Shown one piece after another: positions 1 through 53,144 of a DNA stretch of 53,144 nt. Every line of letters begins with the position of its first letter. Within the stretch, counting starts at the first letter, position 1. Below the pieces are notes generated by a model. It saw only the letters and a list, made by a program, of their open reading frames with translations. It made no database searches and was not told where the DNA came from. The stretch is from Deltaproteobacteria bacterium (GTDB lineage Bacteria; UBA10199; SPLOWO2-01-44-7), in assembly GCA_023265595.1 (NCBI GenBank), contig JAHFSU010000012.1, forward strand, positions 1 to 53,144, written 5' to 3'. The translations under genes were made by a program, and so were the position numbers.

Positions 1-2
1 TC

Positions 3-140
3 CGTATGATTGCTGAAAGAAAGGGGATGCAAGCGGTGGATGCAAGTTGCATCGAAGAGTATCTCCATTATGGTCCCCTCATACCGAGCAGCATCCGGGC
101 TCTCGCTCTGAAAGTTGACACCCAGGAAGGGGAGTGTTGA
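3..140 (+). CDS. C-terminal end of an unrecognised protein (partial)
   Basis: An open frame enters from the left edge and stops with TGA at 138-140, giving 45 residues that end in LKVDTQEGEC. The fragment reads as ordinary soluble protein (RMIAERKGMQ, then EEYLHYGPLIPSSIRALAL). I do not recognise the family and no domain can be named from this tail. It could be a chance open frame, but its composition and its stop just before a palindromic intergenic region suggest a real gene end. Confidence 0.45.
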   Translation, partial: RMIAERKGMQAVDASCIEEYLHYGPLIPSSIRALALKVDTQEGEC

Positions 141-319
141 GAAATGATTTTTAGGGTTAGGTGAGTTGCGGGGGCATTGCATAAAAAGATTGTCTGCAAC
201 ACATTTTTATTTCTGTGTTTGCCGTCAGTGTCCATTTTTCAAATTTTTTAAAGGATCAAAACCGCTAAAACCGCCTAATTTCACTGCCTCGTATCTCAGC
301 TCATTTTGTTACTCGCCCA

Positions 320-442
320 CAAAACCTACTGCGCGGTCCAAGGGCAAGGCGCGGCGGGGTCCCCAAAACCGGAGCGTACTTGAATGTACGTGAGGATTTT
401 GGGGTGCCGCAACGCAGCCATTGGGCCGCACAGTAGGTTTTG
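320..442. repeat. Large imperfect palindrome (possible REP/MITE-like element)
   Basis: The left arm starts CAAAACCTACTGCGCGG and the right arm ends CCGCACAGTAGGTTTTG. The arms are about 57-60 nt, meet around GTAC-TTGAAT-GTAC near 376-389, and remain largely complementary through the middle (for example CCCCAAAA at 361-368 against TTTTGGGG). It lies in the 353-bp gap between the partial gene and the protease gene. The rest of that gap (141-319) shows no gene or signal I can support. The lack of a T-tract argues against an intrinsic terminator. Confidence 0.75.
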
Positions 443-493
443 AGGAAACTTTTTTGGAGACAATCCGATAAGACCTGTGTTAGGAGGCCATTT

Positions 494-3046
494 ATGAAAG
501 CTTTCCGGTCCGGTCTTTTTTTAATCCTTGTTACAACACTATTTGCCGCCTGCGAAAAGGGAGCGCCTCAAGAAGTGGCCTCCGGCGGGGGTGGCAATCC
601 CAATGTTGCCGTCCCCCAAGCCGGCATTACTGAAGAGGGATACATCACCCTTGGCAAAGAAGCCTTGGGACAGGAATTTTTGCTTTCCACCTCATTTATC
701 CATCAAGATGGCCTCGCCATTTCGGGTTCACCCACTTCGCTGGCGTTCCAAAATCGCCTTGTCCGTTTTTTGAAAAAAGAAAACAGTCTCTTTATGATGG
801 AATCGTCGAAAGGCTACACCACCGACAGCGATTTTCCCTCCGATCGGATTTTGGCCTCATTCAAAATGATTCGGGACAATGATACGGAGCTCGTTTTCGA
901 TTTCAATGAAGGGATGAAAAATATTTTTATTTTTGGCGAATCGGTTTTGCCGGTGAATCAATCTTTTCTCAGCGCCGTTTCCACTTCCAACCGGCGCATT
1001 TTTATAGAGCAGGTCGCGCAGGTGAACGGGAAAGGGCTTTTCGGTCCCTCATTCGCCGTGCCAGTGAAGGTCATTTATTATCTGGAACCGTATCTCCCCA
1101 ATCCCGATTTCAAACCGGTTGTGAATGACGAACCGAATCTGGAACGTGTCGGATTTTTCGCAAATACTTTTTTAGTGCGGGAAACGCTCGGTAAAACCGA
1201 ATCGTATATCAGCAAGTGGCATTGGGAAAAACCGATTGTTTTTTCTATTTCGAGTAACACGCCCGAAGAATTTCGTCAGGCCGCAAAAGAGGGGGTTCTC
1301 TATTGGAACAAGGCTTTTGGCTCCGAGGTGGTTCAGGTTGTAATGGCCCCTGATGGGATGATGGCGCCAAACCCCGATTACAACATTATCCAATGGGTGC
1401 CCAACCATAACGACCGCCTCGCTTATGCCGATTTTCAGGAAGACCCGTTGACCGGTGAAATTCTCCACGCCGAAATCTATTTTTCCTCTTCGTGGGCCGT
1501 TGGGCCGATGGATGCCTTGCAACAAATTGAAAAAACGGGGCCTAAAAAAGAGGAAGAATCCGGACTCGGCTTGAAAGGTTTTGAATCGGGTCTGATTTGC
1601 GAATATCCGGCTTCGAATCTTTCCGATGCTTTGGCGGTCGGTCCCACCGTGTCGAGCGCCGCGGTCAAAAAATTGACTCAGGATATGGTGCGTCTTGTGG
1701 TGGCGCATGAAGTCGGTCACACATTGGGGCTGCGTCACAATTTTGCCGCCTCCACTTACAGCGAAATGTCACCCAAAGAAATCGATGAAACTTTTGGTCA
1801 TTATTTGAAAACGGGAGAATTAAAAAAGGAAGCGCCGGTTGTGTCGAGTGTGATGGATTATGCAGGCCGGAAAGAAGATATTTTGACGGGGGCTTTTATC
1901 GCCCGCCCTGATTCCAAAGCGCTCCCTTACGATGCGGCCGCCATCCAATGGGGCTATTACGGCAAAGGGCTCCCTGAAGAGTCGACGCAGATTCTTTTTT
2001 GCACTGACGGGCAAGTTTGGTTTTATAACGATTGTTTGAAGAATGACGGTTCCGGTCATCCTTTGATCGAAAGGGGATACCGTTTTGAGAAGGGTGTGGC
2101 CGAACTCCCCAAAAAAATCGCTAATCTTTATCTCTATTTTAAATCCAATTTTGATCCGCAAGTACGAAAACCGGTTGAAAAGGTTGCCTTGTGGGCCGAA
2201 GATTTTGCCGAGGGCATTGCGGCTCCGTTGCAAGATCTCCTCTCTTATCTCAAGAATCAAGGCTCTTTTTTGGCGGTGGAACAAAAATTCCCCGTGGTGA
2301 CCGATGTGAATGAGGGGGAGGTGGAAAAAGAGGTGATTCGTTGGCTCAACGAGGGGATTAAAGAAGGGGGCGGAATTGAGACGATTTTTGCCTCGCTTGA
2401 AAAAGGGAGGCTCTATTCCGAAATTCTTTCTTACAAAAAAGATTTTGAAACCATCTTGAAAAATCCCGATTTTGTGGAGGGGACCGACATTTTCGGTAAA
2501 CCGTATGCATTCTCTAAAGACGAGTTGCGGGTGATGCGCGACAATGCCGCCGATTTTTTTGAGGTGCTTCGGGAAAAACTGGTGGCTGAAATTACGAATG
2601 CGTTGGCCGGGAGAAATGAAATGTCTCGGGTTCCTATGCCGCTTGCCGCCGCTTCAAAAACAATTTCGCTGCCTTTTTATCCGAAAGAAGGATCTTTTTT
2701 AAAAATCCGCGAGATAAAAAAACTTGAAAATGTTTTAGGGAGTTGGGCCGCCTTTGTCATTTTGGAGGGGGCTGAAAAAAAACCGGAATTTGAGAAAGAG
2801 GCACGGTTCAAGGCGGCAGAAATTTTAATGCCCAATCAAGGGCCCGATGAAAATTGGCAGAAAGAGAATCGTGAAAAAGTTTTTTCCGAGCTGCTCCACA
2901 AACTGGAGGTGCGGTTTGGCAGGCCGTTTGAAGCGATCGACCCGGTGCGGTTAGGGGAAAAAGAGAGAGAGGACTACGAAAATGAATTGCGTCTGATAGA
3001 AGCTCTTTCTTTAGGCGAGTGGCAACGGACACCCCGTTCGTCTTGA
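494..3046 (+). CDS. Zinc-dependent metzincin-type lipoprotein protease
   Basis: This encodes an 850-residue envelope protein. I start it at ATG 494 because an AGGAGG sits at 482-487 and the first residues form a lipoprotein signal: MKAFRSG, a hydrophobic stretch, then the lipobox LFAAC with Cys20. An earlier in-frame ATG at 440 lies inside the upstream palindrome and would spoil the signal peptide. The zinc site HEVGHTLGLRHN (about residues 405-416) is the extended metzincin HExxHxxGxxH motif. The C-terminal half is long and has no recognised domain. The architecture resembles the large bacterial zinc-dependent metalloproteases with DUF5117-like regions. Its role is probably peptide or protein degradation at the cell envelope. 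Substrate is unknown. Confidence 0.85.
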   Translation: MKAFRSGLFLILVTTLFAACEKGAPQEVASGGGGNPNVAVPQAGITEEGYITLGKEALGQEFLLSTSFIHQDGLAISGSPTSLAFQNRLVRFLKKENSLFMMESSKGYTTDSDFPSDRILASFKMIRDNDTELVFDFNEGMKNIFIFGESVLPVNQSFLSAVSTSNRRIFIEQVAQVNGKGLFGPSFAVPVKVIYYLEPYLPNPDFKPVVNDEPNLERVGFFANTFLVRETLGKTESYISKWHWEKPIVFSISSNTPEEFRQAAKEGVLYWNKAFGSEVVQVVMAPDGMMAPNPDYNIIQWVPNHNDRLAYADFQEDPLTGEILHAEIYFSSSWAVGPMDALQQIEKTGPKKEEESGLGLKGFESGLICEYPASNLSDALAVGPTVSSAAVKKLTQDMVRLVVAHEVGHTLGLRHNFAASTYSEMSPKEIDETFGHYLKTGELKKEAPVVSSVMDYAGRKEDILTGAFIARPDSKALPYDAAAIQWGYYGKGLPEESTQILFCTDGQVWFYNDCLKNDGSGHPLIERGYRFEKGVAELPKKIANLYLYFKSNFDPQVRKPVEKVALWAEDFAEGIAAPLQDLLSYLKNQGSFLAVEQKFPVVTDVNEGEVEKEVIRWLNEGIKEGGGIETIFASLEKGRLYSEILSYKKDFETILKNPDFVEGTDIFGKPYAFSKDELRVMRDNAADFFEVLREKLVAEITNALAGRNEMSRVPMPLAAASKTISLPFYPKEGSFLKIREIKKLENVLGSWAAFVILEGAEKKPEFEKEARFKAAEILMPNQGPDENWQKENREKVFSELLHKLEVRFGRPFEAIDPVRLGEKEREDYENELRLIEALSLGEWQRTPRSS

Positions 3047-3070
3047 CAATCTCAAAAAAATCGCTAACTT
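3043..3070 (+). promoter_or_regulatory. Predicted sigma-70 promoter for pgsA
   Basis: TTGACA at 3043-3048 overlaps the stop codon of the protease gene. A 16-bp spacer follows, then TAACTT at 3065-3070. Transcription would begin around 3076-3078, only a few bases before the pgsA ATG at 3081, so the mRNA would be nearly leaderless. No Shine-Dalgarno sequence is visible upstream of that ATG. Confidence 0.55.
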
Positions 3071-3080
3071 TCGTCCTCTC

Positions 3081-3635
3081 ATGAGTTTGGCTGACCTTTT
3101 AACGATTCTTCGACTGATTTTAGTCCCTTTTTTTCTGATCGCTTTTCTGAAAGCCGATTATTTGATCGCCTTTATTTTGTTTTCCATCGCCGGTTTTACC
3201 GATCTGGTCGACGGAACCATCGCCAGACTTCTCAAAACCCAGACCAAATTGGGGGCTTTTTTAGATCCCGTTGCGGACAAGGCCTTGATGGTGACCACCG
3301 TTACCTCTCTTTTGCTAATCCATGTTATCCCTCTCTGGTTTTTTCTGCTGGTGGTGATTCGCGATGCGATGATTTTGGGAGGTTTGGGCTATTGTCGCAT
3401 TAAAAAAATTCAGGTTCAGCTCAAACCGGTCCTCTCCAGCAAGTTGGCAACCCTTTCCAATATCATTATGGTTGTTTTCGGTTTTCTCGCTTTCTTATAC
3501 CCGCAAACCCTCTTTTTTACAAAATCGCTCCACTTTTGGTTTCGTCTCTTTCTTGGAAGCTCCACACTCCTCATCATGATCAGCGGCTTGGAATACGGTT
3601 TGGCCGGCCTGCGCCTATGTCAAAATCGAAACTAA
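3081..3635 (+). CDS. pgsA: CDP-alcohol phosphatidyltransferase, PgsA-type
   Basis: A 184-residue integral membrane enzyme of the CDP-alcohol phosphatidyltransferase family. The signature D-x2-D-G-x2-A-R-x8-G-x3-D-x3-D is complete: D41, D44, G45, A48, R49, G58, D62 and D66. Several hydrophobic helices surround it. The likely reaction is CDP-diacylglycerol plus glycerol-3-phosphate to phosphatidylglycerophosphate, the committed step to anionic phospholipids. Length and order of motifs fit PgsA better than cardiolipin or choline-type relatives, though the exact alcohol acceptor is inferred. The gene overlaps the next gene by 19 bp, so the two are likely translationally coupled. Confidence 0.85.
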   Translation: MSLADLLTILRLILVPFFLIAFLKADYLIAFILFSIAGFTDLVDGTIARLLKTQTKLGAFLDPVADKALMVTTVTSLLLIHVIPLWFFLLVVIRDAMILGGLGYCRIKKIQVQLKPVLSSKLATLSNIIMVVFGFLAFLYPQTLFFTKSLHFWFRLFLGSSTLLIMISGLEYGLAGLRLCQNRN

Positions 3636-4696
3636 AATTAATTGTGAGCGATCTTCACTTGAGCAGCGGCCATTTCAGCCCCGACGGCAGCCGGAATATT
3701 TTGGAGGAATTCTATTACGATCATCCCTTTGTGGAATGGCTGGAATATTATGACAACGGGCCTTTTGCCAAATCGGAGATAGAGCTTGTTCTCAACGGCG
3801 ATATTTTGAATCATCTGGCTGTTTTTCCGGAGGAGCCCGGGGCCGATTTATTGACCGAAAAAAATTCTATCGAAAGAACGGAGGCGATTCTTGCAGGACA
3901 CCCCAAATTTTTTGAGGCCCTAAAGACCTTTGCAAAAAAACCGAATCGCTCGGTTGTTTATCTGATGGGCAACCACGATTTGGGTGTGGCTTGGCCCAAG
4001 GTGCAGCAAATTTTAAAAAATCAGATTCATCCCAATCTGAAATTTTTTCTTAAGGGTTATGAAGTCGATCATCTTTATATCGAGCATGGCAATAATTTTT
4101 TGCCGGACAATCGGATCGACACGGACAATCTTTTTTTAACGCGGGGAGAGCCCGAACCGGTTTTGAAAATGCCGTGGGGGAGTTTTTTTGTCATTCATTT
4201 TATGAATCCCCTCAAAAAAGAGCGTCCTTACATCGGCAAAGTGTATCCCTTTCAAATGTATCTCAAATGGGCGCTTATCCACGACACGTTTTTTGCCTTC
4301 AAAACCATCGCTCACCTGATCGCCTATTTTTTAAAATTAAATTTTGTAAGGGACCCCAAGCGGAATTTCTCTTTGAAAGATAGCTGGAATATTTTGAGGG
4401 ATTTTTCATTTCCATTCCATTTGAACAAGGCGGCCAAAAAGATTTTATTTGGCAAACCCCATATCCGTTTTGTCAGTTTTGGGCATACCCATCATCCGGT
4501 CTATCTGCAATTCGCCTCGGGAAAGGAATATATCAATACCGGCAGTTGGAATGAATTGATTGGTCTCGATGTCGGCAACCTCGGCCAACAACTCCGTTTT
4601 ACATTTGCGGAAGTTTTTTATGATGAAGCGGGAGAATTTCGCGCGAGCCTTAAAGAGTGGAAGGGGAGTTACCGCGAAGTGGTGGAGATTCCTTAG
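3617..4696 (+). CDS. Calcineurin-like metallophosphoesterase
   Basis: A 359-residue phosphoesterase starting at ATG 3617 inside the end of pgsA. A longer in-frame start at 3536 would lie deep in pgsA. The metal-site motifs appear in order: SDLHLS near the N-terminus, NGDI, MGNHD, EHGN and a C-terminal GHTHHP. These define a dinuclear-metal calcineurin-like phosphatase. Between the EHGN and GHTHHP blocks is an aromatic, partly hydrophobic insertion (around ALIHDTFFAFKTIAHLIAYF) that could associate with membrane. UDP-2,3-diacylglucosamine hydrolase (LpxH-like) or another lipid phosphatase is possible. Overlap with pgsA suggests a phospholipid role, which is inference only. The stop overlaps the stop of the convergent small gene. 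Confidence 0.8.
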   Translation: MSKSKLKLIVSDLHLSSGHFSPDGSRNILEEFYYDHPFVEWLEYYDNGPFAKSEIELVLNGDILNHLAVFPEEPGADLLTEKNSIERTEAILAGHPKFFEALKTFAKKPNRSVVYLMGNHDLGVAWPKVQQILKNQIHPNLKFFLKGYEVDHLYIEHGNNFLPDNRIDTDNLFLTRGEPEPVLKMPWGSFFVIHFMNPLKKERPYIGKVYPFQMYLKWALIHDTFFAFKTIAHLIAYFLKLNFVRDPKRNFSLKDSWNILRDFSFPFHLNKAAKKILFGKPHIRFVSFGHTHHPVYLQFASGKEYINTGSWNELIGLDVGNLGQQLRFTFAEVFYDEAGEFRASLKEWKGSYREVVEIP

Positions 4697-4881
4697 AGCG
4701 CTGAAAAGGTTGGTTCCGAACCATTCGTCGCCTCTTCAAAAACAGGGACCTCTTCAGCATTTTTTGATTCATCCGGCAGCGATTTTAAGAATTTTTGCAA
4801 TTCTTCTTTCGTCAACGACCCGTTGCGCAACGAACCATTCCGGGTTCTGAGATCAAATTTTAATTTTTCTGATGCTTGCAT
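4693..4881 (-). CDS. Small conserved-looking charged protein
   Basis: A 62-residue frame starting at ATG 4881 on the minus strand. A TTG at 4896, directly after the cyclase stop, is the alternative and would give 67 residues. The protein begins MQASEKLKFDLRTRNGSL, contains a tandem RNGSL-RNGSL repeat, then TKEELQKFLKSLPDES and an acidic tail. No membrane segment or signal peptide is present. It directly follows the diadenylate cyclase gene and probably shares its mRNA. No clear ribosome-binding site is seen, which fits translation coupled to the upstream stop. Function unknown. Confidence 0.55.
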   Translation of the reverse strand: MQASEKLKFDLRTRNGSLRNGSLTKEELQKFLKSLPDESKNAEEVPVFEEATNGSEPTFSAL

Positions 4882-4896
4882 GATTTTTGGGAGCAA

Positions 4897-5820
4897 TTAT
4901 TTTCTCGTTTTTTCAATTTGGGTCAATATCTTGCCGTTCTTGAAAATCCGGACATCGCCGGAGGACTCGCTGATAACAAAAGCGACGGCATTGGTCAAGC
5001 TGGTAATACCGGCCGCTGCCAAATGTCTCGATCCCAAACCGCGCGGCGGGTTTGTCTCTTCATGTGATGCGCTCAAATAACAGCCGGCCGTGATGACAAC
5101 GCCGTTGCCATCAATCACAAACGCCCCATCCATGGCGGAAAATTCGCGGATGGTCTCTTTAAGGGCCGGCGAGAGGATGTTTCGCTCTTCTTCGTCGTAG
5201 CCTTTGAACGGGTTGATAATCATCTGTTTGGTCAGGGGCAAAACCTTTTCGGTGTCGCCGACCACAAACGTGGTCCCGATCGGTTTTCCTTCGCGCCCCT
5301 TTTCGGCCAATTCGAGACTCAAGTGCAACACCGCCTGAAAAACCTCGGGGGCAAGGCTTTCTCCGATTCCCATCAACCCCTTGCTCATGATGATCTCCGA
5401 TTCTTTGGCGGTATCCAAAATTTGGATGTGATCCAAAATCCCCAAATCAATAGCCCCGACCGCAAAAACAATTTTATCTCCGGGCTCTAAATAATCGAGC
5501 GATAAAGCGGTTGTGGTGGCCAGTTTGATGACGCTCATCCGGCTTAAATTAATTTTAGGGAGTGTGATGAGGGCTTTGCAACGGGAGGCGAGATCGGTGG
5601 TTGCGTCGCCATTGGTCTCCAGTTTTTTTTTGCGGCTCAAGAGATAGAGATCGATTTTTTTGCTAAACCGTCCCTCAAAATGAACGTCTTCTAAGGGGTC
5701 TACATAAATCATGACCGCCTTTGCCCTGATTTTGTTTGCGAGCTGAAAGGCGGTCTTGATCATGAAATGATTTGTTACTTTCACCCCCAATAAAATATCA
5801 GACGTTGAATGTTTCGTCAA
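4897..5820 (-). CDS. Diadenylate cyclase, CdaZ/DisA-N type
   Basis: A 307-residue soluble protein that likely condenses two ATP into cyclic di-AMP. The C-terminal DAC domain has the DGA motif (231-233), the G-x-G-SRH-x-AA motif (around 261-269) and the conserved SESSGDVRIFKNGKI stretch (from about 284). The N-terminal 200 residues resemble the pyruvate-kinase-C-like domain of CdaZ-class enzymes, with NHFMIKTAFQLANKI and a conserved YVDPLED. No membrane segment is present, unlike CdaA. The start is TTG at 5820, since a stop lies three codons upstream. ATG at 5763 is an alternative that would remove the first 19 residues. The gene is divergent from proS with only 25 bp between starts. Confidence 0.8.
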   Translation of the reverse strand: MTKHSTSDILLGVKVTNHFMIKTAFQLANKIRAKAVMIYVDPLEDVHFEGRFSKKIDLYLLSRKKKLETNGDATTDLASRCKALITLPKINLSRMSVIKLATTTALSLDYLEPGDKIVFAVGAIDLGILDHIQILDTAKESEIIMSKGLMGIGESLAPEVFQAVLHLSLELAEKGREGKPIGTTFVVGDTEKVLPLTKQMIINPFKGYDEEERNILSPALKETIREFSAMDGAFVIDGNGVVITAGCYLSASHEETNPPRGLGSRHLAAAGITSLTNAVAFVISESSGDVRIFKNGKILTQIEKTRK

Positions 5821-5845
5821 TTTATGTCAGAAGGATTCGCTGAAA

Positions 5846-7543
5846 ATGATGCGCTATTCCCAAATGCTTATTCCCACATTGCGCGAGGCCCCGTCGGATG
5901 CCGAGGTCATCAGCCATAAACTGATGCTGCGCGCCGGTTATATTCGCAAGCTGGCGGCCGGTGTTTATACCTATCTCCCGTTGGCGTTAAGGGTGTTGCG
6001 CAAAATTGAAGCGATTGTCCGCGAAGAGATGACCCATGCCGGGGCTCAGGAGTTGCTGCTCCCCATCGTGATGCCGGCTGAGCTTTGGAAAGAGACCCTG
6101 CGGTGGGATTACTACGGCAAAGAATTGCTCCGGTTTAAAGACCGTCATGAGCGTGATTTTTGCATCGGCCCCACGCATGAAGAAGCCATCACCGATTTGG
6201 TTCGGAATACGGTCAAATCATGGCGCGAACTCCCCAAAAATTTATTTCAGATTCAGACCAAATTCCGCGATGAAATTCGTCCCCGTTTCGGTTTGATGCG
6301 CGGACGCGAATTCATCATGAAAGACGGTTACAGCTTTGATCGGGATGAAAAAGCGGCGAAAGAGACCTATCAGAAGATGCATGAGGCCTACGAAAAGATT
6401 TTTAGCCGTTGCGGATTGAAATTTCGGGCGGTGGAGGCGGGGACCGGCACCATCGGCGGGTCGCTGTCGCATGAGTTTCAGGTGTTGGCCGCATCGGGCG
6501 AAGATGCCATTTTGGCCTGCGATCGTTGCAAATATGCGGCAAACGTGGAAAAAGCGGAAATCCGCTGCACACAGCACGCCGCACGCGGCACGAAAAAAGG
6601 GATGTTCAAAAAAACGATGACGCCGGGAAAAAAGGCGGTGGAAGAGGTGGCGGCTTTTTTAAAATTAACGCCGACGCAACTCGTGAAGACGTTGATTTTT
6701 GAAACCGATAAAGGGGCTATTGCCGGTTTGGTTCGGGGAGATCACAACATCAAAGAAGATAAATTAAAAATGCTAGCGGGCCTCGACTGGTGTCATCTGG
6801 CCGATGAAAAAATGGTGGCGCAAGTTTCTAAAGCCCCTTCCGGTTTTTCCGGGCCGGTCGGTTTGAGCATCCCCGTTTTCATCGATCAGGAATTGATGCG
6901 AATGGAAAATTTTTGCGTAGGGGCCAATGAAAAAGATGCCCATTTCATCGATGTGAATCTGGGCGATTTTCAAATTTCAAAAATGGGGGATATCCGTGCC
7001 GCGATTGGCGGAGATGGATGCCCTCGTTGTGATAAAGGAAGATTGCAGGAACATCGCGGGATTGAAGTGGGACAAGTTTTTTATCTCGGAAAAAAATATA
7101 GCGAAGCAATGAAAGCGACCTATCTCGATCCAAATGGAAAGGGTCAAATAATGGAGATGGGTTGTTACGGCATCGGAATCGGTCGTACCGCAGCGGCGGC
7201 TATTGAACAGAATCATGATGAAAAGGGGATCCTTTGGCCTTTGCCGATTGCCCCATTTCAGGTGGAGGTGATCTCTTTGAGTCAAGATGCCGATGTGGTT
7301 AAAACGGCTGAGAAAATAGCTGCCGATTTGGCTAAAGAGGGGATCGAAGTTTTGTACGATGATCGCGATGAAAGGGCCGGTGTTAAATTTGCCGATGCCG
7401 ATTTGATAGGGATTCCTTTTTATCTAGTCGTTGGATCGAAGGGATTGAAAGACAATTCGGTTGAGCTGAAGCTAAGAAAGACAGGCGAGGTTCAAAAAAT
7501 TCCACTCGGTGATGTTTCTACCGCTCTAAAAAGAGCCCTCTAA
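5846..7543 (+). CDS. proS: Prolyl-tRNA synthetase (bacterial type)
   Basis: A 565-residue class II aminoacyl-tRNA synthetase that charges tRNA-Pro. The N-terminus MRYSQMLIPTLREAPSDAEV is typical. Motif 2 reads TKFRDEIRPRFGLMRGREF, motif 3 includes GCYGIGIGR, and an inserted INS-type editing domain lies between them (about 225-390), as in the long bacterial form. A CDRCKYAAN and a later CPRCDKG flank the insertion. Two adjacent ATGs (5846 and 5849) are possible starts. AGAAGG at about 5829-5834 is a weak distant ribosome-binding site. Stand-alone housekeeping gene, divergent from the cyclase gene. Confidence 0.95.
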   Translation: MMRYSQMLIPTLREAPSDAEVISHKLMLRAGYIRKLAAGVYTYLPLALRVLRKIEAIVREEMTHAGAQELLLPIVMPAELWKETLRWDYYGKELLRFKDRHERDFCIGPTHEEAITDLVRNTVKSWRELPKNLFQIQTKFRDEIRPRFGLMRGREFIMKDGYSFDRDEKAAKETYQKMHEAYEKIFSRCGLKFRAVEAGTGTIGGSLSHEFQVLAASGEDAILACDRCKYAANVEKAEIRCTQHAARGTKKGMFKKTMTPGKKAVEEVAAFLKLTPTQLVKTLIFETDKGAIAGLVRGDHNIKEDKLKMLAGLDWCHLADEKMVAQVSKAPSGFSGPVGLSIPVFIDQELMRMENFCVGANEKDAHFIDVNLGDFQISKMGDIRAAIGGDGCPRCDKGRLQEHRGIEVGQVFYLGKKYSEAMKATYLDPNGKGQIMEMGCYGIGIGRTAAAAIEQNHDEKGILWPLPIAPFQVEVISLSQDADVVKTAEKIAADLAKEGIEVLYDDRDERAGVKFADADLIGIPFYLVVGSKGLKDNSVELKLRKTGEVQKIPLGDVSTALKRAL

Positions 7544-7614
7544 ATTTACATAACCTAAATTATCCGTCATTTATAACTCACTACCATCGGCCACAATACA
7601 GTCGCATAACAAAA

Positions 7615-7643
7615 AGTGACATATGGTACCTGCTACCATATGC
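7615..7643. repeat. Palindrome copy 1 (CATATGGTA...TACCATATG)
   Basis: A perfect 9-bp inverted repeat, CATATGGTA / TACCATATG with a 5-nt CCTGC loop, preceded by AGTGA. Almost the same sequence, AGTGACATATGGTACCTG followed by TTAACATATG, recurs at 51498-51526 before hutU. It sits in the 276-bp gap between proS and the next gene. Confidence 0.7.
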
Positions 7644-7680
7644 TCCCCAAATTGGGGATTAGACTCCCCAACTTGGGGCC
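7643..7680. repeat. Tandem short palindromes CCCCAA-N-TTGGGG
   Basis: Two consecutive units of the form CTCCCCAA(A/C)TTGGGG lie about 20 bp apart, directly after the CATATG palindrome. Each is a 6-bp inverted repeat around one base. The arrangement resembles a double operator or a small structured leader. Its function is unknown. Confidence 0.6.
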
Positions 7681-7819
7681 TCTATCCCACGAAATTCTAC
7701 GACATTCGTATAAAAGTGTCCCAAAATGTGAACAATATCGGCATCTTTTACTTTTGGCCATTTGGCAACGGCTTTGCATTTTAGGGGAGTGCGAGGAAGG
7801 CATTAGGAGGATTAAAGAT

Positions 7820-8170
7820 ATGAAAGAGAGATTAAAAAAACAGATCGATGATAGCTTTCTGATGATTGAACCGCTGGCCAACAGCGCGGTCGAAAATACC
7901 GAGGCTAAGGGGGATGGAGAGAATCCCGTTTTGCAGCTGCAACTGACCATGGCCACGCACTCCATTAATCATGAATACGCCCGTATGGAATATGAGGATA
8001 CTTTTGATCATGAACGCCAAGAGCAGTTGCTCGATTATATGAACGATTGCCGTGAGAAATATTATGAAGCGAGAAGTTCGCTGGTGCAGTACGACCCTCA
8101 CGCCTTGAATGAATTTGAGAGAGATTTGTTGGATCAAAAACTCAGAACTCTCAATCGTTTCAATGCCTGA
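7820..8170 (+). CDS. Unrecognised small acidic protein
   Basis: A 116-residue soluble protein beginning MKERLKKQIDDSFLMIEPLA, rich in acidic and aromatic residues and probably helical (HSINHEYARMEYEDTFDHE, then LLDYMNDCREKYYEARSSL). I chose ATG 7820 because AGGAGG lies at 7805-7810 with ideal spacing. The frame stays open upstream to 7616, but that part crosses two palindromes and would read the AGGAGG as two rare Arg codons. No domain recognised. The gene is followed by a two-hairpin repeat and a terminator, so it is likely monocistronic. Confidence 0.6.
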   Translation: MKERLKKQIDDSFLMIEPLANSAVENTEAKGDGENPVLQLQLTMATHSINHEYARMEYEDTFDHERQEQLLDYMNDCREKYYEARSSLVQYDPHALNEFERDLLDQKLRTLNRFNA

Positions 8171-8174
8171 TGTG

Positions 8175-8225
8175 TCAAGGCCCAGCTATGCTGGGCCGCG
8201 AAGCAAAGTCGAAGACTTTGCGGAG
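8175..8225. repeat. Two-hairpin intercistronic repeat, copy 1
   Basis: Starting 4 nt after the preceding stop: TCAAG, a first hairpin (GGCCCAGC-tat-GCTGGGCC), the block GCGAAGC, then a second hairpin (AAAGTC-GAA-GACTTT) closed by GCGGAG. The same layout recurs at 39441-39497 and 45100-45148 with different but still complementary stems, so pairing is conserved rather than sequence. Confidence 0.75.
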
Positions 8226-8263
8226 CAAAATAACCTAGCCCTTATCCCTAACCCTCCTTTCCT

Positions 8264-8304
8264 AAGGGGAGCCGTCGCAAGACCAAGCTCCCCTTCTTTT
8301 TTTT
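8264..8304 (+). terminator. Intrinsic terminator
   Basis: A 9-bp stem AAGGGGAGC (8264-8272) / GCTCCCCTT (8287-8295) with a 14-nt loop is followed by C and eight T residues. This is a textbook Rho-independent terminator, ending the transcript of the small gene at 7820. Confidence 0.85.
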
Positions 8305-8357
8305 AGCAACTTTTTTTCGCGATTGCCGATAATCCTGCCAGAGAATCGAGTGCCAAA

Positions 8358-9713
8358 ATGAACATTTATTTATACCAAATCCCCTTAGTCTCTTTTGCAA
8401 TCCCTTCCTCCTTTTTTGCGAGTTCGCAAAATCCGGCGAGGCCACCCATTTCTGAAACTATTTTTGAAGAAATTCCCGCTTCCTTTCACGCTGTTCCTCC
8501 ACGGCGTCTCGGGACAAGTCTCTTTTTGAATTATGAAACAGAACCGCTAGGAAAGGCGCGCCACCTTTTGAAAATTTCCCGGCAAGGAATGACTCTTTAT
8601 AGAAAATGTTGTTTTGATTTGATCGGCATCTTGGAGAAAAAAGATACACAGGCCCTTTCACAAGGGGTGCAAGATGCCATTCGGCAATCACGGGCATTGT
8701 TGGAGCGTATGCCAGACTATTCGCATGAATCGGGTCCTCTTCGCCATCTGTATTCTTCTTTATTGCAGCCTTTTGTTTCCATACAGAAGAATTTCGGAAA
8801 GCTCCTTATGCTTGCGGAACGGGGCTGGAGTTTTACCTCTTTGCAAATCATGATTGGCCATTTTCTGCTCAACGAAGCCGATCGTTTTATGGAATTTCTG
8901 GACAAAGAGGGAAACGGCTATTTTGTCGATATGACCTGCCGCCAACTCGCAAAACAGGTCATCGATTATTTTTATCGGCGTACGAGCAAAAATTTTTTCA
9001 AAGACGGACTTTTACTCATGCGCGCTCCGCCACAGGTGGAACCTAAGCAAGGTTTTGTGAATATAGGCGGCGAGATGCATTTTTCGGTTATCGATATTGC
9101 CGAGGACTGGGGATGGCCTGTGGACCCTGAAAAAAATGAAGCCCTGAAAATCTATCTTGATATCCTCGGCTGGAAAATGTGGATGCGGACAAACAGCGAC
9201 GATATGACTTATGCCATTGATTTTGGCCCTTACGCCATTTTGGAAGGGTATCCCGTGAATCGAAAGGTGGCGGAAGATGGGAGCGCCCTGTCGAGCCAGA
9301 TACTCGGCAAAATGACGGCTTTGGCCCTTTTTGAAGATCTAAACATGCTCAATGAGGTACGCGCCGTTGCGTCCGGAGATTCCAGCATGCAAGGCCCCGC
9401 CTTGCTTGTTATCAACCGGATCCCACAGTTGAAGCCGATGGTGCAATTTGAAACCTACGGCGAATTTGTCGCAAAGGCGAACGAGATTTTGGAAAATGAA
9501 AAAATGCATTTGGGTTTGATGCGGCGCAGAGAAAGTGACAAAAGAGAGAGGGTCCGCCGAACGGATCAATTTACACTGGGGCCGGTCACGGCGATCCGGT
9601 TTTTAAGAGAGGAGATGTTGCGCAGAAAACCGGAATGGCGTTTGGAACCGCGCGTAGAGGAACAGTGGAAAGATTGGGAACAAAAGGTCAGCAAATTATC
9701 CTCGGACCTCTAA
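8358..9713 (+). CDS. Unrecognised 451-residue protein
   Basis: A long soluble-looking protein with a hydrophobic N-terminus (YLYQIPLVSFAIPSSFFASS) that could be a weak signal sequence, followed by a largely helical region (residues about 70-220), a central segment with GGEMHFSVIDIAEDWGWPVD, and a charged C-terminus rich in Arg and Glu. I do not recognise a family, catalytic motif or repeat. The start at ATG 8358 has only a poor GAG upstream; internal starts cannot be excluded. It lies after a strong terminator, so it has its own promoter. Its 3' end overlaps the convergent methyltransferase gene by 18 bp. Confidence 0.6.
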   Translation: MNIYLYQIPLVSFAIPSSFFASSQNPARPPISETIFEEIPASFHAVPPRRLGTSLFLNYETEPLGKARHLLKISRQGMTLYRKCCFDLIGILEKKDTQALSQGVQDAIRQSRALLERMPDYSHESGPLRHLYSSLLQPFVSIQKNFGKLLMLAERGWSFTSLQIMIGHFLLNEADRFMEFLDKEGNGYFVDMTCRQLAKQVIDYFYRRTSKNFFKDGLLLMRAPPQVEPKQGFVNIGGEMHFSVIDIAEDWGWPVDPEKNEALKIYLDILGWKMWMRTNSDDMTYAIDFGPYAILEGYPVNRKVAEDGSALSSQILGKMTALALFEDLNMLNEVRAVASGDSSMQGPALLVINRIPQLKPMVQFETYGEFVAKANEILENEKMHLGLMRRRESDKRERVRRTDQFTLGPVTAIRFLREEMLRRKPEWRLEPRVEEQWKDWEQKVSKLSSDL

Positions 9714-10862
9714 AAAATAACACTTCAAATAATTCCCCTCCGGAAATTCGGAGAGGGTGGGGTGATCCGGCGCCGCGCCGGCTGCAGCGATCAGATTAAG
9801 ATTCACGTGAGAATCGTCTGCCGCTTCTTCGAGCATATTTTCGAAATCGGATTTTGAAAAGTGATAGGAGCAGGAAGAGGTTACAAGGACCCCTTTCGGT
9901 TTCAAGAGTTTCATCGCGCGTAAATTGATTTCTTTATAACCGCGAAATCCTTGCAGGCGTTCACAAGTAGTTTTCATGAAAGCGGGCGGGTCGAGATTGA
10001 TCGTGTCAAAAGGGCGTCGGGCGCGGTCCGCATTTTTGAGAAAGTCGAACGCATCAGCGATTTCAACATTTATTTTCGATTCCAGCCCGTTTAATTTCGC
10101 ATTTTCCAGAATTTTTGCGGCGGCTTGCAGGGAACCTTCCACGCACAAAACCGATTCGGCTTTTTTGGCCATGTGGCACGCAAACCATCCTTCATAAGAA
10201 AAAACATCGAGTGCTTTACCGCTACTTTTAAAACCGGCAAAAATACGATTATCCCGCTGGTCCAGAAAAGCCCCCGTCTTTTGCCCCTCCCAAAGATTGA
10301 CGATGCATTTTAAACCGGCTTCTTGGATCATCACTTCTTTAGGGACCTCTCCAAAAACAGTTTGTTTGATGGCGGGGAGTTTTTCTTTTTTGCGGATGGC
10401 CGCATCATTTCTCTCCAAAATTCCTTTGGGCTTGAGCAGCGATTCCAAAATTTCGAAAATTTCTGTTTTGAATTTTTCTAAACCGGCACTCAAGGTTTGC
10501 ACAATCAGATAGAGACCATACTGATCGACAATGAGGGAGGGGAGCCCGTCGGCTTCTGCAAAAATCAGCCGCTTGGCATCGGAAGGAATTTCGAAGACCC
10601 CTCTTTTTTGAATCGCTGTTTTTATTTTCTGAAGCCACCATGCCTTGTCGATCGGCTCCTCCCGACGGCTCAAAATCCGAAGTGCAATTTTGGAATGAGG
10701 TGAAAAGAGGGCCGTCGCCAAAAATTCTTTTTTGGGGCCTTCTACGCGAACCACTCCTGCCTCCGTCGTTTCTTTTTTAAGAAGGTCGCTGGCAAAAATC
10801 CACGGATGCTTGCTTTGAAACCAGTGAAGACCTTTGGACGAAATTTGAATTTTTGGAATCAT
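9696..10862 (-). CDS. RlmI-type 23S rRNA cytosine-C5 methyltransferase
   Basis: A 388-residue class I SAM-dependent methyltransferase. It starts with a PUA-like segment (MIPKIQISSKGLHWFQSKHPWIF), has the family signature KTGAFLDQRDNR (about 195-206), a SAM-binding region ALDVFSYEGWFACHMAKKAESV, and the catalytic-region DPPAF (about 291-295) followed by SSCSYHF. These are hallmarks of the RlmI family, which methylates C5 of a 23S rRNA cytosine. I start at ATG 10862. The frame runs 16 codons further upstream to 10910, but that part overlaps the divergent rlmB start. Exact rRNA target is inferred from family. Confidence 0.85.
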   Translation of the reverse strand: MIPKIQISSKGLHWFQSKHPWIFASDLLKKETTEAGVVRVEGPKKEFLATALFSPHSKIALRILSRREEPIDKAWWLQKIKTAIQKRGVFEIPSDAKRLIFAEADGLPSLIVDQYGLYLIVQTLSAGLEKFKTEIFEILESLLKPKGILERNDAAIRKKEKLPAIKQTVFGEVPKEVMIQEAGLKCIVNLWEGQKTGAFLDQRDNRIFAGFKSSGKALDVFSYEGWFACHMAKKAESVLCVEGSLQAAAKILENAKLNGLESKINVEIADAFDFLKNADRARRPFDTINLDPPAFMKTTCERLQGFRGYKEINLRAMKLLKPKGVLVTSSCSYHFSKSDFENMLEEAADDSHVNLNLIAAAGAAPDHPTLSEFPEGNYLKCYFLEVRG

Positions 10863-10908
10863 ACAAATCTTTGCCTTTTGCGCCCATTCATGGTGTAAGG
10901 AGCCCGTC

Positions 10909-11655
10909 ATGTCAAAAGAAATTCTTGGCGGGAAAAATGTGGTCTTGGAGATTTTGCGGGCCGGTCGGCGGACGGTTTTTCGGCTTTATTGGGCCCGTCG
11001 GGCCCGCGACGTTTCATCCGAAGAGATCCTTTCCCTTGCCAAAAAACGGGGTGTTGCCCTTCAGGAGTCGACTCCTGAAAAAATTTCCAATCTTTGTGCT
11101 TCACAGGAACATCAAGGAGTCGCCATCGAAGTCTCTCCGTTTGAATATGCCGAATTGTCCGATGTGATTCCGGCCGCGCAAAAAAATCCGAAGGGGGGAT
11201 TTATCGTCTGCCTCGATGAAATTCAGGACCCTCATAATGTGGGCGCTTTAATCCGAACCGCTTATCTTTGCGGCGCAAGCGGGATGGTTTTGCTCAAACA
11301 TCGCCAAGCTTTGATTACCAATACCGTTTGCAAAGCGGCGGCCGGGGCGCAGGAATATCTCCCCATTGTTCAAGAAACCAATTTAGTGAACACGATCCAA
11401 GCGCTGAAAAAAAACGATTTTCTTGTTGTGGGGGCGGCCGGTGAGGGGCGTTCTCTTTACAAAGAAAAATTGCAATTTCCTTGTGCGTTGATATTGGGGA
11501 GCGAAGGGCGGGGCTTAAGGCGGCTCGTCCGTGAAAATTGCGATCAACTTGTTTCCATTCCGATGGAAGGGAAGGTCGGCTCTTTTAATGTCTCTGTGGC
11601 CGGCGGTATTTTGATGGCTGAAATTGCGAGAAGAAAAGCGGATGTTTCAAAATAA
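10909..11655 (+). CDS. rlmB: RlmB-type 23S rRNA 2'-O-ribose methyltransferase
   Basis: A 248-residue SPOUT/TrmH-family enzyme. An N-terminal substrate-binding domain (ILGGKNVVLEILRAG) precedes the SpoU knot with motif 1 (IQDPHNVGALIRTA, about 105-118), motif 2 (LGSEGRGL, about 197-204) and motif 3 (IPMEGKVGSFNVSVAGGI). The protein most resembles RlmB (Gm2251), though other SpoU enzymes such as TrmH share these motifs. A good AAGGAG at 10897-10902 supports ATG 10909. It is divergent from the other rRNA methyltransferase gene with about 46 bp between starts, and its end overlaps the following SDR gene. Confidence 0.88.
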   Translation: MSKEILGGKNVVLEILRAGRRTVFRLYWARRARDVSSEEILSLAKKRGVALQESTPEKISNLCASQEHQGVAIEVSPFEYAELSDVIPAAQKNPKGGFIVCLDEIQDPHNVGALIRTAYLCGASGMVLLKHRQALITNTVCKAAAGAQEYLPIVQETNLVNTIQALKKNDFLVVGAAGEGRSLYKEKLQFPCALILGSEGRGLRRLVRENCDQLVSIPMEGKVGSFNVSVAGGILMAEIARRKADVSK

Positions 11656-12526
11656 AAAAACTAAAGTTTATGTTCTTGGGGCTTCGGGTTTTTTGGGTGG
11701 CCTGTGTGCGCAATATTTTCGCCATCAAGGCGTTGAGGTTGTTGCAGATCGTGTGGATGTCACCGATTTTACAGCCTTGCGCACGGTTTTTAAAAAACAT
11801 CGCCCCGATGCCGTAATCAATTTTGCCGGTGCCAAGGCTTACCCAACCATCGATTGGTGTGAGGATCATAAAGAAGAGACGGTGCGCATTAACGTTTCCG
11901 GCGCCATCAATGCAATGACGGCTGCTCTTGAAGCAGGATGTTATCCCATACAGATCTCCTCGGGTTGCATCTATTCCTGCGGCCCTGAAAAACAATTCAC
12001 AGAAGAAGACGCGCCCAATTTTTTCGGCAGTTTTTATTCGAGAATGAGAATTGTTTTACAAAATGCGCTGGCCGAGTTGCCTGTTTTGTCTGTTCGTATT
12101 CGTATGCCGATGTCGATGACTTCTCATCCCCGGAATATTATCGATAAAATTGTTGCTTATAAAAAAGTCATTTCGATTCCCAATTCGGTCACGTTGATTG
12201 AAGATTTGTGGCCGGCCTTGAAACTTCTTTTAGAGAAAAAGCCTTTGGGCGTTTTGAATCTGACCAATGAAGGCTATGTGGAACACAAAAAGATCCTTGA
12301 GGCTTATAAAAAAATTGTCGATCCCAAACATGTCTATGAATTAATCAATTTGGAACAGTTGGAAGGACCCGGCGGGATTACAAAGGCCAAAAGAAGCAAT
12401 TGTGTCTTATCTATTGAAAAGGCCAAGAGACTTGGAATCTCAATGCCGGCTCTGGAGGAAAATAAAATGATGGAAATAATGGGGGCCTATAAAATGAGTC
12501 TTTCTGTTTCACAAAAGCATGTTTAA
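11642..12526 (+). CDS. RmlD/NRS-ER-like extended SDR
   Basis: A 294-residue NAD(P)-dependent sugar-nucleotide reductase or epimerase. The Rossmann motif VLGASGFLGG opens the protein. RPDAVINFAGAKAYPTIDWCE and SSGCIYSCGPEKQFTEEDAP match the layout of RmlD and the plant/viral UDP-4-keto-6-deoxyglucose 3,5-epimerase/4-reductase. The catalytic tyrosine region reads Y132-S-R-M-R136, so the usual Lys of YxxxK is Arg here. I start at ATG 11642, which overlaps rlmB by 14 bp; an upstream in-frame start at 11624 lies further inside rlmB. No sugar-synthesis genes lie nearby, so substrate is unknown. Confidence 0.75.
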   Translation: MFQNKKTKVYVLGASGFLGGLCAQYFRHQGVEVVADRVDVTDFTALRTVFKKHRPDAVINFAGAKAYPTIDWCEDHKEETVRINVSGAINAMTAALEAGCYPIQISSGCIYSCGPEKQFTEEDAPNFFGSFYSRMRIVLQNALAELPVLSVRIRMPMSMTSHPRNIIDKIVAYKKVISIPNSVTLIEDLWPALKLLLEKKPLGVLNLTNEGYVEHKKILEAYKKIVDPKHVYELINLEQLEGPGGITKAKRSNCVLSIEKAKRLGISMPALEENKMMEIMGAYKMSLSVSQKHV

Positions 12527-12530
12527 CTCC

Positions 12531-12559
12531 TTGACAATCTTGGAGAAATTCTTTAAACA
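12531..12559 (+). promoter_or_regulatory. Predicted promoter of the tRNA-tuf operon
   Basis: TTGACA at 12531-12536 begins just after the SDR gene stop. The -10 is weak: TTAAAC or TAAACA around 12553-12559, 16-17 bp away. The first tRNA begins at 12627. The -35 box context CTTGACAATCT is the same as at the pgsA promoter. Confidence 0.5.
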
Positions 12560-12626
12560 CTCTTGATCTCAATCAGAAAATTTTGGCAGGAAAAAAGGGG
12601 GTAGGAGAGATTTTTGTTTTCGAAAT

Positions 12627-12699
12627 GCCGGCGTAGCTCAGCTGGTAGAGCAACTGATTTGTAATCAGTAGGTCGACGGTTCGATTCCGCCCGCCGGCT
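12627..12699 (+). tRNA. tRNA-Thr(TGT)
   Basis: A 73-nt cloverleaf with acceptor GCCGGCG / CGCCGGC, D-arm GCTCAGCTGGTAGAGC, anticodon arm ACTGA-TTTGTAA-TCAGT (anticodon TGT) and T-arm with GGTTCGATTCC. CCA is not encoded. First in the Thr-Tyr-Gly-Thr cluster that precedes tuf, matching thrU in the E. coli order. Confidence 0.97.
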
Positions 12700-12728
12700 C
12701 AAAAGAGTAAGGAAAAAGTCATGAAACA

Positions 12729-12811
12729 GGAGGGGTACTCAAGCGGCCAACGAGGTCAGACTGTAAATCTGATGGCTTATGCCTTCGATGGTTCGAATCC
12801 ATCCCCCTCCA
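12729..12811 (+). tRNA. tRNA-Tyr(GTA)
   Basis: An 83-nt class II tRNA with acceptor GGAGGGG / CCCCTCC, anticodon arm TCAGA-CTGTAAA-TCTGA (anticodon GTA), a long variable arm and T-arm GGTTCGAATCC. Discriminator A; CCA is not fully encoded. Equivalent to tyrU in the conserved cluster. Confidence 0.96.
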
Positions 12812-12817
12812 CAACTT

Positions 12818-12888
12818 GCGGGAGTAGCTCAATGGTAGAGTGTCTGCCTTCCAAGCAGATTACGAGGGTTCGATTCCCTTCTCCCGCT
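12818..12888 (+). tRNA. tRNA-Gly(TCC)
   Basis: A 71-nt cloverleaf with acceptor GCGGGAG / CTCCCGC, anticodon arm TCTGC-CTTCCAA-GCAGA (anticodon TCC) and T-arm GGTTCGATTCC. CCA is not encoded. Equivalent to glyT. Only 6 bp separate it from tRNA-Tyr. Confidence 0.96.
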
Positions 12889-12918
12889 CAGAAATTGGCT
12901 TTGCCGATTTTCCGCTAA

Positions 12919-12954
12919 TTTCTATTTTCCATTTTCGAAATAGGAGAATAGAAA
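12919..12954. repeat. AT-rich hairpin before the LysM gene
   Basis: TTTCTATTTTCC (12919-12930) can pair with GGAGAATAGAAA (12943-12954) with one T-G pair, leaving a small TTCGAA-containing loop. It lies between tRNA-Gly and the LysM gene. It may be an RNA-processing or attenuation structure, since no T-run follows. Confidence 0.5.
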
Positions 12955-12988
12955 AGCGAGATAAAATTTTTTAACAAAGGAGAAATAT

Positions 12989-13318
12989 ATGATGATGTGC
13001 CCAGGAGGGTGTTTTGAATTACGCCAAGTTTATGTGAGTTATCGTGTTCAGAATGGAGATACTTTGTGGCGTCTTTGGAAAAAATCGAATATGACAAAAG
13101 AGGAGTGGATGAAAGCCAATGAGGGGCGCAATCCTGATTCCACGCTGTATGTCGGAGAAAGAATCATAATCAAAGATCCCATTGAGACATGCAAACAGAG
13201 GGATAATTACCTTTTGACGCAGGAGTTAATGATATCCGAAAAAGAGAATGTTGCATCGTTGTGTGCGGATGCCATTTTTCAACCTTTAAGAAAATATACA
13301 GAGCGTTTAGTGAAATGA
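12989..13318 (+). CDS. Small LysM-domain protein
   Basis: A 109-residue protein with a LysM motif at about residues 17-62 (YRVQNGDTLWRLWKKSNMT through YVGERIIIK), the usual peptidoglycan or chitin-binding fold, and a helical C-terminal tail. No signal peptide is visible; the N-terminus MMMCPGGCFELRQVY is not hydrophobic, so export is uncertain. AAAGGAG at 12976-12982 supports ATG 12989; two more ATGs follow directly or nearly so. The gene is inserted between tRNA-Gly and tRNA-Thr, where E. coli has none, so its mRNA must be processed out of or stay linked to tRNA precursors. Confidence 0.7.
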   Translation: MMMCPGGCFELRQVYVSYRVQNGDTLWRLWKKSNMTKEEWMKANEGRNPDSTLYVGERIIIKDPIETCKQRDNYLLTQELMISEKENVASLCADAIFQPLRKYTERLVK

Positions 13319-13323
13319 TCATC

Positions 13324-13396
13324 GCCGAGGTAGCTCAGTTGGCAGAGCATCTCCATGGTAAGGAGAAGGTCGACGGTTCGATTCCGTTCCTCGGCT
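13324..13396 (+). tRNA. tRNA-Thr(GGT)
   Basis: A 73-nt cloverleaf with acceptor GCCGAGG / CCTCGGC, anticodon arm TCTCC-ATGGTAA-GGAGA (anticodon GGT) and T-arm GGTTCGATTCC. It starts 5 bp after the LysM stop. Unlike the three tRNAs before it, a CCA (13397-13399) is encoded directly after the discriminator. Its last 16 bases and 9 more are duplicated 103 bp downstream. Confidence 0.97.
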
Positions 13397-13508
13397 CCAG
13401 TTAAAAGGCAGAGAGCGAGTATTGACAGACATCAGCCGACCCACGACAGTGTTACTACACTGTCGTGGGTACCCCGTCTGCCAATTCCGTTCCTCGGCTC
13501 CAGTTAAA
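13381..13508. repeat. 25-bp tRNA-end direct repeat around a hairpin insert
   Basis: The 25 bp at 13381-13405, covering the 3' end of tRNA-Thr(GGT), CCA and GTTAAA, recur exactly at 13484-13508. The 78 bp between them contain a perfect 14-bp stem (13439-13452 against 13457-13470, loop TACT) and a shorter outer pairing GGCAGA / TCTGCC (13407-13412 and 13477-13482). No T-run follows, so it is not a standard terminator. The layout looks like an attachment-site or insertion footprint in a tRNA gene. Confidence 0.85.
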
Positions 13509-13527
13509 TAAAACTCAAGGAGTTTTT

Positions 13528-14124
13528 ATGAAAAAAATATTTTGCATGTCGGTCCTGTTTTTTTCAATAACCTTATTGGCAGCAGAACCGGTACAGGTTC
13601 TGCTCAAACTGGATGACAATTTCAAATCGGAATTGAAATGTGGCTGGAAAAGTGAGACAAAGCAGAAGTTTTGGGTTGGCATCCTTGAGGATGCCCGATC
13701 TGAAAAAGAGGTGGGAACCCTGATCACCAAAAAAGAGGATATTGCAGTGAATGCGAGCAAGCCGATTAATGAGGCCATTCAAGAAGCCTTTCAAAATGGT
13801 TTGAAAGGGTGTGGCTATCTGCTCGTTTCCAATAAGGAAGAGGCCGATTTTTGGCTGACAGGCCGGGTCGATGAATTTTCGGGAACCTCCAAAAAGGGAT
13901 TTTTTCGGGGAAAAGCCGAAGGACGGGCTGAGGTTACGCTCGATCTGGTTCGGACAGCGAATAAAGGGGAATATTCCCTCTCCCTTTCGGTGGGAGAATT
14001 TCAAAAAAAGGGTGTTTCCAAAAAGCCCAAAAAAGTTGAGGAAATGTTAAATCGGTTGTTGACTCGGCTCACATTAGATGTTTTGGAGTCGCAAAACATC
14101 GCTAATTGGATGAAAAATAATTAA
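13528..14124 (+). CDS. YajG-like exported protein
   Basis: A 198-residue protein with a cleavable signal peptide ([19 protein letters not shown], no lipobox Cys at the cleavage site). The body follows the YajG-like pattern: a VGILEDAR strand, an alternating region leading to [15 protein letters not shown], then [15 protein letters not shown] and [13 protein letters not shown]. YajG proteins are envelope proteins of unknown role, and this match is by pattern only. AAGGAG at 13517-13522 supports ATG 13528. An in-frame ATG at 13465 falls inside the hairpin insert and would bury the signal peptide. It sits between tRNA-Thr and tuf, normally adjacent genes. Confidence 0.65.
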
Positions 14125-14141
14125 AAAAAGAGGAGGGGGTT

Positions 14142-15332
<1,191 letters not shown>

Positions 15333-15335
15333 TTT

Positions 15336-15488
15336 ATGGCAAGAATCATTATACAAATGGAATGTGTAGAGTGTAAAAACAGGAATTATTCGACGACGAA
15401 AAATAAAACGACGACGCCGGATCGGTTAGAGATAAAGAAATTTTGTCCGACGTGTAAAAAACATACACCACACAAGGAGACTAAATAA
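15336..15488 (+). CDS. rpmG: Ribosomal protein L33 (zinc form)
   Basis: A 50-residue protein of the large subunit, beginning [18 protein letters not shown]. Four cysteines in two CxxC pairs (C10, C13, C37, C40) make the zinc-binding C+ form. ATG lies 3 bp after the tuf stop. Codon use (repeated ACG, ATA, AAA) resembles tuf more than the other ribosomal genes. Position between tuf and secE is conserved in many bacteria. Confidence 0.95.
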
Positions 15489-15579
15489 CGTAGATCCCGC
15501 CAAACTACCGGCGGGCAGGCGTGGATCGTGAATCGAAAAAAACGATCCACAAATCACGAATCACGATTCACGAAATTTG
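15489..15579. repeat. GTGAATCG-family repeat, copy 1
   Basis: Directly after the rpmG stop are a hairpin CCCGCC / GGCGGG (15496-15501 and 15510-15515) and then inverted pieces TGGATCGT / ACGATCCA and several copies of ATCACGA or TTCACGA in alternating orientation. The GATCCCGCCAAACTACCGGC segment recurs at 44587-44621, and the GTGAATCGAAAA segment at 27928-28002. It fills most of the gap between rpmG and tRNA-Trp. Confidence 0.75.
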
Positions 15580-15651
15580 CAGGGGCGCAGGGATTCGAAC
15601 CCGGACTAGCGGTTTTGGAGACCGCCGTGCTACCATTGACACCACGCCCCT
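15580..15651 (-). tRNA. tRNA-Trp(CCA), antisense to the operon
   Basis: Read on the minus strand: acceptor AGGGGCG / CGCCCCT with discriminator G, D-arm around TCAATGGTAGCA, anticodon arm GCGGT-CTCCAAA-ACCGC (anticodon CCA) and T-arm GGTTCGAATCC, 72 nt. In many bacteria tRNA-Trp lies here between tuf and secE but on the operon strand. Here it is inverted, so it needs its own promoter, presumably within or upstream of secE on the minus strand. Confidence 0.96.
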
Positions 15652-15681
15652 AAAAAACAACTGCTTGCAAGGAAGAAGACT

Positions 15682-16053
15682 ATGCCTAATTTGAAAAAAT
15701 GGGTCAATTTAAGTTTTTTATTTTGTGGTTTTATTGTCTGGACATTTTTTCGCGAGATTTTTGATGCGGTTTTTAGTGCTATCGGTTTTATTCAGCCTGA
15801 TTGGCCTGTTTCCCCTTCGGATGTGGCGGGAATTCTGATCGGCTTGATTGTTTTTGTCGGATTGTTGAAATGGCCCAAGGCCAATGATTATTTGAACAGT
15901 GTTTTGCTGGAAATGACCAAGGTGATTTGGTCCGACCGTAAAGAGACGGTTATTTCAACGGGGGTTGTCTCTGTCATGGTCGGCATTGCAACAATTTGTA
16001 TTTTATTATTTGACACGGTCTGGTCTTGGGTGGCCAAGGCATTGCTTTATTAA
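15682..16053 (+). CDS. secE: Preprotein translocase subunit SecE
   Basis: A 123-residue inner-membrane protein that clamps SecY in the translocon. It has two N-terminal transmembrane helices (around 8-24 and 48-63), then the conserved amphipathic segment EMTKVIWSDRKETVIST and the final transmembrane helix. This three-helix layout is the longer proteobacterial form, not the single-helix form of many Gram-positives. Start ATG 15682 follows AAGGAAG. It is followed 25 bp later by nusG, the standard pair. Confidence 0.93.
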   Translation: MPNLKKWVNLSFLFCGFIVWTFFREIFDAVFSAIGFIQPDWPVSPSDVAGILIGLIVFVGLLKWPKANDYLNSVLLEMTKVIWSDRKETVISTGVVSVMVGIATICILLFDTVWSWVAKALLY

Positions 16054-16078
16054 TATTAAAGAAGGAAGGTCTTATTTT

Positions 16079-16612
16079 ATGGCAAAAAATTGGTATGTCG
16101 TTCACACCTACTCCGGTTATGAGCAAAAAGCCAAACAGGCTTTGGAGGAGAGGATAAAAACGCTCAAAGCCTCAAATTTATTTGAGGAAATTATGGTTCC
16201 GCAAGAAAGTGTGGTGGAGGTCAAAAAGGGGGTCAAAAAGACCTTAAGTCGCCATTTTTTCCCCGGTTATATCCTCGTTAAAATGGAGTTGAATGACAAA
16301 AGCTGGCATATTGTCAAAGAGACCCCTAAAATAACCGGGTTCGTAGGTGGCAGTCAAAATCCCCCCGTCGTTCCTGAAGAAGAGGTTCAAAGGATTACAC
16401 GCCAGATTGAAGAAGGGACACTGAAACCGAAGCCAAAAGTATCATTTGACAAAGGGGAGAATGTTCGCGTAATAAGCGGACCTTTTGCAAGTTTTTTTGG
16501 CATTGTGGATGAAGTCAATGAGGACAAGGGGCGCCTGCGTGTGATGGTCAGTATTTTTGGACGCTCTACCCCGATTGAGCTCGATTTTATTCAGGTCGAA
16601 AAGGTGACTTGA
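16079..16612 (+). CDS. nusG: Transcription factor NusG
   Basis: A 177-residue elongation/antitermination factor. MAKNWYVVHTYSGYEQKAKQ opens the NGN domain that binds the RNA polymerase clamp, SRHFFPGYILVKMEL is its conserved core, and the KOW motif lies at FDKGENVRVISGPFASFFGIV. The first in-frame ATG inside secE (15965) was set aside because the conserved N-terminus begins at ATG 16079, which follows GAAGGAAGG. It acts with S10 (31803-32123) in transcription-translation coupling. Confidence 0.96.
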   Translation: MAKNWYVVHTYSGYEQKAKQALEERIKTLKASNLFEEIMVPQESVVEVKKGVKKTLSRHFFPGYILVKMELNDKSWHIVKETPKITGFVGGSQNPPVVPEEEVQRITRQIEEGTLKPKPKVSFDKGENVRVISGPFASFFGIVDEVNEDKGRLRVMVSIFGRSTPIELDFIQVEKVT

Positions 16613-16633
16613 AAATTGCTTGCAACTTTCAAG

Positions 16634-16662
16634 TCATCCTGAGCCCGAAGGGCGAAGGATCT
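16634..16662. repeat. TCATCCTGAG...GAAGGATCT palindromic repeat
   Basis: A short imperfect palindrome with arms TCATCCTGAGCCC and GGGCGAAGGATCT around GAA, placed between nusG and rplK. The ATCCTGAG/GAAGGAT layout is a widespread bacterial intergenic repeat pattern. It occupies the rplK leader, and no good ribosome-binding site lies between it and the rplK start. Confidence 0.6.
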
Positions 16663-16681
16663 AAAAAGAATGGCATAAGAT

Positions 16682-17125
16682 ATGGCAGCTCCAACAACAT
16701 CAAAAAAGAAAATTACGGCACAAGTGAAATTGCAATGTCCTGCGGGTGCGGCCAATCCGGCACCTCCCGTCGGTCCTGCCTTGGGTCAACATGGTGTCAA
16801 CATCATGGAATTTTGCAAACAGTTTAACGAGCGAACCAAAACACAAGCCGGATTGATCATTCCGGCCATCATTACCGTTTATGCCGATCGTTCTTTCACC
16901 TTTATTACCAAAACGCCGCCCGCTTCGGTATTGCTCAAGAAAGCAGCCGGCATTGAAAAGGGTTCGGGCGTTCCAAACAAAGACAAAGTCGGCAAAGTCA
17001 GTAAGAAACAGGTTGAGGAGATTGCAAAACAGAAATTGCCCGATCTGAACTGTGATACGTTGGAAAGCGCCGTTCGCATCGTGGCTGGAACAGCCAGAAG
17101 CATGGGGATTGACGTTCAAGGATAA
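16682..17125 (+). CDS. rplK: Ribosomal protein L11
   Basis: A 147-residue protein of the GTPase-associated center, which binds 23S rRNA helices 43-44 with L10 and L7/L12. The conserved N-terminal [20 protein letters not shown] and C-terminal ARSMGI are present. Slightly longer than usual at its N-terminus ([11 protein letters not shown]). The start is not supported by a strong ribosome-binding site; AAGGA lies about 22 nt away within a palindromic repeat. First gene of the L11-L1-L10-L12 group. Confidence 0.97.
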
Positions 17126-17131
17126 AAATTT

Positions 17132-17827
17132 ATGGCAGGCAAACACTATTGTAAAAATTTGGAACAGGTCGATCGCGAAAAAAAATATTCATTGGCCGAG
17201 GCGGTTCAGGTTTTATCCAAACTGGCCAGCGCCAAATTCGATGAAACGGTCGATGTAGCCATTCGACTCGGAGTCGATCCCAAACAGGGTGATCAAAATG
17301 TGCGCGGAACAGTGGGACTGCCCCATGGAACCGGAAAGTCGGTTCGGGTTGCCGTGTTTGCCAAAGGGGCAAAAGCCGATGAGGCCAAATCGGCCGGCGC
17401 CGATCCTGTGGGCGGCGACGATTTGGTTGAAAAAGTTTTCGGCGGTTTTACCGACTTTGACAAAGTGGTGGCGACCCCCGATATGATGGCACAGGTCGGA
17501 AAGCTCGGAAAAATTTTGGGGCCGAAGGGTTTGATGCCCAATCCGAAATTGGGCACCGTCACCATGGATGTCTCCAAAGCGGTCAAGGAATTAAAGGCGG
17601 GGAAAGTGGAATTTCGTATCGACAAAGCAGGCATCGTTCATGCCGCCATCGGCAAAAAATCGTTTGCGGCGGAACAATTAAAAGAGAATGCAACCACTCT
17701 AATTGATGCGGTGATGAAGGCAAAACCGGCCGCGGCGAAGGGAATTTATCTTCGTTCTATCACCCTCTCCTCTACCATGGGGCCGGGTGTTAAAGTAGAT
17801 CCGCAGGAATTTATTAAAGCGGTTTAA
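17132..17827 (+). CDS. rplA: Ribosomal protein L1
   Basis: A 231-residue protein of the L1 stalk that helps release E-site tRNA. It carries [20 protein letters not shown] near the N-terminus and [15 protein letters not shown] in the middle, both typical. In many bacteria L1 represses the L11-L1 mRNA by binding its leader; I did not identify such a target here. It begins 6 bp after the rplK stop. Confidence 0.97.
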
Positions 17828-17847
17828 ATAAAAAGGATTTTGAGTCT

Positions 17848-18363
17848 ATGGAACGGTCACAAAAACCAAAAGAGGTAGAGGCGTTAAAAGAGAGATTTCA
17901 AGCGGCCAAGGCCCTGATTTTTGCGGAAAACAAGGGGCTCAAGGTTTCGGAAGTTACGGAACTCCGCAAAAAACTGAAACAGACCCAGTCGAGTATGAAG
18001 GTGGTCAAGAACCGCCTTGTGAAAAGGGCTCTGAAAGCTGCCGGCATCGAGGGACTCGACTCTTTTTTTGAGGGACCCACAACCGTTGCGTCATCGACCA
18101 CCGATCCGGTCTCTCCGGCAAAAGTTTTGGTCGATTTTATCAAGGAACATGAACGGCTCTCTATTAAAGGAGGGTATTTAGCCGGTGAAATTTTGACGGT
18201 TGAAAAAATCAAGGCATTGGCTTCGTTGCCCTCCAGAGAAGAATTGTATGCGAAATTGCTCGGTTGTTTGTTGAATCCGGCAAGAGGACTTGTCAGTGTC
18301 ATGGCTGCTTTGCCGAGGCAGTTAGTGACCGCTATCGATGCTATTGGAAAACAGAAATCATAA
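17848..18363 (+). CDS. rplJ: Ribosomal protein L10
   Basis: A 171-residue stalk base protein that holds L7/L12 dimers. N-terminal rRNA-binding domain includes GLKVSEVTELRKKLKQ and KVVKNRLVKRAL; the C-terminal helix binds L12. It starts 20 bp after rplA with AAAAGGA upstream, and is followed by rplL after 21 bp, the standard order. Confidence 0.96.
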   Translation: MERSQKPKEVEALKERFQAAKALIFAENKGLKVSEVTELRKKLKQTQSSMKVVKNRLVKRALKAAGIEGLDSFFEGPTTVASSTTDPVSPAKVLVDFIKEHERLSIKGGYLAGEILTVEKIKALASLPSREELYAKLLGCLLNPARGLVSVMAALPRQLVTAIDAIGKQKS

Positions 18364-18384
18364 ATCATTTTTAAGGAGGATGTT

Positions 18385-18759
18385 ATGTCCGTATCACAAG
18401 AACAGATCGTTGAAACCTTGAAAGGGATGACCCTTCTTGAGGTTTCCGAATTGGTCAAAAAGCTCGAGACGACCTTCGGCGTTTCTGCTGCGGCTCCCGT
18501 TGCCGTGGCAGCCGGTGGGGCTCCGGGCGCTGCCGCTGCTGAAGAGAAAACCGAATTTACGGTGGTCTTGAAAGAGGCCGGTACCAATAAAATCGGTGTG
18601 ATCAAAGAGATCCGCGCGATTACCAATTTGGGACTGAAAGAGGCAAAGGATCTTGTTGAAGGGGCTCCCAAGACAGTTAAAGAGGGGGTCAACAAAGAAG
18701 AATCAGAAAAGATCAAGAAGCAGTTGGAAGCAGCCGGTGCCAAAGTTGAGCTGAAGTAA
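18385..18759 (+). CDS. rplL: Ribosomal protein L7/L12
   Basis: A 124-residue acidic stalk protein that recruits EF-G and EF-Tu. N-terminal dimerisation helix ([20 protein letters not shown]), an Ala/Gly-rich hinge ([18 protein letters not shown]) and the conserved C-terminal domain with [21 protein letters not shown] strong AAGGAGG precedes ATG 18385, in keeping with its need for several copies per ribosome. Confidence 0.98.
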
Positions 18760-18781
18760 TTAGGTTTGAACTAAAGAACCG

Positions 18782-18833
18782 GAAGACGGAGGTTAGACAG
18801 GAGGGGTTTGTCTAACCTCTGGCTTCTGTTTTT
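18782..18833 (+). terminator. Intrinsic terminator or attenuator before rpoB
   Basis: GAGGTTAGACA (18789-18799) pairs perfectly with TGTCTAACCTC (18809-18819). An outer GAAG/CTTC pair extends it, and a T-rich TGTTTTT follows at 18827-18833. Placed between rplL and rpoB, it likely reduces rpoBC transcription relative to the stalk proteins, as attenuators at this site do in enteric bacteria. Confidence 0.75.
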
Positions 18834-18836
18834 CCA

Positions 18837-18944
18837 TTTTATGGTATTTTAATTTTTTGGTAGTACATCGTTGAGTTAAAAACCATAAGTATTTCTAACA
18901 TTTGAGACGCACCGAAGGTGCGGATCAAATGTTGAAATACTATA
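18837..18944. repeat. rpoBC-flanking inverted repeat, left copy
   Basis: A 108-bp sequence whose reverse complement matches 27307-27414 at about 94 of 108 positions by hand alignment with no gaps. It contains an inner hairpin with arms ACATTTGA / TCAAATGT. It ends just before the rpoB ribosome-binding site AAGGAG and so forms the rpoB leader. Confidence 0.9.
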
Positions 18945-18962
18945 ATACAAGGAGTTAAAATA

Positions 18963-21900
18963 ATGGCAACCCAATTTCCTGTTCGTCGGTTTCGTAAAGA
19001 TTTTTCGAAACTGAAAAATGTTATCGATATTCCCAACCTCATTGAAATCCAAAAGGCCTCCTTCGCAAAATTTCTGCAAGCCGATGTTCCTCTGGAACAG
19101 CGTCTCGATATCGGGTTGCAGGGGGTTTTCAAAAGTGTTTTCCCGATCAAAGATTATAACCAGACTGCATCGCTTGAATTTATCAGCTATCAGCTCGACC
19201 CGCCCAAGTACGATGTTGCCGAATGCCGTCTCCGCGGCATGACATTTGCGGCGCCGATTCGGGTTTTAGTTCGTCTGGTGGTTTGGAATATCGATCAGGA
19301 AAGCGGCGTGCAGAGCATCCGCGATGTCAAAGAGCAGGAGGTCTATTTTGGCGAAATTCCGTTGATGACCGAAAACGGAACCTTTATTGTTAATGGCACC
19401 GAACGCGTTGTGGTGAGCCAGTTGCACCGTTCTCCCGGCATCTTTTTTGAACACGACAAAGGCAAGACGCATTCTTCCGGAAAACTTTTATTTTCCGCGC
19501 GCGTGATTCCTTATCGCGGGGCGTGGCTTGATTTTGAATTTGATGCAAAGGATCTGATCCATGTCCGTGTCGATCGCCGTCGCAAAATGCCGGCAACGGC
19601 TTTATTACGGGCGCTAGGCCATACAGAAGAAGAGCTGCTGAATATTTTCTATTTTACGGAAACCGTCTCTTACGAAGGAAAACATTATTTCAAGAACATG
19701 GTTCCGGAAATTTTGACGTATCAGCGTGCGAGTAAAGATATTAAGGATAATAGCGGAGAGGTGGTTGTGCGCAAGGGCCGTAAATTTACGCCGGCCTTGA
19801 TCGAAAAACTCAAAAAATCGAAAATCAAACAGATTCCGGTTGAAGAGGAGGAGGTCATCGGGCGTATTGCCGCGCACGATATCATCGACAAAGCAACCGG
19901 CGAAGTGATTTTGGGCATGAATCAGGTTTTGACCGAAAAAATTCTTGAAGATCTCCGTCATCGCAAAATCAACGATCTTCCCCTCCTTTATATTGATGAC
20001 ATTAATTATGGTCCTTATTTGAGAAATACCTTGCTGGCGGATAAGATGGCCAATCCGGAAGAGGCGATGCTTGAAATTTACCGCCGTTTGCGTCCGGGCG
20101 ATCCGGCAACACCCGAAGCAGCATTGACCCTTTTCGAAAATCTCTTTTTCAACCCGGAGCGCTATGATCTTTCCAAAGTGGGGCGCCTCAAGATCAATTA
20201 TAAATTCGGTTTTGATGTGCCGCTCGAAGTGAGCACCTTGCGTAAGGAAGATCTCTTGGCCACCGTCAAATACCTGATGCGCCTCAAAGACGGTGAAGGG
20301 GAGATCGATGATATCGATCATCTCGGCAATCGCCGCATCCGCTCTGTCGGGGAATTGCTCGAAAACCAATATCGTGTCGGTTTGGTTCGGATGGATCGTG
20401 CGATCAAAGAGAGAATGAGTTTGCAAGATGTGGAGACACTCATGCCGCACGACCTGATCAATTCCAAACCGGTCTCTGCGGTCATCAAAGAATTTTTCGG
20501 TTCTTCACAATTGTCGCAATTTATGGATCAGACCAATCCGCTTGCGGAAATCACGCACAAACGCCGCCTGTCGGCTTTGGGCCCCGGTGGTTTGACACGC
20601 GAACGGGCCGGATTTGAAGTCCGTGACGTTCACCCAACGCATTATGGGCGTATCTGTCCGATTGAAACGCCGGAAGGTCCGAATATCGGTCTGATTTCGT
20701 CACTCTCCACCTATGCGCGGGTCAACCATTACGGTTTTATCGAAACACCGTATCGCAAAGTGGAAAATGGAAAAGTGACCGATGCTGTTTTTTATGCCTC
20801 CGCACTGGATGAGGCCAAGCACCTGATTGCACAGGCCAATGCCGCTGTCTCCAAAGAGGGCCATTTTGTGGCCGATATGGTTTCGTGTCGGAGTCACGGT
20901 GAGTTCACCACCTCATTGGCCAAAGAAGTGACCTTGATGGATGTCGCCCCGCAACAGCTCGTTTCCATTGCTGCGGCGTTGATTCCATTTTTGGAGCATG
21001 ACGACGCAAACCGTGCGTTGATGGGATCCAACATGCAGCGTCAGGCGGTTCCGCTCATGATCACTCAATCCCCGCTTGTCGGGACCGGTATTGAAAAAAT
21101 TGTGGCACGTGATTCCGGTGTTACACTGATTGCAAAACGGGATGGTGTCATTACGGAATGTGATGCGAACCGGATTGTGGTGCAGGCCGACAAAGTCGAA
21201 AAATCGAAGGGGGAAAAATATGCCTCCGATGTCGATATTTACAATCTGATCAAATACCAACGTTCGAACCAGAATACGTGTATCAACCAGCGGCCGATTG
21301 TTGCCGTTGGCGACAAAGTCAAAAAGGGCGAGGTTTTGGCCGATGGCCCATCCACGGAAGAGGGTGAGTTGGCGCTCGGCGCCAACGTCGTGGTCGCCTT
21401 TATGCCGTGGGGCGGTTACAATTTTGAAGATTCGATGCTCGTGAGCGAACGGTTGGTCAAGGACGACGTCTTTACCTCTATTCATATTGAGGAATTCGAA
21501 TGCGCGGCCCGCGATACCAAGCTGGGTAAAGAAGAAATCACACGCGATATTCCGAATGTCGGCGAAGAGGCCCTCAGAAATCTCGATGAAGGGGGTATCA
21601 TTCGGATCGGCGCTGAAGTCAAACCCGATGATATTTTGGTCGGCAAAATCACTCCGAAAGGGGAGACACAGCTCTCACCCGAAGAGAGATTGCTCCGCGC
21701 GATCTTCGGTGAAAAGGCCGGTGATGTGAAAGACACTTCGCTTCGGGTTCCGCCCGGTGTGGCCGGTATCGTCATCAACACGCAGGTTTTTTCGAGAGAG
21801 GGTGTGGAGGCCGATGACAGAACCAAAGAAATTCATGATGAAGAGACGCAAAAAATTTACAAAGACATGGAAGTGGAAATCAAAGGAATCCGCGATGCGG

Positions 21901-23099
21901 CGAAGAAAAAATTGAAATCCTTTTTAGTCGGCAAGACCTCCACCTCTAAAGTCACCGATGATACGGAAGAAAAGACACTCCTGAATAAAGGGAAAACCAT
22001 TACGGATGCTACTTTGGAAGCGATCCCGTTTGAAAAGTGGGGAGAAATTTCCATTGATGACGAAGCGCTTGAAGAACAGATTCAGGAGATGATCGAAGGG
22101 ATTGAAGAACAGGTCGATCTGGTCAAAATGATGTACGACCAAAAAATGAACCGGCTCAAAAGCGGCGATGAACTTCCTCCCGGAGTCATCAAACTCGTCA
22201 AGGTCTATGTGGCGATTAAACGGAAACTTTCGGTTGGTGACAAAATGGCCGGTCGTCACGGAAACAAAGGGGTGATCTCCCGCATCTTGCCGCTCGAAGA
22301 TATGCCCTACATGGCCGACGGCAGGGCGGTCGATCTGGTGCTGAACCCGCTCGGTGTTCCCTCCCGCATGAACGTGGGACAAATTTTGGAGACCCATTTG
22401 GGTTGGGCGGCCAAGGGGCTCGGTGAAAAAATAGGGGCGATGCTTGAAAACGGTTTTGACAAAGAATCGTTCACAAAACAGTTGAAGAAAATTTATGATT
22501 CACCGCTTGTTGATGAATTTGTCCAGAAGGCAACGGTGGAACAATTGAAAATACTCGGACGCAAATTGAAACGGGGTGTTCCGATGAAAACATCGGTGTT
22601 CGACGGCGCCACCGAGGCAGAAGTGAAAAATTGCCTCAAAGAGGCCGACCTTACTTTGCATGGTCAGGAGATTTTGTTCGACGGAAAAACGGGCGAGGCC
22701 TTTGATTCTCCCGTGACCGTCGGTGTGATGTACATGTTGAAACTCCACCACCTTGTTGATGACAAAATTCATGCCCGCTCGATTGGTCCTTATTCGCTCG
22801 TGACGCAGCAACCGCTCGGCGGCAAGGCGCAATTCGGCGGTCAACGTCTCGGTGAGATGGAAGTCTGGGCCCTTGAAGCCTATGGTGCCGCTTATTGTCT
22901 ACAGGAGTTTTTGACCGTGAAATCGGATGATGTGATCGGCCGCACACGTATGTATGAAGCGATCGTCAAAGGCGAAAGGGTTTTAGAACCGGGCCTGCCG
23001 GAATCCTTTAATGTATTGCTCAAAGAATTAATGGCATTGGGATTGGATGTCCAGCTTTTGGAAGCGGGCAACACCCCCGAAGCCAAACAGATTCATTAA
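18963..23099 (+). CDS. rpoB: RNA polymerase beta subunit
   Basis: A 1378-residue catalytic subunit. The rifampicin-cluster region [13 protein letters not shown] to [20 protein letters not shown] (about 513-550) has the wild-type, drug-sensitive residues. Downstream are [32 protein letters not shown] and the C-terminal [27 protein letters not shown], all in order. ATG 18963 follows AAGGAG. The leader holds one arm of the flanking inverted repeat. The gene is followed by rpoC after 17 bp. Confidence 0.99.
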
Positions 23100-23116
23100 T
23101 ATAAGGAGTTTCATTT

Positions 23117-26100
23117 ATGGTCGACATCTATAGTTTCTTTGAAAAACCGAAAGATCCGTTAAGCTACAACGGGATTCGCATCAAATTAGCCAGTCCCGAA
23201 ATGGTGCGCAGTTGGTCTCATGGCGAGGTCAAGAAGCCGGAAACCATCAACTATCGGACTTTCAAACCGGAAAGAGACGGTCTTTTCTGCGCCAAAATTT
23301 TTGGGCCTGTGAAAGATTACGAATGTAACTGCGGTAAATACAAACGGATGAAACACCGCGGGATTGTGTGCGAAAAATGCGGTGTCGAGGTGATCCAGTC
23401 CAAAGTCCGCCGTGAAAGAATGGGACACATTACTTTGGCAACACCGGTGGCCCATATCTGGTTTTTGAAAAGTCTTCCGTCCCGTATCGGTTTGATGCTC
23501 GATATTTCTCTCAAAGAATTGGAACGCGTTTTGTATTGCGAAGCCTATATGGTCAAAGACCCCGGCAACACAACCCTTGCAGAAGGGGAGGTGATGACGG
23601 AAGAGCATTATCAAAGGGCAATACAGGAATTTGGCCATACCTTTCATGTCGGCATGGGGGGCGAAGTCATCCGTGAAATGCTCAAAAAAGTCGATCTCGA
23701 TGAACTCTCCAAAAAATTGCGCAAAGATTTGAAAAAAACAAAATCGATGGCGCTCAGCAAAAAACTGGCGAAACGTTTGAAAATCGTGGAGCAATTCAAA
23801 GAATCGGACAACCGTCCCGACTGGATGATGATCGATCTTGTGCCGGTTCTTCCTCCCGATCTGCGTCCGTTGGTTCCTCTCGATGGCGGTCGTTTTGCCA
23901 CATCCGATCTGAATGATTTGTATCGTCGCGTGATCAATCGGAACAATCGCTTGAAACGGCTTATGGAACTGAACGCCCCCGATATCATCATTCGTAATGA
24001 AAAAAGAATGTTGCAGGAGGCCGTGGATGCGTTGTTTGACAACGGCCGCCGCGCAAAACCGTTTGTGGGTCCCAACAAAAGGGCGCTCCGTTCTCTCTCC
24101 GACATGCTCAAAGGGAAACAGGGTCGTTTCCGCCAAAATCTTTTGGGAAAGCGTGTCGATTACTCAGGCCGTTCCGTGATTGTGGTCGGTCCCGAATTGA
24201 AATTGCATCAATGCGGTCTCCCCAAAACAATGGCCTTGGAAATGTTCAAACCGTTTGTTTATCAGAAATTGGAAGAAAAGGGTCTCGCCTCGACCATCAA
24301 AAGCGCCAAACGTCTTGTGGAAGCGGAGCTGCCGGAAGTTTGGGATTCTTTGGATGAGGTGATTAAAGAACATCCGGTGTTGCTCAACCGCGCGCCGACA
24401 TTGCACCGTCTCGGTATTCAGGCTTTTGAACCGGTTCTCATTGAAGGCAAGGCCATTCAGCTTCACCCCCTTGTTTGCACCGCATTCAACGCTGACTTCG
24501 ACGGCGACCAGATGGCCGTTCACGTTCCTCTTTCGATTGAGGCACAGGTGGAAGCCCGCGTTTTGATGATGTCAACGAACAATATTTTATCTCCCGCCAG
24601 CGGCAAGCCGATTATCGTTCCGACGCAAGACATGGTTTTGGGCCTCTACTATTTGACGCGCGAACGGGCGTTTGCGAAAGGGGAAGGAAAAATCTTTTCG
24701 TCGCTCAATGAAGTGCGCATTGCCTATGATGCGGGCGAAGTCGATCTGCAGGCCAAAATTCAGTGCCGTCTGAACGGCAAAAGGGTCGAAACAACCGTCG
24801 GCCGCGTTCTTCTTTCCGAGGTGGTTCCCCCGGCCATTGAATTTGAAATGATCAACCGCGTGATGGATAAAAAGGCGATCGCAGAATTGATCGACCTTTG
24901 CTATCGTCTTTGCCGCGACAAAGAAACCGTTTTGTTAGCGGATAATTTACGCCGTCTCGGATTTGTGTATTCCTCAAAGGCCGGCATTTCCATCTGTATC
25001 GATGATATGGCCATTCCGCCCGCCAAAAAAGAATTGTTGGAATCGGCTTATAAAGAGGTGCGTGATGTGGAGGAGCAATATACGGAGGGGCTTATTACTT
25101 CAGGTGAAAAATATAATAAAGTTGTCGATATTTGGGCGCAAACCACCGAATCGATTGCGGGTGCGATGATGGAGGGTTTGCAACGGGAGACAGCCCTTTC
25201 TGAAAAAGGGGAAAAGAGGGAACAGCTCTCGTTTAATCCGATTTTCATCATGGCCGATTCAGGGGCCAGAGGTTCGGCACAGCAGATGCGCCAGTTGGCT
25301 GGCATGCGCGGTTTGATGGCCAAGCCGTCGGGCGAAATTATTGAAACCCCTATTACCGCTAATTTCCGCGAAGGTTTAAATGTGTTGCAATACTTTATTT
25401 CGACCCACGGTGCCCGGAAAGGTTTGGCCGACACCGCATTGAAAACCGCCAACTCCGGTTATCTCACACGTCGTCTGGTCGATGTGGCTCAAGACAGCGT
25501 GATTGGCGAGGTCGATTGCGGCACACTGGATGGAATCGACATGGAGGCCCTCGTTGAAGGGGGTGAGGTGATTGAAGGTTTGGGTGATCGCATCTTGGGA
25601 CGTGTGATTTTGGACGATGCCGCCGATCCTTTCAGCGGCGAAGTGCTCGTGGGCGCCGGTGAAGAGGTCACCGAAGAGGGTGTACAAAAAATTGAAGATG
25701 CCGGTGTTGAAAAGGTCCGTATCCGTTCGGTGCTGACTTGCCGTTGCCGTCAAGGAATTTGTATCAAATGCTATGGCCGTGATTTGGCCAGAGGACACCT
25801 CGTCTCGATTGGTGAAGCGGCCGGCGTGATTGCGGCGCAGGCGATCGGGGAACCCGGAACTCAGTTGACCATGAGAACCTTCCATATCGGCGGAACGGCT
25901 TCCCGTCGTGTGGAACAATCGACACTGGAATGCCGCCATCAGGGAACCATCAAATTCCACAATGAAAAAACAGTCGTTAATAAAGAGGGAAAATGGATTG
26001 TGATGAATCGGAACGCCGAAGTGGCCATTGCCGATGATGCAGACAGAGAACGGGAACGGTATCGTTTGACGTATGGCGCCGTCCTCAAAGTCAAATCGGG

Positions 26101-27247
26101 CGAAAAAGTAAAACCGGGAACGCTCATGGCCGAATGGGATCCGTATGCGACACCGATTTTGACCGAAGTGGCCGGTCAGGTTCGTTATGCCGATTTGACC
26201 GAAGGGATTTCCCTCAAAGAACAGGTCGATGAGGTGACCGGACTTGCGACAAAAGTGGTGACCACCCCGAAAAAAATCGATTACCGTCCTCGCATCACCA
26301 TTAAAAATGCGTCGGGCGAGACCGCAAAATTGCCCGACAGCAAAACCGAAGCGAGATATCTGCTTCCGGTCGGCGCGATTATCATGGTGACCGACGGAGA
26401 AGAATTGAAAGCGGGAGATGTGGTTGCGAAGATGCCTCGCGAAACAACGAAAACAAAAGATATCACCGGTGGTCTCCCGCGTGTTGCCGAACTTTTTGAG
26501 GCGAGGCGGCCTAAGGAGTATGCCGTGATCAGCGAAATTGACGGAAAGGTTTCTTTTGGAAAAGATACCAAAGGAAAACGAAAAGTCCTTGTTACTCCCG
26601 ATGTGGGCGAACCGATGGAATATCTGATCCCGAAAGGAAAACATATTTCGGTGCACGAAGGGGATTATGTGCGTGCCGGCGAGGCGTTGATGGATGGCTC
26701 CAGCAACCCGCACGATATTTTAAAAGTGCTCGGTGAAAAGGCATTGGCCAAATATCTGGTCGATGAAATTCAGGAGGTCTATCGTTTGCAAGGTGTGAAG
26801 CTCAATGACAAACATATTGAAGTAATTGTCCGCCAGATGTTGAAACGGGTCAAAATTATGGATCCCGGCGATAGCGAATGGTTGGCTGAAGAACATGTCG
26901 AAAAATGGGAATTTGCAGAAGTGAATGAAAAAATCCGTACCAAAGGGGGTACTCCTGCAACGGCAGAACCTCTCTTGCTCGGTATTACCAAGGCCTCTTT
27001 GTCAACAGACAGTTTTGTATCGGCGGCCTCTTTCCAAGAAACCACAAAAGTTCTAACGGAAGCGGCGATTTCAGGGCGTGTCGATAATTTGAGAGGTCTA
27101 AAAGAGAATGTGATTATGGGTCGCCCCATTCCGGCGGGTACCGGTTTGCATCGTTACAAAGATGTGCCTATTGAAGTGGAAGAGGCGGCAGAGGTTGTTG
27201 CCGCAGAACATGAAGAGATGGATGTAACCCATAGTCTTGCAGGATAA
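23117..27247 (+). CDS. rpoC: RNA polymerase beta' subunit
   Basis: A 1376-residue catalytic subunit. The N-terminal zinc site CNC...CEKC begins near residue 71, the active-site magnesium loop NADFDGDQM lies at about 458-466, and a second zinc site with [11 protein letters not shown] is near 875. The trigger-loop region [16 protein letters not shown] is intact. Long linear form without the split or large insertions seen in some lineages. A strong TAAGGAG precedes ATG. No terminator directly follows; the other inverted-repeat copy does. Confidence 0.99.
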
Positions 27248-27306
27248 GGTTTAAGATTTCGCTACTTAATTAATTTGAGTTCAAGTAGCAGATGAATAAA
27301 GTGATA

Positions 27307-27414
27307 TATAGTATTTCAACATTTGAGACGTACCGCAGGTGCGGATCAAATGTTAGGAATACTTATGGTTTTTAACTCAACGATGTATTAGAAAAAAGTT
27401 AAAATACCACAAAA
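27307..27414. repeat. rpoBC-flanking inverted repeat, right copy
   Basis: Inverted copy of 18837-18944. The outer arms are inverted, but the asymmetric 19-bp hairpin centre (GACGTACCGCAGGTGCGGA) reads in the same orientation on the + strand as in the left copy (GACGCACCGAAGGTGCGGA). It lies in the 308-bp gap between rpoC and rpsL, which otherwise holds the str promoter and no gene. Confidence 0.9.
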
Positions 27415-27460
27415 GTGTGAGGGAAGGAGGTGTGGCTTTCGAGAATAAGGGCTTAAATCC

Positions 27461-27489
27461 TTGACTCCAAAAGGCCTTTTTGTTAGGTT
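27461..27489 (+). promoter_or_regulatory. Predicted promoter of the str-S10-spc-alpha superoperon
   Basis: TTGACT at 27461-27466, a 17-bp spacer and TAGGTT at 27484-27489, about 65 bp before rpsL. A short hairpin-prone stretch (GCCCCACT...AGGTGGGC, 27503-27522) follows in the leader. The context CCTTGAC resembles the tRNA-tuf promoter. Confidence 0.6.
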
Positions 27490-27555
27490 CCCTCCACTTT
27501 TTGCCCCACTAAAAAAGGTGGGCTCTAACTATTTGTAATTAAAGATAATTTTGCT

Positions 27556-27927
27556 ATGCCGACAATTAATCAGCTGGTTCGCTTGGGCCGGCAAAAAGTA
27601 AAATCGAGAACGACGGCGCCGGCCTTGATGTCTTCACCGCAAAAGCGGGGCGTTTGCACGCGCGTCTACACGACAACGCCGAAGAAACCGAATTCGGCTT
27701 TGCGCAAAGTGGCGAGAGTTCGTTTGACCAATGCATTTGAAGTGACCGGTTACATTCCGGGTGAAGGACACAATTTGCAGGAACACTCGGTTGTTTTGAT
27801 TCGCGGGGGGCGTGTTAAAGATTTGCCCGGTGTCCGTTATCACATTGTTCGCGGTGCGTTGGATACCTTGGGTGTTGAAAATAGAAAACAGAGTCGCTCC
27901 AAATACGGGGCAAAGAAACCGAAATGA
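27556..27927 (+). CDS. rpsL: Ribosomal protein S12
   Basis: A 123-residue decoding-center protein. [12 protein letters not shown] holds the Lys pair altered in streptomycin resistance, here wild type, and [17 protein letters not shown] is the second conserved loop. No strong ribosome-binding site precedes ATG (AAAGATAATTTTGCT). First gene of the str section. Confidence 0.98.
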
Positions 27928-28002
27928 GCGTGAATCGTGATTCGTGATTCGTGAATCGAAAAAAACGATCCACGAAATACGATTCACGACCCACGAAAAA
28001 AT
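27928..28002. repeat. GTGAATCG-family repeat, copy 2
   Basis: The entire rpsL-rpsG spacer is alternating CGTGAATCG, CGTGATTCG and CGATTCACGA units with an ACGATCCACGA piece, so several stem-loops are possible. It runs directly into the rpsG start and leaves no Shine-Dalgarno sequence. Related to copies at 15489-15579 and 44585-44656. Confidence 0.75.
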
Positions 28003-28476
28003 ATGCCGAGAAAAAAACGAGTGGCTTTTAAAAGAAATATTGAATCAGACCTTAAATATCACGACAGGCTTGTGGCCAAGCTGATTAATAAAGTGATGTG
28101 GGAAGGGAAAAAGGCAAAGGCGGCCTCCATCGTTTATGATGCTTTTGATTTGGTCAAATCAAAAAAAGGGCAGGAGCCTTTGGATCTGTTCAAAAAGGCT
28201 TTGGAAAATATCAAGCCGGCCATGGAAGTCCGTTCCCGTCGCGTCGGGGGGGCCAACTATCAGGTCCCGGCTGAGGTGAGACCGGAGAGAAGACTTTCTC
28301 TTGGGCTTCGATGGCTTTTGGAAGCCTCTCGCTCCCGCGGCGAAAAAGATATGCAATCAAAGTTGGCCGGTGAAATTTTAGATGCTTTGGAAAACAAGGG
28401 GAATGCCATCAAAAAAAGAGAGGAAACACACAAGATGGCGGAGGCAAACCGAGCTTTTGCACATTATAAATGGTAA
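28003..28476 (+). CDS. rpsG: Ribosomal protein S7
   Basis: A 157-residue primary 16S rRNA-binding protein that nucleates the 30S head. [36 protein letters not shown] and FAHYKW are all typical. In enterics S7 represses the str operon by binding the rpsL-rpsG spacer; here that spacer is a repeat and lacks a visible ribosome-binding site, so translation may depend on coupling or structure. Confidence 0.97.
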
Positions 28477-28506
28477 TTTAAATAGGGAACGCTCTTTGAA
28501 AAGGAA

Positions 28507-30600
28507 ATGATGATGGCTGAGGCATTAGAAAATTTAAGAAATACGAGAAATATCGGGATCATTGCCCACATTGATGCGGGCAAGACGACCTGCACCGAAC
28601 GGATTCTTTTTTATACCGGCATCACTTACAAAATAGGTGAAGTGCATGAAGGAACCGCGGTGATGGACTGGATGGAGCAGGAACAGGAACGGGGCATTAC
28701 GATCACCGCCGCGGCGACCACCTGTTTTTGGAAAGGGACCCGGATCAATATTATTGATACACCCGGTCACGTCGATTTTACGATCGAAGTCGAAAGAAGT
28801 TTGCGGGTGTTGGATGGTGCGATTGGTGTTTTCGATTCCGTGGCGGGTGTGGAGCCCCAATCCGAAACCGTTTGGCGCCAAGCCAATCGCTATCAGGTTC
28901 CCCGAATCGCTTTTGTGAATAAAATGGATCGTGTCGGAGCCGATTTTTACATGTGCGTCGATATGATGCACGATCGCCTCAAAGCCAATGCCATTCCATT
29001 TCAGCTTCCGATCGGCGCCGAAGACAAATTTGAGGGGATTATCGATTTGTGGACGATGAAAGCCCATCGCTATGATGCATCGAGCATGGGTTCCAAAGTA
29101 ACCGTGGGTGATATTCCCGCAGACACTCTTGAAAAGGCAAAACAATATCGTGAAAAATTGATCGAAGCCGTCGTCGAGGGAGATGATGCCCTTCTTCATA
29201 AATACTTAGAAGGACAGGAATTGACCACCGAAGAATTCAAAAACGCCGCAAGACAGGCAACACTATCGATGCGTATTACTCCCGTTTTGTGCGGGGCCGC
29301 TTTCAAAAACAAAGGGGTGCAAGAGGTGCTCGATACCGTTATCGAGCTTCTCCCTTCTCCATTGGATCTCCCTCCGGTCGAAGGGATCTCCGCCGATAAT
29401 CCGGAACAAAAATTGATAAGGACTGCCGATCCGAACGGGCCCTTTGCCGCACTCGGTTTCAAAATCATGAATGATCCCTATGTCGGTCAGCTCACTTTCT
29501 TCCGTGTCTACTCGGGAAAATTGAGCGCCGGTTCTTATGTCTATAACGCTACCAAAGGGAAACGGGAACGGATCGGCCGCTTGCTCCGGATGCATGCCAA
29601 TAAACGCGAAGAGATTAAAGAGGTATCGGCCGGTGATATCGCTGCCGCGGTTGGTTTGAAATACACCAGCACAGGAGACACGCTCACTTCCGAAGAAGAT
29701 CCGATCATTTTGGAATCGATGGTTTTTCCGGATCCGGTTATTTCTGTTGCGATTGAACCCAAATCGAAAGCGGATGAAGAAAAATTGGGTGCGTCGCTTC
29801 AGAAATTGGCTCTGGAAGATCCCTCCTTTAGGGTCCGTGTCGATCAAGAGACCGGCCAGACGGTGCTTTCCGGAATGGGGGAGTTGCATTTGGAAATTAT
29901 TGTCGATCGTTTGCTCCGTGAATTTAAAGTGGCGGCCAGTGTCGGCAAACCGCAAGTGGCCTACAAAGAAACGATCACCAGACAGGTTGAAGTCGAGGGG
30001 AAATATATTCGCCAGACCGGCGGTCGTGGACAATATGGCCATGTCTGGCTTCGGCTGGAACCGCTTGAAAGAGGAAAAGGTTTTGAATTTGTCGATGACG
30101 TTGTCGGCGGTTCCGTTCCCAGAGAATTTATCCAACCGGTTCGCAAGGGAATTGAAGAGGCTTTGGAGCGCGGTGTGATGGCCGGTTATCCGTTGGTCGA
30201 TGTGAGAGCCGCTTTGTTTGATGGCTCTTATCACGATGTCGATTCCTCTGAAATGGCCTTCAAAATTGCAGGTTCCATGGCTTTAAAAGAGGGGGCCAAA
30301 AAAGCGGGGCCGGTTCTTTTAGAACCGATCATGGATGTCGAAGTGGTTGTCCCCGAAGATTTTGTCGGTGTTGTGACGGGAGATTTAAATTCTCGCCGCG
30401 GCCGCATTAATCGAAGTGAAGTACGGCACGGTTCTCAAGTCATTGGGGCAACGGTTCCGCTTGCAAATATGTTCGGCTATGCTACGGACCTCCGTTCCAT
30501 TACTCAGGGGCGTGCGAATTACACCATGCAATTTTCACATTATGAACCGGCGCCGAGAAACGTCGCCGAAGAAGTAATTAAAAAATCACAGGGAGGCTAA
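28507..30600 (+). CDS. fusA: Elongation factor G
   Basis: A 697-residue translocation GTPase. G1 AHIDAGKTT (20-28), [14 protein letters not shown] switch [19 protein letters not shown] and the domain IV tip [10 protein letters not shown] are present. Three in-frame ATGs (28507, 28510, 28513) cluster at the start; AAAAGGAA at 28498-28505 best suits the last. Codon use is host-like, in contrast to the adjacent tuf. Ends 3 bp before tuf2. Confidence 0.98.
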
Positions 30601-30603
30601 ATT

Positions 30604-31794
<1,191 letters not shown>

Positions 31795-31802
31795 GAAAAT
31801 TT

Positions 31803-32123
31803 ATGCCACAGTATGAGGGACAAAAAATTCGGATCCGTTTGAAAGCGTTTGATCATCGCCTTTTGGATCAATCGGCCTTGGCGATTGTCGATACCGCCAG
31901 ACGGACCGGCGCCAGAGTGGCTGGCCCCATCCCTTTGCCGACACGCATTGAACGTTACAGTGTTTTAAGATCGCCGCATGTGGATAAAAGATCGCAGGAA
32001 CAATTTGAAATCAGAACGCACAAAAGATTGCTGGATATTTTGGACCCGACACAGCAGACCGTCGATGCCTTGATGCGGCTCGATCTGTCGGTCGGTGTTG
32101 AAGTTGAAATTAAGATGCTTTGA
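31803..32123 (+). CDS. rpsJ: Ribosomal protein S10 / NusE
   Basis: A 106-residue 30S protein that also acts in antitermination with NusB and contacts Nus[18 protein letters not shown] and [32 protein letters not shown] are typical. It opens the S10 section, only 8 bp after tuf2, so there is no S10 operon leader and no room for a classical L4 regulatory leader. Confidence 0.97.
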
Positions 32124-32133
32124 TGAGGGAAAA

Positions 32134-32832
32134 ATGAGCCTCGGTTTACTAGGGAAAAAATTGGGCATGACACAAATCTTCGATGAAAAGGGCGCCGCCA
32201 TTCCGGTCACCGTTGTCGAGGCGGGCCCTTGTGTTGTTGTCCAAAAGAAAACGACCAAGACGGATGGCTATGATGCGATTCAGCTTGGTTTTAAAAAACA
32301 AAAAATACAACGTGTAACCAAACCCTTGAAGGGTCATTTTGGAAAGAAAAAGATCGAACCGGTGAAACATCTCAAAGAATTTCGGGTGGGAAATGATTCG
32401 GCGTTTGAAGAGGGGCAGTCGCTTACGGTGGCCGCTTTTAAAATGGGAGACCGGATCGATGTTCAAGGTATTACAAAAGGGAGAGGCTTTCAGGGGGTCA
32501 TGAAAAAAGAGGGAAAACATGGCGGTCCGGATGGACACGGTTCCGGTTTTCACCGGAGACCCGGTTCGATCGGCATGAGAACGTGGCCGGCCCGCGTTCT
32601 GAAAAATATGGGGATGCCCGGCCGAATGGGTTCCGATAAAGTCATGACCCGCAATTTAACCGTGGTGGGAGTGAAGCCGGAAGAAAATATTCTTCTTTTG
32701 AGCGGCGCCGTACCGGGGACGAGGGAAGGGCTTGTCGTGATTTTTAATCGTGAGGCTGATTTTGCGACCCGTTTCAAAAAGGAAGAGACAAAAGCGGAAG
32801 GGGCAACATCAGAGGGGGCGCCGCAAGGGTAA
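32134..32832 (+). CDS. rplC: Ribosomal protein L3
   Basis: A 232-residue 50S assembly protein with [16 protein letters not shown], a [13 protein letters not shown] loop with [19 protein letters not shown], and a C-terminal Glu/Ala-rich tail of about 20 residues ([17 protein letters not shown]) beyond the usual end. ATG 32134 after GAGGG is preferred to an in-frame ATG within rpsJ at 32095. Confidence 0.96.
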
Positions 32833-32835
32833 AAT

Positions 32836-33456
32836 ATGTTAACGCAACCCATTTTGAGTGGAGACAACAAGGAATTGAAAAAGATCGAATTAAAAAAAGA
32901 GATCTTTGCGGCGCCGATGCGCCGTCAGCTTCTTTTTGACTGCACTCTAGTCTATTTGGCCAACAAAAGACAGGGGACGGCCAAGGCAAAAGACCGAGGT
33001 GAAATTTCTTTGACGACCAAAAAAATGTATCGGCAAAAGGGGACCGGGAATGCGCGGCACGGTTCCTACAAGGCCGGTATTTTCGTCGGCGGCGGCAGCG
33101 CTTTTCCGCCGAGGCCAAGAAATTGGTATGTGACTCTGCCGCAAAATATGAAGAAAGAGGCATTAAAAACGGCGCTCACTCTGCGTAAAAAAGAGGGGAA
33201 TCTTTTGGTGGTCGATCATTTTCCGGCAAAAGAGATCAAAACAAAAGTGATGGTCGTGCAGTTGAACAAATGGGGTGTGCAGAAGGCGTTATTGGTGACC
33301 GACAATTATCAGGAGATTTTGCTGAAATCGATTCGCAACATTCCCTATGTGACGTTGACGACAGCGGACAACTTGAATGCTTTGGATATTCTGGCGCACG
33401 AAAAAATTGTGGTGACCGAAAAGGCGATCGAAAAATTGGAAAAGAGGTTAGCGTAA
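32836..33456 (+). CDS. rplD: Ribosomal protein L4
   Basis: A 206-residue exit-tunnel protein with KDRGEISLTTKKMYRQKGTGNARHGS (the tunnel loop) and a globular C-terminal domain. In enterics L4 represses the S10 operon, but the leader here is missing. Only 3 bp follow the rplC stop. No strong ribosome-binding site is seen. Confidence 0.96.
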   Translation: MLTQPILSGDNKELKKIELKKEIFAAPMRRQLLFDCTLVYLANKRQGTAKAKDRGEISLTTKKMYRQKGTGNARHGSYKAGIFVGGGSAFPPRPRNWYVTLPQNMKKEALKTALTLRKKEGNLLVVDHFPAKEIKTKVMVVQLNKWGVQKALLVTDNYQEILLKSIRNIPYVTLTTADNLNALDILAHEKIVVTEKAIEKLEKRLA

Positions 33457-33457
33457 C

Positions 33458-33745
33458 ATGAGATTTGAAGATATTATTGTACGGCCTTTGATTACCGAAA
33501 AGGCGGCCAAGCAGAAAGAAAAGAACAACGAATATTTTTTCGTGGTTCACAAGGAAGCCTCCAAGTCGATGATTCGCGATGCGGTGCAGGCCCTTTTCAA
33601 AGTGAAAGTGATCGATGTCCGTACGGCTGTTTTGCCGGGCAAACTTAAAAAAGTCGGCCGGCACATGGCACAAACAGCCGATACCAAAAAGGCTTTTGTA
33701 AAATTGGCTGAAAAACAGACCATCAAAATGTTTGAGGGTGCGTAA
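33458..33745 (+). CDS. rplW: Ribosomal protein L23
   Basis: A 95-residue protein at the tunnel exit, where trigger factor and SRP dock. [13 protein letters not shown] and [14 protein letters not shown] are typical. It starts one base after the rplD stop. Confidence 0.96.
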
Positions 33746-33747
33746 AT

Positions 33748-34569
33748 ATGGCAATGAAATCGTTTAATCCAACGTCTCCGGGTGTTCGTCAGATGACGAT
33801 CCTCGACTTTAAAGAGATCACCAAAAAGGATCCTGAAAAATCGTTGGTGGAGCGTCGCTATTCAACCGGCGGGAGAAACAATACCGGACGCGTCACCTCC
33901 CGTTTTCGGGGGCCGCTCAAGCGTCTCTATCGGATCATCGATTTCAAAAGAGACAAGGTCGACGTGGCCGGAAAAGTGGTGGCGATTGAATACGATCCGA
34001 ACAGAAGCGCCAATATTGCTTTGATTCAATATGCCGATGGGGAAAAACGCTATATTTTGGCCCCGATCGGTTTGAAGGTGGGGGCAACGGTCCTGACGGC
34101 GGAAAATGCCGATATCAATCCGGGAAACTGTATGTCCTTGGCGAATGTGCCGGTCGGTTCTGAGATTCATAATATCGAATTGAAACCGGGAGCGGGCGGC
34201 AAACTCGTTCGCTCGGCGGGAATGGTGGCGCAACTGGTTGGCAAAGAGAGTCCGTATGCGATTGTCCGGCTTCCTTCCGGCGAGATCCGAAAAATTTTGA
34301 TGGCCTGTAGGGCGACGATCGGTCAGGTGGGGAACACCGATCATGAAAATATTGTTTGGGGGAAAGCCGGGCGTGTACGCCACATGGGATGGCGTCCTCA
34401 TGTTCGTGGAACCGCGATGAATCCGGTGGATCATCCGCATGGTGGCGGTGAAGGACGCACCAAAGGGGGGAGACATCCGGTGACCCCGTGGGGTTTCCCG
34501 ACCAAGGGGAAGAAGACGCGCCGTAACCGAAGGACGGAAAAATATATTTTGAAAGATAGAAGGAAATAA
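33748..34569 (+). CDS. rplB: Ribosomal protein L2
   Basis: A 273-residue protein near the peptidyl transferase center. [26 protein letters not shown], and the conserved C-terminal [20 protein letters not shown] with the essential histidine are present. Normal length. It follows rplW by 2 bp. Confidence 0.98.
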
Positions 34570-34570
34570 T

Positions 34571-34924
34571 ATGCCACGTTCACTTAAAAAAGGGCCGTTC
34601 GTTGACGAACATCTGCTTAAAAAAGTTCAAAAATCGGCCGGTGTGAAAAACAAACCGGTGATTAAAACTTGGTCGCGGCGTTCAACCCTTACTCCGGACA
34701 TGATCGGCTTTACTTTTGCCGTTCATAACGGGAGAAAATTCGTTCCGGTCTACGTGACCGAGTCGATGGTGGGACACAAATTGGGTGAGTTTGTTCCGAC
34801 AAGAACGTTCAAAGGACACAGCGGCATTAAGAAAAAAGAAGAGGGGGCTGCATCGGGCGCCCCGACTCCAGCAGCCGCTGCCGCTCCGGCGGCTCCGGCG
34901 GCAGTCGCCACAGGGGGCAAATAG
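34571..34924 (+). CDS. rpsS: Ribosomal protein S19, Ala/Pro-tailed
   Basis: A 117-residue 30S head protein. The core ([15 protein letters not shown] to [20 protein letters not shown]) is normal. About 25 extra residues follow, almost only Ala, Pro and Gly ([19 protein letters not shown]). The usual family length is near 90, so this is a low-complexity tail. Confidence 0.96.
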
Positions 34925-34930
34925 AAGCTT

Positions 34931-35263
34931 ATGTCACGAGAAGCCACATTGAGACATTTGAGAATGTCGCCGCGTAAAATCCAGCCGGTGGCAAAGGCCA
35001 TTCGCGGCGTTGCGGTGGCAAAGGCCCTCGATTACCTCCAGTTTTGCAAACGGAGGGCGGCCAAACCGTTGTCGAAATTGTTGAAATCGGCCGTTGTGAA
35101 TGCGAGTCAGGAAAAAGGGATCGATATTGATAAACTGGTGGTAAAAGAATTGAGGGTGGGCGCCGGGCCGGTCATGAAACGCTGGCTTCCGCGGGCGAAA
35201 GGTTCGGCAACACAAATTTTAAAAAGAACAAGTCACATTACATTGGTATTGGGAGAAAAATAA
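34931..35263 (+). CDS. rplV: Ribosomal protein L22
   Basis: A 110-residue tunnel-wall protein with RMSPRKIQPVAKAIRG and the C-terminal loop VGAGPVMKRWLPRAKGSATQILKRTSHI. The loop contains the hairpin implicated in macrolide resistance, here ordinary. Spacing to rpsS is 6 bp. Confidence 0.96.
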   Translation: MSREATLRHLRMSPRKIQPVAKAIRGVAVAKALDYLQFCKRRAAKPLSKLLKSAVVNASQEKGIDIDKLVVKELRVGAGPVMKRWLPRAKGSATQILKRTSHITLVLGEK

Positions 35264-35265
35264 AA

Positions 35266-35314
35266 TAAGGAGATGGTGCGAGCGTACTAGTGTACGAGCG
35301 TACCAGCGTACGAA
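35266..35314. repeat. CGTAC repeat separating rpsC from its ribosome-binding site
   Basis: AAGGAG at 35266-35271 lies about 43 nt before the rpsC ATG. Between them are three CGTAC units with AG linkers (35283-35287, 35299-35303, 35307-35311) and a GTACG that can pair with the first (stem CGTAC / GTACG). Folding could bring the ribosome-binding site near the start. Confidence 0.6.
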
Positions 35315-35947
35315 ATGGGTCAAAAGACACATCCAAAGGGTTTTCGGTTGGGAATTAGCAGAACGGCGGATTCCAAATGGTACGCCAGCAGGCAGCAATA
35401 TGCCAAACTGGCCCATGAAGATAAAAAAATTCGGGAATATTTGAAGGAAAAATTATATCACGCGGGAGTTTCTTGTATCGAAATCGAAAGGGCCTCAGAC
35501 CGGATCACGGTCAATATTTTTACGGCAAGACCCGGTTTGATTATCGGCAAAAAAGGGGCCGGTATTGAAAGTCTGAAATTGGATGTGGCCCGGCTGACCA
35601 AAGATGCGGTGGAGATCAACATTAAAGAGGTCCGTCGCGCGGAGCTCGATGCCCAACTGGTGGCTGAAAATGTGGCGATGCAATTGGAACGTCGTGTCGC
35701 TTTTCGGCGTGCGATGAAGAAGGCGGTGCAGTCGGCGCTCAAACATGGCGCCTTGGGAATCAAAATTCAGTGTGCCGGAAGATTGGCCGGCGCCGAACTG
35801 GCCCGGACCGAATGGTATCGCGAGGGACGCGTTCCGCTCCACACATTACGTGCCGATATCGATTACGGTTTGGCCGAGGCGAAAACCACTTACGGTATTA
35901 TCGGTGTGAAGGCGTGGGTTTATAAAGGAGATGTGTTGCCGAGTTAA
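35315..35947 (+). CDS. rpsC: Ribosomal protein S3
   Basis: A 210-residue 30S protein at the mRNA entry tunnel. [14 protein letters not shown] and the KH-domain motif [13 protein letters not shown] are present, as are [21 protein letters not shown] and the C-terminal WVYKGD. The start has no adjacent Shine-Dalgarno sequence because of an inserted repeat. Confidence 0.97.
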
Positions 35948-35952
35948 ATAAT

Positions 35953-36381
35953 ATGTTACAGCCCGGAAAAACAAAATTTAGAAAAATGCAAAAGGGCCGT
36001 GTTCGCGGCATGGCCAGCCGCGGCATCAATCTGGCTTTTGGCGACTTCGGTCTGCAATCGCTGGAGCATGGTTGGATCACCTCGAAACAGATTGAGGCGG
36101 CTAGAATGGCGATCTCGCGGCATGTCAAGAGGGGCGGTAAACTTTTCGTTCGCATTTTCCCGGACAAGCCGATTACAAAAAAGCCGCTCGAAGTCCGCAT
36201 GGGAAAAGGAAAAGGTTCCCCTGAAGAATATGTCGCTTGTATCCAGCGCGGCCGGATTCTTTATGAAATGGAAGGGGTGCCGAAAGAGTTGGCCATCGAG
36301 GCCCTGAATTTGGCGGCGCACAAAATGCCGCTTCGGACAAAAATTGTGATGCGCGAGGAGGGTTATCGTGAAGCCCAGTGA
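35953..36381 (+). CDS. rplP: Ribosomal protein L16
   Basis: A 142-residue protein at the A-site with [39 protein letters not shown] and [11 protein letters not shown], all standard. The stop overlaps the GTG start of rpmC by 14 bp, which suggests translational coupling. Confidence 0.97.
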
Positions 36382-36664
36382 GATTCGTGCCAAAGGAGAA
36401 AAAGAATTGGAAAAGAGTCTTTTGGAAAAAAAAGGAGAGCTTTTTGCCTTTCGGTTACAGCACGGCATGGGACAATTGACAAAAACGACCGGTCTCAAAA
36501 ATACCCGGCGCGACATCGCACGGATCATGACGATTGCGAGAGAAAAGACATTACATTTGAATGTGACAACGCCTGTTGAGACCCCCGTTGTTGCAAAAAA
36601 GGTCGCCACAACAAAAAAAGAGAAGCCAAAAATAAAAACAGGCAAAACCAAAAAAGGTGAATAA
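36368..36664 (+). CDS. rpmC: Ribosomal protein L29, Lys-tailed
   Basis: A 98-residue protein. It starts with GTG inside rplP ([18 protein letters not shown]), and has the family core to TIAREK. About 35 additional residues follow ([18 protein letters not shown] and a Lys-rich end), so it is longer than the typical 60-70. It lies at the tunnel exit, next to L23. Confidence 0.94.
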
Positions 36665-36666
36665 AG

Positions 36667-36951
36667 ATGGAAAAACAGAAAAAGACAATTAAATCAAAAA
36701 TCGGTGTCGTCGTGAGTGATGCCATGGATAAAACCGTCGTCGTTCAAGTGGAACGCCGGATGTTGGAGCCGACATTCAAGAAATATATCAGCCGTCGCAA
36801 AAAATTTCTTGCGCACGATGAAAAAGAGGAATGTGACATTGGGGACGTTGTTACTATTTGTGAGACGAAACCGTTAAGCCGTCGTAAAACTTGGAAAGTG
36901 GTTGGAATTTTGAAAAAGGGTTTGGGCAAAGAGATTGCCTTGAAGGGGTAG
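36667..36951 (+). CDS. rpsQ: Ribosomal protein S17
   Basis: A 94-residue 16S rRNA-binding protein with [32 protein letters not shown] and [14 protein letters not shown]. Ordinary length with a short N-terminal Lys-rich lead. Two bases follow the rpmC stop. Confidence 0.97.
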
Positions 36952-36959
36952 CGGGTTTT

Positions 36960-37328
36960 ATGATTCAGATGAGAACCGTTTTGGATGTAGCAGACAATTC
37001 CGGCGCCAGACGCGTTATGTGTATCAAAGTGCTCGGCGGAACAAAGCGTCGTTACGCCGGTTTGGGAGACGTGATCGTTGTCTCCATCAGAGAGGCCTCC
37101 CCGGATGCAAAAGTAAAAAAGGGGGATGTCAAAAAGGCGGTGATCGTCCGGGTTAAAAAAGAGACCCGCCGTGTGGATGGGACGTACATCAAATTTGATG
37201 AAAATTCGGCGGTTTTAATTAACGAACAGGGGGAGCCGGTCGGTACCCGCATTTTCGGGCCGGTTGCTCGTGAATTGAGGGCCAAGAAATTTACAAAAAT
37301 TATCTCTTTGGCTCCGGAGGTTTTGTAA
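36960..37328 (+). CDS. rplN: Ribosomal protein L14
   Basis: A 122-residue protein starting at ATG 36960 ([21 protein letters not shown]), with [19 protein letters not shown] and [14 protein letters not shown] longer frame starting within rpsQ at 36891 is out of register with the family. The stop overlaps the rplX ATG as TAATG. Confidence 0.97.
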
Positions 37329-37657
37329 TGGGTCTGGCTAGAATTAGAAAAGGGGATACGGTTCAGGTGACCTCGGGCCGTGAGCGGGGAAAAATGGGGA
37401 AGGTTTTGGAAGTCCTTCTCCAAGAGGATCGTGTGCTGGTTGAAAAATTGAATCTGGTCAAGCGCCATTTGAAGCCGAACCAGAAAACAAAGCAGGGGGG
37501 GATTATTGAAAAAGAGGCTCCCATTGCAATAGCCGCGGTTATGCCGTACTGCCCTAAATGCAAAAAGGGGGTTCGTGTGGCGACCCAAGTTTTAAAGGAA
37601 AATGAAAAAGTGCGCGTCTGCGCCTTTTGCAAAGAAAAATTAGAAGGTAAAAAATAA
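37328..37657 (+). CDS. rplX: Ribosomal protein L24 with Cys pairs
   Basis: A 109-residue protein with KOW motif at the N-terminus (IRKGDTVQVTSGRERGKMGKV) and a C-terminal CPKC ... CAFC, a zinc-site arrangement found in many bacterial L24 proteins. It initiates assembly of the 50S subunit. TAATG overlaps exist at both ends (rplN and rplE). Confidence 0.97.
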   Translation: MGLARIRKGDTVQVTSGRERGKMGKVLEVLLQEDRVLVEKLNLVKRHLKPNQKTKQGGIIEKEAPIAIAAVMPYCPKCKKGVRVATQVLKENEKVRVCAFCKEKLEGKK

Positions 37658-38271
37658 TGAGTGCCTCGAAAACAACAAAAGTTGCCAAGCCGAAAAAAGA
37701 GAAAAAAGAGAAAAAGGAATCTGCGGCTTTCCATAGCGTTGTGTTGAAAAAGTATCGTGAAGAATGTCTTCCGAAATTGATGGAGGCCTTCAAATACAAA
37801 AACGTCATGGAATGTCCCAATCTCGAAAAGATCGTCATCAACACCTGTATCAAAGAGGCGACCTCGGACAAGAAGTTGCTCGACAAGGCGGCAATCGATT
37901 TAGCACAGATTGCCGGTCAGCGTCCGCTCATCACAAAGGCCAAGAAGTCGATTTCGAATTTCAAATTGCGTCAGGGACAGCCGATCGGTTGCTGCACGAC
38001 ACTGAGGCGTATGAAGATGTATGAATTTTTCAACCGGCTTGTGAATATCGCGCTTCCAAGAGTCCGGGATTTCAAAGGGGTTTCCCGCAAGGCCTTTGAC
38101 GGCCACGGCAATTATACCTTGGGACTTAACGAACACATTATTTTTTCGGAAATTCAGTATGAAAAAGTGGAGCGTCCGATGGGAATGAATATCACTTTTG
38201 TAACAACGGCAAAGACGAATGAAGAGGCCTTGGCCCTGCTGAAGGGGCTCGGGATGCCGTTTAGAGAGTAA
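37657..38271 (+). CDS. rplE: Ribosomal protein L5
   Basis: A 204-residue protein that binds 5S rRNA and contacts P-site t[23 protein letters not shown] is an added Lys-rich N-terminus before the conserved core ([27 protein letters not shown] and [14 protein letters not shown]). The ATG overlaps the rplX stop. Confidence 0.96.
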
Positions 38272-38276
38272 AAAAT

Positions 38277-38462
38277 ATGGCAAAAACAAGTTTGATGGTT
38301 AAAGCAACACGGAAGCCGAAATTCAAGGTTCGCGCCTACAACCGTTGTCCGTTGTGCGGCAGACCTCGCGCTTTTTTCAGGCGCTTCGGGATGTGCCGTC
38401 TCTGCTTCAGAAAGATGGCGCTCAACGGAGAGCTTCCGGGTGTTGTGAAATCGAGTTGGTAA
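38277..38462 (+). CDS. rpsN: Ribosomal protein S14, type Z
   Basis: A 61-residue zinc-binding S14. Cysteines 24, 27, 40 and 43 (CPLC ... CRLC) coordinate zinc, and [20 protein letters not shown] is typical. Type Z is the C+ form. Proteobacteria often have the longer non-zinc form, so this is a lineage marker. Confidence 0.97.
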
Positions 38463-38487
38463 TTTCGAAAGGCTCAAAAGGAGTATT

Positions 38488-38883
38488 ATGTTAACAGATC
38501 CGATATCAGACATGCTGACCCGAATACGCAATGCTATTTTGGTACATCACCCGCAAGTGACTATCCCTCATTCTATGTTGAAAGAGGCCGTGTTGAAAGT
38601 TTTGAAACAAGAGGGACTCCTTTTTGGTTATGAAGTGGTTGGCGAAAAAATAAAGAAGTCTCTTGTGATCGGTCTCAAATATACCGATGAAGGAAAATCG
38701 ACCATCTCGGTTTTGCGCAAGGTCAGCAGGCCGGGGCGTCGGGTTTATTTCGGTTCTGAAAATTTAAAACCGTTTCGGAGTGGTTTGGGGGTGCGTGTTG
38801 TGAGCACTTCTAAAGGTGTTATGAGTGATACGATCGCCCGCAAAGAAAAGATCGGCGGGGAAGTTTTAGTGGAGGCTTGGTAA
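38488..38883 (+). CDS. rpsH: Ribosomal protein S8
   Basis: A 131-residue 16S rRNA central-domain protein with TDPISDMLTRIRNA and the C-terminal VVSTSKGVMSDTIARKEKIGGE. In enterics S8 represses the spc operon by binding rplE; not tested here. AAGGAG lies before ATG. Confidence 0.97.
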   Translation: MLTDPISDMLTRIRNAILVHHPQVTIPHSMLKEAVLKVLKQEGLLFGYEVVGEKIKKSLVIGLKYTDEGKSTISVLRKVSRPGRRVYFGSENLKPFRSGLGVRVVSTSKGVMSDTIARKEKIGGEVLVEAW

Positions 38884-38886
38884 TTT

Positions 38887-39438
38887 ATGTCGCGTGTCGG
38901 AAGAAAACCGGTCGTCGTGCCGCAGGGTGTTCAGGCCACATTGCAGAATAATGTGGTTACAGTCAAAGGGCCCAAGGGGACCCTCTCTTTTTCCCTTCCC
39001 AAACTGGTGAAGGCGGTCATTGAAAAAGAAAAAATTGTTCTGACCCGCGGTGCGGAAGATCGCTTTTCAAAATCACAACACGGGATGGCCCGTAATATGG
39101 TTCAAAATATGGTTCAGGGTGTTACGACGCCGTTTGTGAAAGAGCTCGATATTCAAGGGGTCGGGTATCGTGCCGAGTTGAAAGGAAAAAATCTTCAACT
39201 CTCCTTAGGTTTTTCGCATGCAGTTTTGTATCCGATTCCCGAAGGGATTCAGATTCAGGTGACCAATCAGACTCGTTTGCATATTCAGGGTTGTAGCCGC
39301 CAGCTCGTGGGTCAGACGGCTTCCGAAATTCGGGGTTTAAAACCGCCCGAACCGTATCAGGGAAAAGGGATCCGTTATTTGAATGAAGTCGTGAAGAAAA
39401 AAGTCGGAAAGGCCGCGGCGGGTGCGGCAGGTGGATAA
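38887..39438 (+). CDS. rplF: Ribosomal protein L6
   Basis: A 183-residue protein near the factor-binding site with MSRVGRKPVVVPQGVQ and the C-terminal IRGLKPPEPYQGKGIRY. Ends in an Ala/Gly-rich tail (KAAAGAAGG). A two-hairpin repeat begins 2 bp after the stop. Confidence 0.97.
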   Translation: MSRVGRKPVVVPQGVQATLQNNVVTVKGPKGTLSFSLPKLVKAVIEKEKIVLTRGAEDRFSKSQHGMARNMVQNMVQGVTTPFVKELDIQGVGYRAELKGKNLQLSLGFSHAVLYPIPEGIQIQVTNQTRLHIQGCSRQLVGQTASEIRGLKPPEPYQGKGIRYLNEVVKKKVGKAAAGAAGG

Positions 39439-39440
39439 AG

Positions 39441-39497
39441 CCAAGACCCGGCTTTGCCGGGGTGCGAAGCATCCGCCGGTGTTTAGCGGATGCGGAG
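39441..39497. repeat. Two-hairpin intercistronic repeat, copy 2
   Basis: CCAAG, first hairpin (ACCCGGC-ttt-GCCGGGGT), GCGAAGC, second hairpin (ATCCGC ... GCGGAT) and GCGGAG. It begins 2 bp after the rplF stop. The GCGGAGGAAGAGG at its end provides the ribosome-binding site for rplR at ATG 39505. Confidence 0.75.
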
Positions 39498-39504
39498 GAA
39501 GAGG

Positions 39505-39879
39505 ATGAATAAAGTCAGCAAAAAAGTTGGAAAAAGAGAATTAGGCCGGATGTGGCGTAAAGACCGCATCCGCAAAACCTTAACCGGCACTAAAGAACGC
39601 CCGAGACTTTCTGTATTCAAGAGCGCGAAACATCTCTATGTCCAGTTGATCGACGATTCGGTTGGGCAAACGTTGGTCAGCTCTTCGACGCTGGAAAAAA
39701 CATTGAAAGGGAAGGTCCAGGCAACGCTCGACGGGGCAAAAGAGATCGGCAAACAGATTGCCAAAAAAGCGATCGAAAAAGGGATACAAACCGTTGTTTT
39801 TGATCGGGGCGGTTTTCGTTACAAAGGACAATTGAAGGCGTTGGCCGAGGCGGCCAGAGAAGCCGGATTAAAATTTTAA
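39505..39879 (+). CDS. rplR: Ribosomal protein L18
   Basis: A 124-residue 5S rRNA-binding protein starting at ATG 39505 ([20 protein letters not shown]). [20 protein letters not shown] and the C-terminal [24 protein letters not shown] are typical. An upstream in-frame ATG at 39490 lies inside the repeat. The ribosome-binding site is contributed by the two-hairpin repeat. Confidence 0.96.
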
Positions 39880-39895
39880 GGAGGCACGTTATAAA

Positions 39896-40471
39896 ATGAG
39901 CGAACCAGTGCGGACAAAAACGGAAACAGAAAAGAAAGAGCAGGGCGCCGGTCCCAGAAAGGGGAGAGGCCCTCGTCGGGATTTCAAGAGACGGGACGAG
40001 TCCTCTTCCAATTTGATTGAGCGCGTAATCCATATCAGCCGTGTGGCCAAGGTGGTCAAAGGCGGCCGGCGTTTTCGTTTTTCAGCCCTCGTTGTTATCG
40101 GCGATGGGAATGGCCGTGTCGGTGTGGGGCTTGGCAAGGCCGCTGAAGTGCCGGAGGCCATTCGCAAAGGGGGAGAAAAGGCGAAAAAGGCGATGACCAA
40201 AGTTCAAGTAATCGGGGGGACCATCCCGCACGAAGTCATAGGCCATTATGGCGCCGGTCTTGTCCTACTGAAGCCGGCCAATGCCGGTACCGGTGTGATT
40301 GCGGGCGGCGGCGTTCGTGCCGTGGTGGAGGCGGCCGGTGTCCAGAATATTTTGACAAAATCAATCGGGACGAGCAACCCTCACAATGTGGTGAAGGCGA
40401 CCATCGATGCCCTAAAACAATTGAAATCAGTTGAAATGGTGAAGCGTTTGAGAGGAGTCGATGTCAACTAA
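39896..40471 (+). CDS. rpsE: Ribosomal protein S5, charged N-terminus
   Basis: A 191-residue 30S protein with about 35 extra N-terminal residues (Lys/Glu/Arg-rich, [17 protein letters not shown]) before the core [40 protein letters not shown] and [16 protein letters not shown]. It overlaps rpmD by 11 bp. S5 contributes to the decoding accuracy center. Confidence 0.97.
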
Positions 40472-40649
40472 TTTGGAAATTCAATTGGTCCATTCTCCGA
40501 TAGGTTGCCCGGAAGATCAGCGGGCTACGGTGCGCGGCCTCGGTTTGCGCAAACTCTATCAATGTCGCACGTTGAAAGACACCCCTTGCGTGCGCGGGAT
40601 GATCAAAAAAGTGAAGCACCTTGTTTCGATTCGGGAAAAGGGAAAGTAA
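40461..40649 (+). CDS. rpmD: Ribosomal protein L30
   Basis: A 62-residue protein with [20 protein letters not shown] and [19 protein letters not shown]. It begins inside the end of rpsE, so is probably translationally coupled. Three bases separate it from rplO. Confidence 0.95.
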
Positions 40650-40652
40650 ATT

Positions 40653-41156
40653 ATGAAGAAGGAAAAAAAAGAAAAAAAAGAAAAAAAGGTGACTCCGTTG
40701 CCGACAACGTTGCTGAATTCCCTCTCTCCGGTGACCTATCGCCAAAGCCGAAAAAGACGGGGGCGCGGTGATGCAAGCGGCCATGGGGGGACCTCCACGC
40801 GGGGTCACAAAGGTCAGAAAGCCCGTGCGGGCGGTTACCACAAGGTGAATTTCGAAGGGGGACAGATGCCGATGGCGCGCCGTCTTCCCAAGAGAGGCTT
40901 CACCAATATTTTTCGGAAAAATGTCGGCATTGTTAATTTGCAGCAGTTGGCCCTGCTGCCGAAGGGGACAGAATTTGATTTGAAGAGCGCCAAGGAGAGG
41001 GGATGGGTTCCCAACAAGGCTGAAAGTTTAAAAATTTTGGGTAATGGTGAATTAAAACATGCGTTGACAATCAAGGCTGACAAATTTTCACAAAGTGCCA
41101 AGGCAAAACTCGAAAAAGCCGGATGCAAGTTGGTGCTTGGCACATCAGCAGAATAA
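40653..41156 (+). CDS. rplO: Ribosomal protein L15
   Basis: A 167-residue 50S assembly protein with a Lys/Glu-rich lead ([13 protein letters not shown]) before SPVTYRQSRKRRGRGDASG. GTSTRGHKGQKARAGG and FEGGQMPMARRLPKRGF are standard. The start region is homopurine-rich, so frame slippage or poor assembly could in principle occur. Confidence 0.96.
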   Translation: MKKEKKEKKEKKVTPLPTTLLNSLSPVTYRQSRKRRGRGDASGHGGTSTRGHKGQKARAGGYHKVNFEGGQMPMARRLPKRGFTNIFRKNVGIVNLQQLALLPKGTEFDLKSAKERGWVPNKAESLKILGNGELKHALTIKADKFSQSAKAKLEKAGCKLVLGTSAE

Positions 41157-41159
41157 ACT

Positions 41160-42464
41160 ATGGCGGAAGTCGCGAATATTGCAAAGATTCCGGAGTTGCG
41201 CAAAAGAATTGTTTTTACGGTCTTGATGCTGGCCGTTGTGAGACTCGGTGTTCTTATTCATACCCCGTGGGTCAATGCCGAAGCGGTAAAAAATTTTTTG
41301 AAGTCGGGGACGGTCTTTGAAATTTTCAAGATTTTTTCCGGTGGGGCTCTCGAAAAATTTTCGGTGTTTGCGTTGGGCATTATGCCCTACATCAGCGCTT
41401 CCATTATTTTTCAGCTCTTGACGGTTGCGGTACCGGCCATTGAACGGTTGTCCAAAGAAGGAGATGCGGGTCGTCACAAAATTTCCCAATATACCCGTTA
41501 CGGCACGGTCCTCTTGAGTCTCATTCAGGGGTTTGGCATCAGCTACGGTTTGAGACAGCAGGGTTTTGTGACGCCGGGCATTCCGGCCTTTGCCTTTTAT
41601 CTCTCGACGGTGATGACACTGACCGCCGGGACCTGTTTTTTGATGTGGCTCGGCGAGATGATTACCGAGAGGGGGATCGGCAACGGAATTTCTCTGATTA
41701 TTTTCACCGGCATCATCAGCGGTATTCCGGGCGGTTTTCGCGACGCGTGGCAAAATAAAAATCAGTTCGGCGATTTCTTCGGATTTTTGGCTTTGATGGG
41801 TGTCATCGCCATCTTGATCGCCTTTATTATTTTTATGGAACGGGCCAGCCGGCGTATTGCCGTGCAATATGCCAAAAGGGTGGTGGGCCGCCAACTCATG
41901 GGTGTACAGGCCTCTCATCTTCCGCTGAAGGTCAATTCAGCCGGTGTGATTCCCCCCATTTTTGCCTCCTCGCTTTTGCTTTTTCCGGCAACCATTGCCC
42001 AATTTAGCGCCGAGAACAAAATCATGGCGCAAATTGCCCATACGTTAACCACCGGCTGGGTGCATACCTATTTATATTTGGGGCTCATTGTCTTCTTCAC
42101 CTTTTTCTACACGGCGGTCGCTTTTAATCCGGTCGATGTGGCTGAAAATTTGAAAAAGTTTGGGGGGTACATTCCCGGCATTCGGCCCGGAAAGAGTACC
42201 GCTGATTATTTGGATGCCATTTTAAGCCGCATCACATTGGGAGGGGCTTTTTATATTGCCGCGGTTTGTATTTTGCCGACCCTGATGGGGGACCATTTTG
42301 GCATCCCGTATACCTTATCGAGGGTATTTGGTGGAACCTCCTTATTGATTGTGGTCGGTGTGGCCATGGATACGCTTTCGCAGATTGAATCGCATCTCTT
42401 GTCGAGACATTATGAAGGGTTTTTGGGTGCCAAAGGGGGGGGGCGGTTCAGGGGACGTAAGTAG
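41160..42464 (+). CDS. secY: Protein translocase subunit SecY
   Basis: A 434-residue inner-membrane channel with ten predicted transmembrane segments. IPELRKRIVFTVLMLAVVRLG, GIMPYISASIIFQLL, and the plug/pore regions are typical, as are the cytoplasmic loops with FNPVDVAENLKK and IPGIRPGKST. It forms the Sec channel with SecE (15682-16053). No ribosome-binding site is obvious and it begins 3 bp after rplO. Confidence 0.98.
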   Translation: MAEVANIAKIPELRKRIVFTVLMLAVVRLGVLIHTPWVNAEAVKNFLKSGTVFEIFKIFSGGALEKFSVFALGIMPYISASIIFQLLTVAVPAIERLSKEGDAGRHKISQYTRYGTVLLSLIQGFGISYGLRQQGFVTPGIPAFAFYLSTVMTLTAGTCFLMWLGEMITERGIGNGISLIIFTGIISGIPGGFRDAWQNKNQFGDFFGFLALMGVIAILIAFIIFMERASRRIAVQYAKRVVGRQLMGVQASHLPLKVNSAGVIPPIFASSLLLFPATIAQFSAENKIMAQIAHTLTTGWVHTYLYLGLIVFFTFFYTAVAFNPVDVAENLKKFGGYIPGIRPGKSTADYLDAILSRITLGGAFYIAAVCILPTLMGDHFGIPYTLSRVFGGTSLLIVVGVAMDTLSQIESHLLSRHYEGFLGAKGGGRFRGRK

Positions 42465-42474
42465 CTAAAATTTT

Positions 42475-43116
42475 ATGAGAATTCTCTTGATAGGGCCGCC
42501 GGGAGCTGGTAAGGGGACGCAAGCCGAAAAACTGGCCGCTCATTTAAAAATACCGCGAATTACAACAGGAGATCTGTTTCGGAAGGCGGTCCAAAATAAA
42601 TCGCCATTGGGTTTGAAAGTACAAAGCTATCTTGAAAAAGGGGCGTTGGTCCCCGACAAAGTTGTTTTGGAGTTGATGGAAGAGAGAATGGCCAAACCGG
42701 ATTGCAAAGAGGGTTTTATTTTGGACGGTTTTCCGAGAACGGTAGGACAAGCGGAAGGTTTGGAAAAGTGGATGGTGCAACGGGAGATGGTGCTGGATCA
42801 GGTTTTTGCGTTGGATGTGCCGGAAGAAGAAGCCGTCTTGCGCATCTCCGGACGTCGCCAATGTAGCAGTTGTGGGTCGGCCTATCACACTCGTTATCAT
42901 CCCCCCAAAAAAGAGGGGGTTTGTGACCCCTGTGGTGGGAAGGTCGTTCAACGGAAGGATGATGAAGAAAAGACCGTTCGGCATCGTTTAAAAGTTTATT
43001 CTCAGGAGACAGCGCCCCTCCTCCATTTTTATGGGAAAAAGGGGCTCTTGAAAAAGGTAGATGGGAGCCAAAGTCCGGAGACGGTTTTTAAAAATATCGG
43101 TTCTTTGATAAAATGA
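42475..43116 (+). CDS. adk: Adenylate kinase, zinc LID form
   Basis: A 213-residue nucleotide kinase: ATP + AMP to 2 ADP. P-loop GPPGAGKGTQ (residues 7-16), DGFPRT, and a LID with four Cys (CSSC ... CDPC) that bind zinc, as in Gram-positive and many delta lineages. Overlaps map by 4 bp. The secY-adk-map-infA order is classical. Confidence 0.97.
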   Translation: MRILLIGPPGAGKGTQAEKLAAHLKIPRITTGDLFRKAVQNKSPLGLKVQSYLEKGALVPDKVVLELMEERMAKPDCKEGFILDGFPRTVGQAEGLEKWMVQREMVLDQVFALDVPEEEAVLRISGRRQCSSCGSAYHTRYHPPKKEGVCDPCGGKVVQRKDDEEKTVRHRLKVYSQETAPLLHFYGKKGLLKKVDGSQSPETVFKNIGSLIK

Positions 43117-43859
43117 TCTGTTTGAAATCGCCAGACGAGATTGAAAAATTGAGAGTGGCGAATCAAATTGTGGTTTTGGTCATGAAAACCTTAAAAGGTC
43201 TTGTTCAGCCCGGAATCACGACCCAAGAACTCGATCGCGTTGCCGAAGAGACTATTTTGAAAGCAGGTGGAAAACCGGCGTTCAAAGGATATCGCGGCTT
43301 CGCTCATGCACTTTGCGTTTCGGTTAATGAAGAGGTGGTCCACGGAATTCCGGGCCCGCGCAAATTGAAAGAGGGGGATATTGTCAGTATCGATTGCGGG
43401 GTTTCGAAAGAGGGGTTTTGTGGAGACCATGCATGGTCTTTTTCGGTAGGGATTGTTTCCGACGAAGCAAAAAAACTTTTGAAAGTAGGGGAGGAGTCTC
43501 TCTATCGGGGGATTGAAGAAGCTCAAGTTGGAAATCGCCTCTTTGATATTTCGGTTGCAATTCAGACCGTTGTCGAATCAAACGGATTTTCGGTGGTTCG
43601 GGATTTTGTGGGACACGGCATTGGCAAAGAATTACATGAAGACCCCCAGCTCCCTAATTTCGGAATAAAGGGGACCGGTATCCGACTCAAAGCGGGTTTG
43701 GTTTTGGCGATGGAGCCGATGGTCAATGCCGGGGGATGGGAAGTCGAAGTTTTGGGAGATGGCTGGACGGTGGTGACGAAAGACAGAAAAGGATCGGTGC
43801 ATTTTGAACATTCGGTGGCCTTGACGGAAAAAGGTCCCGATATCTTGAGCAAATGGTGA
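43113..43859 (+). CDS. map: Methionine aminopeptidase, type I
   Basis: A 248-residue metalloenzyme that removes N-terminal Met from new proteins. The five metal ligands fall in [17 protein letters not shown] (two Asp), [12 protein letters not shown] (His), and the later AMEPM and HFEHSVAL Glu residues. Its ATG overlaps the adk stop (ATGA). Confidence 0.96.
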
Positions 43860-43860
43860 C

Positions 43861-44079
43861 ATGGCGAAAGAGGAGCTGATACAGGTTGAAGGAAAAGTTT
43901 TGGAAACATTGCCCAATGCAATGTTTCGTGTGACATTGGATAATGGGCACAAGGTTTTGGCCCATGTCTCCGGCAAAATGCGGATGCACTTCATCCGGAT
44001 TTTGCCGGGGGATCGCGTTACGGTAGAGCTCTCTCCCTATGATTTGACAAGAGGGCGCATTACATTCAGAGGAAAATAA
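43861..44079 (+). CDS. infA: Translation initiation factor IF-1
   Basis: A 72-residue OB-fold factor with [63 protein letters not shown]. It binds the 30S A site with IF-2 and IF-3. One base after the map stop. Confidence 0.98.
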
Positions 44080-44080
44080 A

Positions 44081-44194
44081 ATGAAGGTACGGGCTTCGGT
44101 AAAAAAAATTTGTGATAAATGTAAAATCATCAAACGCAAAGGTGTGGTGCGGGTGATCTGTGAGAACCCAAAACACAAACAGCGTCAGGGATAA
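44081..44194 (+). CDS. rpmJ: Ribosomal protein L36
   Basis: A 37-residue protein, [20 protein letters not shown], with C11, C14, C27 and H32 for zinc (C+ form). It lies one base after the infA stop and three before rpsM. Confidence 0.97.
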
Positions 44195-44197
44195 TTT

Positions 44198-44584
44198 ATG
44201 CCAAGAATTGCAGGGGTAGACATTCCAGCGCGCAAACCGATTTTATACGGTTTGTGTTCCATTTTCGGCGTTGGTTTAACTTTGGCAAAAGATATTTTAG
44301 ATGAGGCCAAGATTGATGCAACCGTACGTGCCGAAACGCTAACGGAGGCGCAAGCAGCCAAGATCCGCGAAATCCTCGAACAAAAATACAAAGTGGAAGG
44401 GGATTTGCGCCGCGAAATCAGCGGCAACATCAAGCGTCTGAAAGATTTGGGAGCCTATCGAGGTTTGAGACATATTCGCAATTTGCCGGTTCATGGACAA
44501 AGAACCCATACGAATGCCCGTACCCGTAAAGGGAGAGCGCGCATTGCGATCGCCGGGAAGAAACAGGCCCCCGGACCGAAATAG
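44198..44584 (+). CDS. rpsM: Ribosomal protein S13
   Basis: A 128-residue 30S head protein forming bridges to the 50S subunit. [42 protein letters not shown] and NARTRKG are present. A GTGAATCG-family repeat begins right after the stop. Confidence 0.97.
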
Positions 44585-44656
44585 CATGGATCCCGCCAAA
44601 CTACCGGCGGGTAGGCGTGGATAGTGGATCGTGAATCGAAAACAACGAATTACGGA
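44585..44656. repeat. GTGAATCG-family repeat, copy 3
   Basis: CATGGATCCCGCCAAACTAC and the CCCGCC / GGCGGG hairpin match the copy at 15489. AGTGGATCGTGAATCGAAAA follows. It lies in the rpsM-rpsK spacer, which in most genomes is only tens of bases. Confidence 0.75.
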
Positions 44657-44664
44657 GAAAAGAA

Positions 44665-45099
44665 ATGGCAGAAGAAAAACAGGAAAAGCAGAAAAAACAG
44701 GAACAGGCGCCGGTAAAGCCGGTCAAGAAAGCAAAAAAGAAGACGAGAAAAAATGTTCCCGTCGGAATCGTTCATATCCAATCGAGTTTCAACAACACGA
44801 TTGTGACCGTGACCGATCTTCAGGGGAACACGGTTTCATGGTCTTCCGGCGGGGCAAAGGGTTTCAAAGGTTCCCGCAAGGGGACGCCGTTTGCCGCACA
44901 GCTTGCCGCTGAAGATGCGATCCGCAAAGCTATGGACCACGGTGTTCGCTCGGTCACGGTCTATGTCAAAGGGCCCGGCGCCGGAAGAGATTCGGCGCTC
45001 CGTATTTTACAAAAAACGGGGATTCGAGTTACCGGCATTCGGGATGTGACCCCGATTCCGCATAACGGCTGCCGTCCGCCAAAAAAGAGAAGGGTATAG
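44665..45099 (+). CDS. rpsK: Ribosomal protein S11, Lys/Gln-tailed
   Basis: A 144-residue 30S platform protein with an extra 27-residue N-terminus ([20 protein letters not shown]) before the core [59 protein letters not shown] ends it. An overlapping frame at 44631 is not the gene. The leader contains a repeat, GGAGAAAAG is the ribosome-binding site. Confidence 0.96.
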
Positions 45100-45148
45100 T
45101 CAAGCTCGACTTTGCCGAGCGCGAAGCAAATCCGAAGGATTTGCGGAG
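45100..45148. repeat. Two-hairpin intercistronic repeat, copy 3
   Basis: TCAAG, a short hairpin (GCTCG-actttgc-CGAGC), GCGAAGC, second hairpin (AAATCC-GAA-GGATTT) and GCGGAG, directly after the rpsK stop. The end GCGGAG lies 10 nt before the rpsD start and acts as its ribosome-binding site. Confidence 0.75.
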
Positions 45149-45157
45149 AACAAAGAT

Positions 45158-45778
45158 ATGGGACATCCATCTGTTTGCAGATTGTGCCGAAGAGAGGGAT
45201 TGAAATTATTCCTCAAGGGAGATCGTTGTTTCACCGACAAGTGTGCGGTGGAACGGCGCACCTATGCCCCCGGCCAACATGGTCAGGCTTCAAAAAAACT
45301 TTCTGATTATGGTTTGCAATTGCGTGAAAAACAAAAAGTCAAACACCTTTACGGCATTCGTGAAAAACAATTCCGAAAGATTTTTGCGGAAGCGGAAAGA
45401 AAAAGAGGGATCACCGGTGAAAATCTGCTATTGCTTCTGGAAACGCGTCTCGACAATATTATTTACCGTTTGGGTTTTGCCCGTTCGCGCGAAGAGGGAC
45501 GTCGCATGGTCAAACACGGACATATTTTGGTCAATGGAGCCTGTGTGAACATCCCTTCGTATCTTGTCTCTCAGGGGGACCGGGTTGAAATCAAAGAGAA
45601 GAGCCGCAGAGTGCCGGCCATTGTTGAAGCCGTGGAAGGCGCCGAACGGCGTGGTTTGTCGGTCTGGCTCAAATTGGACAAAGAAAAATTTTTGGGTGAA
45701 CTGGTTGCGCTGCCGCGCAGGGAACAATTAACCCTGCCGATTCAAGAGCAGCTCATTGTGGAACTTTATTCGAAATAA
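45158..45778 (+). CDS. rpsD: Ribosomal protein S4, zinc-type
   Basis: A 206-residue primary rRNA-binding protein. Cysteines at 7, 10, 24 and 29 mark the zinc-binding C+ form. The S4 RNA-binding domain includes [31 protein letters not shown]. In enterics S4 represses the alpha operon. Its ribosome-binding site is part of a repeat. Confidence 0.97.
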
Positions 45779-45784
45779 ATTATA

Positions 45785-45805
45785 TGTGAATGGTTTCCAT
45801 TCACA
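45785..45805 (+). promoter_or_regulatory. Perfect hairpin just before the rpoA ribosome-binding site
   Basis: TGTGAATGG pairs with CCATTCACA around TTT, a 9-bp perfect stem that abuts GGAGG (45806-45810). The rpoA ATG follows 10 bp later. Such a stem may tune rpoA translation or mRNA processing. No T-run follows, so it is not a terminator. Confidence 0.6.
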
Positions 45806-45819
45806 GGAGGCAAAAAAAT

Positions 45820-46839
45820 ATGTATCGTAACTGGCGTAATTTGATTCGGCCGAAGACCCTTGCGTTCGATGAAAAGGAACTAACCCTGACTTATGGCAAA
45901 TTTGTCGCCTCGCCGCTCGAAAGAGGGTTTGGGCTGACTTTGGGAAATGCGCTCCGAAGAATTTTACTCTCTTCGTTGCAGGGGGCGGCCGTTACTTCGG
46001 TCAAGTTTGACGGTGTTTTGCACGAATTTTCAACTCTTCCCGGCGTCAAAGAGGATGTGACCGATATCCTCCTGAACTTGAAAGAACTGAGACTCAAGCT
46101 GTTGCAGGGGGAAGAGGAGACGATTCGTATTAATGCGAAAGGGGCCAAAGAGATCAAGGCCTCGGATTTGGAACTCCCCGCCAATATCGAATTATTGAAT
46201 CCCGATCTGCACATTGCCCAATTGAGCGGAGAAGGAAAACTCAAAGCTGATCTGACCGTCCGTCTCGGAAAGGGTTATGTCCCTGCCGAGCAGAACAAGT
46301 CACCACAAGATGCAATCGGCGTGATTCCGGTCGATGCGATTTTTTCACCGATTACTCGTGTTAATTACAATGTGACCAATGCCCGGGTCGGGCAGCGGAC
46401 CGATTTTGACAAACTGACCATCGAAATTTGGAGTGATGGTGCCGTCCGTCCGGATGATGCCTTGGCTTTTGCCGCGAAAATCTTGAAGGAACAACTCCAG
46501 ATTTTCATTAATTTTGATGAAGCGGCCATTCAGGAAGAGGTGATTGAATCTGTGCCACAGGAGACCGGCCCCGGATTGAATGCGAATCTCTACCGTCGTG
46601 TTGAGGAGCTGGAATTATCCGTTCGCTCCGCCAATTGTCTGGCCAATGCCAATATCCAATTTTTGGGCGAATTGGTTCAGAGATCGGAAGGGGAAATGCT
46701 GAAGACCAAAAATTTTGGTCGTAAATCGCTCAATGAGATCAAGGAAATTTTGGCCGAAATGGGTTTGAGCCTTGGCATGAAGATCGATGGTTTCGATCCG
46801 AAAGATGCCGAAAAATTTCGTCCGAAGGATGTGGAATAG
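45820..46839 (+). CDS. rpoA: RNA polymerase alpha subunit
   Basis: A 339-residue assembly platform of RNA polymerase. [36 protein letters not shown] lies in the N-terminal domain, and the C-terminal domain ([36 protein letters not shown]) binds promoters and activators. ATG 45820 is chosen over 45790 because GGAGG precedes it and [12 protein letters not shown] is the usual start. Confidence 0.98.
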
Positions 46840-46842
46840 TTT

Positions 46843-47250
46843 ATGAGACATTTAGTCGGTCATCGTAAATTGGGAAGAACGTCACCGCATCGACAGGCGT
46901 TGCTGCGCAATATGGTTGTTGCGTTGATTCATCATGGGCGAATCCAAACCACATTGCCCAAGGCGAAAGAGTTGAGAAAAATGGCGGACCGTGTCGTGAC
47001 ATGGGGAAAGAAGGGGACATTGGCCGCCCGACGGCAGGCCCGCCGTGTGATTCATGATCGTGTCGCGCTGACGAAGGTCTTTGCGGAATTAGCCCCCCGT
47101 TTTGCATTGCGTAACGGAGGCTACACCCGCATTTTGAAACTGAATTTTAGGCCCGGCGATTTGAGCCCGATGGCGTTGATCGAATATGTCGACACACCTC
47201 CGCCGGCGCCGAAAACGAAGAAAGACAAAGCAAAAAAATCGAAAAAATAA
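46843..47250 (+). CDS. rplQ: Ribosomal protein L17
   Basis: A 135-residue protein with [25 protein letters not shown] and a Lys/Pro-rich tail ([17 protein letters not shown]). It ends the ribosomal superoperon. Its TAA overlaps the ATG of the thioredoxin-like gene (TAATG). Confidence 0.97.
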
Positions 47251-47753
47251 TGCGGCGATTTCTCATCACCGTCGGCATTTTGTCTCTCGGAACCTTTTTG
47301 GTTTTGAGGCTCTACCCTCCTTCCACAACAGTTCAAATCGGTGAAAAAGCCCCCGGTTTTACTTTGTCCGATGATGCCGATGAGCCTGTCGCTTTAGATT
47401 CTTTTTTGGGAAAAGTGGTCCTCTTGAATTTTTGGGCGACATCCTGCCCTCCTTGTCTGGCCGAAATGCCCTCTTTCGAAAAATTGTATCAACGGTTTAA
47501 AGAAGAGGGACTCCTGATTCTTGCGGTCAATGAAGATAGCAAAGAAAACGTCCGTTTTTTCAAGCGCCAAGTTCCATTCACCTTTCCTGTTTTATACGAT
47601 GTAGACCATGTTGCCATCGATCATTACGGTATCACTGTTTTGCCCCAAACTTTTATTATTGGACGCGATGGGGTTGTTTTAAAAATCATTTCAGGGACTG
47701 CCGATTGGACAGGTCCCTATTTTTTGAATATAATCACAGAAGCGCTTAAATAA
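47250..47753 (+). CDS. TlpA/ResA-like thioredoxin, membrane-anchored
   Basis: A 167-residue protein. One N-terminal transmembrane helix (about 4-21) anchors the thioredoxin fold to the periplasmic side. Active-site CPPC (C66, C69) is preceded by NFWAT, and the cis-Pro loop LPQTFIIG is present. These proteins reduce disulfides, often in cytochrome c maturation. The gene overlaps rplQ as TAATG and likely shares its mRNA. No cytochrome-maturation genes are nearby. Confidence 0.88.
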   Translation: MRRFLITVGILSLGTFLVLRLYPPSTTVQIGEKAPGFTLSDDADEPVALDSFLGKVVLLNFWATSCPPCLAEMPSFEKLYQRFKEEGLLILAVNEDSKENVRFFKRQVPFTFPVLYDVDHVAIDHYGITVLPQTFIIGRDGVVLKIISGTADWTGPYFLNIITEALK

Positions 47754-47755
47754 TA

Positions 47756-48631
47756 ATGAAGAGATTTTATTCCATTCTCATCGCTTTCCTCATCCCTTTG
47801 ACAATAAATCTTGTCGGATGCGGAAAAGATTATGTCACCGGCAAATCGAGTTACAATTTTTATTCGCTCGGTTCCGATATCGATATCGGCAACAATGTGA
47901 TGAAGATGCAATTAAAAGAATTGGACCGAAAAGGGAAAAAAATGGACAACGAAGCCGATCCCGATGCATTTCGCCAAATCCGAAAAATTGTAAATCGCAT
48001 CGCGGCGGTTTCTCATATTCCCAATTTTCCTTATGAAGTCCATCTGGCCGATCTTGACGTTGTGAATGCATGGTGCGCCCCGGGGGGGAAAATCATGGTT
48101 TATACCGGTCTCTACCAAGCGAGAAAAGGTCTGGTGCAAAAGGGAAACGATGACGAAATGGCCGCCGTGTTGGCACATGAAATTTCCCATGCGACCGCGC
48201 GTCATGTGACTGAAATGATTTCGCGGGCTTCTACATTCCAGTTGGTTGGCGATGTCGCCGCGGCCGCAATTGCACAAGCCGGAGCCGCGAGCGGGGCCGA
48301 TCTGTTCCAGCAGATTTATTATCAAGGATTGAATGTCTATCTCCCTCATTACAGCCGGAAGAATGAATCGGAAGCCGATGCGATCGGCATCATGTATATG
48401 GCGGCGGCCGGATACGATCCGCAAGCGGCCATCAATCTTTGGGAGAGGGCGGCAAAAGAATCGAAAAGTGACAAAACAAGTATTTTCGCCTCTCACCCTT
48501 CCAGTGGGGCTAGGGCCGAGGCCTTGAAAAAACTATTGCCGAAAGCCAATGAGATCTATCAGGCGGTCATTAAAAAAATGCCGTCCGAAAAAAGGTCAAA
48601 GAAATCGAATAGTAAAAAACAATCTGTTTGA
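47756..48631 (+). CDS. M48-family metalloprotease lipoprotein
   Basis: A 291-residue periplasmic zinc protease. The signal ends at lipobox LVGC (Cys22). HEISH at 141-145 with Glu206 in NESEADAIG supplies the zinc site. The sequence is similar in layout to LoiP and the BepA catalytic domain. Likely roles are envelope quality control or outer-membrane protein turnover. Starts 2 bp after the thioredoxin gene. The C-terminus is Lys/Ser-rich. Confidence 0.87.
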   Translation: MKRFYSILIAFLIPLTINLVGCGKDYVTGKSSYNFYSLGSDIDIGNNVMKMQLKELDRKGKKMDNEADPDAFRQIRKIVNRIAAVSHIPNFPYEVHLADLDVVNAWCAPGGKIMVYTGLYQARKGLVQKGNDDEMAAVLAHEISHATARHVTEMISRASTFQLVGDVAAAAIAQAGAASGADLFQQIYYQGLNVYLPHYSRKNESEADAIGIMYMAAAGYDPQAAINLWERAAKESKSDKTSIFASHPSSGARAEALKKLLPKANEIYQAVIKKMPSEKRSKKSNSKKQSV

Positions 48632-48656
48632 CATGTCTTTCACTTGTTAGTATTAG
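48628..48656 (+). promoter_or_regulatory. Predicted feoB promoter
   Basis: TTGACA (48628-48633), a 17-bp spacer, and TATTAG (48651-48656). It overlaps the stop of the M48 gene. Transcription should begin near 48663-48665, at or next to the GTG start of feoB. Confidence 0.65.
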
Positions 48657-48666
48657 CTAACAAAGT
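48642..48666. promoter_or_regulatory. Inverted repeat over the feoB -10, DtxR-like operator
   Basis: ACTTGTTAG and CTAACAAAGT are inverted with one bulge, centred on the -10 hexamer. The GTTAG/CTAAC arms resemble the TTAG...CTAA half-sites of DtxR/IdeR boxes. The downstream gene encodes a DtxR-like repressor. Binding would block RNA polymerase. Operator assignment is inference. Confidence 0.5.
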
Positions 48667-50599
48667 GAATTCCCAACAAAAGATCATTTTGGTAGGCAAT
48701 CCCAATGTCGGTAAGAGTGTGATCTTTGGATTTTTAACCGGAGCTTATGCCACGGTTTCCAATTACCCGGGAACGACCGTTTCCCTTTCGAAAGGGGAGA
48801 CAAAACTGGGGGACCGGACTTGTGAAGTGATCGACACCCCCGGCGTCAATTCACTGATTCCGATGTCGGAAGATGAAGCAGTCACGCGCAATCTGCTGCT
48901 CGCAGAAAATGGGATTATCATTCAGGTTGCCGATGCCAAAAATCTCTCCCGCGCCCTGCCGTTGACATTTCAATTGATGGAACTGGAAATCCCCTTTGTT
49001 TTTGTGATCAACATGTGTGATGAGGCGGCTAAAAATGGCATCAAAATCGATGCCAAAAAACTCGAAGAAATTTTGGGAGTTCCTGTTGTGACCACCGTTG
49101 CCACGCGCGGTCTGGGTTTACCCCAGCTCCAAGAAAAAATGGCATCCGCCCAAATCAGCAGCTATTCCCTGAAATATTCCGGTGTTTTTTCGGAAGCCCT
49201 CAAAGAAATTGCCGCGGAAATTCCGGATACGGTTGTCGGTAAAAGGGCCTGTGCTTCGATGTTGTTATCGGGAGACCGGACGGTGGTGGAACGTCTCAAA
49301 AAAGTTCTGGCGCCCGAAGCCAAAACAAAAATCGAATCGCTCTGTCGCAAAGTAGCGGCGCAATTTGCGGAACCGGTCAGCTTTTTGATGGGACGGGAAC
49401 GTTTGGCGCAGGGCCAAATCATTTTGAATCGTGTCCTCTCCGCCCAAAAAAAAGAGCGTTCTTTTTTTCAATTTTTGAACCGATGGACAATGCATCCTTT
49501 TTTGGGGCTCGTTGTCCTGGCCGGTGTTTTGGAAATAGTCTATCTTTTCGTCGGTAAATTTGGCGCCGGCATTGCCGTTGATTTTATTGAAAAAGGCATT
49601 TTTGGAAAATATATTTCACCGGGCTCGGTCTGGCTGGTCGACAGAATTTTTTCTGAAGCCCATCCTATTACCCGATTTTTTCATGATGCGTTGGTCGGCC
49701 CTTACGGTTTGATTACGATGGGGCTCTCCTACGGTTTCGCGATCGTCCTTCCGATTGTCACCACTTTTTTTATTGCATTCAGCCTGATGGAGGATTCGGG
49801 ATATCTTCCCCGTTTGGCCGTCATGGTCAACCGTTGTTTTAAATGGATGGGGCTCAACGGCAAAGCCGTACTCCCGATGGTTTTGGGGTTGGGTTGCGAC
49901 ACCATGGCTACTTTGACCACGCGGATTTTGGAGACAAAAAAACAGCGTGTGATTGTGACGTTGTTGCTGGCGTTGGCGGTTCCCTGTTCTGCGCAGCTCG
50001 GTGTTCTTTTGGGGATGTTCGGCAAAATGCCGGTCTGGACTTTTTGGGTCTGGCTTTCTGTCATCATCGGCATCATGTTTTTTGTCGGTTTTGCCTCGAA
50101 CAAAATTTTGAAAGGGGAGCCGAATGCCTTTGTGATGGAAATCCCGCCGCTTCGGATTCCTCAATTTGGAAATGTCGCAAAGAAAACGCTTTCGCGTCTC
50201 GAATGGTATGTAAAAGAGGCGGTTCCGCTTTTTTTGCTCGGGACCTTTATCCTCTTTTTGCTCGATGCGGTTCATGTCTTGGGGGTGCTGCAACGGGCCG
50301 CGTCGCCGTTGGTTGTTACGATTTTGGGACTTCCTAAAGAAGCGGCCAATGCATTTCTGATCGGGTTTTTAAGGCGCGATTACGGGGCGACCGGATTTTT
50401 TGACATGTTCAACCACGGCCAGTTGAATGTGATGCAGGCCTTGGTTGCGCTGGTGGTGATCACCCTTTTCATCCCGTGCGTTGCGAATGTTTTCATGATT
50501 GTGAAGGAACATGGCGGACGTACCGCGCTCAAAATGGTCTCTTTTATTTTTCCATTCGCCTTTTTGGTCGGAGGGATTTTGAGATGGATACTGAAATGA
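48665..50599 (+). CDS. feoB: Ferrous iron transporter FeoB
   Basis: A 644-residue inner-membrane protein. I start at GTG 48665 (MNSQQKIILVGNPNVGKS). An upstream in-frame TTG at 48644 lies inside the promoter. The G domain has G1 GNPNVGKS, G2 YPGTT, G3 DTPG and G4 NMCD. A helical domain follows, then membrane helices with two gate-type repeats, and Cys residues including LGCDT and PCSAQ. It takes up Fe(II) from the periplasm. No separate feoA is seen; a FeoA-like domain is fused to the downstream regulator. Confidence 0.93.
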   Translation: MNSQQKIILVGNPNVGKSVIFGFLTGAYATVSNYPGTTVSLSKGETKLGDRTCEVIDTPGVNSLIPMSEDEAVTRNLLLAENGIIIQVADAKNLSRALPLTFQLMELEIPFVFVINMCDEAAKNGIKIDAKKLEEILGVPVVTTVATRGLGLPQLQEKMASAQISSYSLKYSGVFSEALKEIAAEIPDTVVGKRACASMLLSGDRTVVERLKKVLAPEAKTKIESLCRKVAAQFAEPVSFLMGRERLAQGQIILNRVLSAQKKERSFFQFLNRWTMHPFLGLVVLAGVLEIVYLFVGKFGAGIAVDFIEKGIFGKYISPGSVWLVDRIFSEAHPITRFFHDALVGPYGLITMGLSYGFAIVLPIVTTFFIAFSLMEDSGYLPRLAVMVNRCFKWMGLNGKAVLPMVLGLGCDTMATLTTRILETKKQRVIVTLLLALAVPCSAQLGVLLGMFGKMPVWTFWVWLSVIIGIMFFVGFASNKILKGEPNAFVMEIPPLRIPQFGNVAKKTLSRLEWYVKEAVPLFLLGTFILFLLDAVHVLGVLQRAASPLVVTILGLPKEAANAFLIGFLRRDYGATGFFDMFNHGQLNVMQALVALVVITLFIPCVANVFMIVKEHGGRTALKMVSFIFPFAFLVGGILRWILK

Positions 50600-50820
50600 A
50601 CACATTAGAATTGCCGGCGGCGGTGAGTAAACCGTCCAAAATAAAAACGGTGGATTGTCCCTTGTGCGGGTTTCAATTCAAATCAGACGAGGCGGCTTGC
50701 AGCGGTTGCGGAATGATGCGCGGCTGTTCGATGCTCAAGTGCCCCAATTGCAACTACGAATTTGTGGCGGAATCTAAAATTGTAAACTGGTTTGTAAAAT
50801 TAGTTAAGAGAGGAAAATAA
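50584..50820 (+). CDS. Small zinc-ribbon protein in the feo operon
   Basis: A 78-residue protein with paired cysteines (CPLC, CSGC, CSMLKCPNC), suited to one or two zinc or Fe-S sites, and a basic C-terminal end. GGAGGG at 50571-50576 supports ATG 50584, which overlaps feoB; another in-frame ATG lies at 50596. It occupies the place of FeoC in other feo operons, but is not FeoC by sequence. Function unknown, possibly iron sensing or assembly with FeoB. Confidence 0.75.
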   Translation: MDTEMNTLELPAAVSKPSKIKTVDCPLCGFQFKSDEAACSGCGMMRGCSMLKCPNCNYEFVAESKIVNWFVKLVKRGK

Positions 50821-50821
50821 T

Positions 50822-51499
50822 ATGAGTACGGAAGAAACACTGACCCTCGATGAAATTCAGGATCATATTCTGGTCCGTGCATGGCTCGACCATGAGACCG
50901 GCCAGCCGGAACCCGATCATTGTCTTTCGACAGTTTCGGAAGCGATTCGTCAAGAGGCAACCCAAATTTTAACCCGGAAGGAATGGATTGCCGTCAAAGA
51001 TAATCAGATTATTTTAACGCCGCGTGGTCAGGAACAGGCGAGTCATCTGATCCGCCGCCATCGTCTTGCGGAACGGCTCTTTGCGGTTGTTTTCAATCTT
51101 TCGGAAGAGGCGGTGCATGCGCAGGCCTGCCGCATGGAGCATGAAAATGTTTTGACACCCGAAGCGGTGGAGGGGATCTGCTCTTTTTTGGGGCATCCCC
51201 CTTCTTGCCCGCATGGGCGTCCCATTCCGATGGGGGAGTGTTGTAAACTTTTTACGAATGAAGTGAAACCGCTTGTGATGCCGCTCTATCAGGGTGAAGT
51301 GGGCAACGATTATCGTATCGTCTTTATGGCGCCGAAATACCATTCTCTTTTGGAACGACTTTCCGGCTTGGGGGTGACTCCGGGGGCGAGTCTCCACATC
51401 TCCCAAAAGAGCCCCTCGTTTGTTTTGAAAGTCAGTGAAACCGAGGTGGCCCTCGACGAAGAAATCACAAACGGCATTTATGTAGTTTGTCTCCAATAG
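50822..51499 (+). CDS. DtxR-family iron regulator fused to a FeoA-like domain
   Basis: A 225-residue protein. The N-terminal winged helix is about residues 9-75. The metal-binding domain has H80, E84, H99, C103, E106 and H107, each one position later than the DtxR ligands H79, E83, H98, C102, E105 and H106. Cys103 points to Fe(II) rather than Mn(II) selectivity. A SCPHGRPIP segment links to a FeoA/SH3-like C-terminal domain (about 150-222, VMPLYQGEVGNDYRI and LSGLGVTPGASLHI). Probably represses feoB when iron is adequate. Confidence 0.85.
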   Translation: MSTEETLTLDEIQDHILVRAWLDHETGQPEPDHCLSTVSEAIRQEATQILTRKEWIAVKDNQIILTPRGQEQASHLIRRHRLAERLFAVVFNLSEEAVHAQACRMEHENVLTPEAVEGICSFLGHPPSCPHGRPIPMGECCKLFTNEVKPLVMPLYQGEVGNDYRIVFMAPKYHSLLERLSGLGVTPGASLHISQKSPSFVLKVSETEVALDEEITNGIYVVCLQ

Positions 51500-51526
51500 T
51501 GACATATGGTACCTGTTAACATATGC
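51498..51526. repeat. Palindrome copy 2 (CATATGGTA...TAACATATG)
   Basis: AGTGACATATGGTACCTG is identical to 7615-7632, and is followed by TTAACATATG, giving an inverted repeat with one mismatch. The right arm contains the hutU start codon at 51523, so the palindrome overlaps translation start. It begins within the regulator gene's stop codon. Confidence 0.7.
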
Positions 51527-53144
51527 CACCCAATGTTATACGCGCGCCGAGAGGAAATCAAATTTCGTGCAAGGGTTGGGTTCAAGAAGCGGCCCTTCGG
51601 ATGTTGATGAACAATCTCGACCCGGAAGTCGCCGAACGTCCGGAAGATCTTGTTGTTTATGGCGGGCGCGGCAAAGCGGCGCGTAATTGGGAAGCCTATC
51701 ATCAAATCATCGCCTCTCTTAAAAAACTTTCCAATGAAGAAACACTACTTGTTCAGTCGGGCAAACCGGTCGGTGTGATCGACACCCATCCCGATGCGCC
51801 GCGCGTGCTGATTGCCAATTCCAATCTGGTCGGAAACTGGGCAACGTGGGATCATTTTTGGGAGCTCGAAAAAAAAGGGCTCATGATGTATGGCCAGATG
51901 ACCGCCGGTTCCTGGATTTATATCGGCACACAGGGGATTTTGCAGGGGACTTATGAAACCTTCGCCGCCGCCGGCCAAAAACATTACAAGGGAAACTTGA
52001 AGGGTAAATGGATTTTATCAGCCGGTTTGGGGGGGATGGGAGGGGCGCAGCCTCTGGCCGCCACCCTCAATGGGGCCTCATTTTTGGGGGTCGAAGTCGA
52101 TCCGGAACGGATCAAAAAACGTTTAAATACCGGTTTTCTCGATAAAGCCGTTGGTAACCTGGATGAGGCTTTGTGGATTATTCAAGATGCCATCAAGAAT
52201 AATGAGGCTGTTTCTGTCGGGCTTTGCGCCAATGCGGCCGATATTTATCCCGAACTCGTCAAAAGAAAAATAAATCCCGATTTAGTAACCGATCAGACAT
52301 CAGCGCACGATCCTTTATATGGATATCTGCCGAATCGGATGAATCTTGAAGCGGCGCTCACCTTGAGAGAAAAAAATCCGGAGGGCTATAAAAAAGAGGC
52401 CTATCGCGCGATGGCCGAACAGGTGGAGGCCATGCTTGCCTTTCATCAACAACAGATTCCGGTTTTCGATTACGGAAACAATTTACGCGCACAGGCAAAG
52501 CTAGCCGGCGTTCAAAATGCATTCGATTATCCCGGTTTTGTTTCGGCTTATATTCGTCCGTTGTTTTGCGAGGGGAAGGGGCCGTTTCGCTGGGTGGCCC
52601 TCTCCGGTGATCCGCAAGATATTGCAGTCACGGATGAAGCGGTGATGCGGCTTTTTCCCGAAAATGTATCGTTGCAACGATGGCTCAACATAGCCTCCAA
52701 AAAAATTTCCTTTCAAGGTTTGCCCGCAAGAATTTGCTGGTTGGGTTATGGAGAGCGCGACAAAGCGGGACTGTTGTTTAATGAGTTGGTCCGAAAAGGG
52801 AAAGTAAAAGCCCCCATTGTGATCGGGCGCGATCATTTGGATTGCGGTTCGGTGGCAAGCCCCAATCGGGAGACCGAAGGGATGAAAGATGGCTCCGATG
52901 CCGTCGCCGATTGGCCGATTTTGAACGCCCTTGTCAACGCGGTCAACGGCGCGAGTTGGGTTTCGTATCATCATGGTGGTGGCGTCGGGATCGGATACAG
53001 TCTGCATGCGGGAGAGGTGATCGTGGCGGATGGGACCCCGGCGCAGGCCGTAAAATTGGAACGGGTACTCAAATCGGATCCGGCGACGGGTGTGATTCGC
53101 CATGCAGACGCCGGTTATGAAGAGGCGATCACTGTTGCCAAAAA
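51523..53144 (+). CDS. hutU: Urocanate hydratase (partial, runs off the window)
   Basis: Urocanase of histidine degradation: urocanate plus water to imidazolonepropionate, with tightly bound NAD. The visible 540 residues start [23 protein letters not shown]-binding [18 protein letters not shown], the [15 protein letters not shown] block and the active-site region [13 protein letters not shown] are all in place. The 3' end is cut by the window. No ribosome-binding site precedes ATG 51523, which lies in a palindrome arm. No other hut genes are in view. Confidence 0.95.

Follow-up and report, generated by a model that had tools for sequence, protein, structure and literature searches.

REP/REPIN sequences, described as the GTAG and CGTC families, are short imperfect hairpins with an unpaired bulge that carry no gene and are dispersed in intergenic spacers, often just after a gene; their defining trait is a tag at one end, GTAG or CGTC, that stays unpaired (PMC3733652). 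Genomic islands at tRNA genes, as collected by Islander, consist of an intact tRNA gene, an insert and a displaced 3' fragment of the tRNA in the same orientation, with a boundary in the T-loop, and candidates below 2 kb are dropped by that program (PMC4383910). The tRNA T-loop is a known integrase crossover subsite, and island integration is classically recognised by the displaced 3' fragment of the tRNA (PMC4383910; PMC9897764).

Here we analyse a 53,144-bp stretch of bacterial DNA (the window) from genome G000, in which a tRNA-Thr(GGT) gene is followed by a hairpin-bearing insert and a second copy of the gene's own 3' end. By analogy, this element would work like a REP or MITE combined with the footprint of a tRNA island. 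Similar to REPs, it is a short imperfect palindrome with an unpaired bulge and a conserved structure, holds no gene, and is scattered over spacers, frequently right behind a gene (copies in G000, G004, G005 and G012); G000 also holds five Y1 transposase genes. Unlike REPs, it ends in ACATCAG or TGCCAG and in CTGCCA rather than in a tag, occurs about four times per genome rather than in high copy number with a RAYT gene flanked by repeats, lies within the flanks of none of the 22 Y1 genes examined, and is flanked by a 17–25-bp duplication at tRNAs and once elsewhere. Because tag, copy number and RAYT association all differ, we do not file it under a described REP family.

Like the tRNA islands, the locus combines an intact tRNA gene, an insert and, in matching orientation, a displaced piece of that tRNA, with the boundary in the T-loop. 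The insert contains no integrase gene and, at 78–86 bp, cannot encode one; moreover, the same ends recur from one tRNA to another, and one non-tRNA site, which has its own duplication, shares them. Without an integrase and far below island size, the element is therefore not filed as an island either. Among Cas1 systems, casposons duplicate about 14–15 bp of target, and CRISPR repeats are longer. Integration at tRNA 3' ends and a longer target duplication are likenesses to casposons and CRISPR spacer integration that we treat as a lead only, and the element differs from casposons in size and in having a hairpin instead of long terminal repeats. In E. coli, partial copies of the tRNA 3' end follow tyrT (the rtT RNA repeats), much as at the present locus, but they form one local tandem array, whereas the element is dispersed over several tRNAs and other loci. 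In the open-licence literature we found no description of sub-100-bp elements at tRNA T-loops.

The tRNA-Thr(GGT) locus and its empty counterpart

The 3' end of tRNA-Thr(GGT) lies in an exact 25-nt direct repeat, ATTCCGTTCCTCGGCTCCAGTTAAA, whose copies are spaced 103 nt apart and enclose 78 bp (Table 1). Among direct repeats at least 16 nt long and spaced 30–300 nt apart, it is the only one in the whole window. Inside the insert, arms at 13439–13452 and 13457–13470 form a perfect 14-bp stem; the region with the insert folds with a z-score of -6.9, and none of 200 shuffled sequences was equally stable. Duplication and hairpin, including its four-nucleotide loop, are as the initial annotation had described them. 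It had also proposed an outer pairing of GGCAGA with TCTGCC. Both sequences are present in the insert (13407–13412 and 13477–13482), but their pairing is absent from homologous copies, and comparison gives better support to another outer helix, CAGCCG with CGTCTG, of which five of the six pairs are present at tRNA-Thr(GGT).

Table 1. Positions in the window of the tRNA-Thr(GGT) gene, the element and its parts
Feature	Position	Strand	Basis
tRNA-Thr(GGT), intact, CCA included; holds repeat copy 1	13324..13399	+	ARAGORN; Rfam tRNA, 68 bits
25-bp repeat, copy 1; begins at T-loop base A58; core A58–C74 = 13381–13397	13381..13405	+	numbering read from the sequence
Element in the strict sense (17-bp duplication)	13398..13483	+	comparison with Thr-CGT, Ala-CGC and G012 copies
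Element if the duplication is the whole 25 bp	13406..13483	+	comparison with Thr-CGT, Ala-CGC and G012 copies
Conserved left foot ACATCAG	13429..13435	+	invariant in alignment A1
Outer helix, 5' strand CAGCCG; pairs with 13475–13480	13433..13438	+	alignments A1 and A3, pair counts
Inner hairpin, 14 bp, loop TACT	13439..13470	+	covarying in other copies
CGTCTG (outer helix, 3' strand) with right foot CTGCCA, abutting tRNA copy 2	13475..13483	+	same CTGCCA junction at Thr-CGT and Ala-CGC
25-bp repeat, copy 2 (displaced tRNA 3' end)	13484..13508	+	exact repeat
Gene for a small putative exported protein, then tuf; outside the element, marks the conserved neighbourhood	13528..14124	+	ORF list; G001 neighbourhood

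An Rfam search of the insert region returned only tRNAs above threshold and matched no curated RNA family, and an intrinsic terminator sought at the locus was not found. An integron attC reading was rejected, the R-box sequences being absent from the junctions, as was a hammerhead reading of CTGATG on the minus strand, whose core is incomplete and which has no Rfam match.

In the same-genus genome G001, the order tRNA-Thr, tRNA-Tyr, tRNA-Gly, LysM gene, tRNA-Thr(GGT), putative exported protein, tuf is kept, and in G004 and G005 the four tRNAs stand in unchanged order with the exported-protein gene after tRNA-Thr(GGT). All three relatives have a single tRNA-Thr(GGT) 3' end and no insert, in a comparison made among draft assemblies of the class, from stretches around tRNAs. 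This is the empty site that the initial annotation had proposed to look for; the conservation of the insert in all relatives, which it had named as evidence against an insertion, was not seen. We note that the copy at 13484 bears acceptor-stem and T-stem bases specific to G000, CCGTTCCTCGGC, at which the relatives differ. Consequently, the duplication either arose after those changes or has been maintained without divergence.

Further copies and the junction at A58

The element was also sought at other tRNA ends, as had been suggested from the locus, and was found there. A scan of tRNA flanks revealed a further G000 copy at tRNA-Thr(CGT) on contig C33, and covariance models built from the known copies led to tRNA-Ala(CGC) of G005 (E 2e-5) and to three copies in G012, a genome of another family of the class. 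In G004, the element lies in a broken tRNA-Arg copy adjoining an intact tRNA-Arg(TCG). Its hairpin appears again in G000 on contig C58 (19761–19803), together with a truncated copy (14534–14563). A scan with the element pattern over all genomes gave G004 only, plus one chance match in an apparent coding sequence of a Nanoarchaeum record; phage and plasmid records gave no match to the element, and viral contigs did not contain its pattern.

These copies, recognised by sequence and structure, follow the plan ACATCAG, outer stem, hairpin, 3' bulge, CTGCCA. The clear ones have in common the outer helix, the inner hairpin and a 3' bulge containing CCC, with ACATCAG or TGCCAG as the left foot and CTG, mostly CTGC or CTGCCA, as the right foot, which the C58 copy has lost. 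Both helices covary, with changes on both sides at 8 of 20 helix pairs, and the covariation score was reached by none of 500 shuffles; this evidence is partly circular, since the covariance models came from the same copies. Near the additional copies on C58 (L006, 8000–18819) lie open reading frames that read as Fic-like, restriction-modification M-subunit-like and OLD-nuclease-like, and the region is possibly a defence island, judging from these readings.

At tRNA-Thr(GGT), tRNA-Thr(CGT) and tRNA-Ala(CGC), the right end CTGCCA directly abuts T-loop base A58, in the context TTCG|AT(T/C)CC. The common order is the tRNA, about 28 nt starting (C/A)AG(T/C)TARAAA, the folded core, CTGCCA, and then the tRNA's own sequence from A58 to its end. 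In each of the three, the tRNA segment common to both sides is A58–C74 (17 nt), and it is always the tRNA's own 3' part, matched to its own acceptor stem, so that the segments differ between tRNAs. A larger element bounded by the same ends is not known. Independent tRNA cases are few: three have the exact junction and one does not. At tRNA-Thr(GGT), the identity continues past C74 through CAGTTAAA, which resembles the element's left end; either the duplication could be 25 bp long, or a second element, since lost, could have left its own end there. Duplication length varies among copies, being 17 bp at tRNA-Thr(CGT), about 17–22 bp at tRNA-Ala(CGC) and 25 bp elsewhere.

One of the G012 copies (contig C16) sits between genes read as aroA and rpsA and has on either side one copy of an exact 25-bp repeat of non-tRNA sequence, spacing 104. 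Target duplication therefore seems to be part of the element's mode of insertion. No flanking repeat surrounds the C58 copy, the G004 tRNA-Arg copy or two of the three G012 copies, apart from short matches that chance may explain; this may reflect decay or a second mode.

Insertion with target duplication and competing explanations

We consider it probable that a non-autonomous palindromic element inserted at tRNA-Thr(GGT) with duplication of its target. The best reading of the element itself is a gene-less, REP-like sequence of about 80–95 bp that prefers tRNA T-loops and lets the tRNA survive. Among the options raised by the initial annotation, a minimal non-autonomous element is the one best supported, by homologues at the same T-loop base of other tRNAs, by copies outside tRNAs and by the empty site in relatives. 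Insertion would involve several steps: (I) an enzyme supplied in trans would recognise the hairpin and the ends, (II) the two strands would be cut in a staggered way, one ahead of T-loop base A58 and one close to where the tRNA gene ends, and (III) joining and gap filling would duplicate the 17–25 bp between the cuts, so that the tRNA has its 3' part restored ahead of the element. The insertion would thereby be harmless, since the duplicated part rebuilds the tRNA. No mobilising gene came to light in a search that covered the Y1 transposase genes of these genomes, and confidence in any particular enzyme is low.

A footprint of a tyrosine integrase, left by a phage, ICE or IME that had the T-loop as its attB and whose sequence from attL to attR was later lost almost entirely, would account for the crossover subsite and the displaced fragment just as island integration does, and all three G000 tRNAs with a nearby self-copy have the 3' fragment downstream in the same orientation. 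We nevertheless regard it as unlikely. At three tRNAs in two genera the ends are shared and the size is similar (about 86–96 bp from one 17-nt copy to the next), which hardly suggests random remnants, and the island remnant proposed by the initial annotation is weakened for the same reason, several copies having size and ends in common. In classical attP–attB recombination, moreover, the element's own 3' half would stay in place, so that an attP carried into a different tRNA would yield a hybrid tRNA; yet each tRNA matches its own acceptor stem, and the G012 copy duplicates sequence that is not tRNA at all. Target duplication best explains how one family came to lie at tRNAs with different 3' halves without creating hybrids.

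A local mutational origin would involve a structured tRNA gene that underwent template switching or a partial tandem duplication, and a junction where hairpins arose or accumulated. It could explain why fragments of varied length and position, some of them inverted, lie beside many tRNAs of the class, and why such fragments occur repeatedly in the tRNA-Thr(GGT)/tuf spacer. It would have to place the same element sequence at unlinked tRNAs and outside tRNAs with a constant junction base, in a window otherwise free of close direct repeats, and appears decidedly improbable. Least credible is a functional RNA, which would be a processing or regulatory structure within a transcript running from the tRNA into the mRNA, much like the repeats that follow tyrT in E. 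coli. The hairpin is stable and covarying, and tRNA-Thr fragments recur in the tRNA-Thr/tuf spacer of other families (G025, G022, G027); however, the insert is missing from G001 as well as from G004 and G005, the same element stands in unrelated contexts, and neither an Rfam family other than tRNA nor a terminator was detected. The processing structure considered in the initial annotation is weaker still than the island remnant, because relatives lack the insert.

If insertion of a non-autonomous element is the true account, tRNA genes would serve as landing sites for hairpin elements of less than 100 bp too, beyond islands and phages, and such elements escape any island finder that filters at a length of 2 kb. 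The long target duplication suggests an unusual insertion chemistry, and the fixed junctions make the question of the mobilising enzyme directly testable.

Partial tRNA self-copies in the class

We searched the flanks of tRNA genes, 400 nt to either side, for stretches of 13 nt or more copied from the same tRNA. Such self-copies lie beside 3 of 39 tRNAs in G000 and 8 of 42 in G004, both nearly complete tRNA samples; the values for G011 (7 of 20) and G005 (1 of 12, the Ala-CGC case left out) come from partial samples that include loci chosen for having a copy. None was found at 48 tRNAs in four genomes outside the class. For G000 and G004 combined, 11 of 81 against 0 of 48 gives a hand-estimated p of about 0.005 in a small sample.

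Several unrelated inserts accompany these self-copies, and some are common to two genomes: one occurs at tRNA-Thr(CGT) in G011 and tRNA-Leu(CAA) in G036, and the G000 tRNA-Gly(CCC) insert recurs in an intergenic sequence of G001. The tRNA copies beside unrelated inserts at tRNA-Gly(CCC) in G000 and tRNA-Gln(CTG) in G004 also start at A58, and the one at tRNA-Arg(ACG) in G004 starts at most one base from it. It is a tentative and somewhat doubtful generalisation that the uncultured bacteria of the class carry several unrelated families of gene-less hairpins, with an undescribed insertion process that duplicates about 17–25 bp, often from A58, and for which tRNA genes are safe landing sites.

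Further arrangements were seen around tRNA genes. REP-like hairpins ending in TCGGGA/TCCCGA directly abut tRNA fragments at several tRNAs in G011 (L192, L237, L239, L176, L183) and at one in G004 (L188). At tRNA-Ala(GGC) and tRNA-Arg(TCG) of G004 (L224, L055), the intact tRNA lies between two fragments, a 5' one upstream whose end is at the T-loop and a 3' one downstream whose start is there, as if a tRNA split at that loop enclosed a complete one. On contig C34 of G025 (L056, 704–930), two tandem units of about 105 bp lie between tRNA-Thr(GGT) and tuf, each made up of the D-loop-to-anticodon part of this tRNA, a hairpin and the 3' end of the tRNA. In G017 and G032 (L026, L028), the D-arm of tRNA-Thr(GGT) recurs in inverted orientation just 3' of the tRNA at contig ends; these copies match the tRNA variant of their own genome and may be real or an assembly effect. 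A small open reading frame with a helix-turn-helix-like start, perhaps homing-endonuclease-like, occupies different spots of the same tRNA cluster in G001 (L057, about 2170–2790) and G004 (L058, about 770–1360), as if it were mobile, to go by its sequence.

Element B (GAGCGAGTATTG) is a second structured repeat with dispersed copies; it has no Rfam match, and 14 nt in common with the insert's left arm make a link between the two possible. It consists of GAGCGAGTATTGGC, a covarying-looking stem, AAACGGAGCGAACGATG, CAGATGGGGG and a terminal hairpin. Element B often stands just 5' of genes, with several copies in G017, G015 and G025 and further ones in G030 and G035 (stretches L092, L094, L101, L103, L104 and L106–L111, near position 1500, some at other offsets).

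What the first reader, a model, noticed from the sequence alone, without database searches (positions are those of the whole stretch)
18837..27414. rpoB-rpoC bracketed by 108-bp inverted repeats
The leader of rpoB (18837-18944) and the region after rpoC (27307-27414) are inverted copies, about 94 of 108 positions matching with no gaps. Each holds an inner hairpin with ACATTTGA / TCAAATGT arms. The asymmetric hairpin centre keeps the same + strand orientation in both copies while the outer arms are inverted, so the centre has been exchanged or flipped separately. This could allow inversion of an 8.4-kb essential unit, reflect a pair of small mobile elements, or supply a paired start/stop control. 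I know of no described system with this arrangement.
Basis: partly seen in the sequence, partly recalled or inferred. Interest (0 to 1): 0.72.

Follow-up and report, generated by a model that had tools for sequence, protein, structure and literature searches.

The report
Small mobile repeat flanking rpoBC twice
The matching sequences on either side of the RNA polymerase genes are two of nine copies of a small palindromic mobile element that most likely jumped in separately, so the bracketing of these essential genes looks like a coincidence and not a control device.

Summary
In detail: 18837-18944 and 27307-27414 are inverted copies, 94 of 108 positions identical, and the centre of one copy is flipped. 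The pairing around rpoBC is not special. The 1.87-Mb draft genome holds nine full-length copies on seven contigs, including a second inverted pair with similar spacing around unrelated genes. Neither rpoBC site is filled in the same-genus genome or in four other genomes of the family. In this genome the element is 105 bp (TA ends included), 69% A+T, and consists of two abutting hairpins with imperfect terminal inverted repeats. At ispD-ispF the same-genus genome is empty, and our flanks joined with a single TA match it in length, frame and ATGA overlap; the net insertion is 103 bp. This fits bacterial TA-bounded MITEs such as Correia and RUP. Related copies occur patchily in 14 of 46 genomes of the class (own included); an exact-pattern scan of species genomes found it only in five MAGs of this class. 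No matching transposase was found. Verdict: a new family of a known kind, with two independent insertions. The conserved two-hairpin body, with a retained extra base in one arm, is the one feature beyond routine.

The parts
18840..18944 (+). Element copy 1 (TA-bounded, two hairpins), between the rplL-rpoB terminator-like hairpin and the rpoB ribosome-binding site; its centre is flipped relative to the family
   Evidence: (model R2, 104 bits)
18840..18887 (+). Hairpin A of copy 1 (TATGGT...ACCATA), one bulged base on the 5' arm
   Evidence: fold; alignment
18888..18941 (+). Hairpin B of copy 1 (AGTATTTC[T]AAC...GTTGAAATACT), one bulged T on the 5' arm
   Evidence: fold; covariation
27307..27411 (-). 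Element copy 2, inverted, between rpoC and rpsL; its left terminal dinucleotide is TG in place of TA
   Evidence: model R2, 97.5 bits
27364..27411 (-). Hairpin A of copy 2
   Evidence: fold
27310..27363 (-). Hairpin B of copy 2 (centre in family orientation)
   Evidence: fold; orientation by eye
18777..18831 (+). Terminator-like hairpin after rplL; host context, not part of the element
   Evidence: (I6)
27461..27489 (+). Promoter-like block TTGACT-N17-TAGGTT before rpsL; similar blocks (spacer 17-18) in the five family relatives. Host context, found by eye; the promoter scan did not call it
   Evidence: sequences; one search found no promoter

Best explanation
The two repeats are two independent insertions of one non-autonomous, TA-targeting miniature inverted-repeat transposable element (MITE). 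The element is 105 bp in this genome and noncoding: two abutting hairpins, A then B, with imperfect terminal inverted repeats and TA at both ends. A transposase supplied in trans, most likely of the IS630/Tc1-mariner kind, would cut at the ends and insert into a TA that ends up on both sides (the net 103-bp insertion is shown at one site; the enzyme and the duplication are inferred). Insertions in short intergenic gaps survive; one landed in the rpoB leader and another, in the opposite orientation, behind rpoC. The flipped centre in the rpoB copy came from template switching or hairpin inversion between the palindrome arms (inferred). In transcripts both copies should fold into strong hairpins, which may change mRNA processing, but no dedicated role at rpoBC is indicated.
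For: Nine full-length copies in the own genome, the same nine with model R2. Empty site: our ispD-ispF flanks joined with one TA match the same-genus locus L230 in length, frame and ATGA overlap. Of 78 copies, 71 start and 75 end with TA; in the 68 with TA at both ends the flanks beyond TA carry at most 0.41 bit per position. Ends agree as inverted repeats at a mean 9.2 of 14 positions in 57 copies (TA included), 5.7 when shuffled; 11 of 14 in eight own-genome copies. A+T 69%. Three head-to-tail copies sharing TA in G044. Absent upstream of rpoB in 29 of 29 relatives' loci fetched, out of 39 relatives searched, and from 5 of 5 family rpoC-rpsL gaps. Patchy: 14 of 46 genomes of the class, own included.
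Against: No transposase with these ends was found. DDE_3 (PF13358) is absent from the own genome and matched 5 of 40 genomes and, weakly, G044 (8 genomes, six of them new). The six loci (two overlapping, one at a contig edge) lack these ends within 2 mismatches; the G044 locus was not examined. Only one empty site fits exactly, and there the relative reads TG, not TA, at the target position; def-fmt is off by one base. The same net insertion could arise from an element that inserts after TA and itself ends in TA, without duplication. The TA counts are partly built in, because copies were bounded with motifs that contain TA. The conserved extra base and the covarying hairpins are more elaborate than a TIR-only MITE needs.
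Confidence: 0.86

Rival explanations
1. REP/BIME-type or IS200/IS605-derived palindromes moved by a Y1 (HUH) transposase that recognises the bulged hairpins in single-stranded DNA.
For: Two tandem hairpins with an extra base kept on the 5' arm of hairpin B (48 of 50 aligned rows; 65 of 78 by a strict pattern). Y1_Tnp matches in 35 of 40 genomes, own included, five of them in the own genome. On C31 an element lies about 1.9 kb from a Y1 gene, with other genes between.
Against: No complete element within the flanks of 30 Y1 loci examined (of 102 matches listed, one of the five own-genome ones); two loci had isolated fuzzy terminus matches. The C31 Y1 gene has a different palindrome just upstream. 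The same-genus genome has seven Y1 matches and no copy, while G035 and G015 have copies and no Y1 match. The target is only TA, without a longer site.
Confidence: 0.08
2. An invertible 8.4-kb rpoBC segment, or a paired start/stop control at its two ends.
For: Inverted orientation with a 30-bp identical run, enough in principle for occasional homologous recombination (general knowledge). Two promoter-like sites near the end of the rpoB-side copy, 0.7 expected.
Against: The same element sits at unrelated genes, and C22 has another inverted pair with similar spacing around genes that look like a kinase, mntR and mntH. No terminator-like site was called in either element. Both sites are empty in the five family relatives.
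Confidence: 0.02
3. A conserved structured RNA (leader, riboswitch or processing element) that happens to be copied around the genome.
For: Strong folding at the rpoB leader (-43 kcal/mol, z -9.7) and covariation score 0.184 against 0.074 in shuffles.
Against: No Rfam family matched the window's elements. Copies occur in both orientations relative to genes and also between convergent genes. Arm homogenisation by template switching gives the same kind of covariation (PMC8794818, passages).
Confidence: 0.05

Closest known systems
RUP (repeat unit of pneumococcus, 107 bp)
   Same: Size, intergenic location, terminal inverted repeats, insertion at TA, noncoding (PMC2229807, passages)
   Different: RUP shares its ends with IS630-Spn1 in the same genome; here no partner IS was found. 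Different sequence, and two abutting hairpins in this element.
Correia elements / NEMIS of Neisseria
   Same: TA termini, TIR, A+T-rich, strong hairpin (PMC2229807 and PMC10969869, passages)
   Different: TIR of 24-26 bp there, about 14 imperfect bp here; more than 120 copies there, nine here; promoters and RNase III processing are shown there and untested here. A resemblance of the terminal letters is recalled only: the paper sought for it was not held.
CIR elements of Caulobacter and Brucella
   Same: Two inverted repeats forming two arms (PMC2229807, passages)
   Different: CIRs have a linker and an exposed GANTC site and are listed without TIR; here the hairpins abut and TIR and TA ends are present
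REP/BIME with RAYT (Y1) transposases
   Same: Short intergenic palindromes, tandem arrangement, bulged hairpins (REP features recalled)
   Different: TA-bounded insertion, TA-only target, no Y1 gene found beside a copy in the 30 loci examined

Membership tests
TA-bounded bacterial MITE (Correia/RUP type) | Under 200 bp, not coding for a transposase | tested here: met
   105 bp in the own genome; no gene, though one frame is stop-free for 34 codons in eight of nine copies
TA-bounded bacterial MITE (Correia/RUP type) | Terminal inverted repeats | tested here: met
   Mean 11 of 14 in eight own-genome copies; 9.2 of 14 in 57 copies against 5.7 shuffled, TA included; imperfect, weaker in G020 and G024
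TA-bounded bacterial MITE (Correia/RUP type) | TA at both termini | tested here: met
   71 and 75 of 78 copies start or end with TA, with the caution that the bounding motifs contain TA
TA-bounded bacterial MITE (Correia/RUP type) | Target-site duplication (TA) | tested here: inconclusive
   ispD-ispF reduces to a site of the relative's length with one TA, but the relative reads TG there; def-fmt is one base off. Insertion after TA without duplication is not excluded.
TA-bounded bacterial MITE (Correia/RUP type) | A+T-rich, dispersed, mostly intergenic | tested here: met
   69% A+T; nine copies on seven contigs; crude ORF call: 24 of 78 overlap an ORF by more than 12 bases, 2 of them wholly, both ORFs without a Pfam match
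TA-bounded bacterial MITE (Correia/RUP type) | An autonomous IS with the same ends in the host or relatives (usual, not obligatory) | tested here: not met
   DDE_3 absent from the own genome; six DDE_3 loci without these ends; one weak match in G044 not examined
IS630/Tc1-mariner-mobilised element | Transposition by a DDE_3-type enzyme | not testable with these tools
   Inferred from the TA target only
REP/BIME (RAYT-associated) | Repeats flank a Y1/RAYT gene | tested here: not met
   No complete element in the flanks of 30 of 102 Y1 matches
Invertible DNA segment | Both orientations present in the population | not testable with these tools
   Only assemblies are available
Rfam RNA families | Score above the gathering threshold | tested here: not met
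   Only five tRNAs in the window

The most novel reading that the evidence does not exclude
The element is not a TIR-only MITE but a two-hairpin substrate with a functional bulge: an unknown, possibly hairpin-recognising enzyme of this bacterial class moves an A-B dimer whose junction (ACCATAAGTATTTCTAAC) and extra base are kept across families while the hairpin sequences turn over in a paired way, combining a REP-like substrate with TA-bounded insertion.
Probability: 0.12. Interest if true: 0.55.

Novelty: new member of a known kind. Interest (0 to 1): 0.27.

Why it matters
It removes a striking but misleading reading (an invertible or bracketed RNA polymerase operon) and replaces it with a defined mobile-element family of an uncultured bacterial class, with boundaries, an empty site and a search model. 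It is also a clear example of strong base-pair covariation that need not mean RNA function, because palindromic mobile DNA can produce it. The missing transposase and the retained extra base are testable open points.

Tried and rejected
IS630 partner: the DDE_3 loci L063-L068 were searched for the ends, and five of them (L063-L067) for inverted repeats; none fits. L065 looks by eye like a degraded IS630 remnant. L063 lies at a contig edge, so one of its ends may be missing.

RAYT/REP origin: Y1_Tnp survey and 30 of its 102 matches; rejected as the main reading, not excluded.

Copies inside genes: two copies lay wholly inside ORFs (L165, L180). The ORFs have no Pfam match and read by eye like spurious ORFs, so they are not counted as coding. 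One search translated the L165 element in another frame and says nothing on this.

Other flipped centres: three further copies (L144, L145, L165) score 1-2 positions nearer to the reverse complement, but they are far from both forms, so no flip is claimed for them.

Phage link: the exact pattern is absent from viral contigs.

RNA model R1 was built with a structure shifted by one column; it was not used. R2 replaced it.

Dropped rows: one search gave 101 anchors; one search kept 78 copies and dropped 23 (no recognisable end, N-masked, or chance anchors). A1 uses 50 of the 61 distinct copies of 101-107 nt listed; 11 were left out by eye. One search's flank count uses 68 of 78, one search uses 57 of 78.

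Full report
OBSERVATION. The inverted repeat is real and as described: arms 18837-18944 and 27307-27414, 108 nt, 87% complementary, 8362 nt apart; 94 of 108 positions agree and the longest identical run is 30. A genome search with the first copy hits the second at E 3.7e-32. Comparison with the other copies trims the element to 18840-18944 (+) and 27307-27411 (-).

DISPERSAL. A search of the own genome (G000, 1,868,988 bases, 70 contigs) with the rpoB-leader copy finds nine full-length copies, on C40 (two), C22 (two), C62, C35, C44, C31 and C16, plus a truncated copy on C16 and short partial matches. Model R2 gives the same nine. C22 carries a second inverted pair, 8257 bp between its copies by the R2 coordinates, around genes that look like a Ser/Thr kinase, an MntR-like regulator, MntH, a universal stress protein and an EamA transporter (named from the sequence by knowledge, not by a family search). 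In 20,000 simulations with nine random copies on one linear genome, at least one adjacent pair within 8.5 kb occurs in 28%, an inverted one in 15%, two pairs in 3.4%. The last figure hints at mild clustering, but the threshold was chosen after seeing the data.

RELATIVES. The relatives search covers 40 genomes, the own one included. rpoB was found in 37 of 40; loci of 29 relatives (L034-L062), each with up to 1.5 kb upstream, were scanned and none has the element before rpoB; one weak terminus-like match in L058 lies about 1.2 kb upstream. The rplL-rpoB gaps of five family members are shown and their rpoC-rpsL gaps; none holds it by eye. Model R2 (run with stricter filters) finds no copy in four of these five genomes, and in the fifth (G004) one locus, on another contig than rpoBC. 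Thus both rpoBC copies are specific to this species among the genomes examined. The leader keeps a terminator-like hairpin after rplL, and a promoter-like block before rpsL is shared with the relatives (by eye; the scan did not call it), so both insertions seem to sit beside the host signals and not in them (inference). One search lists two promoter-like sites that overlap or abut the end of the rpoB-side copy (0.7 expected from shuffles); the + strand one ends one base before the start codon and would start transcription inside rpoB.

INSERTION MECHANICS. At ispD-ispF (L007) the same-genus locus L230 is empty. Joining our flanks with a single TA gives the same length to the overlapping ATGA, with the ispD frame kept; the relative reads TG where we have TA, in a synonymous leucine codon. 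At def-fmt the joined site, read by eye, is one base shorter than in the relative. Of 78 copies, 71 start and 75 end with TA, and in the 68 with both the flanks beyond TA carry at most 0.41 bit per position; the bounding motifs contain TA, so these counts are partly built in. The two ends agree at 9.2 of 14 positions on average in 57 copies (TA included), 11 of 14 in eight own-genome copies, against 5.7 after shuffling. In G044 three copies lie head to tail, sharing TA. This is the pattern described for TA-bounded bacterial MITEs (PMC2229807, passages read). One caution: these data do not separate duplication of TA from insertion after TA of an element that itself ends in TA.

ANATOMY. Each full copy is hairpin A (TATGGT...ACCATA) directly followed by hairpin B (AGTATTTC[T]AAC...GTTGAAATACT). 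The rpoB-leader copy folds at -43 kcal/mol (z -9.7) on the + strand. In 50 aligned copies, 12 pairs show changes on both sides and the covariation score is 0.184 against 0.074 in shuffles; with partners slid by 1-3 columns it is at most 0.077. The number of pairs with a change on both sides is by itself not unusual (107 of 500 shuffles reach it; a slide of -2 gives 13), and 'further pair types' is lower than in all shuffles, so the signal rests on a few strongly covarying positions (columns 66-97, 70-93, 74-89). The structure was taken from one of the rows, which favours it. Much of hairpin A's upper stem is not conserved as pairs (70% of cells paired in helix 1, 92% in helix 2). Hairpin B has an extra base on its 5' arm in 48 of 50 rows. 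Such covariation need not mean RNA function, because template switching between palindrome arms produces paired changes and inverted loops (PMC8794818, passages; PMC8604942, start of abstract in the listing). The flipped centre of the rpoB copy (8 differences to the family, 1 to its reverse complement) is such a loop inversion. Solo A, solo B and three-part variants occur in relatives (by eye).

DISTRIBUTION. With R2, 14 of the 46 class genomes held (own included) have a match at E up to 0.001, patchily across families. Viral contigs gave none for the same exact pattern. No Rfam family matched the elements.

WHO MOVES IT. IS630-type DDE_3 is absent from the own genome and rare in the class (5 of 40 genomes; one match below cut-off in G044 among 8 genomes, six of them new), and the six loci lack these ends. 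Y1_Tnp is common (35 of 40 genomes), but no complete element lies in the flanks of the 30 loci examined, and G035 and G015 have copies without any Y1 match. The enzyme therefore stays unknown; a TA-targeting DDE enzyme is the most likely by analogy with RUP (PMC2229807, passages; PMC3049150, passages).

VERDICT. Two independent insertions of a new MITE family of a known kind flank rpoBC, most likely by coincidence. A general effect on transcripts is possible, since MITEs such as Correia are reported to affect processing and promoters (PMC10969869, passages), but nothing here points to a rpoBC-specific device. Paper searches listed nothing that describes this family, judged from titles, abstract starts and the passages named; the library holds open papers only.

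Noticed in passing
window 14142-15332 and 30604-31794: Two 396-aa ORFs of equal length, probably tuf (EF-Tu) copies, bracket rpoBC; in many relatives the rpoBC contig is about 15 kb long, perhaps because assemblies break at them.
   Followed up: no
window 27929-27988: Another palindrome (24-nt arms, 83% complementary) in the rpsL-rpsG gap, built of short degenerate repeats (I5).
   Followed up: no
L034, L035, L036, L038, upstream of rpoB: The rplL-rpoB gap of relatives holds palindromes made of GGACCATGGACTAT-like units, apparently a different repeat class.
   Followed up: no
L243 (G000:C22:50000-61000): Second inverted pair of the same element, 8257 bp apart; one copy supplies the last codons and stop of a 1081-aa kinase-like protein.
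   Followed up: partly
L246 (G044:C176:11430-11737): Three head-to-tail copies with a 102-bp period sharing TA.
   Followed up: partly
L108, L111, L112, L113: Longer variant with an extra small hairpin (CCTGCAAAATTGRTAAGCAGG) at the A-B junction.
   Followed up: no
the nine own-genome copies: Eight of nine have a reading frame without stops over 34 codons, nearly the whole element; not examined for use as a coding insertion.
   Followed up: no
window 18932-18961: Promoter-like match (TTGAAA-N18-TAAAAT) made by the conserved right end of the rpoB-side copy plus flank; close to chance expectation.
   Followed up: no
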